From a virus: a DNA stretch of 43,574 bases. The stretch spans positions 1 to 43,574 of IMG/VR virus record IMGVR_UViG_3300037503_000007; one strand, written 5' to 3'. Positions 1-43,574 of the stretch are shown here, in pieces. Numbering within the stretch: the stretch's first letter is position 1; each line of letters opens with the position of its first letter. The notes under the pieces are model-generated. The model was not told where the DNA came from, made no database searches, and was given only the letters and a program-made list of their open reading frames with translations. The position numbers and the translations under genes were made by a program.

Positions 1-223
1 CCGGCCGGACGGTCTCAAGGGGCGCGCCTTGCACCTGGTCAACCCAGGTCTCGTGGTGCGGGACGTACCCTAGGGCCGCCTCGTTGACGCGCGCGGCCTC
101 GGCGATCTGCTCCCGGGCGAAGGCCGCGAGGTTCGCGCTCCTCACCTCGTCGGAAAGCTCCTCCGAGAGGATCAGGGCAATGTCGCGATCGAACGGCTCG
201 ATCCGGGAAACGGCGCCGGCCAT
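1..223 (-). CDS. HK97 gp10-like neck/minor tail protein, N-terminal part (continues at 43574)
   Basis: This is the first 74 codons of a gene that starts with ATG at 223 and runs off the left edge. Its start overlaps the stop of the head-closure gene as TGATG, so the two are translationally coupled. Joining base 1 to base 43574 continues the same frame without a stop into 43132..43574 and gives a 221-residue protein. The N-terminus is charged and helical (MAGAVSRIEPFDRDIA), as in phage proteins placed between head closure and tail terminator, which usually are HK97 gp10-like neck/tail-completion proteins. Family assignment rests mainly on position and on the C-terminal half. The split is produced by where the window was opened, not by mutation. 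Confidence 0.75.
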   Translation of the reverse strand, partial: MAGAVSRIEPFDRDIALILSEELSDEVRSANLAAFAREQIAEAARVNEAALGYVPHHETWVDQVQGAPLETVRP

Positions 224-858
224 CAGCCGCGGCCGACGATCTCGTAGGCGATCAGGTCGCCGGCGAGGCGATGCGTGTTGTCGTCAACCGTCTCGACCAT
301 GAGCGGCCCGCCCCGGACCACCACCTGGTCGGCGCCGCTCGCCGGCGCCGGCCATCCGGCCGCGGCGACGTCGGCCGCGAGCACGAGCACGGTTCGATCG
401 CCCACGTGCATGCCGGCATCCGCCTCCACAGGGCGGTAGCCGGTCACGCGGGCCCGCACGGGCGCGTCGGGAAGCCCGCCGGCGATCCGGCGCAGGATCA
501 CGGTCTCGCCGTCCTGGGCGAACAGGCGGGCAATGAGAGCGGGATCGGGGATCGCCTGCACGGCCAACGTCAGGGCGGTGCTGCGCCGATCGCGCCCGGC
601 CGAGCGAACCTCGAAGTCCTGCCCGTCGACCCGGACCCGATCGCCCGTCGTGATGCCGCGGGACCAGGGGTTATCGCGAAGGGTGATCTCCCCGGCCGCG
701 AGGTCGAAAGTGAGGTCCGCGAGGCGCGCCTCGACGGGCGTTGTCGCCCGATAGGCCGCCCAGACGGCGGCGCCGAGGTCCGCGAACGCGGTGAGCGTCC
801 CGCCGGCGACGCCGCGGCGCCGGAACTGCGCACGCCGATCGAGCGCCCCGGGGTTCAT
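223..858 (-). CDS. Head-closure / head-tail joining protein, extended
   Basis: This 211-residue protein has the N-terminal signature of SPP1 gp16/HK97-type head-tail joining proteins: it opens MNPGALDRRAQFRR, then has a beta-rich body with GDRVRVDGQDFEV near residues 73-85. It would close the connector after packaging and offer a docking face for the tail. The usual family length is about 105-120 residues; here roughly 100 more residues follow from about residue 110, again beta-rich, ending in a VETVDDNTHRLAG segment. The extra half could be a second copy of a similar fold or a fused adaptor. The start ATG overlaps the upstream connector stop (TGATG). The neighbours (connector upstream, gp10-like downstream) fit this role well. 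Confidence 0.8.
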   Translation of the reverse strand: MNPGALDRRAQFRRRGVAGGTLTAFADLGAAVWAAYRATTPVEARLADLTFDLAAGEITLRDNPWSRGITTGDRVRVDGQDFEVRSAGRDRRSTALTLAVQAIPDPALIARLFAQDGETVILRRIAGGLPDAPVRARVTGYRPVEADAGMHVGDRTVLVLAADVAAAGWPAPASGADQVVVRGGPLMVETVDDNTHRLAGDLIAYEIVGRG

Positions 859-1445
859 CAGAAGCTCTGCAAGCGGTGGAGGGCGAGCAGGCGATCGACG
901 GTCGGATTCGTGACCTGCTTCGCGTCGATCGTCGCGTCACGGTTCTCGAAAAGGTCGGTCGCGAGGATGCGGATGGCCGACAGGATCGCCGGCGGGACGT
1001 CGGCGGCCGTGTCGCCGTAACCGGCCGTGTAGGTGATGCGCCACGCGCTCTCGATCGCGTCGGCGCGGGGCCATCCTCCGGTCCCGGCCTTTTTGACCAC
1101 CACGGCGCGGCGGGCATTGATCGGCTGCACGATGTAGTCGGCCGCCGGCACGACGGTCCATTCCCCGTCGACCAGGTGCGCAACCTCGGTCACCTCCTGC
1201 ACGGGCCCGAGGTCGATCAGGAAGCGCGCGCGTTCGGGCCGATCGACATAGAGGGTCCACTCCTGGGTGAGGAGCACGCGGTTGAGGCGGCCGGCACGGC
1301 CGTTCACCTCGTCCACGGCGCCGGCAAGCGCCGCCTCGCGAAGGACGTCCTCCTCCGTGTCGGTAGGGTCGACCTTCAGGTGGGCCTTGAAATCGGCCAG
1401 GGTGACCGGGAGCGCCGGCGTCGTCGCCGGGACGTAGGCCGTCAC
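858..1445 (-). CDS. Phage gp6-like head-tail connector (adaptor)
   Basis: This 195-residue adaptor protein should sit below the portal. It has the gp6/gp15-type pattern: an N-terminal VTLADFKAHLKVD segment, followed by DEDVLREAALAGAVDEVNGRAG-like helices near residues 30-55 and a conserved C-terminal PPAILSAIRILATDLFENRD helix near residues 155-175. These features are characteristic of the phage gp6-like head-tail connector and DUF-related families. Translation starts at GTG 1445, which overlaps the stop of the preceding gene (GTGA). The order capsid, small protein, connector, closure protein is the standard HK97-type morphogenesis order. No oddities are visible. Confidence 0.85.
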   Translation of the reverse strand: MTAYVPATTPALPVTLADFKAHLKVDPTDTEEDVLREAALAGAVDEVNGRAGRLNRVLLTQEWTLYVDRPERARFLIDLGPVQEVTEVAHLVDGEWTVVPAADYIVQPINARRAVVVKKAGTGGWPRADAIESAWRITYTAGYGDTAADVPPAILSAIRILATDLFENRDATIDAKQVTNPTVDRLLALHRLQSF

Positions 1446-1921
1446 TGGGCCCGGCCCTTAGCGGGCTTCCCGGGGCCCGTGGGGGCCGCCGGGGCCGGGG
1501 CCTGGCGCTCGGGTGCCGCCGGGGCGTCCGCCGGCGCCGGGGCCGCCGCGGCGGCTTCCATGGCGGCGATCCGCTCCTCGAGCGCGGCGAGCTCGCGCGC
1601 GCGCGTGGCCCCTTCGGCGATCTGGCGCTCGAGGAAGCCGACGCGACGGGTCATGTCCACGAAGGCGCGCCGGATCATCTCCAAGAGCGCCGCCGGCGGC
1701 GAGGTGAGGACGTCGGGGATGCCGTCGCCGTCCTCGTCGGGATGCGCCGCCACGGCCGCGGCGTATTCCTCCTCGGTCGCCTCCTCGGCCCACCCCTTCC
1801 CGATCGCGACGTCCGCGAGGTGGCCGGAAACCGGCATGCCGGGGGTGAAGCGCACGGGGAAGGCGGACCCGTCCGGGGCGCCGTCGAATTGCTCGCGGGC
1901 GATGGCTTTGGTCTGGGACAC
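1442..1921 (-). CDS. Small coiled-coil protein between capsid and connector, unknown function
   Basis: The gene encodes 159 residues. I chose GTG at 1921 because GAAAGG lies just upstream and the frame before it has an unlikely, basic, proline-rich composition. The N-terminal third (VSQTKAIAREQFDG) looks folded and contains an acidic DEDGDGIPDV stretch that resembles a calcium-binding loop. It is followed by a helical segment with coiled-coil character (about residues 85-125) and an Ala/Pro/Gly tail. Many HK97-type phages carry a gene of this size here, sometimes a head decoration or fibre protein, but no specific family is recognised. It is preceded by a GC-rich hairpin with a short T-run that may lower its expression relative to the capsid gene. 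Confidence 0.7.
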   Translation of the reverse strand: MSQTKAIAREQFDGAPDGSAFPVRFTPGMPVSGHLADVAIGKGWAEEATEEEYAAAVAAHPDEDGDGIPDVLTSPPAALLEMIRRAFVDMTRRVGFLERQIAEGATRARELAALEERIAAMEAAAAAPAPADAPAAPERQAPAPAAPTGPGKPAKGRAQ

Positions 1922-1949
1922 GGGGGGACCTTTCGGGCGTCGAAAAGCG

Positions 1950-1976
1950 GCCGGCCCGGGGGGTGCCCGGGCCGGC
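1950..1976 (-). terminator. Hairpin after the capsid gene, partial terminator
   Basis: This perfect 11-bp inverted repeat (1950-1960 with 1966-1976) has a 5-base loop. Read on the minus strand it is followed by CGCTTTTCG. It lies about 180 bases downstream of the capsid stop and just before the ribosome binding site of the next late gene. A leaky terminator here would let capsid mRNA exceed that of the downstream connector genes. The T-run is short, so termination is probably incomplete. Confidence 0.55.
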
Positions 1977-2118
1977 GAGGGTCGAAGTCGGGGGAGTGCC
2001 GTTTTTTGGGGCCGCCCGGGCGCCACGGCGGGGCGCTAGGGGGGTCGCCGGCCGGCCCGGTGTGCAGGGGCGCACCGGCCCGGCGGGCCGCGTAGGGCCT
2101 TCCTAGGGCCTTTTCGGC

Positions 2119-2140
2119 GGGGGCGGGGTTAGCCGCCCCC
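2119..2140 (-). other. GC hairpin just after the capsid stop codon
   Basis: An 8-bp perfect stem (2119-2126 with 2133-2140) and a 6-base loop begin 15 bases after the capsid TAG. No T-run follows on the minus strand, so it is more likely to protect the 3' end of a processed capsid mRNA than to terminate transcription. Together with the hairpin at 1950 it accounts for most of the 234-base gap between the capsid gene and the next gene. Confidence 0.4.
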
Positions 2141-2155
2141 GGCCGGGGTCGGGGC

Positions 2156-3472
2156 CTACGCCGGCGCCGCGACCTTGTGGTAGCGCAGGGCCTCGGGGTT
2201 CGCGACGCCGCCGCCAACCCGCTTCGTGGTGTAGAATTCCACGTTCGGCTTCGCGGAGTAGGGGTCGCGCAGCAGCCGGACGCCCATGCGGTCCACGATC
2301 AGGTAGCCCTGGCGGAAGTCGCCGAACATGATCGGGATGGCGTTCGGGGCGACGTCGGGCATGCCCGGCATCTCCGACACGGGGAAGCTGAGGAGCGTCG
2401 CCGGCTGGCCGGCTTCGAGACCCGGGCGCCAGAGGTACTGCCCGTCGGCGTCCTTGATCTTGCGGACCTTGCCCTGCGTCTTCCGGTTCATCACGAAACG
2501 GGCGTTCCCGGTGAACTCGGACGGCAGGTCGTACACGAGGTCGATCAGGCCATCCTCGGTGATCTTGTCGGCGTCGCCGCTGATGACGGTCGGGATCGCG
2601 CCCATGGGGTGCGAGTTGCCGGCCGTGTACTGCAGCACGCCCCGCGGCTTGTTGGTGCCGTCGCCGTTGATGAAGGCCGCGCCCTCCTGCTTGGAGAATT
2701 CGAGCTCCACCTCGTTCGCGAGCCACTGCGCGATGTCGATCAGGGAGTCGTCCAGGATCGTCTGCGACGCGACGGGCTTGGCGTAGATCTCGCCCACGGT
2801 GAACGTGTGCTCGGCGAGCTGCGCGTTGCCGGTCTGGTTGCGGGCCCCCTGCTCGCCGACCCACCCCGACGCGGTGTTGCGGTCGTTGTAGAGCTTCTTG
2901 AAGGCGCCGACGCCGATCTGAAGGACTTGGCAGATCGCCCGCATCTGCGAGACGATCTTGAGGCGATCGGTGATGGTGCGGTCCCACTCGATCGGGGCGG
3001 TGTAGCCGCCGTCCGCGGGGGTGCCGACCGTCATGGCGGCGAAGATGCCGCCCTTCTTGATCGCCGCCTCCACCTCGGCCTTGTCGACCGTGCCGCGGAA
3101 GTAGCCGGCGAACACCTTGGCGTAGTTCCGCTCGTCGGCCGACACGCCGTCGCCGCCGGCGCCGGTGCCGCCGAGGGACATGGCCGCGGCCTTAGCCGTC
3201 AGCTCGTCGATCGCGGCCTGCAAGGTGCCGATCTGGTCATTGATGCGGTCGACCTTCTCGGCCTGAACGACGTCCTTGCGGAGCGCCTCGACGTCGGCCT
3301 TGTGCTCGCTCTTGAACGCCTCGAAGGCCTGGTTGAGCTGGGCGAACAGGGCGGCCGGGTTCGAGCCGTCCGCGCGCGGGAAGGACACGAGGCCGCGGGG
3401 AACGGCGGCCACGGGGGAAAGGGCGGTCGCGGCGACGAGGCCGGCCGCCAGCAGGTTGCTGGTGCGGTTCAT
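2156..3472 (-). CDS. Major capsid protein, HK97 fold
   Basis: The 438-residue shell protein has an HK97-type architecture. Residues 1 to about 125 form a helical, charged delta/scaffold region (FAQLNQAFEAFKSEHKADVE, then KDVVQAEKVDRINDQIG) that the upstream protease is expected to remove. From about residue 140 the mature domain begins. It contains the typical phage capsid stretch PADGGYTAPIEWDRTI, the TLDDSLIDIAQWLANEVE-like E-loop/spine region and FINGDGTNKPRGVL (about residues 265-278), a strong family hallmark. The C-terminus has the usual FGDFRQGYLIVDR segment. It starts at ATG 3472, seven bases after the protease stop. The first 25 residues are unusually hydrophobic and look like a signal peptide, but this is probably just part of the removed region. 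Confidence 0.95.
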   Translation of the reverse strand: MNRTSNLLAAGLVAATALSPVAAVPRGLVSFPRADGSNPAALFAQLNQAFEAFKSEHKADVEALRKDVVQAEKVDRINDQIGTLQAAIDELTAKAAAMSLGGTGAGGDGVSADERNYAKVFAGYFRGTVDKAEVEAAIKKGGIFAAMTVGTPADGGYTAPIEWDRTITDRLKIVSQMRAICQVLQIGVGAFKKLYNDRNTASGWVGEQGARNQTGNAQLAEHTFTVGEIYAKPVASQTILDDSLIDIAQWLANEVELEFSKQEGAAFINGDGTNKPRGVLQYTAGNSHPMGAIPTVISGDADKITEDGLIDLVYDLPSEFTGNARFVMNRKTQGKVRKIKDADGQYLWRPGLEAGQPATLLSFPVSEMPGMPDVAPNAIPIMFGDFRQGYLIVDRMGVRLLRDPYSAKPNVEFYTTKRVGGGVANPEALRYHKVAAPA

Positions 3473-3478
3473 GGGGTC

Positions 3479-4369
3479 CTATCGGGATTTCAGGATGGCG
3501 AGCGTGCGGAGCATCTCGCCGAACACGGGATCGCCAGCGTCGTGCGTGGCAGCGGGGGTGATGGCGGCAGCGCCCGGCGTGCCGCCCTTCAAGCTCGCGA
3601 GGAGGCGCCGGCGCTGCGCGCGCGGCACGTTCTGGCGGGCAAGGGCTGAATCGATTTGGCGGACGGCCTTGATGGCGTTCCCGGCCGCCGCGGCCTTCGG
3701 GTCCTCGGTGACGAGTTCGGGCGCGAGCAATTCGTCCGCGAGTCCCGCCTCGATCGCCGCCGACCCGTTGAACCAGGTCTCGGCGTCCATCCACTTTGCC
3801 GCCTTGGCGACGGTCGTCTCCCCTTGGCTGGCGTAGATTTCCGCCATGGCCAGGTCGAAGGGTTCGAGGGTCTCGGCCGCGGCCCGGAGATCGTGGCGGT
3901 TTCCGACCGCCACGCCCCAGGCGTTGTGGATCATCAGGAAGCCGGCTTGCGGGACCGCGATCGTGTCGCCGGCCATGGCGATCACCGACGCCGCCGACGC
4001 CGCAAGGCCCATCACCTTCACGGCGACGGGGGCCTTGTGCATCCGAAGCAGGTTGTAGATCGTCAGGCCCTCGAAAAAGGACCCGCCCGGCGAATTGATC
4101 AGCACCTCGACGGGCTGGTCGGCGCCGATCGCCGCGAGCTGTGCCGAGACGCGCTTCGAGGTCACCCCGCCGCCGGTCCAGGGGTCCTCCCCGATCGGCT
4201 CGTACATGGTGATGACGTTCGCGCCCGGGTCGGCCGCGGCGCGCACGCCGGCGTTCCACCGTTCGAGGGCGTCCGGGCGGAGGTCGAATTCGATCCCCTT
4301 CTCGTCCCCGTCCGCACGGATCGCGAGGGCCTGGGGCGGGGTGATCGCGGGAAGGTCGCGGAGGCTCAT
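3479..4369 (-). CDS. Prohead maturation protease, ClpP (S14) type
   Basis: This 296-residue serine protease matures the prohead by cutting the capsid delta domain. ClpP hallmarks are visible in order: INSPGGSFFEGLTIYN (about residue 90), the nucleophile serine in GLAASAASVIAMAG (about 125), and the catalytic histidine in MIHNAWG (about 147). A later aspartate in the WFNGSAAIEAGLAD region (about 195-210) would complete the triad. The last 80 residues are Ala-rich and probably disordered or scaffold-like. Its ATG overlaps the portal stop by four bases (ATGA), and the capsid gene follows immediately, the usual portal-protease-capsid order. All catalytic residues appear intact. Confidence 0.95.
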   Translation of the reverse strand: MSLRDLPAITPPQALAIRADGDEKGIEFDLRPDALERWNAGVRAAADPGANVITMYEPIGEDPWTGGGVTSKRVSAQLAAIGADQPVEVLINSPGGSFFEGLTIYNLLRMHKAPVAVKVMGLAASAASVIAMAGDTIAVPQAGFLMIHNAWGVAVGNRHDLRAAAETLEPFDLAMAEIYASQGETTVAKAAKWMDAETWFNGSAAIEAGLADELLAPELVTEDPKAAAAGNAIKAVRQIDSALARQNVPRAQRRRLLASLKGGTPGAAAITPAATHDAGDPVFGEMLRTLAILKSR

Positions 4370-5703
4370 GCGGCTTCGTCCATCTGCCGTTCGCGCGCGC
4401 GCCGGCCGCGGGCGCGCTGCTTCCGCGAGCTACGTCCGGCGTCGGTGTTCGCGACGGTGTTGAGGGGGGTGTGGTACTCGTCGCCGCCCGGCCGGGGCGG
4501 CATGTCTTCGAGTTCGCGGATGTCGTTCGAGGAGGCGGCGCCGACGTTCCACAGGACCGTGTAGAACTCGCCGCGGTCGCTCACGGCGCCCCGAAGCAGG
4601 GCGTTCCGGTTGAACCAGGCGTAAACGTCCTCGTCATTGGCCGCGGTGAGGAGGTCGCGGGCAATCGCCTCTTCCCAGGTCACCAGCCAATCGTTGAGGG
4701 TGTAAACCGTGAAGCCGATCGACTGCTGCTCGATCCCCGTGCCCCACGACGTCGACTTGGCGGTGTCGCCGATCATGTGCGGCGGCACCCCATAGAACAT
4801 GGCGATGTCGGTCCGCTGGAAAGACCGAGTCTCGAGGAACTGGCTATCGGCGGCCGTCATGCCGATTTTCTCGGCCGACATGCCTTCCTCGAGGAGCATC
4901 CACTTTTGCGCGTTCTCGGCGCCGGCGTGGCGGGCTTCCAAGCTCTCCTTAAGGTGGGTCCGGGCTTCCTCGCTGATCTTGTTGGGGTGCTTCACCACCC
5001 CGCCCACGAGGTTGCCGTGCTTGAACAGGCGGGCGCCGGCTTCCTCGGTCCGCAGCGCGAGGCCGATGGTCTCGCGCATGTAGGTGATGACGGAAAGACC
5101 CGTCACGCCGTCGAGGGTGAGCCCGCGGAGGTGGAGGACGTCCTTCTGGCCGAAGGTGACCGTCCCGCCGTCCGGCCGCTGATAGGTGTATTCGAGCGTC
5201 AGGTCCGCGAGCTGCCGGACGGAGACGCGATCGGGGTGCATGGGCAGGAGCGCCACGACACGCCCCATGGACGTCGCCTTGAGGGCGTAGGCGTTGCCCC
5301 GGAGAAGCAGGTGGGCCTGCATCATCCGGCGGAACTCGTTTGGCGTCTGCCAATGGTTCGGGCGCCGGGTGAGGAGCTTGCGCAGGGGGTGGCCGGCCGC
5401 GGCCACGCGGGTCCGCTCGTCCACCCGCTTTTTCAGGTCGAGAGGAAGGGTCGCGACCGCCCCGGCGATCAGATTGATGCACCTCCACGCGGCGGCCACG
5501 CGAAGGGCGCTGTCGGGCGTGACGACGGCGCCGCTCGCAGTCGTGTGGCCGCCCCGCAGGAACTCGGCCACGGCCGGGTCCGTCAGGTCTTTGACCACCA
5601 CGCCTTCGGGCGCCGAGGCGCGCGGGGCCGTTCCCGGTACGGCCGCGGCCGAGCCAGGTCCGGCCGGCGATCGCAAGGGGATCGCCGGGATGCCATGTGA
5701 CAT
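4366..5703 (-). CDS. Portal protein, HK97 family
   Basis: The 445-residue protein forms the dodecameric portal ring at the packaging vertex. It shows the HK97 portal pattern: SALRVAAAWRCINLIAGAVA (about residues 70-90), LLLRGNAYALK (about 135-145), LRGLTLDGVTGLSVI (about 195-210), and the C-terminal signature DIAMFYGVPPHMIGD...STSWGTGIEQQSIGF (about 305-335). ATG at 5703 was chosen because GAGG sits six bases upstream and it follows the TerL stop by seven bases; the longer upstream frame overlaps TerL. The final 40 residues are rich in Arg and Lys. Length and order (TerL-portal-protease) are normal. Confidence 0.93.
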   Translation of the reverse strand: MSHGIPAIPLRSPAGPGSAAAVPGTAPRASAPEGVVVKDLTDPAVAEFLRGGHTTASGAVVTPDSALRVAAAWRCINLIAGAVATLPLDLKKRVDERTRVAAAGHPLRKLLTRRPNHWQTPNEFRRMMQAHLLLRGNAYALKATSMGRVVALLPMHPDRVSVRQLADLTLEYTYQRPDGGTVTFGQKDVLHLRGLTLDGVTGLSVITYMRETIGLALRTEEAGARLFKHGNLVGGVVKHPNKISEEARTHLKESLEARHAGAENAQKWMLLEEGMSAEKIGMTAADSQFLETRSFQRTDIAMFYGVPPHMIGDTAKSTSWGTGIEQQSIGFTVYTLNDWLVTWEEAIARDLLTAANDEDVYAWFNRNALLRGAVSDRGEFYTVLWNVGAASSNDIRELEDMPPRPGGDEYHTPLNTVANTDAGRSSRKQRARGRRARERQMDEAA

Positions 5704-5710
5704 TGCGGCC

Positions 5711-7624
5711 TCAGAGGAAGAGGATGCCGCGCTTCTCGTACACAGAGGTCGGATCGACCTTTGCGCTTTGAGTTGCGGCGCCGACCGCCATGGCGAGCGC
5801 CACGACGGCATCGATACGGTTCACGGCCTTGCGCTTCTCGAACCACCGATTGTCGAAGGGGTCGGGGACGGTCACGGCCGACATGCAGGCCGACACGAGG
5901 ACCGGGTTGCGCCGTAGCCGGATGCGCTTTTCAAGGATCAGTTGCTCAAGCTCGCGGACCGACCCGGGCATCCAAAGGCCCTGCGGCGCCTCGCGGCCTT
6001 CGCGCTTTGCGGTCTCACGCTGCTCGTCGGTGACCTGGGCCCGACGTCGACCACCCTGCGGGTGCTCCACGAAATTGACCGACAGTCCGAGGGCCGCGCA
6101 TTCCTCCTCGAACGCGCGGAAGGTGTGGCGATCGAACGCCGCCGTCCCGATCTCGAAGCCGGCCGCGATCTCCGCGAGGCGGGCCGCCACAAAGTCGAGT
6201 CGGATCAGCTTGCCCGGCGGCGCATGCAGGAAGCCGTCGCGGTGCCACTCGACATAGCTCGCCTTGTCGCGCAGCGCGCGGGCTTCGAGCGTGTCGCCGG
6301 GGGACCACGCCTCGATCCAGGCGTCAAAGGTCGGCGCCGTCACGATCGACGTCGACCCGTCCTTGTTCGGCCGCTCGATCTCCGTGGTGCCGGTCTGCAC
6401 CACGAAGGCCATCGCGGTCATGTCCTTCGAGGCGGACAGGTCGATCCCGACGCTCACGCCCTTGTCGGCGTGCTCCACCTCCGGATCGAATTCGGCGAGC
6501 ACCTCTTCAAGCGCGTCGCGGCTCAACCAGGCTTCGTCGGCGTCGGTCCAGACGCAAAAGTGAAGGCGAAGGATGCCGTTGAGCTTGCCCGGGATCTGGC
6601 TGGCCTGGTGCACCACCTCGGCCAAGTATTCCTCGGTAATCGTCACCCCGAGGAGCGGGTTTGCTTTGATCCAGCACGACGGGTCTTTAAGCGGGTTGTC
6701 TTTGCGATCGAGGGCGCAGACGAATGAGAATGTGGCGTCGTCGATCACCTCGCCGACAAAGGTAAAGTCGGCATCCGGCGTCTTGGTGCCGGCGGCGACG
6801 TTGACCGCGTGCTGGTGCTCCATCCAGCAGACCGAATTCCGGTCGGTGCCGGAGTTCGTAATCATGATGAGGAGGGGTTGCCGGCGGAACTTGAAGCCCC
6901 GTTCCAACATCTCGATCACGCGCCCGTCCGGATGCTCGTGCACCTCGTCGCAAAGGGCCGTACTCGGCCGCGGGCCCGACGACGCGCCCTCCTTCGAGAT
7001 CGGTCGGAAGAAAGACCCGGTTTTGTGGTCCGCGAGATTCCAGACCGGATTGCCGCCCGACTTGGTGACGCGCTTGCTGATCGCCGGCGACTGGTCGACC
7101 ATCGCCACGGCGTCCCGGAAAAGGACCATGGCCTGGGCCTTGTCCTTCCCCGCGGCGTACACCTCGGCCCGGGCCTCGCCGTCCGCGAGCATGCAATACA
7201 TGCCCGTGCCGCCGGCCCACGGCGACTTGCCGTTGCCCTTGCCCTCCTCGATGTAGGCGCGGCGGAACCGGCGGGTGCCGTCCGCGCGCTTCCACCCGAA
7301 AAGCGAGCCCGTCTTGAACGCCTGCGACGGGGCGAGCTTGAAGGGTATCCCCTCGAACTGCCCGCCGTTGAGGCGAAGGACGTCGGGGAAGAAATTGATC
7401 GCCCGGAGCGCGGCGTCGAGGTCCCAGGACAAGCCGCGCTTCGGCCCCTCCTCCAAGTCGAGGAGGTGGCGCCGGCATGCGTTCCGCACGTGCGGTCCGG
7501 CGATCACCAGCCCGGCGGTGACGGCCTGGGCCCATGACGTGACCGGATCGTGCCTAGAAGTATTTTGCGGCGGGGTCCGCGGTGTCGTCGCCCGGCGGCT
7601 CGGCGCTAATCCGGCTGCGGGCAC
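5711..7624 (-). CDS. terL: Terminase large subunit (terminase_1, HK97-like)
   Basis: This is the ATPase/nuclease motor that packages DNA. The N-terminal ATPase has a Walker A-type EEGKGNGKS (about residues 126-134) and a Walker B-type ALCDEVHEHPDGR (about 205-220). The C-terminal RNase H-like nuclease begins near VSVGIDLSASKDMTA (first acidic residue) and ends near NRIDAVVALAMAVG (last acidic residue). The start is uncertain: conserved sequence (DPVTSWAQAV) begins immediately after the TerS stop, and the only in-frame start covering it is GTG at 7624, 71 bases inside TerS, with no clear ribosome binding site. A later GTG (about 7506) would cut into the conserved region. Length (637 residues from 7624) is slightly long for the family. 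Confidence 0.93.
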   Translation of the reverse strand: MPAAGLAPSRRATTPRTPPQNTSRHDPVTSWAQAVTAGLVIAGPHVRNACRRHLLDLEEGPKRGLSWDLDAALRAINFFPDVLRLNGGQFEGIPFKLAPSQAFKTGSLFGWKRADGTRRFRRAYIEEGKGNGKSPWAGGTGMYCMLADGEARAEVYAAGKDKAQAMVLFRDAVAMVDQSPAISKRVTKSGGNPVWNLADHKTGSFFRPISKEGASSGPRPSTALCDEVHEHPDGRVIEMLERGFKFRRQPLLIMITNSGTDRNSVCWMEHQHAVNVAAGTKTPDADFTFVGEVIDDATFSFVCALDRKDNPLKDPSCWIKANPLLGVTITEEYLAEVVHQASQIPGKLNGILRLHFCVWTDADEAWLSRDALEEVLAEFDPEVEHADKGVSVGIDLSASKDMTAMAFVVQTGTTEIERPNKDGSTSIVTAPTFDAWIEAWSPGDTLEARALRDKASYVEWHRDGFLHAPPGKLIRLDFVAARLAEIAAGFEIGTAAFDRHTFRAFEEECAALGLSVNFVEHPQGGRRRAQVTDEQRETAKREGREAPQGLWMPGSVRELEQLILEKRIRLRRNPVLVSACMSAVTVPDPFDNRWFEKRKAVNRIDAVVALAMAVGAATQSAKVDPTSVYEKRGILFL

Positions 7625-8036
7625 TCGGCGTCATCCCAAATTCGGCGGCATAGCGAACCATGTCGGCCATCGCCTTGTTGGCGGTGCCGACGAGGGGGTT
7701 CTGAACCGCGTTGCCGTTGGAGGTTTTGACCATCAGCCCGCCCGTGATCGGGTCGAGAGCGGCCATCTTGGCGATTGCCCGCTCGGCCTGGGCCCATCGG
7801 CCGTAGGCCATGCAGTACGAGGCGAGCGCAGCGCGATCGATGCGGGTGAGAAGCCCGGCCCGGTAAAGGTCGGCCGACACCCGGACCCACTCGGCCCGGG
7901 CAAATCCGTTCAGCTCGTCCGGGGCCTCCGGAAGGGCGGCCTCGATCTTCGCTTCCTGATCGTTCAAAGGCCGCTTGCCGGGGTTGCCGGCGACGGCTTT
8001 CATGCCTGTCGGCGTCGGCTTCCGGCCGCGCGTCAT
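7554..8036 (-). CDS. terS: Terminase small subunit, P27 family
   Basis: The 160-residue DNA-recognition subunit of the packaging enzyme belongs to the P27 family: it opens with the basic MTRGRKPTPTGMKAVAGNPGKRPLN motif region and contains the ALASYCMAYGRWAQAE helix near residues 75-90 and NPLVGTANKAMADMVRYAAEFGMTPSARSR near 115-145, all typical. It is the first gene of the leftward late transcript and its 3' end overlaps TerL. P27-type small subunits commonly accompany HNH nucleases in cos-type phages, and an HNH gene is indeed nearby (10684..11076). This hints at, but does not prove, cos packaging. Confidence 0.93.
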   Translation of the reverse strand: MTRGRKPTPTGMKAVAGNPGKRPLNDQEAKIEAALPEAPDELNGFARAEWVRVSADLYRAGLLTRIDRAALASYCMAYGRWAQAERAIAKMAALDPITGGLMVKTSNGNAVQNPLVGTANKAMADMVRYAAEFGMTPSARSRISAEPPGDDTADPAAKYF

Positions 8037-8198
8037 TGGTCTATTCCCCCGGTTAGTCTGCCGATCACCTTCCGGCCGGAAAGACGTTCTCCTGTGGCTG
8101 CTTGTCCCAGGCCCGAAAACCTACTGTCTCTTGGTCCGAATCTCCGCCTCAGTACCTTCACCGGACGCGAGAGAGCACCGGGTCACGAGGGAAGCGAA
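8037..8198. promoter_or_regulatory. Divergent intergenic region between TerS and the H1-like gene
   Basis: These 162 bases separate the leftward late genes from a rightward two-gene operon and must hold promoters for both. A perfect 12-bp palindrome (TTCCGGCCGGAA, 8070-8081) is a candidate operator. No convincing -35/-10 pair could be picked by eye. GAGG at 8187-8190 is the ribosome binding site for the rightward gene. A cos or pac site could also lie here, next to the terminase genes. Confidence 0.45.
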
Positions 8199-8810
8199 AT
8201 GAACACGAAGCCGATCGACTACAGCAAGAAATCGAACGCCCGGCGCGCGGCCATTGCCGATCTGGGCCCGGACGCGAAGGAGGGGGTGGACTACCGCCTC
8301 GTGCCGACCACCGGCGGTCGGTGGACCTACGAAAAGATCGCCGCCGGCCGCGAGGAGCGGATCGAGACCCGGCGCCAGGATCGCCTGCAGCGGGTGCGCG
8401 CGCACCTTGACGAGTTCGCCGCGGGCGCCGGTGCCGGCATCGCCGACGACTCCGAGGTCCCGAAGTTCCTGAAGCAGGGCCGCCCGAAGGCGACGCCGCA
8501 GGTCGCGCCGATCGCCGGCATGGCCCCGCTCGGCGCCGGCAAGGCGAAGGGCGCGAAGGGTGCCGCCGCGAAGGGCAAGGCCCCCGCCAAGCAGGCGAAG
8601 CCGGCAAAGGCGAAGGCCGCGCCGGCCGGCGGCGAGACCAAGACGCAAGTCGTGATCCGGATGCTCAAGGCCCCCGGCGGCACGAGCCTCAAGGAAATCC
8701 GCGCAGCGACGGATTGGGGCTGCGACGTGCGCGCCCTGGCGGCGCGGCACGAGCTTGACTTAAAGGTCACGGGCAAGGGCCGCGAGACCCGCTACTCGGT
8801 GGCCGCGTGA
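8199..8810 (+). CDS. Histone-H1-like basic linker protein with C-terminal winged-helix (DUF3489-like)
   Basis: The 203-residue protein has three parts. Residues 1-85 form a globular region with a conserved-looking IDYSKKSNARRAAIADLG and GVDYRLVPTTGGRWTYE. Residues about 110-148 are a Lys/Ala/Pro low-complexity linker (KGAKGAAAKGKAPAKQAKPA) like the tail of histone H1. Residues about 150-203 resemble the DUF3489 winged-helix (KTQVVIRMLKAPGGTSLKEI, then DLKVTGKGRETRYSV). Architecture implies DNA binding, possibly compaction or transcription control. ATG 8199 has GAGG upstream. The gene is divergent from the late operon, so a role in late-gene control or DNA packaging is plausible but inferred. 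Confidence 0.8.
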   Translation: MNTKPIDYSKKSNARRAAIADLGPDAKEGVDYRLVPTTGGRWTYEKIAAGREERIETRRQDRLQRVRAHLDEFAAGAGAGIADDSEVPKFLKQGRPKATPQVAPIAGMAPLGAGKAKGAKGAAAKGKAPAKQAKPAKAKAAPAGGETKTQVVIRMLKAPGGTSLKEIRAATDWGCDVRALAARHELDLKVTGKGRETRYSVAA

Positions 8811-9034
8811 TGGTCCGGACCGTTCGCGAATTCAGCGCCGCGGGCCCGTGCCTCACGCTCGGGGAGTTGGTCCGGGAGACCCCGAGGTTCTACGTCATCA
8901 AGCCGCGGCCGAACGGCTACGGCGAAGAACCCGAGCGCCGGGTCGGCAAGCGCGGCGGGCTCGTCCACTGCGAACCGTGCCGGTGCTGCCTGGACCACCC
9001 CGAGACGCAATATCCGGACGGCTACCTGGACTAG
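8807..9034 (+). CDS. Small Cys-rich protein, possible zinc binder
   Basis: The 75-residue product overlaps the stop of the H1-like gene (GTGATG), so it is the second gene of that operon; GTG 8807 or ATG 8810 could start it. The C-terminal half carries His-Cys-x-x-Cys-x-Cys-Cys (HCEPCRCCLDHPE, about residues 53-65), which could hold a metal ion. No family is recognised. A strong terminator follows 17 bases after the stop. Confidence 0.7.
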   Translation: MMVRTVREFSAAGPCLTLGELVRETPRFYVIKPRPNGYGEEPERRVGKRGGLVHCEPCRCCLDHPETQYPDGYLD

Positions 9035-9051
9035 GGGCCGGGCCCGCCGAC

Positions 9052-9089
9052 AAAGCCGCCTCGGGGGCCCCCGGGGCGGCTTTCGTTTT
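9052..9089 (+). terminator. Rho-independent terminator of the 8199-9034 operon
   Basis: AAAGCCGCC (9052-9060) pairs with GGCGGCTTT (9075-9083) around a G/C-rich inner hairpin, followed by CGTTTT. This is a canonical intrinsic terminator on the plus strand. The convergent Mom-like gene ends at 9153, and the opposite strand also has a short T-run, so the structure may work in both directions. Confidence 0.85.
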
Positions 9090-9152
9090 GGAGCGTGAGG
9101 GTCGCCGCTGCCGCGCCGCTGTGCCGGGTGGACCCCGGCCATCGCCTGCTTC

Positions 9153-9860
9153 TCACGCGCGCTTCTCGCCCCGGTACATGCCCGCGCCCACCTCCGCAAT
9201 CTTGCCGAACGGCACGATCGGGACGGTGAGGCGCGCGCGCGCCTCGGGCTTGAGAAAGTAGATGTAGCGGAGCTGGTGCCCGGGGACGATCCGGGCGCCG
9301 ATGTCCAGGAACGGCTTGAGGGTCGCGGCGCCGCCGAGGGTCACGCCGTAGCGTCGGGCGACGTCGTGGCGCTTCGGGCCCGACGTGTCGGTGAGGACCA
9401 TGCGGGTGTCGCGGTAGCCGTCCGGGAACTCCACGATCTGCTCGTTGGCCTTGATCGCGGTGAGGACGAAGCCCGCCGCCCGGTAGATCGTTCCGTCCCC
9501 GCACTGCGTCGCGTCGGCGAACGAGATCACCCATTCGAGTTGAGGGTAGTGCTTCCGGAGAAGCCGGAACGCGACCGCCATGGCCCGGCTTTCGCTGTTG
9601 CGCGGCAGGCGGTCCGAGAACGCCATCCGGTTTAGCTCGATGAACCCGTGCCACGGGGTTCCGGCGACGAGGCCCTGAATCTTGCGCTTGTCGAGGGACG
9701 GGCCGAATTGCATGGCGCCCTCAAGCCGGCCGTCAAGGAACACCCCGAGGTGAACCTGGCTGTTCTGCACCACCCGGCCGCTGTAGTGGGTTGCCTTCAC
9801 CATGCGAACGGCGTCGGCCGCGGCGATCGGCGCCACCCGCAGGTCCTTAGCCGACGCCAT
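9153..9860 (-). CDS. Mom-like DNA modification protein (GNAT fold)
   Basis: The 235-residue protein resembles the Mom family, named for the phage Mu protein that modifies adenines and so blocks host restriction. Family-like blocks are visible: an early ATHYSGR (about residues 20-27), LGVFLDGRLEGAMQFG (about 37-52), the FIELNRMAFSDRLPRNSESR region (about 73-93), and WVISFADATQCGDGTIYRAA (about 110-130). I chose ATG 9860 because it gives MASAKDLRVAP at a position consistent with the ParB gene end (14-base overlap). The pairing with a ParB/Srx-type gene just upstream is common in phages. It differs from Mu Mom in length and in the C-terminal 50 residues. Catalytic activity is inferred from family only. 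Confidence 0.78.
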   Translation of the reverse strand: MASAKDLRVAPIAAADAVRMVKATHYSGRVVQNSQVHLGVFLDGRLEGAMQFGPSLDKRKIQGLVAGTPWHGFIELNRMAFSDRLPRNSESRAMAVAFRLLRKHYPQLEWVISFADATQCGDGTIYRAAGFVLTAIKANEQIVEFPDGYRDTRMVLTDTSGPKRHDVARRYGVTLGGAATLKPFLDIGARIVPGHQLRYIYFLKPEARARLTVPIVPFGKIAEVGAGMYRGEKRA

Positions 9861-10551
9861 GTTGCCCGTGCCCGGTGAGGAAGGTCTCGACGATCCGGGC
9901 AAGCGCGTTCCCGTTGCTGTTGTCGTTCGGACTGTCGGTGAACGGGCCCATGGCCTTCGCCACCTCGATCGCCGCCTTGACCTGCTCGGCTTGATCGTCG
10001 TGCAGGGCGAACGTCATCTTCTGGAACGGCTCCCGATCGCCGTCCGCCAAGTCGGGCATTTCGGTCACGTCGGCCGCGCCCATGATCGTCTTAAGCTCGT
10101 CGGCGCCGAAGGCCGTCATGGACAGGTCGAAACCCATGGACGTGAGGTCCGCGAGTTCGATCCGGAGAAGCTCGAAATCCCATCCGGCGTTAAGGGCCGA
10201 CTGGTTGTCCGCGAGGATGTAGGCTTTGCGCTGCGCCTCCGACCATCCCGTGCAATCGATCACGGGCACGTGGCCGTCCGGCAGTACGGCGCCCGCCGGT
10301 GTCCGGATCGAGCCGCCCGCGGAGTAGATCTCCGTCGCCGCGGCATGACGGCCGTGGCCGGCCACGATCCCGTCGGCGTCGGCCAGAATGGGGTTCGTCC
10401 ACCCGAACTCGGCGATCAAGCCGCGGAGTTGCGCCACCTGGTCGGCGGAATGGGTCCGGGCGTTCCCGGGCGTGGGCTTGAGCGCCGCGATCGGGCGGAG
10501 CTCCACGCGATAGGCGGCGACGTCGGCCGCCGCGGTGTCTTGGTCTTTCAA
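9847..10551 (-). CDS. ParB/Srx-like domain protein (phage ParB-type nuclease/adenylate fold)
   Basis: The 234-residue protein has a ParB/Srx N-terminal domain: LRPIAALKPTPGNARTHSAD (about residues 18-37), QLRGLIAEFGWTNPILADAD (about 42-62) and the GHGRHAA box (about 66-72). Such proteins occur next to terminase genes in many phages and are not chromosome-partition ParBs. Some are fused to, or work with, DNA methyltransferases. The C-terminal half ends in a conserved-looking NSNGNALARIVE segment. The start is TTG 10551, supported by GGAGGGGGGG about ten bases upstream. It is translationally coupled to the Mom-like gene. I do not link it to the ParA at 16517, whose likely partner is the RHH protein. 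Confidence 0.8.
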   Translation of the reverse strand: MKDQDTAAADVAAYRVELRPIAALKPTPGNARTHSADQVAQLRGLIAEFGWTNPILADADGIVAGHGRHAAATEIYSAGGSIRTPAGAVLPDGHVPVIDCTGWSEAQRKAYILADNQSALNAGWDFELLRIELADLTSMGFDLSMTAFGADELKTIMGAADVTEMPDLADGDREPFQKMTFALHDDQAEQVKAAIEVAKAMGPFTDSPNDNSNGNALARIVETFLTGHGQHGVG

Positions 10552-10560
10552 GCGGGTTGA

Positions 10561-10648
10561 CCCCCCCTCCGAATTTCGCGGTTTTGCACGTGGAGGGCCC
10601 CTACCGGGCCGGACCCCCCGCCTCTTTGAACTTTCGACCCCCCCCCCC
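10561..10648. repeat. Three homopolymer C/G tracts (7, 6 and 11)
   Basis: Between the HNH and ParB genes the plus strand has C runs of 7 (10561-10567), 6 (10614-10619) and 11 (10638-10648). On the coding strand these are G runs, and the G7 run forms part of the ribosome binding site of the ParB-type gene. Runs of this length are prone to slippage. Confidence 0.8.
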
Positions 10649-10683
10649 TCGCCCGCCGGGGCAAGAGGGAACGGAGGGCGAAT

Positions 10684-11076
10684 TCACGATCGACTCACGA
10701 TCGGTTCACACCGGAACGGAGCAGGATCGCGCCGCGGCGGTGCCGCGCCGAACTCGTTGGGGTTGAGGGGCCAGCCGTCGCGATCGACGCCGTAGGACCC
10801 TCGCCGCTCCTCACGCTGGATTTCCCCGTCGTGGCACGGCTTGCATGCCGACTCGTGGTTCTCGGGATCGATGAAGAGGGACCAGTCGCCCTTATGGGGA
10901 ATGCGGTGATTGACGACGTTGGCGGGCACCTCGTCGCCCCGTTCGAGACACCGTTCGCACAAGGGCTGGCGATCGAGTTGGGCTTCCCGGGCCCGAAGCC
11001 ATGGCGCCCGCTTGTACCAAAGCCGATAGGTCACCCGGTCCCGACGTCGCGCCTCGTAGTCGCGATCCGAGGGCAC
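10684..11076 (-). CDS. HNH endonuclease near the terminase genes
   Basis: The 130-residue protein is a compact HNH nuclease. It shows the zinc-binding and catalytic pattern: PLCERC (about residues 38-43), VVNHRIPHKGDW (about 54-65, catalytic His), PENHESACKPCHDG (about 70-83). HNH proteins of this size next to P27-type terminases assist cos-site nicking during packaging in several phages; homing activity is an alternative. The start is GTG 11076, with AGGA eight bases upstream. The C-terminal tail contains a WPLNPNEF segment seen in many small phage HNH proteins. It is the first gene of a leftward operon with the ParB- and Mom-like genes. Confidence 0.88.
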   Translation of the reverse strand: MPSDRDYEARRRDRVTYRLWYKRAPWLRAREAQLDRQPLCERCLERGDEVPANVVNHRIPHKGDWSLFIDPENHESACKPCHDGEIQREERRGSYGVDRDGWPLNPNEFGAAPPRRDPAPFRCEPIVSRS

Positions 11077-11159
11077 CGGCGTTATCCTGGGGCGTGGTGG
11101 GCCTAGGACGGGGCGTGGCGCCCTATCCTAGGCCCGGGGTGGTATGGAGGACCGCGGCC

Positions 11160-11513
11160 ATGTCGGCCGAGAAGTTGCTTTGCGTAGGCGGGCCCTATCG
11201 GGGCCGCTTGGTCGGGCTGGTGTGCGGGGCCCGGACGGTCCGGCTCACCTCGCCGGGGCCGGTCCGCATGGTCCCCGATGGCCCGCCGATCACGGCCGAT
11301 CGGAGCGAGCGCGTGACCTACACCCGACGCCAGATTTGCACGGAGCGCGGCGTGATCCGGTTCCTTGCCCCGGAGGGCGTGGGGGACCACGAGGCGCTCC
11401 TCGAGCTTGTGTGGCACTACCACCCGCCCGGGACGTCCATGCGGGCGAACCGGGCCGAACGGGCCCAGGCGGTTGCGGTCCCGGCAGGCGTCGCGCTAAG
11501 GCCTGCCGGATGA
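11160..11513 (+). CDS. Hypothetical protein, first of four overlapping small genes
   Basis: The 117-residue protein starts at ATG 11160 with GGAGG upstream. It opens MSAEKLLCVGGPYRGRLVGL and is beta-rich, with a conserved-looking YTRRQICTERGVIRFLAPEG segment in the middle. No family is recognised. Its stop overlaps the next start as ATGA. It is divergent from the HNH/ParB/Mom operon, with an 83-base promoter region between that contains two CCTAGG palindromes. Confidence 0.7.
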   Translation: MSAEKLLCVGGPYRGRLVGLVCGARTVRLTSPGPVRMVPDGPPITADRSERVTYTRRQICTERGVIRFLAPEGVGDHEALLELVWHYHPPGTSMRANRAERAQAVAVPAGVALRPAG

Positions 11514-11842
11514 ATTCGCCGCCCACCCCGCCCCGGTTGCCGGCCGGGATCGTCGAGGCAACGCCTAAGTCGCTCGGATGGCTGCGCCGGCCGGAACTCG
11601 ACCCGCCGAACCCCTTGGACCTACCGGGTGCCCCTTGCGTCTGGGAAAGGCCGGACGGGACCTTGCAGTACCTGCGGCCCGGCGAGACGGTGTTCCTGCG
11701 GCGGGGGCCATTGCCCGGGTTAACCGGCGATCGGCCACATACCGTCCTCTTTGACGATCTCGGGCCCGTCCCGATCGTCGACGTCTCGGTGACGGTGGAG
11801 AACAACCTCCGACCCAAGCCCGGGCCCGAGGCGGGCCTGTGA
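11510..11842 (+). CDS. Hypothetical proline-rich protein
   Basis: The 110-residue protein is coupled to its neighbours on both sides (ATGA at the start, GTGA at the stop). It is rich in Pro and Gly (LPGAPCVWERPDGTLQYLRP) with a central beta-like FLRRGPL segment and a C-terminal VDVSVTVENNLRP. No family is recognised; the high G/C at third positions supports coding. Confidence 0.65.
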   Translation: MNSPPTPPRLPAGIVEATPKSLGWLRRPELDPPNPLDLPGAPCVWERPDGTLQYLRPGETVFLRRGPLPGLTGDRPHTVLFDDLGPVPIVDVSVTVENNLRPKPGPEAGL

Positions 11843-12096
11843 AGGTCACCCGCCGATCCATGTTCTCGGGCAAGGTGCACGCGGCCGACTTGCCGGTGAC
11901 CCAAGAGCAGCTTGACCGCTTCGCTGCCGGCGAGAACGTCGGCATCGTGTTCCCGAACATACCGCCCGAGTGGCGCGAGTTCATTATGACGGGCACGACG
12001 CCCGCCGAATGGGCCAAGGAGTTCGGGAAGGCCCGGACCGGACAATACGACGGGCCCGAGATCGAGCCCGTCACGATCGTCGAGGTGCGAGCATGA
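11839..12096 (+). CDS. Hypothetical small protein
   Basis: This 85-residue protein starts at GTG 11839 and overlaps the previous stop by four bases. It contains a helical LPVTQEQLDRFAAGENVG segment and an aromatic PPEWREFIMTGTTPAEWAKE stretch; this pattern suggests a small folded helical domain. The first residues MKVTRRSMF are basic. Function unknown. Confidence 0.65.
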   Translation: MKVTRRSMFSGKVHAADLPVTQEQLDRFAAGENVGIVFPNIPPEWREFIMTGTTPAEWAKEFGKARTGQYDGPEIEPVTIVEVRA

Positions 12097-12302
12097 ACCG
12101 CCGCGGCTTCCTTCGCCTGCTTGGCCTCGCGCCGATCGGGGCGCCGGCCGCCTCGGCCGCGCCGGCCGCCTCGCCGGCGACGTCGCCGCCCGCGCCCGCC
12201 CCGTTGCCAGTGGTCGAGGTGGTGCGAAACGGACCCTTCGTCCAAGTGCGGGCGAAGCTGCCCCAGGGGGACCATGTGTGGACGGCCTGGATGGGGCGTT
12301 GA
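12093..12302 (+). CDS. Small exported protein with a twin-arginine signal peptide (A)
   Basis: The 69-residue product begins MNRRGFLRLLGLAPIGAP, a textbook twin-arginine (Tat) pattern: two arginines, then G-F-L-R, a hydrophobic stretch and an A-x-A cleavage region (ASAAPA, about residues 20-26). After a Pro/Ala-rich spacer the mature part is only about 30 residues, with VRNGPFVQVRAKLPQGDHVW. It overlaps the preceding gene (ATGA). A paralogous signal occurs in the gene at 12674..12913. Export of a phage protein by Tat is unusual; the mature part is not recognised. Confidence 0.7.
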   Translation: MNRRGFLRLLGLAPIGAPAASAAPAASPATSPPAPAPLPVVEVVRNGPFVQVRAKLPQGDHVWTAWMGR

Positions 12303-12331
12303 GCTTCGCCGCTAAGACCCGTCAAAAGTGA

Positions 12332-12357
12332 CGGGCCCGGGATCGCGCCCGGGCCCG
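12332..12357 (+). terminator. GC hairpin ending the 11160-12302 operon
   Basis: A 10-bp perfect stem (12332-12341 with 12348-12357) with a 6-base loop starts 30 bases after the last stop. An outer pairing of AGACCCG with CGGGTCT could extend it. No T-run follows, so it may be a weak or factor-assisted terminator. Confidence 0.45.
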
Positions 12358-12388
12358 CCAAGTCGGGTCTCTTCCAGGAGGAAGGCGA

Positions 12389-12464
12389 TGGTGCCGGCGC
12401 CATGGGATCGAACCTGGGACCGCCCGCTTACGATGCGGGTGCTCTACCGCTGAGCTACGTCGGC
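12389..12464 (-). tRNA. tRNA-Thr, anticodon CGU
   Basis: Read on the minus strand, 76 bases fold as a tRNA: acceptor GCCGACG/CGCCGGC, D-stem GCTC/GAGC with loop AGCGGTA, anticodon stem CCCGC/GCGGG with loop ATCGTAA (anticodon CGT in DNA), T-loop TTCGATC, discriminator A and an encoded CCA. It would read ACG threonine codons, which are common in this genome. Two defects are visible: an A-C mismatch at position 5-68 and an extra base that bulges from the T-stem (CCAGG against CCATGG). It may be functional or a decaying copy. Confidence 0.8.
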
Positions 12465-12673
12465 AAGGGGGGTGGACGCGCGCCCCGGTGCAGGTCTCGA
12501 ACTCTGCACTACGCCGGTCCTCCGGGGGTTCGCGCTTCGCTCCCCAAGAGCCATTCCCGTCCGGCTTTGCCAAGGTTGCCCTTGACTTTCAGCGTCTCCC
12601 GTCTGGCTCCATTTCCGCCAACCGGGGGCGCGTCCAACTAAACTCTTGTATTCACTAGCAAACGTACTGTGGT

Positions 12674-12913
12674 TTACTTCCGGGAAGGGCCATTATCGGA
12701 AGCAAAGAGCGGGTCTGCTCCGACCGTGATCTTGGCCGCGGTGATTGCATTCGCCGCCATGGTCGCGGCGTCGATCGTGCCGGCCACGATGGCGCTCCCG
12801 GGGATCGTCACGAAGCCGCGCGCCGGGCCCGCCGCAAGGGCCCGGAGGACCGGCGCGGCCTTGACGGTTACGGGGACGGCCGCAAGGAAGCCAAGAAAGC
12901 CGCGCCGGTTCAT
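12674..12913 (-). CDS. Small exported protein with a twin-arginine signal peptide (B)
   Basis: The 79-residue product starts MNRRGFLGFLAAVPVTVKA, with the same twin-arginine start as the gene at 12093. The signals resemble each other at DNA level (ATGAACCG-CGCGGCTT). The mature part contains GSAIVAGTIDAATMAANAI, which resembles the alanine-rich repeats in the phage's large fibre protein (AAGAVTTAALAAGAVTA). It overlaps the upstream gene (ATGA), which itself encodes a Sec-type secreted protein. Function unknown; a lysogenic-conversion or cell-surface role is one possibility. Confidence 0.65.
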   Translation of the reverse strand: MNRRGFLGFLAAVPVTVKAAPVLRALAAGPARGFVTIPGSAIVAGTIDAATMAANAITAAKITVGADPLFASDNGPSRK

Positions 12914-13167
12914 GGCCGGTCCACCACGACGTAGCTCGGGCGATCGTCCGGCGGGAACACGAGGCGGTAGTGGAGTCGACCGTCGCACGTCACCCGGAAC
13001 ACCCGCCCGATCGGCGCCGTCCCGTCGTCGCGGGTCGCGGTCACATGCCCGCAGGCAAAGCCGTTGCGGCGGATGATGGCCTCGGTCGAAAAGTAGTCCG
13101 GCGCCGGCGGCGCCGCCCGGGCGCCGGTGGCGAGCATCAAGACGGCGGCTGCGGCGGTCGCGCTCAT
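12910..13167 (-). CDS. Small secreted protein, Sec signal peptide
   Basis: The 85-residue protein has an N-terminal hydrophobic segment ending in an A-x-A site (MSATAAAAVLMLATGARA, cleavage after about residue 18). The mature part has two cysteines (FACGHV and RVTCDG) spaced so that a disulfide could form in the periplasm, and a beta-rich HYRLVFPPDD region. No family is recognised. It is coupled to the downstream twin-arginine protein, so the pair forms an exported-protein cassette. Confidence 0.68.
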   Translation of the reverse strand: MSATAAAAVLMLATGARAAPPAPDYFSTEAIIRRNGFACGHVTATRDDGTAPIGRVFRVTCDGRLHYRLVFPPDDRPSYVVVDRP

Positions 13168-13209
13168 GGTCCGAGGCTTAGCGAAGCCCGCCGGGTCGCG
13201 GCAAGCCCG

Positions 13210-13374
13210 CTATAGCTCGGGAACGTAGGTCGACACGGGCGCCGGCCGGCGGTGCCGCGGCGTCTGCCGGGCGAGCGCCGCGGGCAGCGTCAGGGTCGCG
13301 CACCACATGGTCACCCAGGACCGGAATAGGACGTCGCCGTAGCGCGCCAAGGTCGCTAACTGCTCCGGACTCAA
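13210..13374 (-). CDS. Small protein, 54 residues, TTG start
   Basis: A short frame begins at TTG 13374 with AGGAGG six bases upstream and ends at TAG 13210. It has strong G/C preference at third positions, unlike the competing frame that begins at ATG 13420. The product opens LSPEQLATLARYGDVLF and has a moderately hydrophobic centre (VTMWCATLTLPAALA), possibly a membrane-associated helix, followed by a basic tail. Function unknown. Confidence 0.55.
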   Translation of the reverse strand: MSPEQLATLARYGDVLFRSWVTMWCATLTLPAALARQTPRHRRPAPVSTYVPEL

Positions 13375-13416
13375 GGGGCGCCTCCTGCTGCATCCGATGG
13401 CGGGAAAAGGTGATCG

Positions 13417-13590
13417 TCATGCCGGCATCGGCACGACGTTGAGGAGGGCGCTACGCCGGGCCCGCAGCTCGCGGAACCGGGCCCGGACGTCGCCGACGTG
13501 CGGGACGCCGGCGACGAGCTCGCGGATCGCCCGGTTGAGCGCGGCCACCTCCCGGACGGAGTCCGGGAGGTCGCGCGTGGCGTCGGTCAC
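13417..13590 (-). CDS. Small helical protein, 57 residues
   Basis: Starts at GTG 13590, overlapping the stop of the upstream gene (GTGA), and ends at TGA 13417. The product is highly helical and charged (VREVAALNRAIRELVAG, then VRARFRELRARRSALLNV), as expected of a small coiled-coil or DNA-associated protein. Function unknown. Coupling to 13587..13973 supports the short frame. Confidence 0.62.
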   Translation of the reverse strand: MTDATRDLPDSVREVAALNRAIRELVAGVPHVGDVRARFRELRARRSALLNVVPMPA

Positions 13591-13973
13591 CACCGCGGCC
13601 GGAACCGCTCGTGACGATCGAGCATCGCGGCGCGATCGAGGCGGCGCCGAAGGTCCTTGACGTCGACCGCCATGCTGGCGAGGCGCCGTTCGATCCCCTT
13701 CACGCGGCCGGTGAGCGGCTCCTCGAACACGGCCGTCGTGATTGCGCCCGAGGCGATGACGAGTTCGCTCACCAGGAGGTCGCCGATGTTGAAGGTGACG
13801 GGCCGCGGCGGTGCGAGCTTGTCCCGGACCTTCCGGAGCACCTGGTCGACGTCGTCGCCGGCGAAGCGCGCGCCGGTGTCGTCGCTGACCAGGAAGCCGC
13901 CCTCCGGCAGCGGGTGGATGACGAGGGGGCTTTTCTCCCCCCAAGGGCGCGCCTTCTGACCGACCTGGGCCAT
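13587..13973 (-). CDS. Hypothetical protein with C-terminal coiled coil
   Basis: The 128-residue protein starts at ATG 13973 with GAGG five bases upstream. Residues 15-60 contain PLVIHPLPEGGFLVSDD and DDVDQVLRKVRDKLAPPRP, a small alpha/beta domain. Residues 85-120 form a charged helix (GRVKGIERRLASMAVDVKDL). No family recognised. It lies in a leftward run of small genes behind the recombinase. Confidence 0.7.
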   Translation of the reverse strand: MAQVGQKARPWGEKSPLVIHPLPEGGFLVSDDTGARFAGDDVDQVLRKVRDKLAPPRPVTFNIGDLLVSELVIASGAITTAVFEEPLTGRVKGIERRLASMAVDVKDLRRRLDRAAMLDRHERFRPRW

Positions 13974-14045
13974 GAAACCTCTATGTGTTCGTTGCAGGGC
14001 TCGCGATCGGCCGCCATGCAGCCGACGCTAGGTCTCGGGATCCGC

Positions 14046-14101
14046 GGATCCACGAGCCATTCACGGGGCGCACGTCGGCCAGCTCCTCGAGGAGCCGATC
14101 G
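14046..14101 (-). repeat. Dispersed 56-bp element, copy 1
   Basis: Read on the minus strand this 56-bp segment (CGATCGGC at one end, GTGGATCC at the other) matches the plus strand at 37788-37843 at 46 of 56 positions without gaps. It sits in the gap between the genes at 13973 and 14134. It contains the palindromes CCTCGAGG and, partly outside, GGATCCGCGGATCC. Confidence 0.7.
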
Positions 14102-14133
14102 CGCCGGCGCCGCCGGCGCCCGACGTCGCGAAG

Positions 14134-14439
14134 CTATGCGCGGCGCACAGGGGCCGGGATGACGAGGGCGTAGGCTGCGGGCGGCGTTGGCGGCCACGCC
14201 GGCATCGGGTCGCGAAGGATCACCACGACGTCGCCGTTCGGGCGCTCGTGCATCTCGGGTGCGACCGTGCTCGGGTGCCGGCGATCGTCCACGATCACGT
14301 GGCCGCGGCCACGGCGGCGAAGCCAGCAGTCCCAGGCCCGCACGGCCGTTTCGAGGGCGCCGAGGACCGCGAGGGCGATCACGGCCACGATGATCGCGGC
14401 CTCGGTCGGATGGCCGTCGAAAAAGGCGAGCACGTCCAC
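14134..14439 (-). CDS. Small single-pass membrane protein
   Basis: The 101-residue product starts at GTG 14439; GAGG lies just upstream, right after the stop of the XF1762-type gene at 14451. It has one clear transmembrane helix near residues 13-32 (AAIIVAVIALAVLGALETAV) followed by a basic WLRRRGRGH, which places the C-terminal 60 residues in the cytoplasm. That part includes VIVDDRRHPSTVAPEMHERP and a proline-rich tail. Function unknown. Confidence 0.68.
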   Translation of the reverse strand: MDVLAFFDGHPTEAAIIVAVIALAVLGALETAVRAWDCWLRRRGRGHVIVDDRRHPSTVAPEMHERPNGDVVVILRDPMPAWPPTPPAAYALVIPAPVRRA

Positions 14440-14450
14440 GTGGTCGATCC

Positions 14451-15023
14451 TCAGTGAAGGGCCCGGTGCGGGGCGGAGCGCGTTCCGCTTGGCTCCCCAC
14501 GATCGCGGGTGATCAGACCGGCCGTAGGCATCGCACCGAAAGGGGCCGGCAAGGCGCACGGCCCGGCCGGGAACTCGGACCAAGACCCGAAGCCGTAGCG
14601 GTGCTTCGGACAGGTCGGATGATCGTCATGGCGCCGGCGGCTCGGGCGGTCCCAGGAACCGCCGCGGGTGGTGCCGAGATAGGTCCATCCGGACGCCCGA
14701 AGGCTTGCGCCGCTTTCGGTGTCGAGGATGTAGGTCAGGCCGCGCCGGTATCCCTTCGCGACGGCGGCACGACGGGCCGCGGCGTAGAGCATCGAGCAGG
14801 CGTTGAACGTGCCATCGGTGCACAGGCGGGTCACCTCGACGGTCAAGCCGTCGTCGAGGGCAGATGCGACCGGCCGGCCGACGATCGCGACGCCGACCAG
14901 GCGCCCTTCCCCGTCCTGGACCCCGTGTTGCCACAAGGCCCCCACGGGGGGCTTGTGGTGCCGGTGGTGCTCCCGGACGAAGGCGAAGGCTTGCCGCTGC
15001 GACAGCGGCCGCAGCTCGATCAC
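14451..15023 (-). CDS. XF1762-type protein (GNAT-like acyltransferase fold)
   Basis: The 190-residue protein shows a pattern known from the XF1762 family in phages and mobile elements: FVREHHRHHKPPVGALW (about residues 14-30), LVGVAIVGRPVASALDDG (about 40-57), EVTRLCTDGTFNACSMLYAA (about 61-80) and SLRASGWTYLG (about 105-115). Members are predicted to have a GNAT-like fold; substrate unknown. GTG 15023 is chosen because it gives VIELRPLSQRQAF, the usual family start, and overlaps the upstream stop (GTGA). The upstream in-frame extension is atypical and Arg-rich. The last 40 residues are unlike the family core. Confidence 0.82.
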   Translation of the reverse strand: MIELRPLSQRQAFAFVREHHRHHKPPVGALWQHGVQDGEGRLVGVAIVGRPVASALDDGLTVEVTRLCTDGTFNACSMLYAAARRAAVAKGYRRGLTYILDTESGASLRASGWTYLGTTRGGSWDRPSRRRHDDHPTCPKHRYGFGSWSEFPAGPCALPAPFGAMPTAGLITRDRGEPSGTRSAPHRALH

Positions 15024-15244
15024 CGGGCGTTGACCCGCGTCCACGTCCGGGGACAGCGTTCGCACCCTACCCGCTCGATCGTCACGCCGCGGGACTCGGT
15101 GAACGACAGGCACCGGGCCTTGGCGCCGTCGCGGACCCCGCCGCGGGGTCCGGCGGTGTCGTGCTGCTGCGGGCAGATGCAAGGCACGCGGCGAGCGCCA
15201 AGGATCGCGGCTCTCACGTCCGCGCGGTCGGTCGGAATTCCCAC
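15020..15244 (-). CDS. Small Cys-rich (zinc-ribbon-like) protein
   Basis: The 74-residue product starts at GTG 15244 with GGAG six bases upstream. It has two cysteine pairs, CICPQQH (about residues 22-28) and GCERCPRTW (about 60-68), spaced like a zinc ribbon. Its stop overlaps the start of the XF1762-type gene. Small zinc proteins of this kind often precede XF1762-type genes in alphaproteobacterial phages; partner function is inferred. Confidence 0.65.
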   Translation of the reverse strand: MGIPTDRADVRAAILGARRVPCICPQQHDTAGPRGGVRDGAKARCLSFTESRGVTIERVGCERCPRTWTRVNAR

Positions 15245-15391
15245 GGGTGCTCCGGGTTTGTGTGGTCGACGCGGGGCCGGTCTTTCATCGGCCGCTTAGC
15301 GGCACTCGGCTGGCGCTGATGCGACTTGGCGCGCGCAACAGAGGACTCCCCGGCCCTACCGTCCTGGGGGTCCACCGCGTCGATTCGGGAA

Positions 15392-15429
15392 GCTTGCATG
15401 CCCGCATGCGGGCATGTCGGCATGCAAGC
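15392..15429. repeat. Octamer array A: four GCATG boxes in 8-bp register
   Basis: GCATG occurs at 15396, 15404, 15412 and 15420, exactly 8 bases apart. The outer arms GCTTGCATGCC and GGCATGCAAGC are perfect inverted repeats, and CCCGCATGCGGG (15401-15412) is a perfect palindrome inside. The array lies just 3' of the recombinase gene (stop 15435). It matches arrays B, C and D in box and spacing. Confidence 0.9.
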
Positions 15430-15434
15430 CAATT

Positions 15435-16409
15435 TCAGAGGATGCCGGCGCCGGCGTGGTTTCGGAACTCACGGGCGCGGCGATCGTAAAGCTTGAGGGT
15501 CCGGATGTCCCGGTGAAGGGTTACGTCCATCACCCTGAGCATGTCGGCGCCGTTCGCGAGCGCCTCGGTCGCGAAGCCGGCCCGCAAGCTGTGGCCGGCG
15601 AAATCGTCGACGTCGTAGCCGGCAAGGCCGGCGTAGTGCTTGACGATGTTCGCAACCGACCGATCGCTAAGGCGCTCGCCGACGCGCCCGCCTTTCCGGA
15701 TCGACCGGAACACGGCGCCCTCGGTGATGCCCGCCGCGGTCAACCAGTCGTCGACCGCCCGGACGGGCTTGAGCTTCGAGCCGTTCGGAACGGCGATGGT
15801 CTGCCCCCTACCCTCCTGGTCGGTCTTGGACCGGCGGATATGGACCCGCAGGCCTTCGCGGGCGCGATCAAGGTCCGGGACGTCGAGGGCGACGATGTTC
15901 GATCGGCGCTGCGCGATGGCGAAGCCCAACAGCAGCAGCGCCCGATCGCGAATGCCGATCAGGGTCTCGGGCACGTGCCCGAGCATCTCGCGCAAGGTGT
16001 CGGCCACGGCCGGCGCCTTCTGCTTGACGCTCGCCCCGATCGTGCGGCGAAGGCCGCGCATCAGGGACTTGACCACCTCGGCGTTCGTCGGCGGTTCGCG
16101 GCCGACCCGGCGGTGCGCGAAGGCGATGGCCGCCGCGCGCCGGTCAATGGTCGAGACCTTCAGCCCCTTGTGTGCACATTGCGTCAGGTAGAGGGCTACG
16201 GTCTCGATCTCGGCCGGGAGGCAGCAAAGGCGGTGCCCGTCGCACCAGCCCTTGAAGTCCCGGAAATCGGATTCATAGGCCCGGCGCGTGGCCGGGGCAG
16301 TCTCGGCGAGCACGAAGCCATCGGCGGCGTCGCGCAGCGCGTCCAAGGCTTCATCGTCGACGTCGACGAGCTCGCCCGCCGGCGACCACGGCACCGGCAG
16401 ATTGTCCAA
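15435..16409 (-). CDS. Tyrosine recombinase (Cre/Xer-like integrase)
   Basis: The 324-residue site-specific recombinase has an N-terminal SAM-like DNA-binding domain (TRRAYESDFRDFKGWC near residues 40-56) and a C-terminal catalytic domain. Active-site residues can be placed: Arg in GFAIAQRRSNIVAL (about 170), Lys in RRSKTDQEG (about 195), His-x-x-Arg in GHSLRAGFAT (about 270-280), His in LHRDIRTLKLYDRR (about 300), and the Tyr nucleophile in the same stretch. The start is TTG 16409 with GAGGAG six bases upstream. It faces away from parA across octamer array B and has array A at its 3' end. The context favours multimer resolution of a plasmid prophage, but integration is possible. Confidence 0.93.
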   Translation of the reverse strand: MDNLPVPWSPAGELVDVDDEALDALRDAADGFVLAETAPATRRAYESDFRDFKGWCDGHRLCCLPAEIETVALYLTQCAHKGLKVSTIDRRAAAIAFAHRRVGREPPTNAEVVKSLMRGLRRTIGASVKQKAPAVADTLREMLGHVPETLIGIRDRALLLLGFAIAQRRSNIVALDVPDLDRAREGLRVHIRRSKTDQEGRGQTIAVPNGSKLKPVRAVDDWLTAAGITEGAVFRSIRKGGRVGERLSDRSVANIVKHYAGLAGYDVDDFAGHSLRAGFATEALANGADMLRVMDVTLHRDIRTLKLYDRRAREFRNHAGAGIL

Positions 16410-16453
16410 GGTCGCTCCTCGGCGTTTAATCCCGGGGCTTTACCTGCCCGTAA

Positions 16454-16509
16454 CCGGCATGCCTGCATGCTTGCATGCCGGCATATCAGCATGCCGGCAT
16501 GGAAGGATG
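16454..16509. repeat. Octamer array B: six GCATG boxes plus one degenerate, upstream of parA
   Basis: Boxes start at 16457, 16465, 16473, 16481 (GCATA), 16489 and 16497, with GGATG at 16505 as a degenerate seventh, all exactly 8 bases apart. The array ends 7 bases before the parA ATG (16517) and lies between the divergent recombinase and parA genes. It therefore covers the likely parA promoter/leader. Expected role: autoregulation and/or centromere. Confidence 0.92.
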
Positions 16510-16516
16510 CACCCCT

Positions 16517-17179
16517 ATGAAGATCATCGTGATTGCGAGCCAAAAGGGAGGCGCGGGGAAAACCACCCTCGCCGTCCACATGGCCGTGACGGCCGCCATG
16601 GGCGGTTTCCGCGTCGGCCTCATTGACCTTGACCCGCAGGCCTCCGCGACCAAGTGGGGCCGCCGGCGGCTCCGCGCCGGACACGCGCCCGAGATTGCGG
16701 TGACCGCCACGACGGCCGAACTCCTGGGCGGCGTCGTCGACGGGGCCCGCGCCTCCGGTGCGGACCTACTGCTGATCGACACGGCGCCGAGCGCCGATAG
16801 GGCCTCGTTGGTCGCGGCGCGGCTCGCGGACTTTCTCTTGATCCCCGTCCGGCCGGCAACCTTTGACCTTGAAGCGATCGAGGCGACCCGCGACGTGGCG
16901 GAACTCGCCCGACGCCCCGCGGCCGTCGTCATCAATGCGGCGCCGGTGCGCAGCAATATCGTGACCGAGGCGAGCGATGGCCTCGCCGCGGCCGGCGCCA
17001 CCATGGCACCGATCATCATTCACCAGCGCGTCGCGTTCAGCCACCCCATAGGCAACGGCGGTACGGCCATGAACTACGAGCCCGGAGGTAAGGCCGAATG
17101 CGAGGTTAGCGCCTTAACCCTGTGGGCATGCGGGCAAGCGGGCTTGCTTCCATGCGGGCATGCCGGCATTCCGGCATGA
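16517..17179 (+). CDS. parA: ParA-type partition ATPase (type Ib, no HTH)
   Basis: The 220-residue Walker ATPase has a deviant Walker A KGGAGKTT (residues 10-17, signature lysine at 10), Walker A'/switch LIDLDPQASATKW (about 38-51) and Walker B LLIDTAPSAD (about 83-92). The absence of an N-terminal DNA-binding domain makes it a small type Ib ParA, which normally works with a tiny RHH centromere-binding partner, here the next gene. It should bind nucleoid DNA and move the plasmid-prophage copies apart. The last 25 residues (WACGQAGLLPCGHAGIPA) are encoded by octamer array C and look like repeat-derived sequence rather than a normal ParA end. A longer start at 16475 would be translated through array B and is unlikely. 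Confidence 0.92.
   Translation: MKIIVIASQKGGAGKTTLAVHMAVTAAMGGFRVGLIDLDPQASATKWGRRRLRAGHAPEIAVTATTAELLGGVVDGARASGADLLLIDTAPSADRASLVAARLADFLLIPVRPATFDLEAIEATRDVAELARRPAAVVINAAPVRSNIVTEASDGLAAAGATMAPIIIHQRVAFSHPIGNGGTAMNYEPGGKAECEVSALTLWACGQAGLLPCGHAGIPA
17123..17178. repeat. Octamer array C: seven boxes at the parA/RHH boundary
   Basis: Boxes sit at 17126 (GCATG), 17134 (GCAAG), 17142 (GCTTG), 17150 (CCATG), 17158 (GCATG), 17166 (GCATT) and 17174 (GCATG): seven in strict 8-base steps, four of them degenerate. The array overlaps the last codons and the stop codon of parA and ends 18 bases before the ATG of the RHH gene. Confidence 0.88.
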
Positions 17180-17196
17180 TCGGGGGGAGGGAGCAC

Positions 17197-17478
17197 ATGG
17201 CCAAATCAGCACGTCGCCCGCCGGTTTTCCCGGCGACCGACCAGCCCGCTACGGCGTCGCCCGCGATGCCGGACACGCCGGCGAACACGCCGCCGCCGCG
17301 GTCGCAGCGCCCACCATCACGCCAGGGCAAGCGCCAGATCTCGCTTTCCGTCGACCCCGAGGTGCACCGGCAGCTTCGGACGTTGGCCGCCAAAGAGGAC
17401 AAGAGCCTCGAAGCTCTCGGCAAGGAAGCCCTAAACCTACTGTTCGCGCAGTACGGGCTGGCGAGGATCGCCGCTTAG
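17197..17478 (+). CDS. Ribbon-helix-helix DNA-binding protein, probable ParA partner
   Basis: The 93-residue protein has a disordered N-terminal tail (residues 1-43, Pro/Ala/Arg-rich) and a C-terminal RHH domain: beta strand KRQISLSVDPEV (about 45-56), helix 1 RQLRTLAAKEDK (about 58-69), helix 2 LEALGKEALNLLFAQYG (about 71-87). This layout, a flexible tail before an RHH fold encoded directly after a small ParA, matches ParG/omega-type centromere-binding proteins. The start ATG 17197 has GGGAGG upstream. MetJ, another RHH protein, binds tandem 8-bp boxes, which fits the octamer arrays. Autoregulation is therefore likely; binding is inferred. Confidence 0.87.
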   Translation: MAKSARRPPVFPATDQPATASPAMPDTPANTPPPRSQRPPSRQGKRQISLSVDPEVHRQLRTLAAKEDKSLEALGKEALNLLFAQYGLARIAA

Positions 17479-17771
17479 TTGAGCGCCGGAAGGATGCGGC
17501 CCGGGGGCCGCTCGCGCTTCCTACGCTCGACGATCACGGTACGGCCGCAGATCGTCTGCGGCCCGGTGAAGAACACGTAGCCGACCGGCTTTGCGGCCGG
17601 GTGCCGCTTCGGGTCCGCGATCTCGCGGGCCCGACGCTCGGCCGTTTCCGCCAAGGCGTCCAGGTCGATCATGAGCTGCTCGGCCGACCCGCCGTCGCGG
17701 AACTTGATGCGACGTGCGAGCGCCGCGAAGGCGCGGACCTCGGCTGCGGCGTCGATCCGGGAAACAAACAT
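17475..17771 (-). CDS. Hypothetical protein
   Basis: The 98-residue protein converges on the RHH gene with a 4-base overlap of the two ends. It has a helical first half (AAAEVRAFAALARRIKF, then QLMIDLDALAETAERRAREI) and a basic C-terminus (GRTVIVERRKRERPPGR). No family is recognised. Its ATG directly follows the stop of 17772..18116. Confidence 0.65.
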   Translation of the reverse strand: MFVSRIDAAAEVRAFAALARRIKFRDGGSAEQLMIDLDALAETAERRAREIADPKRHPAAKPVGYVFFTGPQTICGRTVIVERRKRERPPGRILPALN

Positions 17772-18116
17772 TCAGCAGCTCCGGATGGCGCCGATCGCGC
17801 CCAGGTAGGACCGGCGATCGTGCTCGTGCAAAGGTTCCTCGCCGGCCGTGGCCGCGGCTTCATTCGCTTCGGCCTGGTTCACCATGGCGGCGCAGGCATC
17901 GTCGGCTTCCACGGGCCCGATCGCCGCGGGGGCGATCACCCGAAAGAACGCGGCCTGGCTGTCCTCGAGTTCGGCAAAGAGCGCGTCGATCGCGTCGGCA
18001 TCGCCTCGCGATGTCAGGCCGTAGTGCCCGCGGGCAAGGTCGACGTCGGCCGCCGCTATGGCGCGCAGCGCCGCGGCCACGCGATCGATCGCGCGCTCGT
18101 ATGTCGCCGGCAGCAT
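17772..18116 (-). CDS. Hypothetical acidic helical protein
   Basis: The 114-residue protein is acidic and alpha-helical (YERAIDRVAAALRAIAAADV, ADAIDALFAELEDSQAAFF), with a C-terminal EEPLHEHDRRSYLGAI. No family is recognised. It shares an operon with 17475..17771 (TGAATG junction). An upstream hairpin at 18161-18195 separates it from the preceding gene. Confidence 0.65.
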   Translation of the reverse strand: MLPATYERAIDRVAAALRAIAAADVDLARGHYGLTSRGDADAIDALFAELEDSQAAFFRVIAPAAIGPVEADDACAAMVNQAEANEAAATAGEEPLHEHDRRSYLGAIGAIRSC

Positions 18117-18160
18117 GCGGATTGTCCGAAAGGGTAGGGGACTCGGGCCCCTGAAACGCA

Positions 18161-18195
18161 GAGCGCCCCGCGGCCGTGTCCGGCCCGGGGCGCTC
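18161..18195 (-). terminator. Hairpin terminator after the 18240-19172 gene
   Basis: GAGCGCCCCG (18161-18170) pairs perfectly with CGGGGCGCTC (18186-18195). On the minus strand the stem is followed by TGCGTTTC, a weak T-run. It sits 45 bases after the stop of the upstream gene, in the 123-base gap before the next leftward gene. Confidence 0.55.
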
Positions 18196-18239
18196 GCCTA
18201 TCTGTACCCTTTGGGGTCTATGTCAACGCCCGCTCATAG

Positions 18240-19172
18240 TCAAGCGGCCCGCGCGATCCTCCTGCGCGGGGCAACGCGCCGCGGCGCCGGCACGATCGCG
18301 GGCTGCGTGTCGGGCAGGACGCGCGGGGTCTTTTCGACCTCGCCCGCCCACGGAAGGCGCGCGGCAGTCGGTCCGGTGATGACGATGCTGGAAAGATAGG
18401 GTCGCATGCGGTTCGGCTCGTCCGGCGTGGGGTCGGGGACTTGGCGGGAAAGCACCTCGGCGAGGTGGGCGAGGGCGGCCCACCAGACGGCGTAGGCGGC
18501 GCGGCACTCGACGACGCCGGCGGGGCTCGGGGACCATTTGAGGGGCGAGAACGCCCCGAGGGGATAACCGGCCTTGCCGCGGTGATGGCAGGTCACCTCG
18601 GCTTGCACCGTGCGGGCGACACGGGAGACCAGGGCGCCGGTGTCCGGATCACGGGTCTCGACGTAGCCTACCACCCGCTCCTCGGTGCGGCAGACGATCG
18701 GGCGGTTGTTGTTGCCGAGGATCGCCTCGGGCACGGGCGCATCGAGGAGGGCGGGACGAGACCCGAGGCGGGCGCACATAACGACGTGGCCGGCCGCTTG
18801 GTCGCGGATTTCCGACTTGAGCTTGGCGACGTCGAGGTAGGGGCGGGCGGGCCCGCTCCTCGCCGGCGCCACGAGCTCGTCGAGGCCAAGGGGCACGTCC
18901 GATATGTCGAGATCGCCCGGCGTCATGTCGCGCACGGCCTGCTCGATCAGAAGCGCATCGGGGTGGGGATCGCCGAGCGCCATCGGGAACCCGGGCTCAC
19001 GGGAAAAGTCGATCGCCGTCCCCAGGACCGCCATGGCAAACATCGGCGACACCGATGGAAAGCCGGTCGGCGGTCGGCCCCGGCCGCGGTCCTTTGTCTG
19101 CTTCGGGAGTTCATGCACGAAGGTTCGATGCAAGGCCGCCTCGATCCCGAGAACGCGCCTTACCGTGGCCAT
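18240..19172 (-). CDS. Hypothetical protein, 310 residues
   Basis: I chose ATG 19172 (MATVRRVLGIEAAL), with AGGGG close upstream, over an in-frame GTG at 19193. The protein has an N-terminal helical part, a basic RGRGRPPTGFPSVSP linker and a central helical region with conserved-looking LDVAKLKSEIRDQAAGHVVM. Two histidines and cysteines occur in TCHHRGKAG. The C-terminal 40 residues are basic and proline-rich. No family is recognised. Position between the Rep-like region and the partition region suggests a plasmid-maintenance or regulatory role, but nothing in the sequence proves it. Confidence 0.7.
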   Translation of the reverse strand: MATVRRVLGIEAALHRTFVHELPKQTKDRGRGRPPTGFPSVSPMFAMAVLGTAIDFSREPGFPMALGDPHPDALLIEQAVRDMTPGDLDISDVPLGLDELVAPARSGPARPYLDVAKLKSEIRDQAAGHVVMCARLGSRPALLDAPVPEAILGNNNRPIVCRTEERVVGYVETRDPDTGALVSRVARTVQAEVTCHHRGKAGYPLGAFSPLKWSPSPAGVVECRAAYAVWWAALAHLAEVLSRQVPDPTPDEPNRMRPYLSSIVITGPTAARLPWAGEVEKTPRVLPDTQPAIVPAPRRVAPRRRIARAA

Positions 19173-19280
19173 CTGGCCCCTGTCTGACCCCACCGTTAAC
19201 CCTTGTTTAGTTTTCGTTCTGAGGCCGGGTCGCGTGCCGGTGGTCCCACTGTCAAGAGGGAATTTTCCGATGCGACAGAA

Positions 19281-19709
19281 TCACCACACCGGCACTCCGT
19301 GGCGGTTCAAGCGCTCGGCGATCCGGGCGCACGCCTCGACCCGATTCCGATGCGTCGTCGATCGCGGCCAGCCGAGTCCCCGCTCCAGTTCGCGCACCGA
19401 TCGGCGCTCGGCTTTCGCCATCGCCCACTTAAGCAGGTAGTTCCTCACCTTCACGTCGGGGACGAATTCCGCGACCCACGAGATTGCCGCCGCGGCCTTC
19501 ACGAAGCGGTCCGGATCGCGCTTGCCCTTTGGCCCACTGTAGCCGTCGCGCCGGACCCGGAACGCCCAGACGAGGTGATCGCACACGCGGGGTCCTTCCC
19601 ACTCGGCCGGTAGGAGTTCGCCCTCGGGCGATCGGCGGCGTGCCTCGGCCGCGGCGCGGCGCCCGTGGCGGTCGTCGAGAACAATCCTCGCTGCCGAAAA
19701 GGTGTCCAT
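19281..19709 (-). CDS. Helix-turn-helix-like protein (DUF6362-like C-terminus)
   Basis: The 142-residue product starts at ATG 19709 (MDTFSAARIVLDDRHGRR). The C-terminal 60 residues run KVRNYLLKWAMAKAERRSVR, then ELERGLGWPRSTTHRNR and ACARIAERLNRHGVPV, a pattern of an HTH that ends in a conserved LN motif and resembles DUF6362 proteins of alphaproteobacterial phages. The N-terminal part is basic. It probably binds DNA; target unknown. It is preceded by the Rep-like gene's terminator hairpin. Confidence 0.65.
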   Translation of the reverse strand: MDTFSAARIVLDDRHGRRAAAEARRRSPEGELLPAEWEGPRVCDHLVWAFRVRRDGYSGPKGKRDPDRFVKAAAAISWVAEFVPDVKVRNYLLKWAMAKAERRSVRELERGLGWPRSTTHRNRVEACARIAERLNRHGVPVW

Positions 19710-19809
19710 GAATTCGGTAAGTATAGGGCGCAAGCTCAACCTAAGGAATGACGGTCTGTTCGCCAAACCGGACAATTCCGGGGCGTCGACCCTCTTCGGC
19801 GTCGAAACG

Positions 19810-19842
19810 CATAGCTACGGCGGATCTCCGCCGTCGGCTATG
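19810..19842 (-). terminator. Hairpin terminator after the Rep-like gene
   Basis: CATAGC/GCTATG outer arms and a perfect ACGGCGG/CCGCCGT inner stem with loop ATCT form a strong hairpin just after the Rep-like stop (19858). The minus strand continues CGTTTCG. Likely intrinsic terminator, though the T-run is short. Confidence 0.65.
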
Positions 19843-19857
19843 CCCTGGGGGAAACCC

Positions 19858-20916
19858 TCAGGTGGTCCCGATCTTGCGCAGCCGCCCCCCGGCGGCCTGC
19901 CCGGCCGCCGTAGGCGGCCTACGAGTAACCTTGTCGCGCGAAAGCGCGACGCTATTGATGATCTGGTTAGGCGTGGAGGCCGCAAAAGAGTCCGACCCTG
20001 CCCGTTCACGGGTGCGGCGGCGATGGCGAAGCCAAGCGGCCCAGTCGTGCCCCGGCGATCCGGCCTCGTCCGGCGTCGCGGGCCGGCCCTCCATGTTGAG
20101 CGTGACCCAATTCGGAAGGTTCCGGTATGGCCCCACCCGGCGCTCGGTGATGTTGACCATGCCGAGCTTCTCGGCGATGCGCAGCGCGTTCTTGACGAGT
20201 GTGCGCCCGACGCCGGCCATGGCGCCTATCTGGTCGATGTAGAGCTTGCACGCGCCCCGTTCCACGATCTCGCGCCCCACCACGCTTAAGACCGCGAGCT
20301 GGCCGGGGGTGAAGTGCCAAGCCAAGTGGGGGGGAACCCACCCGCCCATGAACGTCCGGCGCCGGCGGGCGCGGCTGTCGATCGTGCGCGGCCGTGATCC
20401 GAAGCGGTGGGGGTTCCGCCGAGGAATAGCCGGTAGCTCGCGTCGGATCTCCACCATGGCGTCGAGGGACCGGAGCTCCTCGCCATCGATGAGACCTTGC
20501 TCGGTCGCGGCATAGATCGCCTTCACGACGCGATCGAGGTTGCGGCCCTTGGCCGTGCGGACGATCGCATCTCGGATTTTCTCGAACCACGGCGTCGCCG
20601 CCGGCGCCTGGAAGTCCGGACCCTCGTCGTCGGGCGCCTCGCCCAAGACGTCGCGGATGACGTCCTTCGGGTCCTCCTTGGGCGCCGGCGGGGGTAGGGC
20701 GCGCGGCGTCGGCTGCGGCCTCGACGCCGGCAGCGGCCGGCGGGACGATGCCGGCGACGTCACCGGCGCCGGTGACGGGGTGGTGCGGGGGGCGAGGCCG
20801 GCGAGCGCCCGCTCGATCGCGAGGTCCACCGACGTCGGGGTTACGGCCTCGAACACGGCATCGCGGCGCGTCTCTCGAGGAAGCGCAAGAGGGAGTAAAG
20901 GGGGGGCGTGCGACAT
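19858..20916 (-). CDS. Plasmid-type replication/HTH protein (Rep-like winged helix)
   Basis: The 352-residue protein combines a Pro/Ala-rich N-terminal half with a helical region (WFEKIRDAIVRTAKGRNLDR, about residues 125-145). A C-terminal winged-helix follows: FTPGQLAVLSVVGREIVERG (about 230-250), YIDQIGAMAGVGRTLVKNAL (about 255-275) and GMVNITERRVGPYRNLPN (about 283-300). This block resembles HTH proteins on rhizobial and methylobacterial plasmids that act as replication initiators or regulators. ATG 20916 has no strong ribosome binding site; a longer frame to 21114 exists but is atypical. It is the best candidate for a replication initiator here; this is inference. Confidence 0.7.
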   Translation of the reverse strand: MSHAPPLLPLALPRETRRDAVFEAVTPTSVDLAIERALAGLAPRTTPSPAPVTSPASSRRPLPASRPQPTPRALPPPAPKEDPKDVIRDVLGEAPDDEGPDFQAPAATPWFEKIRDAIVRTAKGRNLDRVVKAIYAATEQGLIDGEELRSLDAMVEIRRELPAIPRRNPHRFGSRPRTIDSRARRRRTFMGGWVPPHLAWHFTPGQLAVLSVVGREIVERGACKLYIDQIGAMAGVGRTLVKNALRIAEKLGMVNITERRVGPYRNLPNWVTLNMEGRPATPDEAGSPGHDWAAWLRHRRRTRERAGSDSFAASTPNQIINSVALSRDKVTRRPPTAAGQAAGGRLRKIGTT

Positions 20917-21398
20917 AGGTAAGCCCGAGCATGCAAAAACCCGCGGCTGCTCCACGTGAAGGAGCGACCGGGGCCGCCGGCGCGATGGCCGGCCCGTTGA
21001 CAGGAGGCGAGGAAGGGGGCTCGCTGGACGGGCGCAAAAGATCAGCGCACCGAGAACCGGCATGGGTCTCGGGCTTCGCGAAAAAAGCGCGCGTTCACCT
21101 GTCCTGCGAAGCAAGCCTTGCCGGGCTGTAGCGGGCTAGGGAGCGCGCGCTGCGCTGTCTCGTGATTGCGGCCAGTCCGCCGATCGTGGCGGACCGCGGG
21201 GCCAATAGGGCGGGCCGAAGGTCAGGATCATGGGGCGGCCCCGTTAATGGGCCATTGCCGCCGCCGCGGTCGCAATCAGACCGGGGGCCGCCAAAAAGGT
21301 ACAAACAAAAACGCCCCGCGATCCGGGGCGGTCAGAGAACAAACGCCGGGTGCGCGCCGGCCATGGGCGCGGGTCGACTACGCCGGCCCCGGTCCTGG
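20917..21398. other. Non-coding region upstream of the Rep-like gene, candidate origin/promoter region
   Basis: This 482-base stretch has no convincing gene. It holds the terminator of the leftward regulator (21301-21330), a perfect 7-bp inverted repeat GTCCGCC/GGCGGAC around GATCGT (about 21175-21195), a lone GCATGC (20929-20934) and the sequence CCGTTAATGGGCC (21241-21253), which recurs near the rightward promoter at 21806. No iteron array or AT-rich unwinding stretch is evident. It must contain the Rep-gene promoter and could contain the replication origin. Confidence 0.5.
21301..21330 (-). terminator. Rho-independent terminator of the YdaS/carph-like gene
   Basis: CGCCCCG (21312-21318) and CGGGGCG (21324-21330) form a 7-bp stem with a 5-base loop; on the minus strand TTTTTGTTTG follows. 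It is a canonical intrinsic terminator 69 bases past the gene's stop. Confidence 0.88.
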
Positions 21399-21737
21399 TC
21401 ATGGCCGGCGGCGGCGCCGCGGCCGTTCCGCGACGTCGAAAAGGTCCGGGGCTCGCGTAGGGGCGGGGGCCTTCGGCCGGTGCCCCTCCGGAGGATCGTT
21501 GCGCCGCTTCCGCGGGTGCAGGCGGTGCAGCGTCTCTAAGGTGATCGGTAGGCCGCGCCGCCTTGCCCAGGCGACCACCGAGTCCCATCGCGACCGCGGG
21601 ATGCCGCGGCGCTTCATGTCGGACCCGCGCTGCTGCACGTGCTCGCCGGTGTAGCCGCAGATTCGACCAGCCTTGGTCGGTCCCCCGAGCAGAGAGAAGA
21701 GGGCCGCCAAGGTCTTCGGTTCCAACGAATCGTTCAT
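21399..21737 (-). CDS. YdaS/carph-isopro-like regulator (Cro-type HTH)
   Basis: The 112-residue protein has a helical N-terminal domain: LAALFSLLGGPTKAGRICGY (about residues 9-28), a HTH-like GEHVQQRGSDMKRRGIPRSR (about 31-50) and WDSVVAWARRRGLPITLE (about 51-68). Spacing and the IPRS motif resemble YdaS/carph-isopro DNA-binding proteins often found in Cro position opposite an XRE repressor. The C-terminal 45 residues are basic and disordered. It is divergent from the XRE operon, across a 129-base region with a palindromic ACGCATATGTGCGT, so a lysis-lysogeny switch partner is likely. Confidence 0.72.
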   Translation of the reverse strand: MNDSLEPKTLAALFSLLGGPTKAGRICGYTGEHVQQRGSDMKRRGIPRSRWDSVVAWARRRGLPITLETLHRLHPRKRRNDPPEGHRPKAPAPTRAPDLFDVAERPRRRRRP

Positions 21738-21759
21738 CGCGACTCACGGCGGGAAGGCT

Positions 21760-21784
21760 ACGCATATGTGCGTTGATTCCGGAA
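21760..21784. promoter_or_regulatory. Two palindromic candidate operators in the divergent switch region
   Basis: ACGCATATGTGCGT (21760-21773, ACGCA arms) and ATTCCGGAAT (21775-21784, perfect) lie side by side between the YdaS/carph-like and XRE operons. They are placed as operators for one of the two regulators would be. Binding is inferred. Confidence 0.45.
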
Positions 21785-21798
21785 TACGCCGATTCGCG

Positions 21799-21829
21799 TT
21801 GACAACCGTTAATGGACCCGCGTTACCTT
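21799..21829 (+). promoter_or_regulatory. Sigma-70-like promoter for the XRE/ATPase operon
   Basis: A perfect TTGACA (21799-21804) is followed after 18-19 bases by TTACCT/TACCTT (21823-21829) as a weak -10. The spacer contains CCGTTAATGGACC (21806-21818), a near-copy of 21241-21253. Transcription would start close to 21836. Confidence 0.6.
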
Positions 21830-21866
21830 ACGCCGTAGGTTGAATCCGCCTTTGGATTGTTCTGAC

Positions 21867-22160
21867 GTGACCGTAGTTCTGGATTTCCACGAGAGCCGCA
21901 TCCGGCTAACCGTCCGCAATGGACTGCGCGACGAGATCGGCGGCGCGATCGAGCGGTTGGCCGCCCTCAACATCCCCGACGCCGTGACCGGCATCCGCGG
22001 GGCCGATGGCGAGTTCCTTCCCGTCAGCAAGCTCCTGCCGGCGATCGAGGCGGCCCTATTCGACATGAACGCACCGATGCGGGAGGAGCGCGCGATCGAG
22101 CGCGCAGCGATCGTCCACCGAGGGGAGCCGACCCATGAAAAAGATCAAGCGGAAACCTAG
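21867..22160 (+). CDS. Hypothetical small protein, first gene of the XRE operon
   Basis: From GTG 21867 the product has 97 residues. The upstream in-frame TTGs (21840, 21852) would add codons with poor G/C at third positions, so I prefer 21867, although no ribosome binding site is obvious for any start. It opens VTVVLDFHESRIRLTVRNGL, then GGAIERLAALNIPDAV and PVSKLLPAIEAALFDMN. No family is recognised. Its end overlaps the XRE gene by 26 bases. Confidence 0.6.
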   Translation: MTVVLDFHESRIRLTVRNGLRDEIGGAIERLAALNIPDAVTGIRGADGEFLPVSKLLPAIEAALFDMNAPMREERAIERAAIVHRGEPTHEKDQAET

Positions 22161-22551
22161 CGATCGGGCTCTCGGGCCCGCCGATCATCACGTGGCCGCC
22201 CGCATCATGGCCCGCCGCCGCGAGCTGCAGGTCCGCCAAACCTACGTGGCCCGGATCGTCGGCGTGAGCTTCCAGCAGTTCGGGAACTACGAGCGGGGCC
22301 TCGATCGGATCACGGCCGGCCGGCTTTGGCAGATCGCCGGGGCGCTCGGCGTGCCGGTAGCCTACTTTTACGAGGGCCTGCCGGTGGTCGCCGGCGACGT
22401 CCCGGCGCCGCCGCCGGCGCCGGCGGCAGGTGGCGGCGCCACCAGCGCGCCACGGCGCCTGCCAGGGTCCGCCCCCAAAGGGCCCGCCAAGCCTTCACCC
22501 TCCAAGCGCGCACGAAAGCGTTCAGCAGCCGCCGCCGGCGGGGCGGCGTGA
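22135..22551 (+). CDS. XRE-family transcriptional regulator, repressor candidate
   Basis: The 138-residue protein has an N-terminal HTH of the XRE/HTH_3 family: HHVAARIMARRRELQVRQ (about residues 18-35), VARIVGVSFQQFGNYERG (about 39-56, recognition helix) and ITAGRLWQIAGALGVPVAYF (about 60-80). The last 55 residues are Pro/Ala/Lys-rich and basic. ATG 22135 has GGGGAG upstream. This fold is common in prophage repressors and in alphaproteobacterial regulators. It is transcribed with the HerA-like ATPase (stop and start overlap as TGATG). Confidence 0.9.
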   Translation: MKKIKRKPSDRALGPADHHVAARIMARRRELQVRQTYVARIVGVSFQQFGNYERGLDRITAGRLWQIAGALGVPVAYFYEGLPVVAGDVPAPPPAPAAGGGATSAPRRLPGSAPKGPAKPSPSKRARKRSAAAAGGAA

Positions 22552-25073
22552 TGGCGCGTAGGTCGACGAAAGCCGCCGCGGCGCCGGCGACGATCGCCCC
22601 CCGTGTCGTCACGATCGGAAAACTCGCTGATGGTGGCGGTCCCGCGACCCTCGACATTGACGTACTCCTGACAACGCGGCTCGGCATTCAGGCGATCAGC
22701 CGCGCCGGCAAAAGCGCGACCATCCGGACGATCTGCGAGCAAAGCTTCGGTCTAGTCCAGCATATCATCCTGGACGGCGAGGGCGAATTCTACACTCTGC
22801 GCGAAAAGCACCCCTATGTGCTTGCCGGTGACGACGGCGACTTTCCGGTGACGGTGGAGAACGCGGAAGCTCTCGCCCTCGCCCTCCTTGAGCACGGCTT
22901 GTCCGCCGTCGTGAACCTTCACCCGCTGCGCATGGGCGCCCGTCGCATCTTCATCGCCCGCTTTATCGAGGCGATGATCGCGGCGCCGCAGCGCCTATGG
23001 CACCCGGTCCTCGTCGTGATCGACGAGGCGCAAAAGTACGCCCCGGAAGGGGCGAAGGTTGAGAGTTCGGAGGCGATCGTCGACCTGATGGACCAGGGCG
23101 GCAAGCGCGGGTTCGCGTGCATCCTCGCGACGCAGCGCCTCGCCCGCCTTCACAAGGATGCTTCGGGGGGGCTCGCGAATTGGCTGCTCGGGTTGGTGGT
23201 CCAGGACGTCGACCGCCGGCGCGCATGCAGCTACCTCGGGTTCACGCCCGGGTCGGCCGAGGGACGGTCGCTTGCCGATCTGGCGGCGGGGACCTTTTAC
23301 GGCGTGGGCCCGGCGATCACGCAGAAGCCGGCGCTCATCCGCATCGCCCGCCCCGAGACCACCCACGTCAAGTCCGGCGAGGCCTCGGCGCCGACGCCGC
23401 CGGCGCCCGCGGCGATGAAGGAGCTTTTCGCCGCGCTGCGCGCCGCGGCCGGGCCGGTGGACGAGGAACGGGGTCGACTCGATACCGACCGCGATTGGCG
23501 GCCGGGCGCGACGTCGCCGGCGCCGGCCGCCCCCCGGGCCGCGCCCGACGAGATCGCCGCGGCGGTACGAAAGGGCACCGAGACCGGAATGGTGATCGGG
23601 GACCAGCAAGGCTACGAGCGGGGGCGGCGGGAAGCCGAGGACGTCGCGGCCGTGACCTTCCTTCGCCTCCACCAGCAGAGTCTCGAGCTTGCCCAGGCGG
23701 CCCAGGCTTTGGCCGCCGAGGCCGGCGCCTGGTTGCGCGGGCACGGCTGGATGGAGGCCCCTACGGCGCCCGTAGGCGGCCCGGCGCCCGCGCCGGCCCT
23801 CCCCGGGCCCGCAAGCCGCGCCCCGGGCCCTACGGCGCCCGTAGGCGGCCCGGCGCCCGCGCCGGCCCTCCCCAGGCCCGCAAGCCGCGCCCCGGGCGCT
23901 ACGGCGCCCGTGGCGGCCCCCGCGGCCCCGAATGGCGCGGATGGCCCGGCGCCCGCGCCGCGGGCCCCTAAGGGCCGCGGCGGGCGGTCCCGGATGGGGA
24001 TGGCGCCCATGCCCGGGACCGCCACGATCACCGACCGCCTCCTTGCCACGCTGACCCGGCCGCGAACCTGGGCCGAGGCCGCGGCCATCGCCGGCGTGAC
24101 CCCCGAGACGCCCCGGGTCCGCCAAGCGCAAAAGAAGCTCCGTGAGTCCGGGAAGGTGCGCGACGTCGGCGGGGTGGTGACGGCGATCGACCCGCCGGCG
24201 GCGGCGATCGACGACAGCCCCGCCGCGGTCCGCGCGACCTGGATGGCCCGGCTCGGCGAGGTGCCGGGCGAGATCCTCGCTGCTCTTGCCGATCGGTCGG
24301 ACGGCCTCCCGGTGGACAAGTCGACGGTGGCGGAATGGGCCGGCCAGAAGGCGGGCACGCCGCGATTCCGCGAGGGCCTTCAACTCTTGCGGCGGAACGG
24401 TGCGATCCTGGAGTCACGGCATCGCGTGCAGCTCACCCCGCCGTTCGGCGGGAAGGGCGGCGACATAGGCGCGGAGGAGGACGGGGCGTCGGCCGCGGCG
24501 GCCGATCATCGGCAGACCGAGGCGCGGCGCCCCGCGGCCGAGCGGCCGGCGCGGAAGCCCGCGGCCGAGCGGCCGGCGCCGTCCGCGGCGGCCGACGCCG
24601 GCGGGCAACGCGGGATGGTCCTGAACGCGATCGCTTGGGCCGAGCGGTCGGGAATCCTCGCGGTCCGCGAACTCGTGGCGGTGATCGTCGGCATGCAACC
24701 GGATTCGCCGGTGCTGCGCATGCAATTGCGGAAGCTCGAAACCGCCGGTCTCGTGACGACGGCCGCGGACGGGGCGGTGCTCCAACTGACCGACAAGGGG
24801 CAGAGCCACGCGACCGTCCCCGATCGCCCGCTCGATCACGCCGCCTTGGTCGAGGCGGCCCTCGGCCGGATGCCGAAGCAATCGGGCGCGATGCTCCGGG
24901 AGCTCGTCCGTGTCCACCCGAAGCGCGTCGACCTTCCGACGCTCGCCAAGCGGCTCGGCATGGACCCGGACTCGCCAGTGGTCCGGATGAACGCCGGCCG
25001 GCTTCACAAGCTCGGTCTCGCGACCGACCCGAAGGCGCCGCCGATCGCGGCGTCCGACGTGCTTTTCCCGTGA
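22551..25073 (+). CDS. HerA/VirB4-like ATPase with tandem winged-helix-like C-terminal segments
   Basis: The 840-residue protein starts at ATG 22551, overlapping the XRE stop. Residues 1-300 form a HerA-like (DUF87/DUF853-type) ATPase: P-loop-like QAISRAGKSATIR (about 47-59, the usual first glycine is absent), LDGEGEFYTLRE (about 74-85), Walker B PVLVVIDEAQKYAP (about 152-165) and GFACILATQRLARLHKD (about 188-205). A 69-bp tandem repeat encodes a Pro/Ala-rich linker (about 400-460). The rest contains at least three winged-helix-like segments (e.g. ITDRLLATLTRPRTWAEAAA and GMVLNAIAWAERSGILAVRE). HerA ATPases translocate DNA, so a replication, segregation or mobilisation role is plausible; unproven. 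Confidence 0.83.
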   Translation: MARRSTKAAAAPATIAPRVVTIGKLADGGGPATLDIDVLLTTRLGIQAISRAGKSATIRTICEQSFGLVQHIILDGEGEFYTLREKHPYVLAGDDGDFPVTVENAEALALALLEHGLSAVVNLHPLRMGARRIFIARFIEAMIAAPQRLWHPVLVVIDEAQKYAPEGAKVESSEAIVDLMDQGGKRGFACILATQRLARLHKDASGGLANWLLGLVVQDVDRRRACSYLGFTPGSAEGRSLADLAAGTFYGVGPAITQKPALIRIARPETTHVKSGEASAPTPPAPAAMKELFAALRAAAGPVDEERGRLDTDRDWRPGATSPAPAAPRAAPDEIAAAVRKGTETGMVIGDQQGYERGRREAEDVAAVTFLRLHQQSLELAQAAQALAAEAGAWLRGHGWMEAPTAPVGGPAPAPALPGPASRAPGPTAPVGGPAPAPALPRPASRAPGATAPVAAPAAPNGADGPAPAPRAPKGRGGRSRMGMAPMPGTATITDRLLATLTRPRTWAEAAAIAGVTPETPRVRQAQKKLRESGKVRDVGGVVTAIDPPAAAIDDSPAAVRATWMARLGEVPGEILAALADRSDGLPVDKSTVAEWAGQKAGTPRFREGLQLLRRNGAILESRHRVQLTPPFGGKGGDIGAEEDGASAAAADHRQTEARRPAAERPARKPAAERPAPSAAADAGGQRGMVLNAIAWAERSGILAVRELVAVIVGMQPDSPVLRMQLRKLETAGLVTTAADGAVLQLTDKGQSHATVPDRPLDHAALVEAALGRMPKQSGAMLRELVRVHPKRVDLPTLAKRLGMDPDSPVVRMNAGRLHKLGLATDPKAPPIAASDVLFP
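23761..23911 (+). repeat. 69-bp tandem repeat in the ATPase gene
   Basis: CTACGGCGCCCGT begins at 23761, 23830 and 23899, a period of 69 bases (23 codons) with two nearly identical full copies and a truncated third. It encodes a Pro/Ala-rich flexible linker and keeps the frame. Confidence 0.9.
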
Positions 25074-25249
25074 CCGTGAAGCTCGCCTATCAGTTGCTGG
25101 TCGCCGCGGCGATGATCCTCGGCGCCGCGGCGATCATGCGCGGCTGCGTCCGGGACCGCCATTGGTGGACCGCCGCCACGTGCGCGCCATGGGTCGTCGG
25201 GGGCGCGGTGATCGCCCTGCGCAGCCTCAACTTGATCGCGTTGTTCTAG
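25070..25249 (+). CDS. Small membrane protein, two transmembrane helices
   Basis: The 59-residue product starts at GTG 25070, overlapping the ATPase stop (GTGA). Two hydrophobic helices are visible: YQLLVAAAMILGAAAIMRGC (about residues 6-25) and CAPWVVGGAVIALRSLNLIA (about 38-57), with a basic, tryptophan-rich loop between. Too short for most gene finders. Function unknown. Confidence 0.65.
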   Translation: MTVKLAYQLLVAAAMILGAAAIMRGCVRDRHWWTAATCAPWVVGGAVIALRSLNLIALF

Positions 25250-25262
25250 GCGGGCGCGGGCC

Positions 25263-25637
25263 GTGCCGGTTTCCCCCGACCTGATGCCCCTTTATCCCGG
25301 CGGCTCAACCAAGTCGCCGGAATGGGTCGCGATCGTCGAGGCGATCGGGGCGCGCAGCGGATACCGTTGCGAAGGCTCGCGCGCCTATCCGGAGTGCCGG
25401 GCGGGCAATGGCGAGGTGCACCCGATCACCCGGGCGATCGTGGTCCTGCAGGTCTGTCACGTCGACCAGGACCCGCGGCACAGCGACCCGGAAAACCTGC
25501 GGCACTGGTGCCAGCTTTGCCACAATACCCACGACGCCCTTTTCCGGGCGAAGAACGCGCAGCGCACGAAGGCCGACAACGCCCGCTGCCCCCACACCCT
25601 AGACCTTTTCGGAGAAGCCGCATGTCCGGCACGTTGA
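25263..25637 (+). CDS. HNH-type endonuclease
   Basis: The 124-residue protein starts at GTG 25263. It has zinc-site cysteines YRCEGSRAYPECRAGNGE (about residues 35-52), a catalytic histidine in LQVCHVDQDPRHSDPENL (about 62-79) and WCQLCHNTHDA (about 82-92). This is the HNH-like pattern of small phage nucleases in early operons. Its end overlaps the next start by 16 bases. Role (homing, replication or restriction of competitors) cannot be decided. Confidence 0.82.
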   Translation: MPVSPDLMPLYPGGSTKSPEWVAIVEAIGARSGYRCEGSRAYPECRAGNGEVHPITRAIVVLQVCHVDQDPRHSDPENLRHWCQLCHNTHDALFRAKNAQRTKADNARCPHTLDLFGEAACPAR

Positions 25638-26425
25638 CCATCCACGAGGACCCGCTTCCCCACGAGCGCCAGCAGCTTCACAACGAGGGGATAGCAGAAA
25701 TGGCCGCGGCCCTCGCCGCGATCGACGCCTTCGAGGCCGGGTTCCTCAAGACGGTCGACTCCGGCTCGATGCAGATGCACGAGCACTGGATGACGTTCGG
25801 GTGGACGATCAGCCGCCTCGTCGCCCGGATCGTCGCGAACCTTGATGACGACGAGGCGGCGACGGAGATGGCCGGCACGCTGTTCGCGAACGCCGCCAAG
25901 CACTTTCCGGCCTATCTCCGCGACCGCCGCAGGGAGCAGGTTCGCGAGGCGGAAGAGGCCGCGCGGCAGGCCGCGGTCGCGGCCGTCGACGACATGAGCC
26001 GGGCGATCGACGGGGCGGCGATCGAGACCCCGCCCGAGGTGATCCCGCCACCCCCGCCGTCGCCGGCGACGTCGCCGGCGGCGATCGGCCCCGAGGGAGC
26101 GCCGACGCCCCGGCCGGGTGCGGAAGCCGAAATCGCCGACGCCCACGAAACGCAAGCGAAGGCGATGAAGGTTTTCTATTATGGCTTCATCAAGCTAAGC
26201 CGGACCGGGGCATACTCCATGCCCGAACTCGTCTTGCACCAGGGCCTTCAAATCGGGACCCTCGTGGCCGAAATCCTGGGGTTTGCTAAGACGGAGAAGC
26301 GCCTCATGGACCTTGCCGCGCCCCTCCTCGACGTCGCCCGCGACACGGTGCCGATGGCATGGCGGCGCGCGCAGGTCGATCGTGACGTGGCCGCCGCGGC
26401 GCGGGCTTCGGGCGGTGGACCATGA
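25622..26425 (+). CDS. Hypothetical helical protein, 267 residues
   Basis: The product starts at ATG 25622 inside the end of the HNH gene. It has two helical parts joined by a Pro/Ala-rich linker (PPEVIPPPPPSPATSPAA, about residues 138-156). The first contains HWMTFGWTISRLVARIVANL, the second MKVFYYGFIKLSRTGAYSMP and LVLHQGLQIGTLVAEILGF. No family is recognised. It is followed by a membrane-anchored protein in the same operon. Confidence 0.68.
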   Translation: MSGTLTIHEDPLPHERQQLHNEGIAEMAAALAAIDAFEAGFLKTVDSGSMQMHEHWMTFGWTISRLVARIVANLDDDEAATEMAGTLFANAAKHFPAYLRDRRREQVREAEEAARQAAVAAVDDMSRAIDGAAIETPPEVIPPPPPSPATSPAAIGPEGAPTPRPGAEAEIADAHETQAKAMKVFYYGFIKLSRTGAYSMPELVLHQGLQIGTLVAEILGFAKTEKRLMDLAAPLLDVARDTVPMAWRRAQVDRDVAAAARASGGGP

Positions 26426-26769
26426 GCCCGGATTGGTTCGTCTATATCGCCCTCGCCTTCGAGGTGGCCGCGATCCTCGCCGTGGGCGTCTGGATCGCAT
26501 GGGAGGTCGCGAAAAGTCGCCGCTTCCTGCGCGATCACCGGCGCAGCCTCGAAGCACGGGCGGAGGCGATGCTCGACGAGTGGCGCCGAAACCCACCGCG
26601 GGCCGAGCGGATCATGTGCGGCGCGATCGACGCAAGCCTCCTTGAGGCGGTCGACACGCCAGAGGGGCCGGTGTTCGTCGACAAGCGCATGAGTGAGGCC
26701 GAGAAGGCCGCGGCCGTTGCGGAGGCCCTGGCGCTGCGCCGCGAGCTGCGGGCCCGGGTGCTCCATTGA
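26422..26769 (+). CDS. Membrane-anchored helical protein
   Basis: The 115-residue product has one N-terminal transmembrane helix (FVYIALAFEVAAILAVGVWI, about residues 6-25) and a cytoplasmic helical region (RDHRRSLEARAEAMLDEWRR, about 37-56). The start ATG overlaps the previous stop (ATGA). Function unknown. Confidence 0.66.
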   Translation: MSPDWFVYIALAFEVAAILAVGVWIAWEVAKSRRFLRDHRRSLEARAEAMLDEWRRNPPRAERIMCGAIDASLLEAVDTPEGPVFVDKRMSEAEKAAAVAEALALRRELRARVLH

Positions 26770-26993
26770 TCGACGCCGGCGAACTGGCGGCCGTCGTCGA
26801 CGCGGCCGTGCGCGACGTGAACCGCCGGCGGCTGCGTTCGCCGGAGGAATGGAGGATCGCGGCCGAGTTGGAGCGGCGGTTCGGCCGGCCGGTGGCCTAT
26901 GGCGGGATCGTCGAAACCATCACGCTCGAGGAGCTGCGCCGGCGGCTGGTCGTGACGACAATCCCGGCCACGAAGATCGCCGTGGGGGGCTGA
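26766..26993 (+). CDS. Hypothetical small protein
   Basis: The 75-residue product starts at TTG 26766, overlapping the previous stop (TTGA). It is helical (ELAAVVDAAVRDVNRRRLRS) with a VETITLEELRRRLVV segment. No family is recognised; coupled translation supports it. Confidence 0.6.
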   Translation: MIDAGELAAVVDAAVRDVNRRRLRSPEEWRIAAELERRFGRPVAYGGIVETITLEELRRRLVVTTIPATKIAVGG

Positions 26994-26995
26994 CC

Positions 26996-27244
26996 ATGTG
27001 GCGAGGCCGCCTGAACCCGGGCATCCCGCCGCGGGCCTTTCCGGAACCCGACGACGTTCTCGCGTTCAGCGACCCCGCGCGCGACGGGCCCGAGGTGATG
27101 CGATTGTCGAACGCCTTTATGAGAGATGAAGCCGTCGAACTCCCCGGCCGGCCAGGGCGCTGGCTCGTGACCGCGATCGACGTCGTGGGGGGTTGCGACG
27201 GAACCCTTGTCGAGGTGGAGATCGTGGCGGTTCCGCCCCACTGA
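26996..27244 (+). CDS. Hypothetical small protein, last gene of the rightward operon
   Basis: The 82-residue product starts at ATG 26996, two bases after the previous stop. It contains PPRAFPEPDDVLAFSD and a beta-rich RWLVTAIDVVGGCDG segment. No family is recognised. Octamer array D begins 10 bases after its stop. Confidence 0.62.
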   Translation: MWRGRLNPGIPPRAFPEPDDVLAFSDPARDGPEVMRLSNAFMRDEAVELPGRPGRWLVTAIDVVGGCDGTLVEVEIVAVPPH

Positions 27245-27254
27245 AAAGGCCCGC

Positions 27255-27278
27255 CCGGCATGCGCGCATGCCGGCATG
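27255..27278. repeat. Octamer array D: three GCATG boxes, far from parA
   Basis: GCATG at 27258, 27266 and 27274, exactly 8 bases apart (CCGGCATG, CGCGCATG, CCGGCATG). It lies in the convergent intergenic region between the rightward operon and the lysis genes, beside a strong terminator and 10 kb from parA. Confidence 0.85.
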
Positions 27279-27291
27279 CCTGAAACGCGAA

Positions 27292-27333
27292 AAGCGCCTC
27301 GCCGGGGCCCCGGGGGGCCGCGGCGAGGCGCTT
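27292..27333. terminator. Strong convergent terminator at the end of the late and early operons
   Basis: AAGCGCCTCGCCG (27292-27304) pairs perfectly with CGGCGAGGCGCTT (27321-27333), 13 bp, with an inner G/C hairpin. On the minus strand TTTTCGCGTTTC follows. It ends the leftward lysis genes and may also stop the rightward operon. Confidence 0.8.
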
Positions 27334-27362
27334 GGGAAGCGTAGGCAAAAGGCGAGTGCGGT

Positions 27363-27479
27363 CTATGGTCGGGGCGCCGACCTCCGGCGGCAAACCTTGC
27401 AGGGTGTGAGTCCGATGATCGGAAAACCCACCGGAGGCGGCGACGTTCCCGACTGAGGGCCTATTTCCACGCGCATCAT
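27363..27479 (-). CDS. Very small CxxC protein candidate, 38 residues
   Basis: A short frame starts at ATG 27479 (or 27476) with AGGAGG about 11-14 bases upstream and ends at TAG 27363. It encodes MMRVEIGPQSGTSPPP... and a C-terminal TPCKVCRRRSAPRP with one CxxC pair. It lies between the holin-like gene and the terminator in the same direction. Coding status is uncertain. Confidence 0.35.
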   Translation of the reverse strand: MMRVEIGPQSGTSPPPVGFPIIGLTPCKVCRRRSAPRP

Positions 27480-27542
27480 GCGCGCGCCGACCTCCTCACG
27501 GCGTGCCCCGAATTCAAGCCCTGGCGATGGCGGCCGTCAACC

Positions 27543-27779
27543 CTACGGTGATCCGAAAGGCCACCAGCTCGGGCGCGACGCCAGGAACCAGGCGCCGGCG
27601 GCCGATGCGATTGCCGCGGTCGGCACGTGCTTTTTGAGAAGCCCGAAGGCCGCCCTCGCCAGCTTGCGCCGCTCGTCGCGGCGAATGTGCTCCTCGTAGA
27701 GCTTGGCCACCATGGGGGCCATCCCTTCAACGAGGGTCTCGACGCGCTCCAGGCGCTCGCCTTCGGATCGTTCGCTCAT
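27543..27779 (-). CDS. Small membrane protein of the lysis cassette (XhlA/holin-like)
   Basis: The 78-residue product begins with an amphipathic, coiled-coil helix (RLERVETLVEGMAPMVAKLY, about residues 10-29), a basic RRDERRKLARAA stretch and one C-terminal hydrophobic helix (VPTAAIASAAGAWFLAS). This layout resembles XhlA-type lysis proteins. It is the third gene of the lysis cassette after the endolysin and the lipoprotein. Holin function is inferred from layout only. Confidence 0.6.
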   Translation of the reverse strand: MSERSEGERLERVETLVEGMAPMVAKLYEEHIRRDERRKLARAAFGLLKKHVPTAAIASAAGAWFLASRPSWWPFGSP

Positions 27780-27845
27780 GGGTTCCGCCCCCGCGGTCGC
27801 GGCGGGGTTGACCCCCGCTCGCGCCGGCTTTTGTGTGGTGGTGGG

Positions 27846-28526
27846 TTACTCGGCTTCGACCGACGCGGCCGACGCGCCGGGCTCGAACGGGATCAGGGCC
27901 GACGCCTTCGATCGGATTCCGTCCTCGCCCCCGAGCCACTTGATCGCCTGCGGGGTGAGCTCCTCGACGCCCTTTTGAGCGATCCAGGCCAGCATCGAGT
28001 TCCCGACGTCGACCGTCACGGCTTGACCCTCGACGGCACCTTGAACGGCGGTGTAGGCGCGGCCGACGAGCTCCTGCATGCGGCGCTCGTTCATCCACAT
28101 GCGCAGGAACGCGCCGATCGGCCCGGGCACGAGGGTCACCAGGTAAAGCCCTAGCGGCGTGAGGACCGGCATCAGGATCGAAAACCACCGCAGCAAGTCG
28201 TCGCCCCAGTGGTAGGTCACGGGCGCCGCCGGCGGGGCCGCAACGGTCACCTCGATCTTCGGCGCCGGCGACGCCGCGGCAGGAACCGGAAGCGTCGGCA
28301 CGGCCGCCGGCGCGATCGGCTCGGCGAGGGCTTCGGCGACGAAGGCCGGGGCGGCCGGCGCCGGCCGGCCGACCACCGGGGCCTTCACGGTGGCGACGGC
28401 CTCGGGAAGGGCCGCCGCAGCCGCGATCGGCTCGGCGACCGTGGGCTTGCCGAAGCCGAACTGCGGGACGCAGGCGGCCGAAAGGCCCGCCGCGAGGACC
28501 GCGGCGGCGAGGAGGAGGCGACGCAT
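27846..28526 (-). CDS. Lipoprotein with internal transmembrane helix, lysis-cassette protein (spanin- or holin-like)
   Basis: The 226-residue product begins with a lipoprotein signal (MRRLLLAAAVLAAGLSAAC, lipobox cysteine at 19). A Pro/Ala-rich, extended periplasmic stretch runs to about residue 105, followed by a hydrophobic helix (FSILMPVLTPLGLYLVTLVP, about 115-134) and about 85 further residues with a helical LVGRAYTAVQGAVEGQ segment. An outer-membrane lipid anchor joined by a linker to an inner-membrane helix is the layout of unimolecular spanins. The C-terminal helical part also resembles LL-H-type phage holins. ATG 28526 has GGAG upstream. Confidence 0.6.
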   Translation of the reverse strand: MRRLLLAAAVLAAGLSAACVPQFGFGKPTVAEPIAAAAALPEAVATVKAPVVGRPAPAAPAFVAEALAEPIAPAAVPTLPVPAAASPAPKIEVTVAAPPAAPVTYHWGDDLLRWFSILMPVLTPLGLYLVTLVPGPIGAFLRMWMNERRMQELVGRAYTAVQGAVEGQAVTVDVGNSMLAWIAQKGVEELTPQAIKWLGGEDGIRSKASALIPFEPGASAASVEAE

Positions 28527-28567
28527 TGGGGAGATCTCCGAACGGAAGGGAAAGGGAAGGGGGGGGT

Positions 28568-29113
28568 TCAGGCCTCGTTCGTCGAGACCGGGCCGGCGGC
28601 CGACAGCGCGACGCGGCGCACGTTCGCCGGCTGCGAGACGCGCCAAGGCGCGCGGCGTGCCGCGACGAGGCGGGCCTTCTCGACGGGCACGATGCAGACC
28701 TGATCTTTTTGATTGCCGCCGAGGACGTAGAAGCGGGTCGCGTCCTCGCCGACGTAGAGGCCGACGTGGCCGGCCGTGCCGCCGCCCGGGAGCTTCCGCT
28801 GGAACACCAGGACGTCGCCGAGCATCGGGACGGCGGCCGGGTTGCCCCACGTCGCCCAATTCAGGGCCCAAAGGGCGTTGCCCTTCGGCTGGTGCGGCCA
28901 CCCTGCACGGAGGGCCCACACCGACACCGTAAGGCCGCACCATGCGATCGAGTCGCCGGTGTAACCCTTGGCCCCGGTCTCGCGGGCCCACGCCATGATT
29001 GTCGGGTTGTTCCCGGCCCCAGCCGTCTCGTGGGTTCCGAAGGTCTTGAGGGCCTCGACAAGCATCTTCGGCCCGGGCTCGCGGGCGAGCCAGGCATAAG
29101 CGGGGGGCAGCAT
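28568..29113 (-). CDS. Endolysin, TIGR02594/NlpC-P60-like peptidoglycan hydrolase
   Basis: The 181-residue protein has the papain-like layout of TIGR02594 phage hydrolases: MLPPAYAWLAREPGPKM at the N-terminus, catalytic Cys in IAWCGLTVSVWAL (about residue 60), GDVLVFQRK (about 98-106) and catalytic His in GHVGLYVGED (about 115-124). ATG 29113 is chosen since GGAG lies upstream; an earlier ATG at 29134 sits inside the T-run of a terminator. It should cleave peptidoglycan peptides at lysis. No signal peptide is present, so release needs a holin. Confidence 0.85.
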   Translation of the reverse strand: MLPPAYAWLAREPGPKMLVEALKTFGTHETAGAGNNPTIMAWARETGAKGYTGDSIAWCGLTVSVWALRAGWPHQPKGNALWALNWATWGNPAAVPMLGDVLVFQRKLPGGGTAGHVGLYVGEDATRFYVLGGNQKDQVCIVPVEKARLVAARRAPWRVSQPANVRRVALSAAGPVSTNEA

Positions 29114-29134
29114 TTCGGGGGTTACTCCGGGCAT

Positions 29135-29160
29135 GAAAAAAGCCGCCTCGCGGCGGCTTT
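29135..29160 (-). terminator. Rho-independent terminator before the endolysin gene
   Basis: AAAGCCGCC/GGCGGCTTT stem (29139-29147 with 29152-29160), 4-base loop, and a minus-strand run of seven T. It lies between the fibre genes and the lysis cassette, so lysis genes need read-through, antitermination or their own promoter. Confidence 0.9.
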
Positions 29161-29211
29161 GGGGGGGGAGAGAGTTGGGGGCGGTACTGGGGGCCGCCGG
29201 CGTGCTTTCTT

Positions 29212-29613
29212 TTAGGGTTGCGCCGCCTCCGCGGCGGCCGGCGCCGGCGGCGACACGAGCGCTCGGATGCGCTCGGTGATCTGCGCCTCGTAGGCTTGCC
29301 GGAAGGACTGCAGCGGGCCGTTGACGGCGGCTGCGAGCTCGTCCGCCTCGGCGCGCTCCTCCGCGGTGAACGTGGCCAGGACCGCCGGCCCGAGCAGGAC
29401 GTAGGCGGTTGGGGGCGGCGGCGCCGCGGCGCCGGCCTGGGGCGGTCCGCCCGGCGGGTGGGGCGAGATTTTGAGGCCCTCGGACGTGTGGACGGGATAG
29501 CCCACCTCGACGCGCGCGGTCGTGCCGTCCATGACGCCGGTGGCCCGCTGCTGAAGGCGCCCGATCTGGACCATGATAGACGTCGCCGGCGCCGCCGGCG
29601 TGTCGGTGCTCAT
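29212..29613 (-). CDS. Hypothetical protein after the fibre genes
   Basis: The 133-residue product starts at ATG 29613 with GAGG seven bases upstream. Part of it is Pro/Ala-rich (SPHPPGGPPQAGAAAPPPP); a helical segment (QSFRQAYEAQITERIRALVS) follows. It may be a fibre-associated or chaperone protein, but only position supports this. Confidence 0.62.
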   Translation of the reverse strand: MSTDTPAAPATSIMVQIGRLQQRATGVMDGTTARVEVGYPVHTSEGLKISPHPPGGPPQAGAAAPPPPTAYVLLGPAVLATFTAEERAEADELAAAVNGPLQSFRQAYEAQITERIRALVSPPAPAAAEAAQP

Positions 29614-29626
29614 GCTCGTTCCTCCT

Positions 29627-30004
29627 CTACGCGGCCAGCGCCGCCGTGAACGCTTGTTCAACTTGCGGGGTGGTGTGGAGGGTCCCTGCCTCGATCTGCG
29701 CCCGGACCGCCCCTTCCGCATTGAACGCTCCCTGGACATGCCGGAAGGCCGCGACAATAGCCGCCATCATGTCGGCGTTCGAGACCGCGCGCGGGACGCC
29801 GTCCGCGAATTTGAACGAGTCGCCGTCAAGCCGCAGGCCGTCACGGATCGCGCTGTAAGTGCTTTGGAGGGCCGCTCGTTCGTCGCCTCGCGACGTCGGC
29901 AGTGGCGCGGGCTGTCCGTCGACCAGGACCGTGATCCCGCCAGTCTCAACCTCCCACCGGCGGCGGGCGAGGTATTCGAGGAGGCCCTCCCCGAACATCA
30001 TCAT
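29627..30004 (-). CDS. DUF4376-like protein (fibre-associated)
   Basis: The 125-residue protein matches the general DUF4376 layout: an N-terminal WEVETGGITVLVDGQ, an RGDERAALQSTYSAIRDG middle region, and a C-terminal SNADMMAAIVAAFRHVQGAF helix. DUF4376 proteins are encoded with phage tail fibres. The start overlaps the preceding stop (ATGA). A role in fibre assembly or as part of the fibre is inferred. Confidence 0.7.
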   Translation of the reverse strand: MMMFGEGLLEYLARRRWEVETGGITVLVDGQPAPLPTSRGDERAALQSTYSAIRDGLRLDGDSFKFADGVPRAVSNADMMAAIVAAFRHVQGAFNAEGAVRAQIEAGTLHTTPQVEQAFTAALAA

Positions 30005-30426
30005 GGGGTCGCCTCCAAAGTGTACGCCGTCGCGGCCCACGGGAAAGCCTCGACCACCACCTCGTGGGTGCCGGGTGTGCGGAACCCGACCACCAGGTCT
30101 CCGCCGCCGTGAACCTGCTCGGGGAAGCTCGCGACGCGGACCCGGGCGCCGGCCGGGACGTCGGGCAGGGTCGCGCCCTCGACACCGGCCTGGACGCTCG
30201 CCTTGTCGAAGCTCCAAGGGAACGACGGGCGCGGCCCCCACGTGCCGCTCGCGTCGTCATAGAGGAAGCCGATCTCGACGTCGGCGCCAGACGGGACGCG
30301 CCGCCAGTGCGCGCCCGCGGGCGTCGCCAGGAAGCCGGTCAGGGCGCGATCGTCCGTCTCGCCGACCTGAACGATGATGTCGGTCTGGGGGTCGAGCACC
30401 ACAAACGGCGCGGTAGCCGTGCTCAT
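30001..30426 (-). CDS. Fibre-associated protein, unknown
   Basis: The 141-residue product directly follows the large fibre gene (4-base overlap). It opens with MSTATAPFVVLDPQTDIIVQ and is beta-rich (RVRVASFPEQVHGGGDLVVG). Such proteins often act in fibre assembly, but no family is recognised with certainty. Confidence 0.66.
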   Translation of the reverse strand: MSTATAPFVVLDPQTDIIVQVGETDDRALTGFLATPAGAHWRRVPSGADVEIGFLYDDASGTWGPRPSFPWSFDKASVQAGVEGATLPDVPAGARVRVASFPEQVHGGGDLVVGFRTPGTHEVVVEAFPWAATAYTLEATP

Positions 30427-33400
30427 CGGGCAAGCTCCGCAGTGTATAGCGAAACGGACAGAGGGAAGTTGCTGTTCGTGTTAATCTGAAAATTGTGCGT
30501 CCCCTCCGGCAGCCCTGTAATCTTGATGGACCTTGCCCAATTCTGAGCACCCCAAAGCAGAGACGTTCCGCTCTGCGCGAGCGGGACGTCCGACACCTCA
30601 AAATACGAATAGGTGTTGCTGTTCACCATCATGCTGTAGCCGCGATTCACCACGTAGGATTGGCTGACGCCGGGGGAGACCGCGACGCCCGATCCAGGCG
30701 AGGCATTCGTGGCGCAGACGAGGAACTCGACCGCCGAGCCAGAGCGGACGAACATCGGCAACGTCACGGTGTTGGCCTGGAGCGTGCCGGAGGTCGCGGC
30801 CATGTTCGAGACAGCGCCGGTCGCGATCTTGATGGTGCCGACGTTGAGGTCCGCGATGTTGGCGCTGAGGACCTGGAGCGACCCGATCTTGGCGCTCGTG
30901 ATCTGCGCGTCCGCGATCTTCGCCGTCGTGATGATGGCATTCGCGAGCTGCGCCGTCTCGGTGATGACGGCCTGACCCGAGATGATCTTCGCCGCCGTGA
31001 CGGCACCAGCCGCCAGCTTCGGGGTCGTGATCCCGAAGTCTTCGATGATGGTCGAACCTACTGCTCTTCGGAGCGCGACAACATCCACGTAGAAGTATTG
31101 CGACGACGAGCTGTAGTGATTGATGATCTGGACCGTTGCCTTCGTGGCGTTGCTCGGCGAGGTCGCGAGGCCGGCATACCGAGTGGGGCCTCCTATCGGC
31201 TGGTCTAAGATCGGGAACGACGTGCTGACGTAGCTCCCGTTTGCGTCGTACCAGTTGACCGCGCCGAAGCTTCCGCCAGTGCTGCCCGCCGAGCCGAGAC
31301 CATAGAAAGACAGCTCGTAGGCGGCCCCACCCTCGACGGGGAACATTGCGGCGGAACTGATTGAAGCCGAGTCGACGGACGGGTTGGTGTGACCCTTGTT
31401 CAGCACCACCATGCGGATGCCGGACCGCGCCAGCGTGCTCGTCAGGCCGTACACGCTCCCGTTTGGATGGCTTGCGCCCCCGACCCACGCAGTCGGGATC
31501 TGGCCGTCAGTGCCTTCCTCAAAGTCGCCGTTGATGATGACGCTGGCCGTGTGCGGCCCGACTGTGATCTTGGACGCCGTCACGGCGCCCGCCGCGAGCT
31601 TCGCGGTCGTCACGCTGTCGGCCGCGAGCTGAACGGCGGTGATGCTGGCTGCGGTCAGGCGGTCGGCGTTGATCGTGCCCGCCGCCATGTGATTGGTGAC
31701 GATCGCGCCGGCGACGACTTTCGCCGTCGTCACTGCCCCGTCCTGAATTGTGGTGGTGCCTACGGCGCCCGCCGTCAGGGCACCCGTGTTCGGGTCGATC
31801 GACGAGACGGCGAGCTTCGAGGCGATGATGGCCCCGGCGGCGATGTTGCCGGCCTGGACCGCGCTCGCCGCGAGCTGCGTCGTGCCGATCGCGCCGGCCG
31901 CGATCGTCCCGGCCGTGACGGCGTTCGCCGCGAGGGCGGCAGTGGTGACGGCGCCGGCGGCGATCGTCCCGGCGGTCACGGCCCCGGCCGCGAGGGCGGC
32001 AGTGGTGACGGCGCCGGCGGCGATCACCCCGGCCGTCACGGCGCCGGCCGCAAGCTGAGTGGTGCCGATGGCCCCCGCTGCGACCTTGCCAGCCGTGATC
32101 GCGTTCGCGACCAGCTTGTCGGTGGTGATCGATCCGTCTTGGATCGTTGTCGTGCCGACCTGGCGCCGAAGCGTCACGTCGTCCGCGATGAGATAGCGAG
32201 CGGACGCCGAAGCCCAGTAGTGCAGGAGGAGTTCGACGCGCCCCTGCCGAGCGTCGGCGTGCGTCGTGATGGCGGCCTTGTACCGGGTCCAGTTTACCGC
32301 CCCCGGCCCATTGACGGTCGGGCCGCCGGCTGTGAGGTAGTTTAAGGCGGCGTCGTATTGGTGAAGGAGGACGTAGACGCCGTCGGGCGTTGCACCCTGG
32401 ATGGACAGGGCCGCGGCGAGCTCGTAGGTCTCGCCGCCATTGATCGGGAACAGTCCGGAAACCGCGCCGAGGCCGACGCCAGCGGGCGAGGGGCCGCGAT
32501 CAAGGAGGAGGCGGTTGGTGCCGCCGATCGCGCCGGCGGCCTGAGCCGCGCCCGAGTAGCCGCTGCCGCTGCCATAAACCTGCAGCGTCCAGCCGTTCGG
32601 CATCGATCCCGGGGTGGCTTCCTCAAAGTCGCCGTTCGGCACGATGTTGCCGAGGGCTTGCCCGATCGACAGCTTCGACGCCGTGACCGCGCCGGCGGCG
32701 ATGTTGCCCGCCTGGACCGAGCCGGCGGCGAGGGCCGCCGTCGTGACCGCGCCGGCGGCGAGGGCCGCCGTCGTGACCGCGCCGGCGGCCAATGTGGCTG
32801 CGACCACGGCCCCGGCGGCGAGGACGGCGGTCGTCACCGAGCCGGCCATCAGCTTCGGCGTCGAGATCGCGTTGTCCTGGATTTGCGTGCCGACGATCTG
32901 CCCGGTGACCTTCGCCGCGGCGATGTCTTGGAGCTGCCCGTTAGTCAGTTGCCCCGTGACTTTCGAGGCGGCGACGGCGGCGATCTGCGCGTTGACGAGC
33001 TGCCCGGTGATGTCGGCCGCGGGGACCGCTGCGGTCCAATCCCCGCCGTTCGCGGAGGTCCAGCGCCAGAGCTTTTCCGTGAGCGTGTCGTAGACGAACT
33101 TTGAGCCCGTCCACCCGACCGGGCTCGGCAACCCGACCACGATGCCGGGGAGCTGCAGGCCGGAGGCGACCTTCGTGTTGTCGATCGCAGCGGCCGCGAT
33201 CTGATTGCGGACGATCTGCCCGGTGATGTCGACGGCGGGGACCTCTGCGGTCCAATTCCCGCCGTTCGCGGCGGTCCAGCGCCAGAGCTTTTCCGTGAGC
33301 GTGTCATAGACGAACTTTGGGCCCGTCCACCCGACCGGGCTCGGCAACCCGACCACGATGCCGGGGAGCTGCAGGCCGGAGGCGACCTTCGAGTTGTCGA

Positions 33401-36026
33401 TGGCCGCCGTGGCGATCTTCTGTGCCGTGACCGCCCCGGCCGCGAGGTCGTCCTCAACCGCCCGGGGAGCCGTGCCCGAGATGCCGCCGCCGCTCGGATA
33501 GCGCGCGCTGACGAGGTTCGAGGTGTTGCGGGCCTTCGCCCAAAAGAACCGGGTGGCGCCCGGCGCAACCGGCCGGGTGAAGATCGTCGAGGTGTCGTAG
33601 ATGGGCAGAGCGTCGGCGAAGTTGTTAGTCGCCGACTCCCACAGCTCGATGCCCTCGAAGTCGCTGTCGTTCGGGGGCGTGACGGTGACGACGATCTGGC
33701 GCAGGCCGACGTCGACGACGATGCTCGTCGGAGGGCCCGGCGCGACGGTGTTCGCGGCGACGGTGTGCGCGGGGGCGGTGATGTAGCCGGAGGGGAAGCC
33801 GACGACCGAGAGCGCCTTGACGCGCACCACGAGGACGTCGCCGGCCTTGTATTCGGTCCACTCGGCGCGCGGGGTCGCTGCGCTTTTGCTGAAGAACGCC
33901 CCGCCGTTGCGGGACACCTCGAACTCGAAGTTTCCGAAGTTGTCGGAGAGCGATGCGTTGCAGGTCGCAGTGACGGTCGAAACAACGTCGCCGCTCGGCG
34001 TGCGCTGCGTGATGCTCGAGACCGAGAGGCCGGTCGGGACGGCCGGCGGCGTGGGGTCGAGGGCCGTGAACGTCACCCCTCCCGGGATGACGGCCGCCGC
34101 CATTTCCACGATATGATCGGGTGCGTCGACGGCGTGCCAATCGGTCCACGTCGTCGCGCGGGGCGGCGTCGTGCGCAGATCGGCCCGCACCTCGTAGGGG
34201 GTGTTCCCCTGGATGCCGTTCAGGATGACGGCTTGGCCGGCGCCGGGGTTGTCGACCTGGTGCACGAGCGCCGCGCCGCCCGGGACGGTGCGGTACTCGA
34301 ACTTGAGCCCGTCAACGGTGCGATCGGTGATCGGGGACCACGTGACGAGGATGCCCGGGCGCTGCTGCCCATTGGTCCCGGCCACGACGGTCGGGACGGC
34401 CCAAAAGCCGGGCACGGTCGAGATGATCGTGCCGGGTTGCGGACCCGTTGCCTCTTCGCCGCCGAAATACTCGTCGAAGCCCGGAACCCACGAGTAAATG
34501 CTCGCGCGCACCTCTTGCAAAACGACTTGAACCGTTTGGTCCTCGTCGATTAGCCGGCTCTCAACCTCGTAAAGCTTGGTATTGCCGTAGCGATCGGTCT
34601 GCCACGTGATCCAGTCGCCCGCTTCGAGTTCGCGGAATCGGTAGGGGAGGGCGAGGCGGGCCTTTGCCTGCGCGCGCGATCGACGACGGAAGATCTCCGC
34701 GACGCGCTGCGCCTGGGTCCCCGAGGTAATCATCCCCAGGTCGAAATCGCCGGGGAGGCGCTCGCCCCCGTCCGCGGCCTCGTCGGCCGCGCTGGTCCGG
34801 GGCTGGATGGGAACCGAGCCGTAGTTCTGCGCCGGGTCGCTGAACCGGGCAAAGACGGTGTTCATCAGCTCGGCGCGCGTGCGCTTCGCCGTGTACTCGA
34901 CGCCCTTCTCCCAGAGGACGTCCTTGTCGGTGATGGTGAGGAGCGACGTGCGGCCCGTGCCGGCCACGACGGCGAACACGCCGCCGCGCTCGACCAGGCT
35001 CCCCGCCATGGCCGTCAGGAATGCGTCTATGTTGCGATCGTGGGTCTGATCGGCCCGGGCTTGGAACGCTACCCGGTAGCGTTTCTCGGCGGTGCCGGCG
35101 AGCGTCGGCACGTCCTCGTCGCAGGCGTTCGCCGCGGCAACGTAGTGATCGAGCGACAGGTCATAAGCGGGCAGGCCCTGCCCGACCACGAGCTCGTCGC
35201 CGGCCCACACCCCGCGCTGATAGTTGTAGAGGCAGGTCGCGGCGTCTTCCGCCCACTCGTAGGTGTTCGGCTGACCCCACCGATGGGCGCCGTCGCCGCC
35301 GACCGTCGAGTCCTTGCGGGGGTCGTAGCAACGATAACCCTTCAGGTCCCAGAGGAACTGCGGGACCCCCTGGAAAGCCTTCTCGTCATAGAAGCACGTG
35401 ACCCGGACGTAGCAGATGCCCGCAAGGCGATCGTCGGACGTCCACCGGCCGGCCGGGTTCGCGTAGTCGACGAGCTGCTGGTCCGCGGGCTGATCGAGCG
35501 CGCCGCTGTGGAACTTGACGTAGAGCAGGGGGGTCCCGGCGCCGACACCCCCGAACCCGGTGACCACCCGGCCGGCGTCGCCCGTGTCCTCGCCGAGGGT
35601 GTAATACTTGCCGTTTACCCAGACACCTTCGAGACTTTCGCACTGGCCGTCCGAAAGCGCATAGACGAGTTGCAATATCTCGTTCTTCGGCCCGGAGGTG
35701 TTTGCATAAAGAAACTGTCCGGCGATGCCGGCACGGCCGAACAACGTCGACCGCGGCACCTCTCCGCCCACCTCAAGCGAGACTTGCGTGCCGCTCGTGG
35801 TTTGCGTGTTCGCGGTCGGCGAGGCGCCCGGCTTTTTCCGGTTGAGCGCCTGCATGCCGAACGACAGCGCGAGACTCGCAGCCGTCGTGATGACAAAGGT
35901 CGTGACCGCGACGGCCGTGGCCGTCGCCTCGATCGCAAGGGCGCCGAGGATCGCAAGGGAGATAGGCTCGGCATGCGCCGGCCCGGCGCCGGCCAGAAGG
36001 GCCAGCACCGCGATCACGAAGGGCAT
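30423..36026 (-). CDS. Central fibre / receptor-binding protein, gpJ-like (phage tail tip), 1,867 residues
   Basis: The first 60 residues hold a signal-like helix and a long hydrophobic segment (MPFVIAVLALLAGAG, then VTTFVITTAASLALSFGM). Residues about 80-500 resemble gpJ/TipJ tail-tip proteins (EVPRSTLFGRAGIAGQFLY, LSLDHYVAAANACDEDVP, FRELEAGDWITWQTDRYG). FN3-like beta domains follow (about 540-840), then two copies of a 72-codon module (about 870-1015), long AAGAVTTAALAAGAVTA-type repeats and two jelly-roll-like modules with NGDFEE starts (about 1190-1340 and 1500-1670). The C-terminus is compact and beta-rich. It should hold the host-recognition determinants. Confidence 0.9.
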   Translation of the reverse strand: MPFVIAVLALLAGAGPAHAEPISLAILGALAIEATATAVAVTTFVITTAASLALSFGMQALNRKKPGASPTANTQTTSGTQVSLEVGGEVPRSTLFGRAGIAGQFLYANTSGPKNEILQLVYALSDGQCESLEGVWVNGKYYTLGEDTGDAGRVVTGFGGVGAGTPLLYVKFHSGALDQPADQQLVDYANPAGRWTSDDRLAGICYVRVTCFYDEKAFQGVPQFLWDLKGYRCYDPRKDSTVGGDGAHRWGQPNTYEWAEDAATCLYNYQRGVWAGDELVVGQGLPAYDLSLDHYVAAANACDEDVPTLAGTAEKRYRVAFQARADQTHDRNIDAFLTAMAGSLVERGGVFAVVAGTGRTSLLTITDKDVLWEKGVEYTAKRTRAELMNTVFARFSDPAQNYGSVPIQPRTSAADEAADGGERLPGDFDLGMITSGTQAQRVAEIFRRRSRAQAKARLALPYRFRELEAGDWITWQTDRYGNTKLYEVESRLIDEDQTVQVVLQEVRASIYSWVPGFDEYFGGEEATGPQPGTIISTVPGFWAVPTVVAGTNGQQRPGILVTWSPITDRTVDGLKFEYRTVPGGAALVHQVDNPGAGQAVILNGIQGNTPYEVRADLRTTPPRATTWTDWHAVDAPDHIVEMAAAVIPGGVTFTALDPTPPAVPTGLSVSSITQRTPSGDVVSTVTATCNASLSDNFGNFEFEVSRNGGAFFSKSAATPRAEWTEYKAGDVLVVRVKALSVVGFPSGYITAPAHTVAANTVAPGPPTSIVVDVGLRQIVVTVTPPNDSDFEGIELWESATNNFADALPIYDTSTIFTRPVAPGATRFFWAKARNTSNLVSARYPSGGGISGTAPRAVEDDLAAGAVTAQKIATAAIDNSKVASGLQLPGIVVGLPSPVGWTGPKFVYDTLTEKLWRWTAANGGNWTAEVPAVDITGQIVRNQIAAAAIDNTKVASGLQLPGIVVGLPSPVGWTGSKFVYDTLTEKLWRWTSANGGDWTAAVPAADITGQLVNAQIAAVAASKVTGQLTNGQLQDIAAAKVTGQIVGTQIQDNAISTPKLMAGSVTTAVLAAGAVVAATLAAGAVTTAALAAGAVTTAALAAGSVQAGNIAAGAVTASKLSIGQALGNIVPNGDFEEATPGSMPNGWTLQVYGSGSGYSGAAQAAGAIGGTNRLLLDRGPSPAGVGLGAVSGLFPINGGETYELAAALSIQGATPDGVYVLLHQYDAALNYLTAGGPTVNGPGAVNWTRYKAAITTHADARQGRVELLLHYWASASARYLIADDVTLRRQVGTTTIQDGSITTDKLVANAITAGKVAAGAIGTTQLAAGAVTAGVIAAGAVTTAALAAGAVTAGTIAAGAVTTAALAANAVTAGTIAAGAIGTTQLAASAVQAGNIAAGAIIASKLAVSSIDPNTGALTAGAVGTTTIQDGAVTTAKVVAGAIVTNHMAAGTINADRLTAASITAVQLAADSVTTAKLAAGAVTASKITVGPHTASVIINGDFEEGTDGQIPTAWVGGASHPNGSVYGLTSTLARSGIRMVVLNKGHTNPSVDSASISSAAMFPVEGGAAYELSFYGLGSAGSTGGSFGAVNWYDANGSYVSTSFPILDQPIGGPTRYAGLATSPSNATKATVQIINHYSSSSQYFYVDVVALRRAVGSTIIEDFGITTPKLAAGAVTAAKIISGQAVITETAQLANAIITTAKIADAQITSAKIGSLQVLSANIADLNVGTIKIATGAVSNMAATSGTLQANTVTLPMFVRSGSAVEFLVCATNASPGSGVAVSPGVSQSYVVNRGYSMMVNSNTYSYFEVSDVPLAQSGTSLLWGAQNWARSIKITGLPEGTHNFQINTNSNFPLSVSLYTAELAR
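33031..33420 (-). repeat. 216-bp in-frame tandem duplication inside the fibre gene
   Basis: Matching segments begin at 33031 (GCGGTCCAAT) and 33247, a period of 216 bases or 72 codons. The two copies are nearly identical over about 140 bases, including the LPSPVGWTG and DTLTEKLWRW segments, and differ at scattered positions elsewhere. Confidence 0.88.
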
Positions 36027-36031
36027 GGTTT

Positions 36032-36445
36032 TCAGACCTGGAAAGCGCGGTGGACGAGGGATCGCGGGAAGCGCACGAGGCCGCGCTCGGCCGTGCCGGC
36101 GGCTTGGGCGCCGAGGATCACGCAGCCCGAGACTGCGGAGGCCTTCACCACGCCTATGTCGCCGCGGGCGGCCATGGCGGGCGCGATCTCGGTGAAGTAG
36201 CGGGCGAACACGTCGCCGAGGTCACGGCACCCCAGGTCGACGAGGGCGCGGGCGGCGCCGACACGGCCGGCGTAGGACCCGCGGAAGGCGGCGAAGCGAT
36301 CGGCGCCGGTGATGGCCGCGGCGACGTCGGCCGGGAACGTCGCGCAATCGACGGCGCCCCAATCGAAGCTTGCCGATTGGTAGCGGGCGACGACTGCGGC
36401 GAGGCGATCCTCCCACCCGGGCGGGCGGGGCGGACGGATCACCAC
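36032..36445 (-). CDS. DUF6950-like tail-tip protein (NlpC/P60-like position)
   Basis: The 137-residue product shows WGAVDCATFPADVAAAITGA (about residues 29-48), which is the Cys-containing segment of the DUF6950/NlpC-P60-like proteins that sit before gpJ-like genes in lambdoid-type tail clusters. The start is GTG 36445. It overlaps the DUF2163-like gene by 7 bases. A peptidase role at the tail tip is inferred; only the Cys segment is clear. Confidence 0.8.
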   Translation of the reverse strand: MVIRPPRPPGWEDRLAAVVARYQSASFDWGAVDCATFPADVAAAITGADRFAAFRGSYAGRVGAARALVDLGCRDLGDVFARYFTEIAPAMAARGDIGVVKASAVSGCVILGAQAAGTAERGLVRFPRSLVHRAFQV

Positions 36446-37068
36446 GGGAGGATCGGGGCAGCCGGCGCCGGCGCCGGCGGCTGCGCGCCGGCCCGTCCCC
36501 AGTTGATTTCCAAGGTCGCCGCGGTCGCGGCGTGTCGCAGGGCGCCGTCGTTCGCAGCTATCCGCCGTTGGTCGGCGTCGCCGCGGACCCGGCCGAGGGT
36601 TTTCTTATGATCGCGGGCCTTGGATTCGAGGTAGGCCAGGAGGGTCGTTTGCCCGCCTTCCTGATCCTTGTGCACCACCTGATCGATGTAGCCGCGATAC
36701 TCTTGGCGGACGTCGACCACCTCCCCGGTGTCGGGATCGAGCCAAGCGGAGAAGATGGTCGCGAGGCGCTGGTGGTACTGCTCGTTTTCGACCGTCGCGA
36801 GGGTGTCCGGGGTGAGTTCGGTATCCGGCACGCTGCGCAGGCCGACGATAACCGGGATCGACGCCGTGCCGCCCTGTTGGTTCAGGCCCGCGATCTGAAT
36901 GAGGGACCCGGCGCCAACGTAAGTAACGCCGTTGAACACGAGCTGCCCGACGCCGGTCCAGAACCCCCTAAGCCCGGTCGGCGCGGGAAGATCGAACAGG
37001 ATCATGTCCCGCTTGGACGCATTGCCCGCCGCGAGGTGGGCCGTGACGGCCGGATCGAGGGGCTTCAT
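36439..37068 (-). CDS. DUF2163-like tail protein
   Basis: The 209-residue product opens MKPLDPAVTAHLAAGNASKR and contains FWTGVGQLVFNGVTYVGAGS (about residues 36-55) and YRGYIDQVVHKDQEGGQTTL (about 120-140), both typical of DUF2163 tail-tip proteins. It belongs to the baseplate/tip hub between the distal tail and gpJ-like genes. Start and stop overlap the neighbours. Confidence 0.85.
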   Translation of the reverse strand: MKPLDPAVTAHLAAGNASKRDMILFDLPAPTGLRGFWTGVGQLVFNGVTYVGAGSLIQIAGLNQQGGTASIPVIVGLRSVPDTELTPDTLATVENEQYHQRLATIFSAWLDPDTGEVVDVRQEYRGYIDQVVHKDQEGGQTTLLAYLESKARDHKKTLGRVRGDADQRRIAANDGALRHAATAATLEINWGRAGAQPPAPAPAAPILPW

Positions 37069-37709
37069 CGCAAGTCCTGCACGGCTTGGAAGGACGCGGG
37101 CGCCCCGCCGGCGTCGGCCGGCGCCGAGGCCGTCCCCGGGACCAGGCGCATGACACAGGTCGGCTTCGCGAAGGTGATGGTGCCGACAAGGTTTTGCGGA
37201 GGGACCGGCTCGACGTCGAAGGTGATGCCGCCCATGCCGTTCGCGACGGCCGGCGCCGAGACGCGGAACAGGGCCCGCGGGGTCGCGTTCGGCACGCCGG
37301 CGTAGTCGCCCGGCGAGAGCACGAAGCCGGCCGGGAGGTTGCTGACGGTGAGCGCCGTGCCCGATACCGACGTGAGGAGCGCCGTGCCGACAAACGGGGT
37401 GCCCGTGCCGGCGATCACCATGCCGTCAAAGCCCGTCGCATATTCGAGCGGAAAGGGGCGGTCGGTGTCGTGGATCAGGAACTGCTTGCCGCCGTCGCGC
37501 AGCGCGTCGAAAAACGCCCGCCACACCCCGCGCTCGGCCGGCTTCAAGATCGGCGTCTCGGCCGTGACGGCCCAAAGGGGTTCCGCGAGTTCAAGCGTCT
37601 GCACGGCGCCGGACCCGGGCCGGGCCATGGAGCTCCGCCGCAGGAGGCGGAAATCGATCGATCGGAAGCCCGGCCGGGTGGGCAGCGCGAGCGGATAGAC
37701 GAGAGCCAT
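37065..37709 (-). CDS. Tail-tip/distal tail-like protein
   Basis: The 214-residue product starts MALVYPLALPTRPGFRSIDF, the usual beginning of distal-tail or minor tail proteins in this position. A central segment (ILKPAERGVWRAFFDALRDG) matches phage tail proteins encoded before DUF2163 genes. It presumably forms the ring on which the tail tip assembles. The stop overlaps the next start. Confidence 0.78.
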   Translation of the reverse strand: MALVYPLALPTRPGFRSIDFRLLRRSSMARPGSGAVQTLELAEPLWAVTAETPILKPAERGVWRAFFDALRDGGKQFLIHDTDRPFPLEYATGFDGMVIAGTGTPFVGTALLTSVSGTALTVSNLPAGFVLSPGDYAGVPNATPRALFRVSAPAVANGMGGITFDVEPVPPQNLVGTITFAKPTCVMRLVPGTASAPADAGGAPASFQAVQDLR

Positions 37710-37787
37710 TCCGGGCCTTGCGGGGAGAGGGTGGGGGGTTGCACGCCCGGCATGGCTCGGACGTCGGCCGACACGCCGGCGCCGGCG

Positions 37788-37843
37788 CGATCGGCACCTC
37801 GAGGAGCTGCCTGGCGTGCCGCCGGCGCATGGGTCGTGGATCC
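37788..37843 (+). repeat. Dispersed 56-bp element, copy 2
   Basis: Matches the minus strand of 14046-14101 at 46 of 56 positions without gaps. It lies in the 200-base gap between the tape-measure stop and the next tail gene. The same protein-like frame (DRHLEELPGV...GSWI) is open in both copies, but neither has an obvious start codon. Confidence 0.7.
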
Positions 37844-37909
37844 TCGAGCGCGGAGGGGTGCCGTGGGCGCATCCCTAGGGCTGCGCCGCGGGCATAGCGG
37901 CCAAAGGGC

Positions 37910-40738
37910 TTACCGGCCGAGGAAACCGGGGGTGCGGCCGTGGGCGTTGACGATCGCCGCGATGGCGCGCGTCTCGATGCTCTTGCTGAGCGATTGAAGC
38001 TGTTGGCGAAGGGCCGCGATCTGCGCGCCGTCCGCGTTCCGGGCGTCAATGTGGAAGGTGGCGCCGTGAACGGTGATCGACTCGCCGCCGCGCCCGCTGC
38101 CGCCCTTTGCCGGCTTCGGGATGCCGGGGCCGCGCTTGATCGCCGCCACGTCCTCCCGGGACAAGACCCATTCGCCCTCCTGGAGGATCGTCGGCACCTC
38201 GTCGGGCCGAAGGCCGCTGTGGAAGCGGGGAGCGCCGAGGAACACGCCCGGGTTGACCGAACGCATCTCGGTCACGTCCCGGCCGACGTCGCCGCCGGTG
38301 TGCATGGTGCCGAAAACCGGATCGCCCACGGCCGCGATGCTGGCCGTGCTGCCGGTGCCGCCGCCGCCGAAGATGGCCCCGAAGATGCCGCCGCCGCTGC
38401 CGCCGCCGATCAGGCCCCCGAAGGCTTTCGCCACGAGGTTATCGACTGCCATGCCGGTGAGCTTGTCGGCGATCCGGTTCAAGGCGTTGTGGAACGCCTC
38501 GGTGGCCGTGGTCCCCTGACGAATGTCCGAGAGGAACCCCTTGATGGCGTCGGACGAAATGTCCTTCGTCTGCTTCAGCGCCTCGTTGAGGCGCATCTCG
38601 CTTGCGAGCGCCTCGCCGGCGGCCGAGTCGAGCGCGATCCCGGAGGACCGAAGCTGTGACGCGATCTGCTGTTCGAGGGGACTCCGGCCGATCTGCGACC
38701 GCTGGAACATAAGCTCGTTGGCGAGACGGGCCTCCTCGATCCGCTGCCGCATTTGCCCGTAGGCCGTCGACACGGCGTCGATCTTGGCTTTCATCTCCCC
38801 GGTGAGGGGGATGCCCTCGCGCGTCGCGACGTTGAGAAGCTGCGCCGCGATCTTGAGCTTTTCCGACTCGGCCGCCGTCTTGCCGATCGACCCCATTTCG
38901 GCGTCGAGGGTGCGGGTGAACTGGCGCTCGGTCTCCGTCGCGATCTTGGTCTGGTCGACGACGAGGCGGCGCGTTTCGAGGGTCCGGATCGTCGCTTGGT
39001 CGACCCTGCGCTGCGCGTCCGCGCTCGGAAGCAGCGAGTCGTTGAATACCGACCCGCTCATGGGCTTCATGGGCGCCTGGTTCTCGGTGACGGTCGGAAC
39101 CGGCGGGTCGGCCGGCATGCGCCCGAACACCCGCAGCTTCTCTTGGTTCTCCAAGAGCGCATCCCGAAGGGTGATCGGCGGGGCGACGCCGGCGGCCGAT
39201 TGCGACTGCAACACCTGCCGCTCGAACGGATTGCGCTTGGCCAGTTCGATCTGCTTTTCAAGGCCGATCTCGACGGCAAGGGCGCGATCGTGCGCCATCC
39301 GCTGCTGCTCGAACGTGCCCCGGCGAACGGCGTCGGTTTGGGCTTCCTCGGCCTTGCGGACGCGCTCGGAAACCTCCTCGTACTTGCGGGCAACCGCCTC
39401 CTGCTCGGCCTTCAACCGATCGAGCGGGCCGACAAGTCCCGCCACGAGGCCCTGCACCCGGCCGGGGTCGATCGCCTTCGCCTCCTCGGCCGCGATCTGC
39501 GCCGCGATCTCTTCGCGGTCGCGGCGGAGCTGCTCCAATAGCTGCCGGTCCTTCGTGAGGTTCGGGCCGGCGCCGCCGGCGAGGGACGCGGCGCCGCGGC
39601 CCGTCGTTTCCCAGAATTCCGAGAACCCGCGCTTGGCGACGTCGAGGCTCTTGGCCCAGACGCCCGTCACCTCCGCCGCCTTGGCGAGCTGTCGATTCAT
39701 CCCTTCCAGGACGACGGTGCCGGCTTCGCCGAACTTGTTTTGATCCTGCAAGGAGCGGATCAATTCACGTGTATTGCCGTCGAGGAAACCTAGCCGCTTA
39801 TCGTACTCCTCGGCCGCCTTGAGCGGGTTTTCAAAGACACGGGCGATCATCTCGCCCGCCTTTTCTTGATCGACGCCGAACGTCACGGCGAAATTCTTCG
39901 CCATGGCCAGGCCGGCCTCGATCTCGGCCCGGCCCGCCCTGCCGGTCGACGCGATGGCCGTGGCGATCTCGCGGGCGCTCGCCGTCGAAAGCTCGGACGC
40001 CGCCTTGGAGTAGCGGGCGATGTCGTTAATCTCGGCAACCGTCATGCCCGACGCGCGGCCGATGCCGGTCAGTCCGAGCTTGATGGTGGTCTGGGCGTGC
40101 TCCCAGGAGTAGGCCGCATAAACGCCGGTTGCGCCGATCGCCGCGAGCCCCACGGTGACGCCCACGGCCGACGTCGCAAGCCCGACGAGGCGCACGCCGA
40201 TCGCCTTAAGGGCGCCGCCGACGCCGCCCTCGGCCGAGGATAGAATCTGGTAAAGCTGCCCGCCCTGCTGCGTCAGCACCATAAGCGGGCTTTGGCCCGA
40301 CGCGACCCCCGTGAGGAGGTCGTTCATCTGGAACGAAAGGTTCGTCCACTGATGGGCCGCGAGACCCGTCGCGCGGCCGTGGTCCTCGACGGCCTTTGCG
40401 GTCGACCGATGCCGTTCCGCGACCATGCCGAGAACCTCAGCATGACGCGCGGCCGTGATGGACCCCTGCACCCAGGCGGCGTCGAGAACCCGCGTGACGC
40501 GGGCAACCTCCTGCTGCTGGCGATAGCCGACGTCATATTGGCGCGCCACGCGCTCGTAGGCCTGGGCGACGGAAATCTGACGGCCCGCGGCGCGATCCGT
40601 CACGGTCGCCGCGGCTTCGCCCGCGGCCGTGTTCTTCTGCTGCGCCTCGGTGGCCGCGTTCAGGTCGCGGACAAGCGTATCGAGACCTTGCGAGACGCCG
40701 CGAACCGTAAGCTGCCGGATGGTCTCTAACGATGCCAT
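37910..40738 (-). CDS. Tape measure protein
   Basis: The 942-residue protein sets tail length. It begins MASLETIRQLTVRGVSQGLD, and has a conserved hydrophobic region QMNDLLTGVASGQSPLMVLT (about residues 135-155) typical of lambda gpH-like tape measures. Two hydrophobic stretches follow (about 180-215), then a long alpha-helical/coiled-coil rod (about 400-720) and a glycine-rich GGGSGGGIFGAIFGGGG segment. The C-terminus includes PTILQEGEWVLSREDVAAIK. With about 940 residues the tail would be roughly 140 nm long, using the usual 1.5 angstrom per residue. Confidence 0.94.
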   Translation of the reverse strand: MASLETIRQLTVRGVSQGLDTLVRDLNAATEAQQKNTAAGEAAATVTDRAAGRQISVAQAYERVARQYDVGYRQQQEVARVTRVLDAAWVQGSITAARHAEVLGMVAERHRSTAKAVEDHGRATGLAAHQWTNLSFQMNDLLTGVASGQSPLMVLTQQGGQLYQILSSAEGGVGGALKAIGVRLVGLATSAVGVTVGLAAIGATGVYAAYSWEHAQTTIKLGLTGIGRASGMTVAEINDIARYSKAASELSTASAREIATAIASTGRAGRAEIEAGLAMAKNFAVTFGVDQEKAGEMIARVFENPLKAAEEYDKRLGFLDGNTRELIRSLQDQNKFGEAGTVVLEGMNRQLAKAAEVTGVWAKSLDVAKRGFSEFWETTGRGAASLAGGAGPNLTKDRQLLEQLRRDREEIAAQIAAEEAKAIDPGRVQGLVAGLVGPLDRLKAEQEAVARKYEEVSERVRKAEEAQTDAVRRGTFEQQRMAHDRALAVEIGLEKQIELAKRNPFERQVLQSQSAAGVAPPITLRDALLENQEKLRVFGRMPADPPVPTVTENQAPMKPMSGSVFNDSLLPSADAQRRVDQATIRTLETRRLVVDQTKIATETERQFTRTLDAEMGSIGKTAAESEKLKIAAQLLNVATREGIPLTGEMKAKIDAVSTAYGQMRQRIEEARLANELMFQRSQIGRSPLEQQIASQLRSSGIALDSAAGEALASEMRLNEALKQTKDISSDAIKGFLSDIRQGTTATEAFHNALNRIADKLTGMAVDNLVAKAFGGLIGGGSGGGIFGAIFGGGGTGSTASIAAVGDPVFGTMHTGGDVGRDVTEMRSVNPGVFLGAPRFHSGLRPDEVPTILQEGEWVLSREDVAAIKRGPGIPKPAKGGSGRGGESITVHGATFHIDARNADGAQIAALRQQLQSLSKSIETRAIAAIVNAHGRTPGFLGR

Positions 40739-40759
40739 GGAACGGTCCCCGGGCCGGCG

Positions 40760-41526
40760 CTAGGGGCCCGGCGTCTCGTCGGTGTCTTGTTCGTTTTTCT
40801 CGGCGACGTGCTCCCGGTAGGCGTCGTCCATCGCCCGCAGGAGCAGGACGAAGCGATCGAAGGAGTCCGGGTCGGTAATGCCGTGGCGCTCGGCGTAGCG
40901 GTCGATCGCCGTGAACATCAGGGGTCCGACCATGCCGGCGGCGCCGAGCTGTCGATCGCCGGCGAGGTCCCCGAACGCCCGCCAGACGAAGGCAAGATGC
41001 ACGGGGATTTCCGGCTTATCGGCAAGGGCCTGCGGAAGCTTGCCCTCCTCCTCGGCGAGGTCGAGAAGCCACTCCTCGAGTTCGCCACCCCAGACGAGGT
41101 GCCACCGCAAGGCCTCGGTCAGTTTTTTGCGTCGACCTTCAGATCCTCGGCACGATCGATGGCGACGATCGACGCGGCCCAAACCACGGCGTCGCGGAAG
41201 GCCCGGTATTCGGGATTGGACAGCAGCTCGGCCGCCATCTCCGGCGAGTAGGGCACGGGCACGCCGTCGTCATTCAGGTGCTCCCACTCCTGCAAGATCG
41301 CGTCGCGCAGGCGGATGCCGAGAATCCGGTCCCGTTCGTCGCCGGGGACGCCGCGGACCTTCTTCTCGCGGGGAAGCTTCTCGATCTCTTCGGCTTGGAT
41401 GCGGAGATCGTCGGTGTTGCCGAGGCCGCGGACGCGCACCCGCAGCTTGCCGCAGTCCGGGATATTGCCGACCCAGCCCCCCTTTTCGAGCCGCTCCGGG
41501 TCGATCTTCGATTTACGCAGGTCCAT
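40760..41526 (-). CDS. Tail assembly chaperone, frameshift-extended product (GT-like)
   Basis: The product joins the 41119..41526 frame to the -1 frame ending at 40760 at the slippery heptamer, giving about 255 residues. The second part is helical (LTEALRWHLVWGGELEEWLL) and ends in an acidic tail. Lambda G/GT proteins work this way, the extended form recruiting tail tube subunits to the tape measure. The downstream frame has no good start of its own, which supports frameshifting as the source. Product ratio cannot be read from sequence. Confidence 0.85.
41119..41526 (-). CDS. Tail assembly chaperone, short form (G-like)
   Basis: The 135-residue product starts at ATG 41526 and stops right after the slippery site. 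It contains MDLRKSKIDPERLEKGGWV and RILGIRLRDAILQEWEHL and is located between tail tube and tape measure, as for lambda gpG. It would coat the tape measure during tail assembly. Confidence 0.88.
   Translation of the reverse strand: MDLRKSKIDPERLEKGGWVGNIPDCGKLRVRVRGLGNTDDLRIQAEEIEKLPREKKVRGVPGDERDRILGIRLRDAILQEWEHLNDDGVPVPYSPEMAAELLSNPEYRAFRDAVVWAASIVAIDRAEDLKVDAKN
41122..41128 (-). promoter_or_regulatory. -1 ribosomal frameshift site A AAA AAC
   Basis: On the minus strand the heptamer A AAA AAC is in the correct X XXY YYZ register, immediately before the in-frame TGA (41119-41121). Slipping by one base continues in the -1 frame for 120 codons to 40760. The sequence and register are a canonical slippery site. 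Confidence 0.9.
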
Positions 41527-41731
41527 GGGCGTCCTCGTCCTCCTCGCGGGCAGGCGCCGCGGGCTCGATGGTGGGGGTGGGGGTGGTCGACGCCGGCGGC
41601 CGTGTCGCGAGGCCGTTCGCGATCAGGATTTCGCCGTAGGCGTCGGGCACGTCGGGCGTAGTGTCGGCAGCAAAGGTGACCTTGCGGCCGGCCGGATAGC
41701 CGTCATGCGTCGCGGTGATCAGGACCCTCAC
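41513..41731 (-). CDS. Small hypothetical protein between tail tube and chaperone genes
   Basis: The 72-residue product starts at GTG 41731, overlapping the tail tube stop (GTGA). It has VRVLITATHDGYPAGRKVTF, a beta-rich start, and a Pro/Thr-rich acidic tail. Position and size suggest a tail-tube accessory, but no family is recognised. Confidence 0.7.
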   Translation of the reverse strand: MRVLITATHDGYPAGRKVTFAADTTPDVPDAYGEILIANGLATRPPASTTPTPTIEPAAPAREEDEDAHGPA

Positions 41732-42663
41732 GCGACGGCCCTGGTGATCCGCATGGAGCAGCCGGTGCCGGGGTCGAATTTCGCCCGCCACGGGAGCCGC
41801 ACCATGACGTCCGACCCCTTCGCGCCCGGCGCCCGCTTGGCATTGCCGGTCTGGATGTTCAGGAAGTCGAACTGATATTTCTCGTTGGCGGCGTTGCCGA
41901 TCTTGAAGCCGAGGGTGCCCGTCGCGTGGTCGAGGGCCTTCTGATAGAAAGCATTGCCGTCGAAATACGCCTCGATCGTCCCCGTGATGTCGGCCGCGCC
42001 ATAGCCGAATTCGTCGGAGTACTTGGACCCGACCACCTCGCGGGTGCGGAGGTTGTTCTGCACGGTGAACGAGACCGACCGGATTTTCGGCGTCGGAAGC
42101 CCGCCCCCGAGCACCAGGTTCGAGACGTTCGCCGAGGCCGTGGAGATCGGCTTCGTGTTCGGGGCGGCGTAGGTCGCGCCGGCGATCGGCGCGGCGTCAA
42201 GGATCTCCCGTTCGGCCATGATGCTGACCGTGCCGGCGACGGGCTTGCGGGCGACGACGTTGAGGCCCCACGACGCGACCTGCCCGCCCGGGAAGCGCGA
42301 GTAGTGCTCGGCCTCGCCGACCGTCAGGGTCTCCTCGAAGGTGAGGCACTTTTCGGCGCGGCCGTTCTTCAGGACGTTGCCGACCCAATCGGCGAACATG
42401 CCGGCGGCGAACACGTCATCCCAGGACCCGTAGGTAAGCTCGAAGCCGTATTGCCCGGCGACGTCCTGCCCGAGCTCCACCTCCTCGCGCACGTTGCGAT
42501 CGGGCTGCTCCTCCTCGGCCACGGCCGTCAGCTTTTCGGTCTGAAGGCCGCCGCCCGGGCTGACGCGCAGCACCTTGAAGGCGGGGGTGGCGGGGGTGTC
42601 GCCGAACGCTGCTTCCGGGACGCAAGCGACTCGGCGGTCGATGCCATTGGCAAAGCCCGACAT
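41728..42663 (-). CDS. Major tail tube protein
   Basis: The 311-residue protein starts MSGFANGIDRRVACVPEAAF, continues with RVSPGGGLQTEKLTAVAEEE (about residues 33-52) and contains a long beta-rich body (WGLNVVARKPVAGTVSIMAE, about 131-150). The layout is that of phage tail tube proteins, and the location before the chaperones and tape measure is the normal one. It polymerises around the tape measure to form the tail. Confidence 0.88.
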   Translation of the reverse strand: MSGFANGIDRRVACVPEAAFGDTPATPAFKVLRVSPGGGLQTEKLTAVAEEEQPDRNVREEVELGQDVAGQYGFELTYGSWDDVFAAGMFADWVGNVLKNGRAEKCLTFEETLTVGEAEHYSRFPGGQVASWGLNVVARKPVAGTVSIMAEREILDAAPIAGATYAAPNTKPISTASANVSNLVLGGGLPTPKIRSVSFTVQNNLRTREVVGSKYSDEFGYGAADITGTIEAYFDGNAFYQKALDHATGTLGFKIGNAANEKYQFDFLNIQTGNAKRAPGAKGSDVMVRLPWRAKFDPGTGCSMRITRAVA

Positions 42664-42709
42664 GGGGACTCCTAGCGATGTTGAGGGGGGTGCGGCCGGG
42701 CCGCGGTCG

Positions 42710-43126
42710 TCAGCCGATGAAATCGGCCTGGTACGGGACGGCGATCGAGAACCGGACGTAGTTCCCGAGGGTGTTGCGATCGTCGATCGCCGGCGACGTC
42801 GGGGCGAAGGTCTGGACCCCGTTGCCGAGGTCTTTGCCGAGGAAGAGGGCCGACAGCTCCTCGGCCTCGATCAGGCCGGGGCGGATGCCGGCGGCCCGCG
42901 GCCGATGAAGCACGAGGCGGAAAGCGCCCTCTTCGCGCCAGTAATTCTGGCCGGGGGCGCCCTCCGTGAGCATCACGGGTTCCTCGGCGAGCGGGTACTC
43001 CACAAGGAGGTAGTTGGCCCCGTCGGCCGGCGGGGTGTTCCTGCCGTTCACGCCCACCACGGGCTCGTCCGGCCAAAGGTCCGCGAGGCGGCCTTCCACG
43101 GCGTCGACAACGGCCATACGGGCCAT
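42710..43126 (-). CDS. Tail terminator / completion protein (DUF4128-like)
   Basis: The 138-residue product starts at ATG 43126 (MARMAVVDAVEGRLADLWPD), with an ANYLLVEYPLAEE segment (about residues 37-49) and a beta-rich C-terminus (RFSIAVPYQADFIG). This pattern and the position between the gp10-like and tube genes match tail terminators, which cap the finished tail. ATG 43117 is an alternative start. Confidence 0.78.
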   Translation of the reverse strand: MARMAVVDAVEGRLADLWPDEPVVGVNGRNTPPADGANYLLVEYPLAEEPVMLTEGAPGQNYWREEGAFRLVLHRPRAAGIRPGLIEAEELSALFLGKDLGNGVQTFAPTSPAIDDRNTLGNYVRFSIAVPYQADFIG

Positions 43127-43131
43127 GCGGG

Positions 43132-43574
43132 CTACCTCAAGGTGATGACGATGGCGGGTTGCCGGCGCAGCCACTCGGCGCGCTTCTCGGCGCCGGCGGC
43201 GTGGCCCTTGCTCGATGCCTTCGTGGCGCCGGCCCAACGGTCGATCGCGCCGCCGAGCACGGCCCGGAAGGTGAAGCGGATGCGCGCTACGTTGCCGAAG
43301 CGGCGCGAGGCCATGGCGGTCACAGCCTCGAACACACCATCCGGGGCCTGCGGGGACTGCGGCGGCCGGGTCGGCGTGCCTTCGATCTTGCGGGCGTAGG
43401 GCTGGAGGTTCGTGAAGACGTATTCGGCCGCCGGCGGGACTGCGGCCGCGGGGTCCACCTCGACGCCATCGGCATAGAGGCGATGCGAGTCGGTGAAGCG
43501 TCCGGACTTGACTGGCGAGTGCCGGACCAGGGCCTCGCTGATGTAGGTAAAAACGTCGTCCAGCAGCTCGAATT
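43132..43574 (-). CDS. HK97 gp10-like neck/minor tail protein, C-terminal part (starts at 223)
   Basis: This is the remainder of the gene that begins at ATG 223. Read through the map junction it is in frame and contains LVRHSPVKSGRFTDSHRLYA soon after the junction, a typical gp10-like motif (a conserved PVKSG-R block), then YVFTNLQPYARKIEG. The last part holds AMASRRFGNVARIRFTFRA. Total length 221 residues, longer than the usual 130-160 because of the N-terminal region. It probably joins head and tail. Confidence 0.82.
   Translation of the reverse strand, partial: FELLDDVFTYISEALVRHSPVKSGRFTDSHRLYADGVEVDPAAAVPPAAEYVFTNLQPYARKIEGTPTRPPQSPQAPDGVFEAVTAMASRRFGNVARIRFTFRAVLGGAIDRWAGATKASSKGHAAGAEKRAEWLRRQPAIVITLR

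Follow-up and report, generated by a model that had tools for sequence, protein, structure and literature searches.

A probable type Ib-like partition cassette with octamer boxes on a tailed-phage genome, and an 8-base register at related ParA-RHH loci

Dimers of the RHH protein MetJ bind side by side on tandem 8-bp palindromic met boxes, and parH of TP228 also has an 8-base period. MetJ, unlike the system described here, is a metabolic repressor without ParA or partition. The TP228 ParF-ParG-parH system resembles the present locus in its small ParA, its flexible-tailed RHH protein and its short-box array before the operon, but its boxes are described as degenerate tetramers with AT-rich spacers (PMC7308502, PMC5016525), and the RHH protein of our locus matches PF20605, not ParG. 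In the delta/omega system of pSM19035, an RHH protein likewise occupies short repeats placed end to end, which coincide with promoters in several parts of the plasmid; these repeats are reported as 7-bp non-palindromic heptads (WATCACW), whereas the boxes considered here are 8-bp palindromic octamers (PMC9499535). According to the same report, one omega dimer binds per 7-bp repeat, and ParA is fully stimulated only when four or more repeats lie next to each other (PMC9499535).

Partition loci with adjacent 8-bp parS repeats are a known kind of system, since such repeats have been published for pP62BP1 (PMC3346939). The type Ib locus of this Psychrobacter plasmid is described as having 17 adjacent 8-bp repeats before parA, called apparently unique, together with an RHH partner; further repeats lie elsewhere on the plasmid, where binding is stated as not known, and a resolvase-like gene of a related plasmid ends in repeats of this sort (PMC3346939). 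Our locus differs from it in box sequence (the pP62BP1 box is AATACTCA, in 17 identical copies) and in the partner, which in pP62BP1 carries a ParG domain (PMC3346939). The second close system is parCAB of the type Ib plasmid pMF1 of Myxococcus fulvus, where ParB is reported to footprint on the upstream iterons and to shift ItA to ItF, with units like AGATGTCT (PMC3235114). It resembles our locus in its ParA with a small DNA-binding ParB, and in arrays of an 8-base imperfect palindrome that flank the operon and are dispersed on the plasmid, some of them at a resolvase gene. It differs in box sequence, in the extra gene parC and in being a plasmid, not a phage, and the two ParA proteins are 27% identical over 204 aa.

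The locus studied here lies in the virus record IMGVR_UViG_3300037503_000007, all 43,574 bp of which were analysed (the window; GC 70%). The window encodes a terminase, portal, head protease, major head protein, head-tail adaptor, tape measure and tail fibre, and therefore belongs to a tailed phage. At 15.4-17.5 kb, a recombinase gene on the minus strand diverges from parA and an RHH gene on the plus strand, which are separated by 17 bp (Table 1). Neither Pfam nor PHROG gave a match for the two ORFs taken as genes downstream of the RHH gene, and a relatives search with the gene at 18240-19193 gave a single weak match. A consensus scan of 15300-17700 gave no sigma-70-type promoter. Of 30 window proteins scanned, 28 of them with PHROGs and 15 with Pfam, none was recognised as a replication initiator.

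Table 1. Coordinates of the cassette genes and of the four box arrays in the window.
Feature	Position	Strand	Description
Array A	15393..15424		4 exact boxes in 8-bp register, 10 bp beyond recombinase stop
Xer-like tyrosine recombinase, 324 aa	15435..16409	-	Pfam Phage_integrase, PHROG integrase
Array B	16454..16509		7 units, 5 exact; between recombinase start and parA start
parA, 220-aa Walker-type partition ATPase	16517..17179	+	PHROG, Pfam, solved-structure profile
Array C	17123..17178		7 grid units, 3 exact; parA 3' end, ahead of RHH gene
RHH adaptor (ParB/ParG-like), 93 aa	17197..17478	+	Pfam PF20605, structure model
Array D	27255..27278		3 exact boxes, 10 kb from cassette

The 8-base register of GCATG boxes in the window is far above chance. 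The pattern GCATGN3GCATG was matched 14 times on both strands of the whole window, compared with a mean of 0.08 and a maximum of 1 in 100 shuffles. When the distances between GCATG pairs were counted at lags 5-30 over the whole window, 8 pairs were found at lag 8, 6 at lag 16, 3 at lag 24, 1 at lag 27 and none at any other lag, so that 17 of 18 pairs fell on multiples of 8; 200 dinucleotide shuffles gave at most 2 pairs at any one lag. An omega-type register is not seen in the window, with no GCATG pair at lag 7 against the 8 at lag 8. A preliminary description of this DNA had placed GCATG boxes on an exact 8-base grid in three arrays around the recombinase, parA and RHH genes and had proposed the shuffle comparison; both the grid, box by box, and the three arrays were confirmed, and a fourth array, D, lies 10 kb away. 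Exact boxes start at 15396, 15404, 15412 and 15420 in array A, all of them exact; at 16457, 16465, 16473, 16489 and 16497 in array B, with degenerate units at 16481 (GCATA) and 16505 (GGATG); and at 17126, 17158 and 17174 in array C, with degenerate units at 17134 (GCAAG), 17142 (GCTTG), 17150 (CCATG) and 17166 (GCATT). Array C thus counts seven units on the grid, only three of them exact. The omega threshold of four repeats is reached by array A, and by B and C if degenerate units are counted.

Read in shifted phase, the repeat unit gives the palindromic consensus GGCATGCC, in which the outer G is present in 13 of 21 units and the outer C in 11 of 21, the core being far stronger. In a whole-window scan with a weight matrix of the 21 units, only arrays A, B, C and D exceeded the best of 60 shuffles (16.8), all four being training units of that matrix. 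Array A is also an imperfect inverted repeat with 18-nt arms (15392-15409/15412-15429, 89%). The final unit of array B overlaps the likely parA ribosome-binding site, and array C, lying inside the parA 3' end, encodes the last ParA residues, a tail that is not conserved in the alignment. Array D, with boxes starting at 27258, 27266 and 27274, apparently sits where the end of a run of plus-strand genes meets the end of minus-strand genes, and is followed by a strong inverted repeat (27292-27333). It has three boxes only, which we count against a partition reading.

ParA matched the PHROG ParA-like family (1.1e-35) and Pfam AAA_31 (2.2e-17), and a seven-row family profile compared with solved structures gave ParA 5u1g (1.4e-25) and ParF 4dzz (2.7e-25) as top matches. 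Its best NCBIfam match among the 16 listed was the equivalog NF041546 ParA_partition, at 159.4 bits, below the curated cut-off of 180. Family matches begin at residue 1, and the protein is without an N-terminal DNA-binding domain. Type Ib ParA proteins are given as 192-308 aa long, also without that domain, and their adaptors as 46-131 aa (PMC3235114). The sizes of the phage ParA and of its adaptor lie within these ranges, the adaptor gene is next to parA and of the RHH type, and a repeat array (B) is present before the operon. This arrangement, in which a small ParA precedes a 93-aa RHH protein whose tail is modelled with low confidence, is the anatomy of type Ib partition.

The RHH protein matched PF20605 (Antitox_RHH) over residues 42-91, about the extent of the RHH core, with an E-value of 1.6e-15 and 57.4 and 58.2 bits in two scans (curated cut-off, 27.2). 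PF20605 was the only Pfam family listed at E<=0.001, and no ParG match was obtained. In the AlphaFold model (pTM 0.45), helices 54-67 and 71-85 were confident and residues 1-30 had a pLDDT of about 60, which suggests a flexible tail. The preliminary description of an RHH partner with a disordered tail before its RHH domain agrees with the predicted structure, in which the low-confidence residues precede an RHH-like core. The core aligned with many RHH proteins, Arc and CopG among them, with Z up to 6.5, omega reaching a lower 4.8 and ParG (1p94) 4.5, the latter at rank 43 with an rmsd of 10.1 over 68 residues; as Z values under 8 may reflect no more than a common arrangement, the alignment agrees with an RHH fold and singles out no family. 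Foldseek with the model returned no match at E<=0.001, and the RHH protein alone returned none at E<=5 against the sequences of solved structures. A search of viral contigs for its direct relatives gave 29 candidate stretches, none of which was confirmed.

The recombinase matched Pfam Phage_integrase (4.7e-17) and PHROG integrase (3.7e-18), and its NCBIfam XerC/XerD matches fell under their cut-offs. Its role may be dimer resolution or integration; it may be an integrase, because only 1 of 28 viral loci carrying its relatives has a ParA match. None of these 28 loci, several of them short, has an RHH match, and on these counts the recombinase was rejected as a part of the partition system. Seven recombinase queries were run against the examined DNA of 38 array-bearing loci, and in 28 of these loci none of the queries gave a match. 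In the 10 loci with both arrays and a recombinase match, an array stood beside the recombinase only in the window and in pMF1, and this neighbourhood is therefore not a rule.

The ParA-RHH pairs closest to ours among the listed plasmid matches were on plasmids of Methylobacterium, Pleomorphomonas, Nostoc, Roseomonas and others. When the flanks of locus L082 and of five plasmid loci were written in rows of eight, arrays in 8-base register but with other boxes were seen. In each locus, the repeat period (5 to 15) that scored best in the 220 bp upstream of parA was determined and compared with dinucleotide shuffles of that locus; 3 of 167 loci, L082 among them, were omitted from the first scan for having less than 120 bp upstream. 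Of the 31 loci whose RHH match was clear (E<0.001, window included), 25 had period 8 as best; 23 of the 31 were significant at 0.05, 22 at period 8 and one at period 7. In ParA loci without an RHH match at E<1, period 8 was best in 20 of 99, and 24 were significant, 9 of them at 8. The middle group with weak RHH matches (E 0.001 to 1; period 8 best in 17 of 34) was counted in neither. The rule was then applied to 16 plasmid loci fetched after it had been set: period 8 was best in 14, and all 11 significant ones were at 8. Fifteen of these came from the plasmid ParA matches (40 listed of 4261 records, 20 used, the other 5 before the rule was set), and the sixteenth, L310, from a separate search; 18 loci from genome searches (L292-L309) entered no count.

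Pooled, with the window and pMF1 included, period 8 was best in 40 of 48 loci and, when loci were clustered at 70% ParA identity, in 27 of 34 clusters; subtracting these two leaves 38 of 46 loci and 25 of 32 clusters, with a best upstream period other than 8 in the remaining 8 loci. The refuting condition named beforehand, absence of arrays beside related parA-RHH pairs, was thus put to the test, and the outcome favoured the proposal. Control segments drawn elsewhere in the same loci had period 8 as best in 30 of 288; 39 were significant, 11 at period 8, a number that may include genuine additional arrays, and the periodicities of the controls themselves were mostly multiples of 3. Fisher's test (38/46 vs 30/288) gave p of about 1e-23, a value that overstates independence because the loci are related, so that the cluster count is the fairer figure. 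Among the five last loci, three had period 8, one was an 8/9 tie and one, a ParG-annotated Zymomonas locus, had no significant period. One of the three is Halomonas phage phiHAP-1, which has a protelomerase and carries an 8-bp array (p=0.002) before the conserved part of its partition gene, the annotated start of the gene being further upstream than the array. Loci with significant arrays span Pseudomonadota, Cyanobacteriota and Myxococcota, and box sequences differ from system to system while the register is kept. The comparison suggests that 8-base spacing is a common trait of ParA-RHH systems, with the box sequence varying between them. The bare GCATG triple is not diagnostic: at least 118 stretches of viral contigs have the triple-box pattern, and among the 118 listed only L082 has a ParA and RHH match, L082 also being the only one in which an ORF with a Walker motif lies no further than 1500 bases from the array.

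Beyond the upstream region, period 8 was best at the parA/RHH junction in 21 of 48 loci, significantly so in 16; array C is the case in the window. In 17 of 38 loci, pMF1 included, boxes learned from the upstream or junction arrays recurred at most about 35 bp from the stop codon of the RHH gene (the 38 include L130, added by hand, whose upstream array was not significant). This recurrence of the same box supports its being a component of the system. At the RHH stop the window lacks an array, and it has arrays A and D instead. On a Roseomonas gilardii plasmid, five array clusters were found in the 50 kb examined (of 64 kb), all less than 2 kb from parA. The RHH beta strand was compared with the box in pairs less than 0.35 identical in RHH sequence. 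Boxes had a mean similarity of 0.49 when all three outward residues were shared (17 pairs), 0.40 with two shared (39 pairs), 0.43 with one (219 pairs) and 0.38 with none (551 pairs), near-identical loci being kept in. L129 and L319 have a common residue triple and a TGTCGACA-like box, and L212 has the triple without that box. A link between beta-strand residues and box sequence is only suggestive.

The published sites of pMF1 were examined in the same way. The footprinted ItA and the gel-shifted ItB are 8-base arrays, with scores of 53 and 61 and with 8 as their best period. A matrix built on three ItB units found arrays at six places, the same number as the published sites: near 13514 (inside pMF1.14), at 14078-14134 (inside the putative resolvase gene pMF1.16), at 14939 (after pMF1.16), at 15855, at ItA and at ItB. 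As pMF1 ParB matches the RHH profile weakly (a search of two sequences gave E 3e-5) and did not match PF20605 at E<=0.01, pMF1 anchors our reading by system type and register, not by close homology.

On these comparative grounds, the register at 38 of 46 other loci and the 8-base arrays at published pMF1 sites, the type Ib interpretation offered in the preliminary description is supported. Taken as one reading, a type Ib-like partition cassette on the phage genome, with octamer-stacked RHH dimers and ParA-driven segregation, is very probable. One RHH dimer would bind per octamer (GGCATGCC), by analogy with omega, and dimers would stack along the array through their RHH domains, as MetJ or omega does on tandem boxes. 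Array B is the best candidate for both the operator of the parA-RHH operon, by which the cassette would regulate itself, and the main centromere; it may also be the operator of the divergent recombinase. Arrays C, A and D could be secondary sites that adjust expression or enlarge the partition complex. RHH protein bound to an array would use its N-terminal tail to contact nucleoid ParA and stimulate the ParA ATPase, and the phage genome, if it is a low-copy plasmid, would track the ParA gradient into both daughter cells. The plasmid prophage state is proposed here from the cassette alone.

That the arrays are operators only, with the RHH protein an autorepressor or antitoxin-like regulator devoid of a centromere role, is unlikely. 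The family name of PF20605 is Antitoxin-like RHH, arrays B and C are where the parA and RHH promoters would be expected, and omega arrays are reported to overlap promoters as well (PMC9499535). Yet the partner of the RHH gene is a ParA ATPase, and the two unmatched ORFs after it include no known toxin, though an unknown toxin is possible. Promoters are also unexpected at array A, beyond the recombinase stop, and at array D, apparently between converging gene runs, and ParB sites of pMF1 also lie inside genes.

The boxes could instead be replication iterons or targets of another protein, either an initiator or the recombinase acting on A and B. Arrays A and B do flank the recombinase gene, array A is an inverted repeat, if imperfect, of 18-nt arms, and two pMF1 arrays lie in and just past a putative resolvase gene. 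Against this, 28 of 38 array loci lack a recombinase match to the seven queries in the DNA examined, the 28 viral loci with relatives of the recombinase (several short) gave no RHH match and a single ParA match, and arrays C and D are away from the recombinase; such a role of the boxes is very improbable. Least probable, to the point of being negligible, is a chance or compositional artefact: the GC content of 70% and the periodicities of control segments, mostly multiples of 3, speak for it, but the 14 pairs observed vs 0.08 expected, the concentration of 17 of 18 pairs on multiples of 8, and relatives that keep the register with quite different boxes all argue against it.

No GCATG partition box (consensus GGCATGCC) was found reported in the part of the literature that was searched, in line with the earlier remark that no described system with this box was known, although the kind of system is. 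Nor was the general rule, an 8-bp register widespread among RHH partition sites in at least three phyla, found stated in the literature searched; such a survey may exist, and the rule is probably new. Reading the evidence jointly, we consider it somewhat more probable than its opposite that the 8-bp register is a common grammar of RHH-read partition sites in phage and plasmid ParA-RHH systems, at least in Pseudomonadota, Cyanobacteriota and Myxococcota, and that the octamer drifts or is swapped as a private address setting incompatibility, with arrays at recurring gene ends (before parA, in the 3' end of parA and at the stop codon of the RHH gene).

Apart from its new octamer, the cassette of the phage seems to be an ordinary one of type Ib-like build, and the comparative result matters more. 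It joins the separate reports on pMF1 and pP62BP1 under one rule and offers a simple means of proposing centromeres beside ParA-RHH pairs. If the joint reading is true, the centromeres of uncharacterised phage-plasmids would be readable from sequence, and it may be possible to learn a code by which the RHH beta strand recognises the octamer. The differing octamers would form a natural set for studying the choice of DNA by RHH beta strands and the origin of incompatibility groups among phage-plasmids.

The Nostoc sp. UHCC 0302 plasmid carries an additional RHH gene that has no adjoining parA (stretch L131:544-822, minus strand). With the matrix derived from the parA-RHH arrays, an 8-bp array was located upstream of the parA-less RHH gene of this plasmid (stretch L357:4822-4846).

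Further features of the phage are listed in the table below; the inverted repeat next to array D lies in a gap that separates gene runs which apparently converge.

Additional features of the phage genome
Feature	Position in the window	Strand	Remarks
tRNA-Thr (CGT) gene	12389-12464	-	
Region weakly matching the Mom family (DNA modification)	14451-15182	-	E 0.0017; the match falls short of the Pfam cut-off
915-aa protein	22326-25073	+	HerA/DUF87-type helicase match (2.3e-6); weak terminase-like PHROG match
Strong inverted repeat, 20 bp, 95%	27292-27333		After array D

In the window, the arrays at 15393-15424 and 16454-16509 adjoin the recombinase gene, and in pMF1 of Myxococcus fulvus the arrays at 14078-14134 and 14939-14955 were found within or next to a recombinase gene. 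The paper on the Psychrobacter plasmid pP62BP1 (PMC3346939) likewise describes array-recombinase adjacency in a related plasmid. Besides the window and pMF1, no array was found in or next to the recombinase gene in the other 8 of the 10 loci with a recombinase match. The adjacency may therefore be a coincidence, or it may reflect a linkage of partition with dimer resolution.

Follow-up and report, generated by a model that had tools for sequence, protein, structure and literature searches.

Centromere sites in phage-plasmid N15 are dispersed around its genome. On plasmid pSM19035, six dispersed parS arrays serve the ribbon-helix-helix (RHH) system (PMC9499535). There, one dimer binds each repeat and two repeats are enough for high affinity, whereas three contiguous repeats fail to activate the ATPase of ParA, for which at least four are needed (PMC9499535). 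The TP228 centromere is made up of repeated boxes separated by spacers, and an operator accompanies it (PMC7308502). In Miko, an additional five-repeat parS has been found directly downstream of repA (PMC7157519).

The locus described here belongs to an IMG/VR virus record (43,574 bp, 70% GC), which was analysed over its whole length and is called the window in the following. It carries a ParA-RHH cassette, three arrays of palindromic octamers close to this cassette (A, B and C) and a fourth, array D, far from it. With a probability of roughly 0.55, judged from sequence, D would be a real RHH site that works as a short auxiliary centromere.

The phage genome and its ParA-RHH cassette

The window encodes HK97-type head genes, a portal, a terminase and a tape measure. 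Its structural genes are encoded on the minus strand in two stretches, one running from about 8.0 kb to the left end and the other from the right end to 27.5 kb, and this arrangement suggests that they form one late operon on a circular map. No overlap was found between the two ends of the window. Further genes encode two Mom-like DNA modification family proteins (PHROG 1384) at 9153–9902 and 14451–15023 (minus strand), the former adjoining a gene for a ParB-like/methyltransferase-family protein (9847–10551), and a tRNA-Thr (CGT) at 12389–12464 (minus strand). An operon on the plus strand, opened by an HTH_3 protein, includes an 840-aa protein (22551–25073, plus strand) with weak matches to HerA/DUF87 and to terminase-like ATPases. 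When close relatives of the window were sought, ParA led only to L003 and, weakly, to L004, the RHH protein led to none, and no relative of the HerA-like protein at 22551–25073 was found in viral contigs.

ParA (16517–17179, plus strand) is a type Ib, ParF-like protein of 220 aa that matches PHROG 164 (E 3.6e-36) and Pfam AAA_31/CbiA, and its best PDB match is ParF of TP228 (4dzz, E 1.4e-13). This small protein begins with MKIIVIASQKGGAGKTT, that is, directly at the deviant Walker A motif, and has no N-terminal DNA-binding domain. Directly downstream of parA, rhh encodes an RHH protein of 93 aa (17197–17478, plus strand) that reaches 56.7 bits for Pfam Antitox_RHH, against a cut-off of 27.2. 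Its N-terminus is flexible and proline-rich, and the AF2 model has a confident two-helix core with pLDDT above 90. Foldseek matches of the RHH fold include StnY, Arc, CopASO and ParG, with weak E-values and probabilities of 0.8–1.0. The RHH protein is the predicted centromere-binding protein, and the cassette is of type Ib (ParF/ParG-like), the centromere and operator role of its boxes being predicted from their presence only.

Array A (15395–15426) has four octamers and a degenerate fifth at 15387. It sits at −1.1 kb from parA, with the 3′ end of the integrase gene on one side and the genes leftward of it on the other. Array B (16456–16511), with seven octamers, occupies the divergent gap between integrase and parA, a position conserved in the family, and is presumed to be the main centromere and operator. 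Array C (17125–17180), also with seven octamers, extends over the parA 3′ end and the beginning of the rhh leader, and its position (+580 to +640) has a homologous, conserved place in the family. The tyrosine recombinase/integrase gene (15435–16409, minus strand; PHROG 1 integrase, Pfam Phage_integrase) lies between A and B and is flanked directly by them (15387–16511); array A may also matter for recombination. Translation continues through array C, which encodes the C-terminal tail of ParA, and the family arrays at +580 to +640 encode the end of ParA as well, so the sequence of this tail is dictated by the DNA site.

Relatives of ParA with an RHH gene behind parA were found at about 60 loci. 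Autocorrelation around parA peaks at 8 bp in the closer relatives. The boxes fitted de novo vary by locus (GCATGC, GTATAC, ACATGT and, in another register, TGTCGACA), and the array positions are constant, at 25–260 bp before parA and at about +580 to +640 at the parA 3′ end. A further array is frequent about 0.9–1.0 kb downstream, behind rhh, and the layout of A, B and C recurs in most of 55 fitted loci. Since the arrays recur at constant positions across loci, the period-8 geometry of the boxes is tied to the ParA-RHH family independently of the window. The period-8 box rule thus provides a fast computational finder of centromeres for this family.

Array D and its chance level

The earlier note had claimed a fourth array with the same box and spacing about 10 kb from parA, and the present analysis bears this out. 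Array D consists of three contiguous palindromic octamers, GGCATGCG, CGCATGCC and GGCATGCC, at 27257–27280; the stretch 27255–27280 reads CCGGCATGCGCGCATGCCGGCATGCC. This position follows the palindromic register, and 27255–27278, given before, denotes the same array shifted two bases to the left. The GCATGC cores at 27258, 27266 and 27274 are separated by exact 8-bp steps and all three are perfect (6/6). In register and sequence D is the same as arrays A, B and C, and its start lies 10.7 kb from the start of parA.

Any hexamer present exactly three times at 8-bp spacing is confined, in the 43.6 kb, to D and part of B (16457). The sequence GCATGCNNGCATGC occurs five times in the window against 0.01 expected, every copy being within A, B or D. 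A symmetric box matrix was trained on the 18 boxes of A–C, with D left out. By this matrix D scores 31.4 bits, the best place of the window outside the arrays scores 5.4, and simulated windows (n = 180; order 1, 3 and 5) peak at 20.0 bits. An exact order-1 Markov calculation gives 4.4e-7 D-like sites expected per window. D is not a chance match.

Among 2.9 million viral contigs, the exact GCATGC triple was found in 13 stretches only. Five of the contigs concerned have one coding repeat in common and two are microsatellite-like. A ParA-RHH cassette was looked for and not found in three exact-triple contigs (G010–G012), and the remaining ones contain no RHH in the DNA examined.

Surroundings of array D

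The last plus-strand ORF ahead of D (26996–27244; 82 aa, no family found) has its stop 13 bp before the array. The last late gene (27543–27779, minus strand) faces D from the other side; its 78-aa product has no family match, shows by eye an N-terminal coiled coil and a membrane segment, and is perhaps holin-like. At 12 bp from D, a strong hairpin (27292–27333) with 20-bp arms, 95% complementary, has TTTT behind it on the minus strand and is the probable terminator of the late operon. The convergent gap beside a terminator that had been described for D is therefore present, with the qualification that D also lies inside a second terminator-like hairpin of the minus strand. On that strand, D itself can fold as a bulged hairpin whose stem ends in GCCTTTT, for which the terminator scanner made no call, and 27255–27274 is a perfect inverted repeat.

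Convergent DNA makes up about 17% of the intergenic DNA of the window (993 of 5,732 bp), so the convergent position of D is, taken alone, only mildly unusual. A scan covering promoters of the sigma-70 type found none near D. GC skew shows no switch at D. In Rfam, nothing in the D region reaches the gathering score and the matches are weak and sub-threshold. The DNA that separates the terminator from the last late gene contains, in addition, an inverted repeat, CCTCCGGCGG and CCACCGGAGG, with 37 nt between its arms (27379–27439), to which weak sub-threshold Rfam matches alone correspond.

The protein encoded at about 25322/25622–26425, which flanks D, had no relative in the collections searched, named phages and plasmids included, and no named phage matched the protein at 27846–28526. 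A search with the NlpC-like protein at 28568 led to 44 loci, none of which has a ParA-RHH cassette or a GCATGC pair in the DNA examined. No close relative of the window that includes the D region turned up.

Distant arrays in other phages

Five viral contigs constitute the GTATAC set, for which the matrix was trained only on proximal boxes. Four of the five carry distant arrays, 4–26 kb from parA: at +4.2 kb in G013 (29.6 bits), at −26.1 kb (30.8 bits) and −3.6 kb (23.5 bits) in G014, at −26.5 kb in G015 (26.1 bits) and at −26.3 kb in G017 (28.6 bits). The null maximum for these contigs is 15.7 bits (60 simulations per contig). G015 and G017, which are related phages and are counted as one lineage, have additional arrays 1.4–2.0 kb upstream. 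With the cognate matrix the distant scores are 26–31, whereas non-cognate matrices mostly give values under 18. The exceptions are one score of 20.8 (the window) and two of 23.4 (G014), and they arise partly because the boxes resemble one another. At about −25.5 kb from parA in G014, near its GTATAC array, the ACATGT matrix trained for another phage reaches a score of 23.4.

In G015 and G017, the distant array lies over the stop codon of a gene, with a tail gene on the opposite strand facing it; the G015 gene matches CI-like repressors. Comparison of the two phages revealed 21 invariant nt at the distant array, while the downstream flank has diverged. The array of G014 has a head-closure gene on one side and a tail gene on the other. 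The far arrays of these relatives are short too, with 3–4 boxes. Gaps with distant arrays are convergent, tandem and divergent, so the function shared by the distant sites is not that of a promoter operator.

The GTATAC pair is absent in 14 other viral contigs with related ParA. A distant array was sought and not found in G016 and in several other relatives, indicating that it is not essential to the system. In G001, a 61-kb phage whose ParA is 54% identical, arrays 22–28 kb away are suggestive only, since a second fit failed to recover the box. Among plasmid and genome contigs, the distant arrays of L163, L164, L135 and L136 pass the 5% null, in contigs that may hold further partition genes, and count as supporting evidence only. 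In L164, a Sphingomonas gellani contig, seven arrays of the TGTCGACA/GACATGTC type are dispersed around one ParA-RHH cassette, between −7.5 and +2.8 kb from parA. L180/G002 has about ten period-8 arrays over 1 kb downstream of rhh (parA +1.0 to +2.0 kb), far above the other relatives.

Possible roles of array D

Because the same box and spacing occur at a negligible chance level and cognate arrays lie far from parA in other phages, D is well supported as a target of the RHH protein, which very likely binds it in the cell. Partition is somewhat favoured as the main role of D. In the mechanism proposed, the long arrays B and C (and also A) would be filled with RHH dimers, which would repress parA-rhh and build the main partition complex. 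D would be occupied by a few dimers as well and may loop with the A–C complex, or add to it, as ParA moves the prophage genome. D occupies a convergent gap close behind a stop codon, where binding would upset no obvious promoter. Computation establishes the array, its chance level, the family of ParA, RHH protein and period-8 boxes, and the recurrence of cognate distant arrays in other phages, while the occupancy of D, its looping and any contribution to stability are inferences.

The suggestion that D is a second centromere is plausible for an auxiliary site and not for a full centromere. D has three boxes, while the related pSM19035 requires four (PMC9499535), so D is probably not a stand-alone centromere. 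By the same threshold, the three-box D should bind the protein yet not drive partition alone, whereas A (four boxes), B (seven) and C (seven) should do so. Counting against an auxiliary centromere, the window has an integrase and no confidently identified replication initiator, and the plasmid lifestyle of this phage is a supposition.

The main and serious rival, in itself rather unlikely, is that D is an RHH-operated transcription element, acting as a roadblock or insulator between convergent early (plus) and late (minus) transcripts or sharpening late termination, and tying the level of the partition protein to the lytic programme. As this explanation would have it, D is situated within the convergent gap, 13 bp past the last plus-strand stop and 12 bp from the late terminator, and the distant array of G015 and G017 over a stop codon (that of a CI-like repressor in G015), with a tail gene opposite, is consistent with it. 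So is the plus-strand operon of the window, which starts with an HTH_3 protein. A precedent from N15 is provided by a title, ‘the sop system ... facilitates late gene expression’, cited in PMC11652158. It lends some support to the earlier idea of an RHH influence on late transcription, which is weakened by the location of D at the end of the late operon and not at its start. Moreover, the sigma-70-type scan found no promoter at D. The gaps that hold other distant arrays are tandem or divergent, and a convergent roadblock therefore cannot be the general role. It is quite unlikely that phages with type Ib ParA-RHH generally hold, at a regulatory boundary, a short and distant RHH array dedicated to it (the boundary being the end of a repressor gene or a convergent late terminator), which would couple the partition complex to lysis-lysogeny, the RHH level sensing the prophage state and gating transcription there.

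D might also be explained without any RHH protein, as a mere hairpin stem that gives the late operon a second intrinsic terminator and whose likeness to the RHH boxes is coincidental. Its minus-strand hairpin does end in GCCTTTT, and the perfect inverted repeat at 27255–27274 points the same way. Nevertheless, palindromic octamers make hairpins anyway, and a hairpin needs no third box in exact 8-bp register; since the third box of D is exact, a pure terminator stem is unlikely. The match to the A–C matrix, expected 4.4e-7 times per window and without another such site in this one, and the cognate distant arrays of G014, G015 and G017, which are not obvious perfect inverted repeats, render this explanation very improbable. 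A decoy, a titration or incompatibility site, or a relic of a former array without a present role would agree with the shortness of D and with the relatives that have no distant array at all. However, the three cores of D are perfect (6/6), unlike decaying boxes, and its counterpart in G015 and G017 is kept as an invariant block, so such an idle site is improbable.

An auxiliary centromere would be the simplest role for D, and the shortness of the far arrays and their mixed gene contexts fit a role in DNA architecture better than an operator role. If the arrays bind, they offer a simple route to ask whether the partition complexes of phage-plasmids are looped or multi-site, and also whether partition proteins feed back on lysogeny.

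Comparison with known partition systems

The cassette resembles the type Ib delta-omega system of pSM19035, which likewise has a small ParA and an RHH protein, contiguous short repeats that bind one dimer each, and several arrays per replicon (PMC9499535). The repeats of pSM19035 are 7-bp non-palindromic heptads, whereas the boxes of the window are 8-bp palindromes; its arrays comprise 7–10 repeats over promoters, whereas D has three behind a stop codon. The type Ib system ParF-ParG-parH of TP228 is similar in its proteins, ParF being the closest solved ParA (4dzz) and ParG being among the RHH fold and profile matches. Unlike the window, TP228 has tetramer boxes with AT-rich spacers. We know of no distant array in TP228.

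The actinophages RedRock and Miko also carry parAB on a phage genome and have two parS loci made of eight copies of an 8-bp motif (PMC7157519). In contrast to the boxes described here, those copies are termed direct repeats, and the extra sites are near parAB or repA and not 10–26 kb away. The sop system of phage-plasmid N15 has several separate sites for its partition protein, IR1–IR4 (PMC7205306), as does the window with its candidate sites by sequence, D at +10.7 kb and A at −1.1 kb. SopB, however, is a member of the F-type HTH family, being 49% identical to F SopB, and each of its sites is a single inverted repeat, whereas the window combines an RHH protein with octamer arrays.

Dispersed centromeres (N15), an extra parS in a phage (Miko, PMC7157519) and multiple RHH arrays on a plasmid (pSM19035) were thus already known. 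As far as the literature consulted shows, short, far-off, non-promoter RHH arrays in phages are new: several phages carry them many kb from the par genes and away from obvious promoters, one being conserved at the stop codon of a repressor gene.
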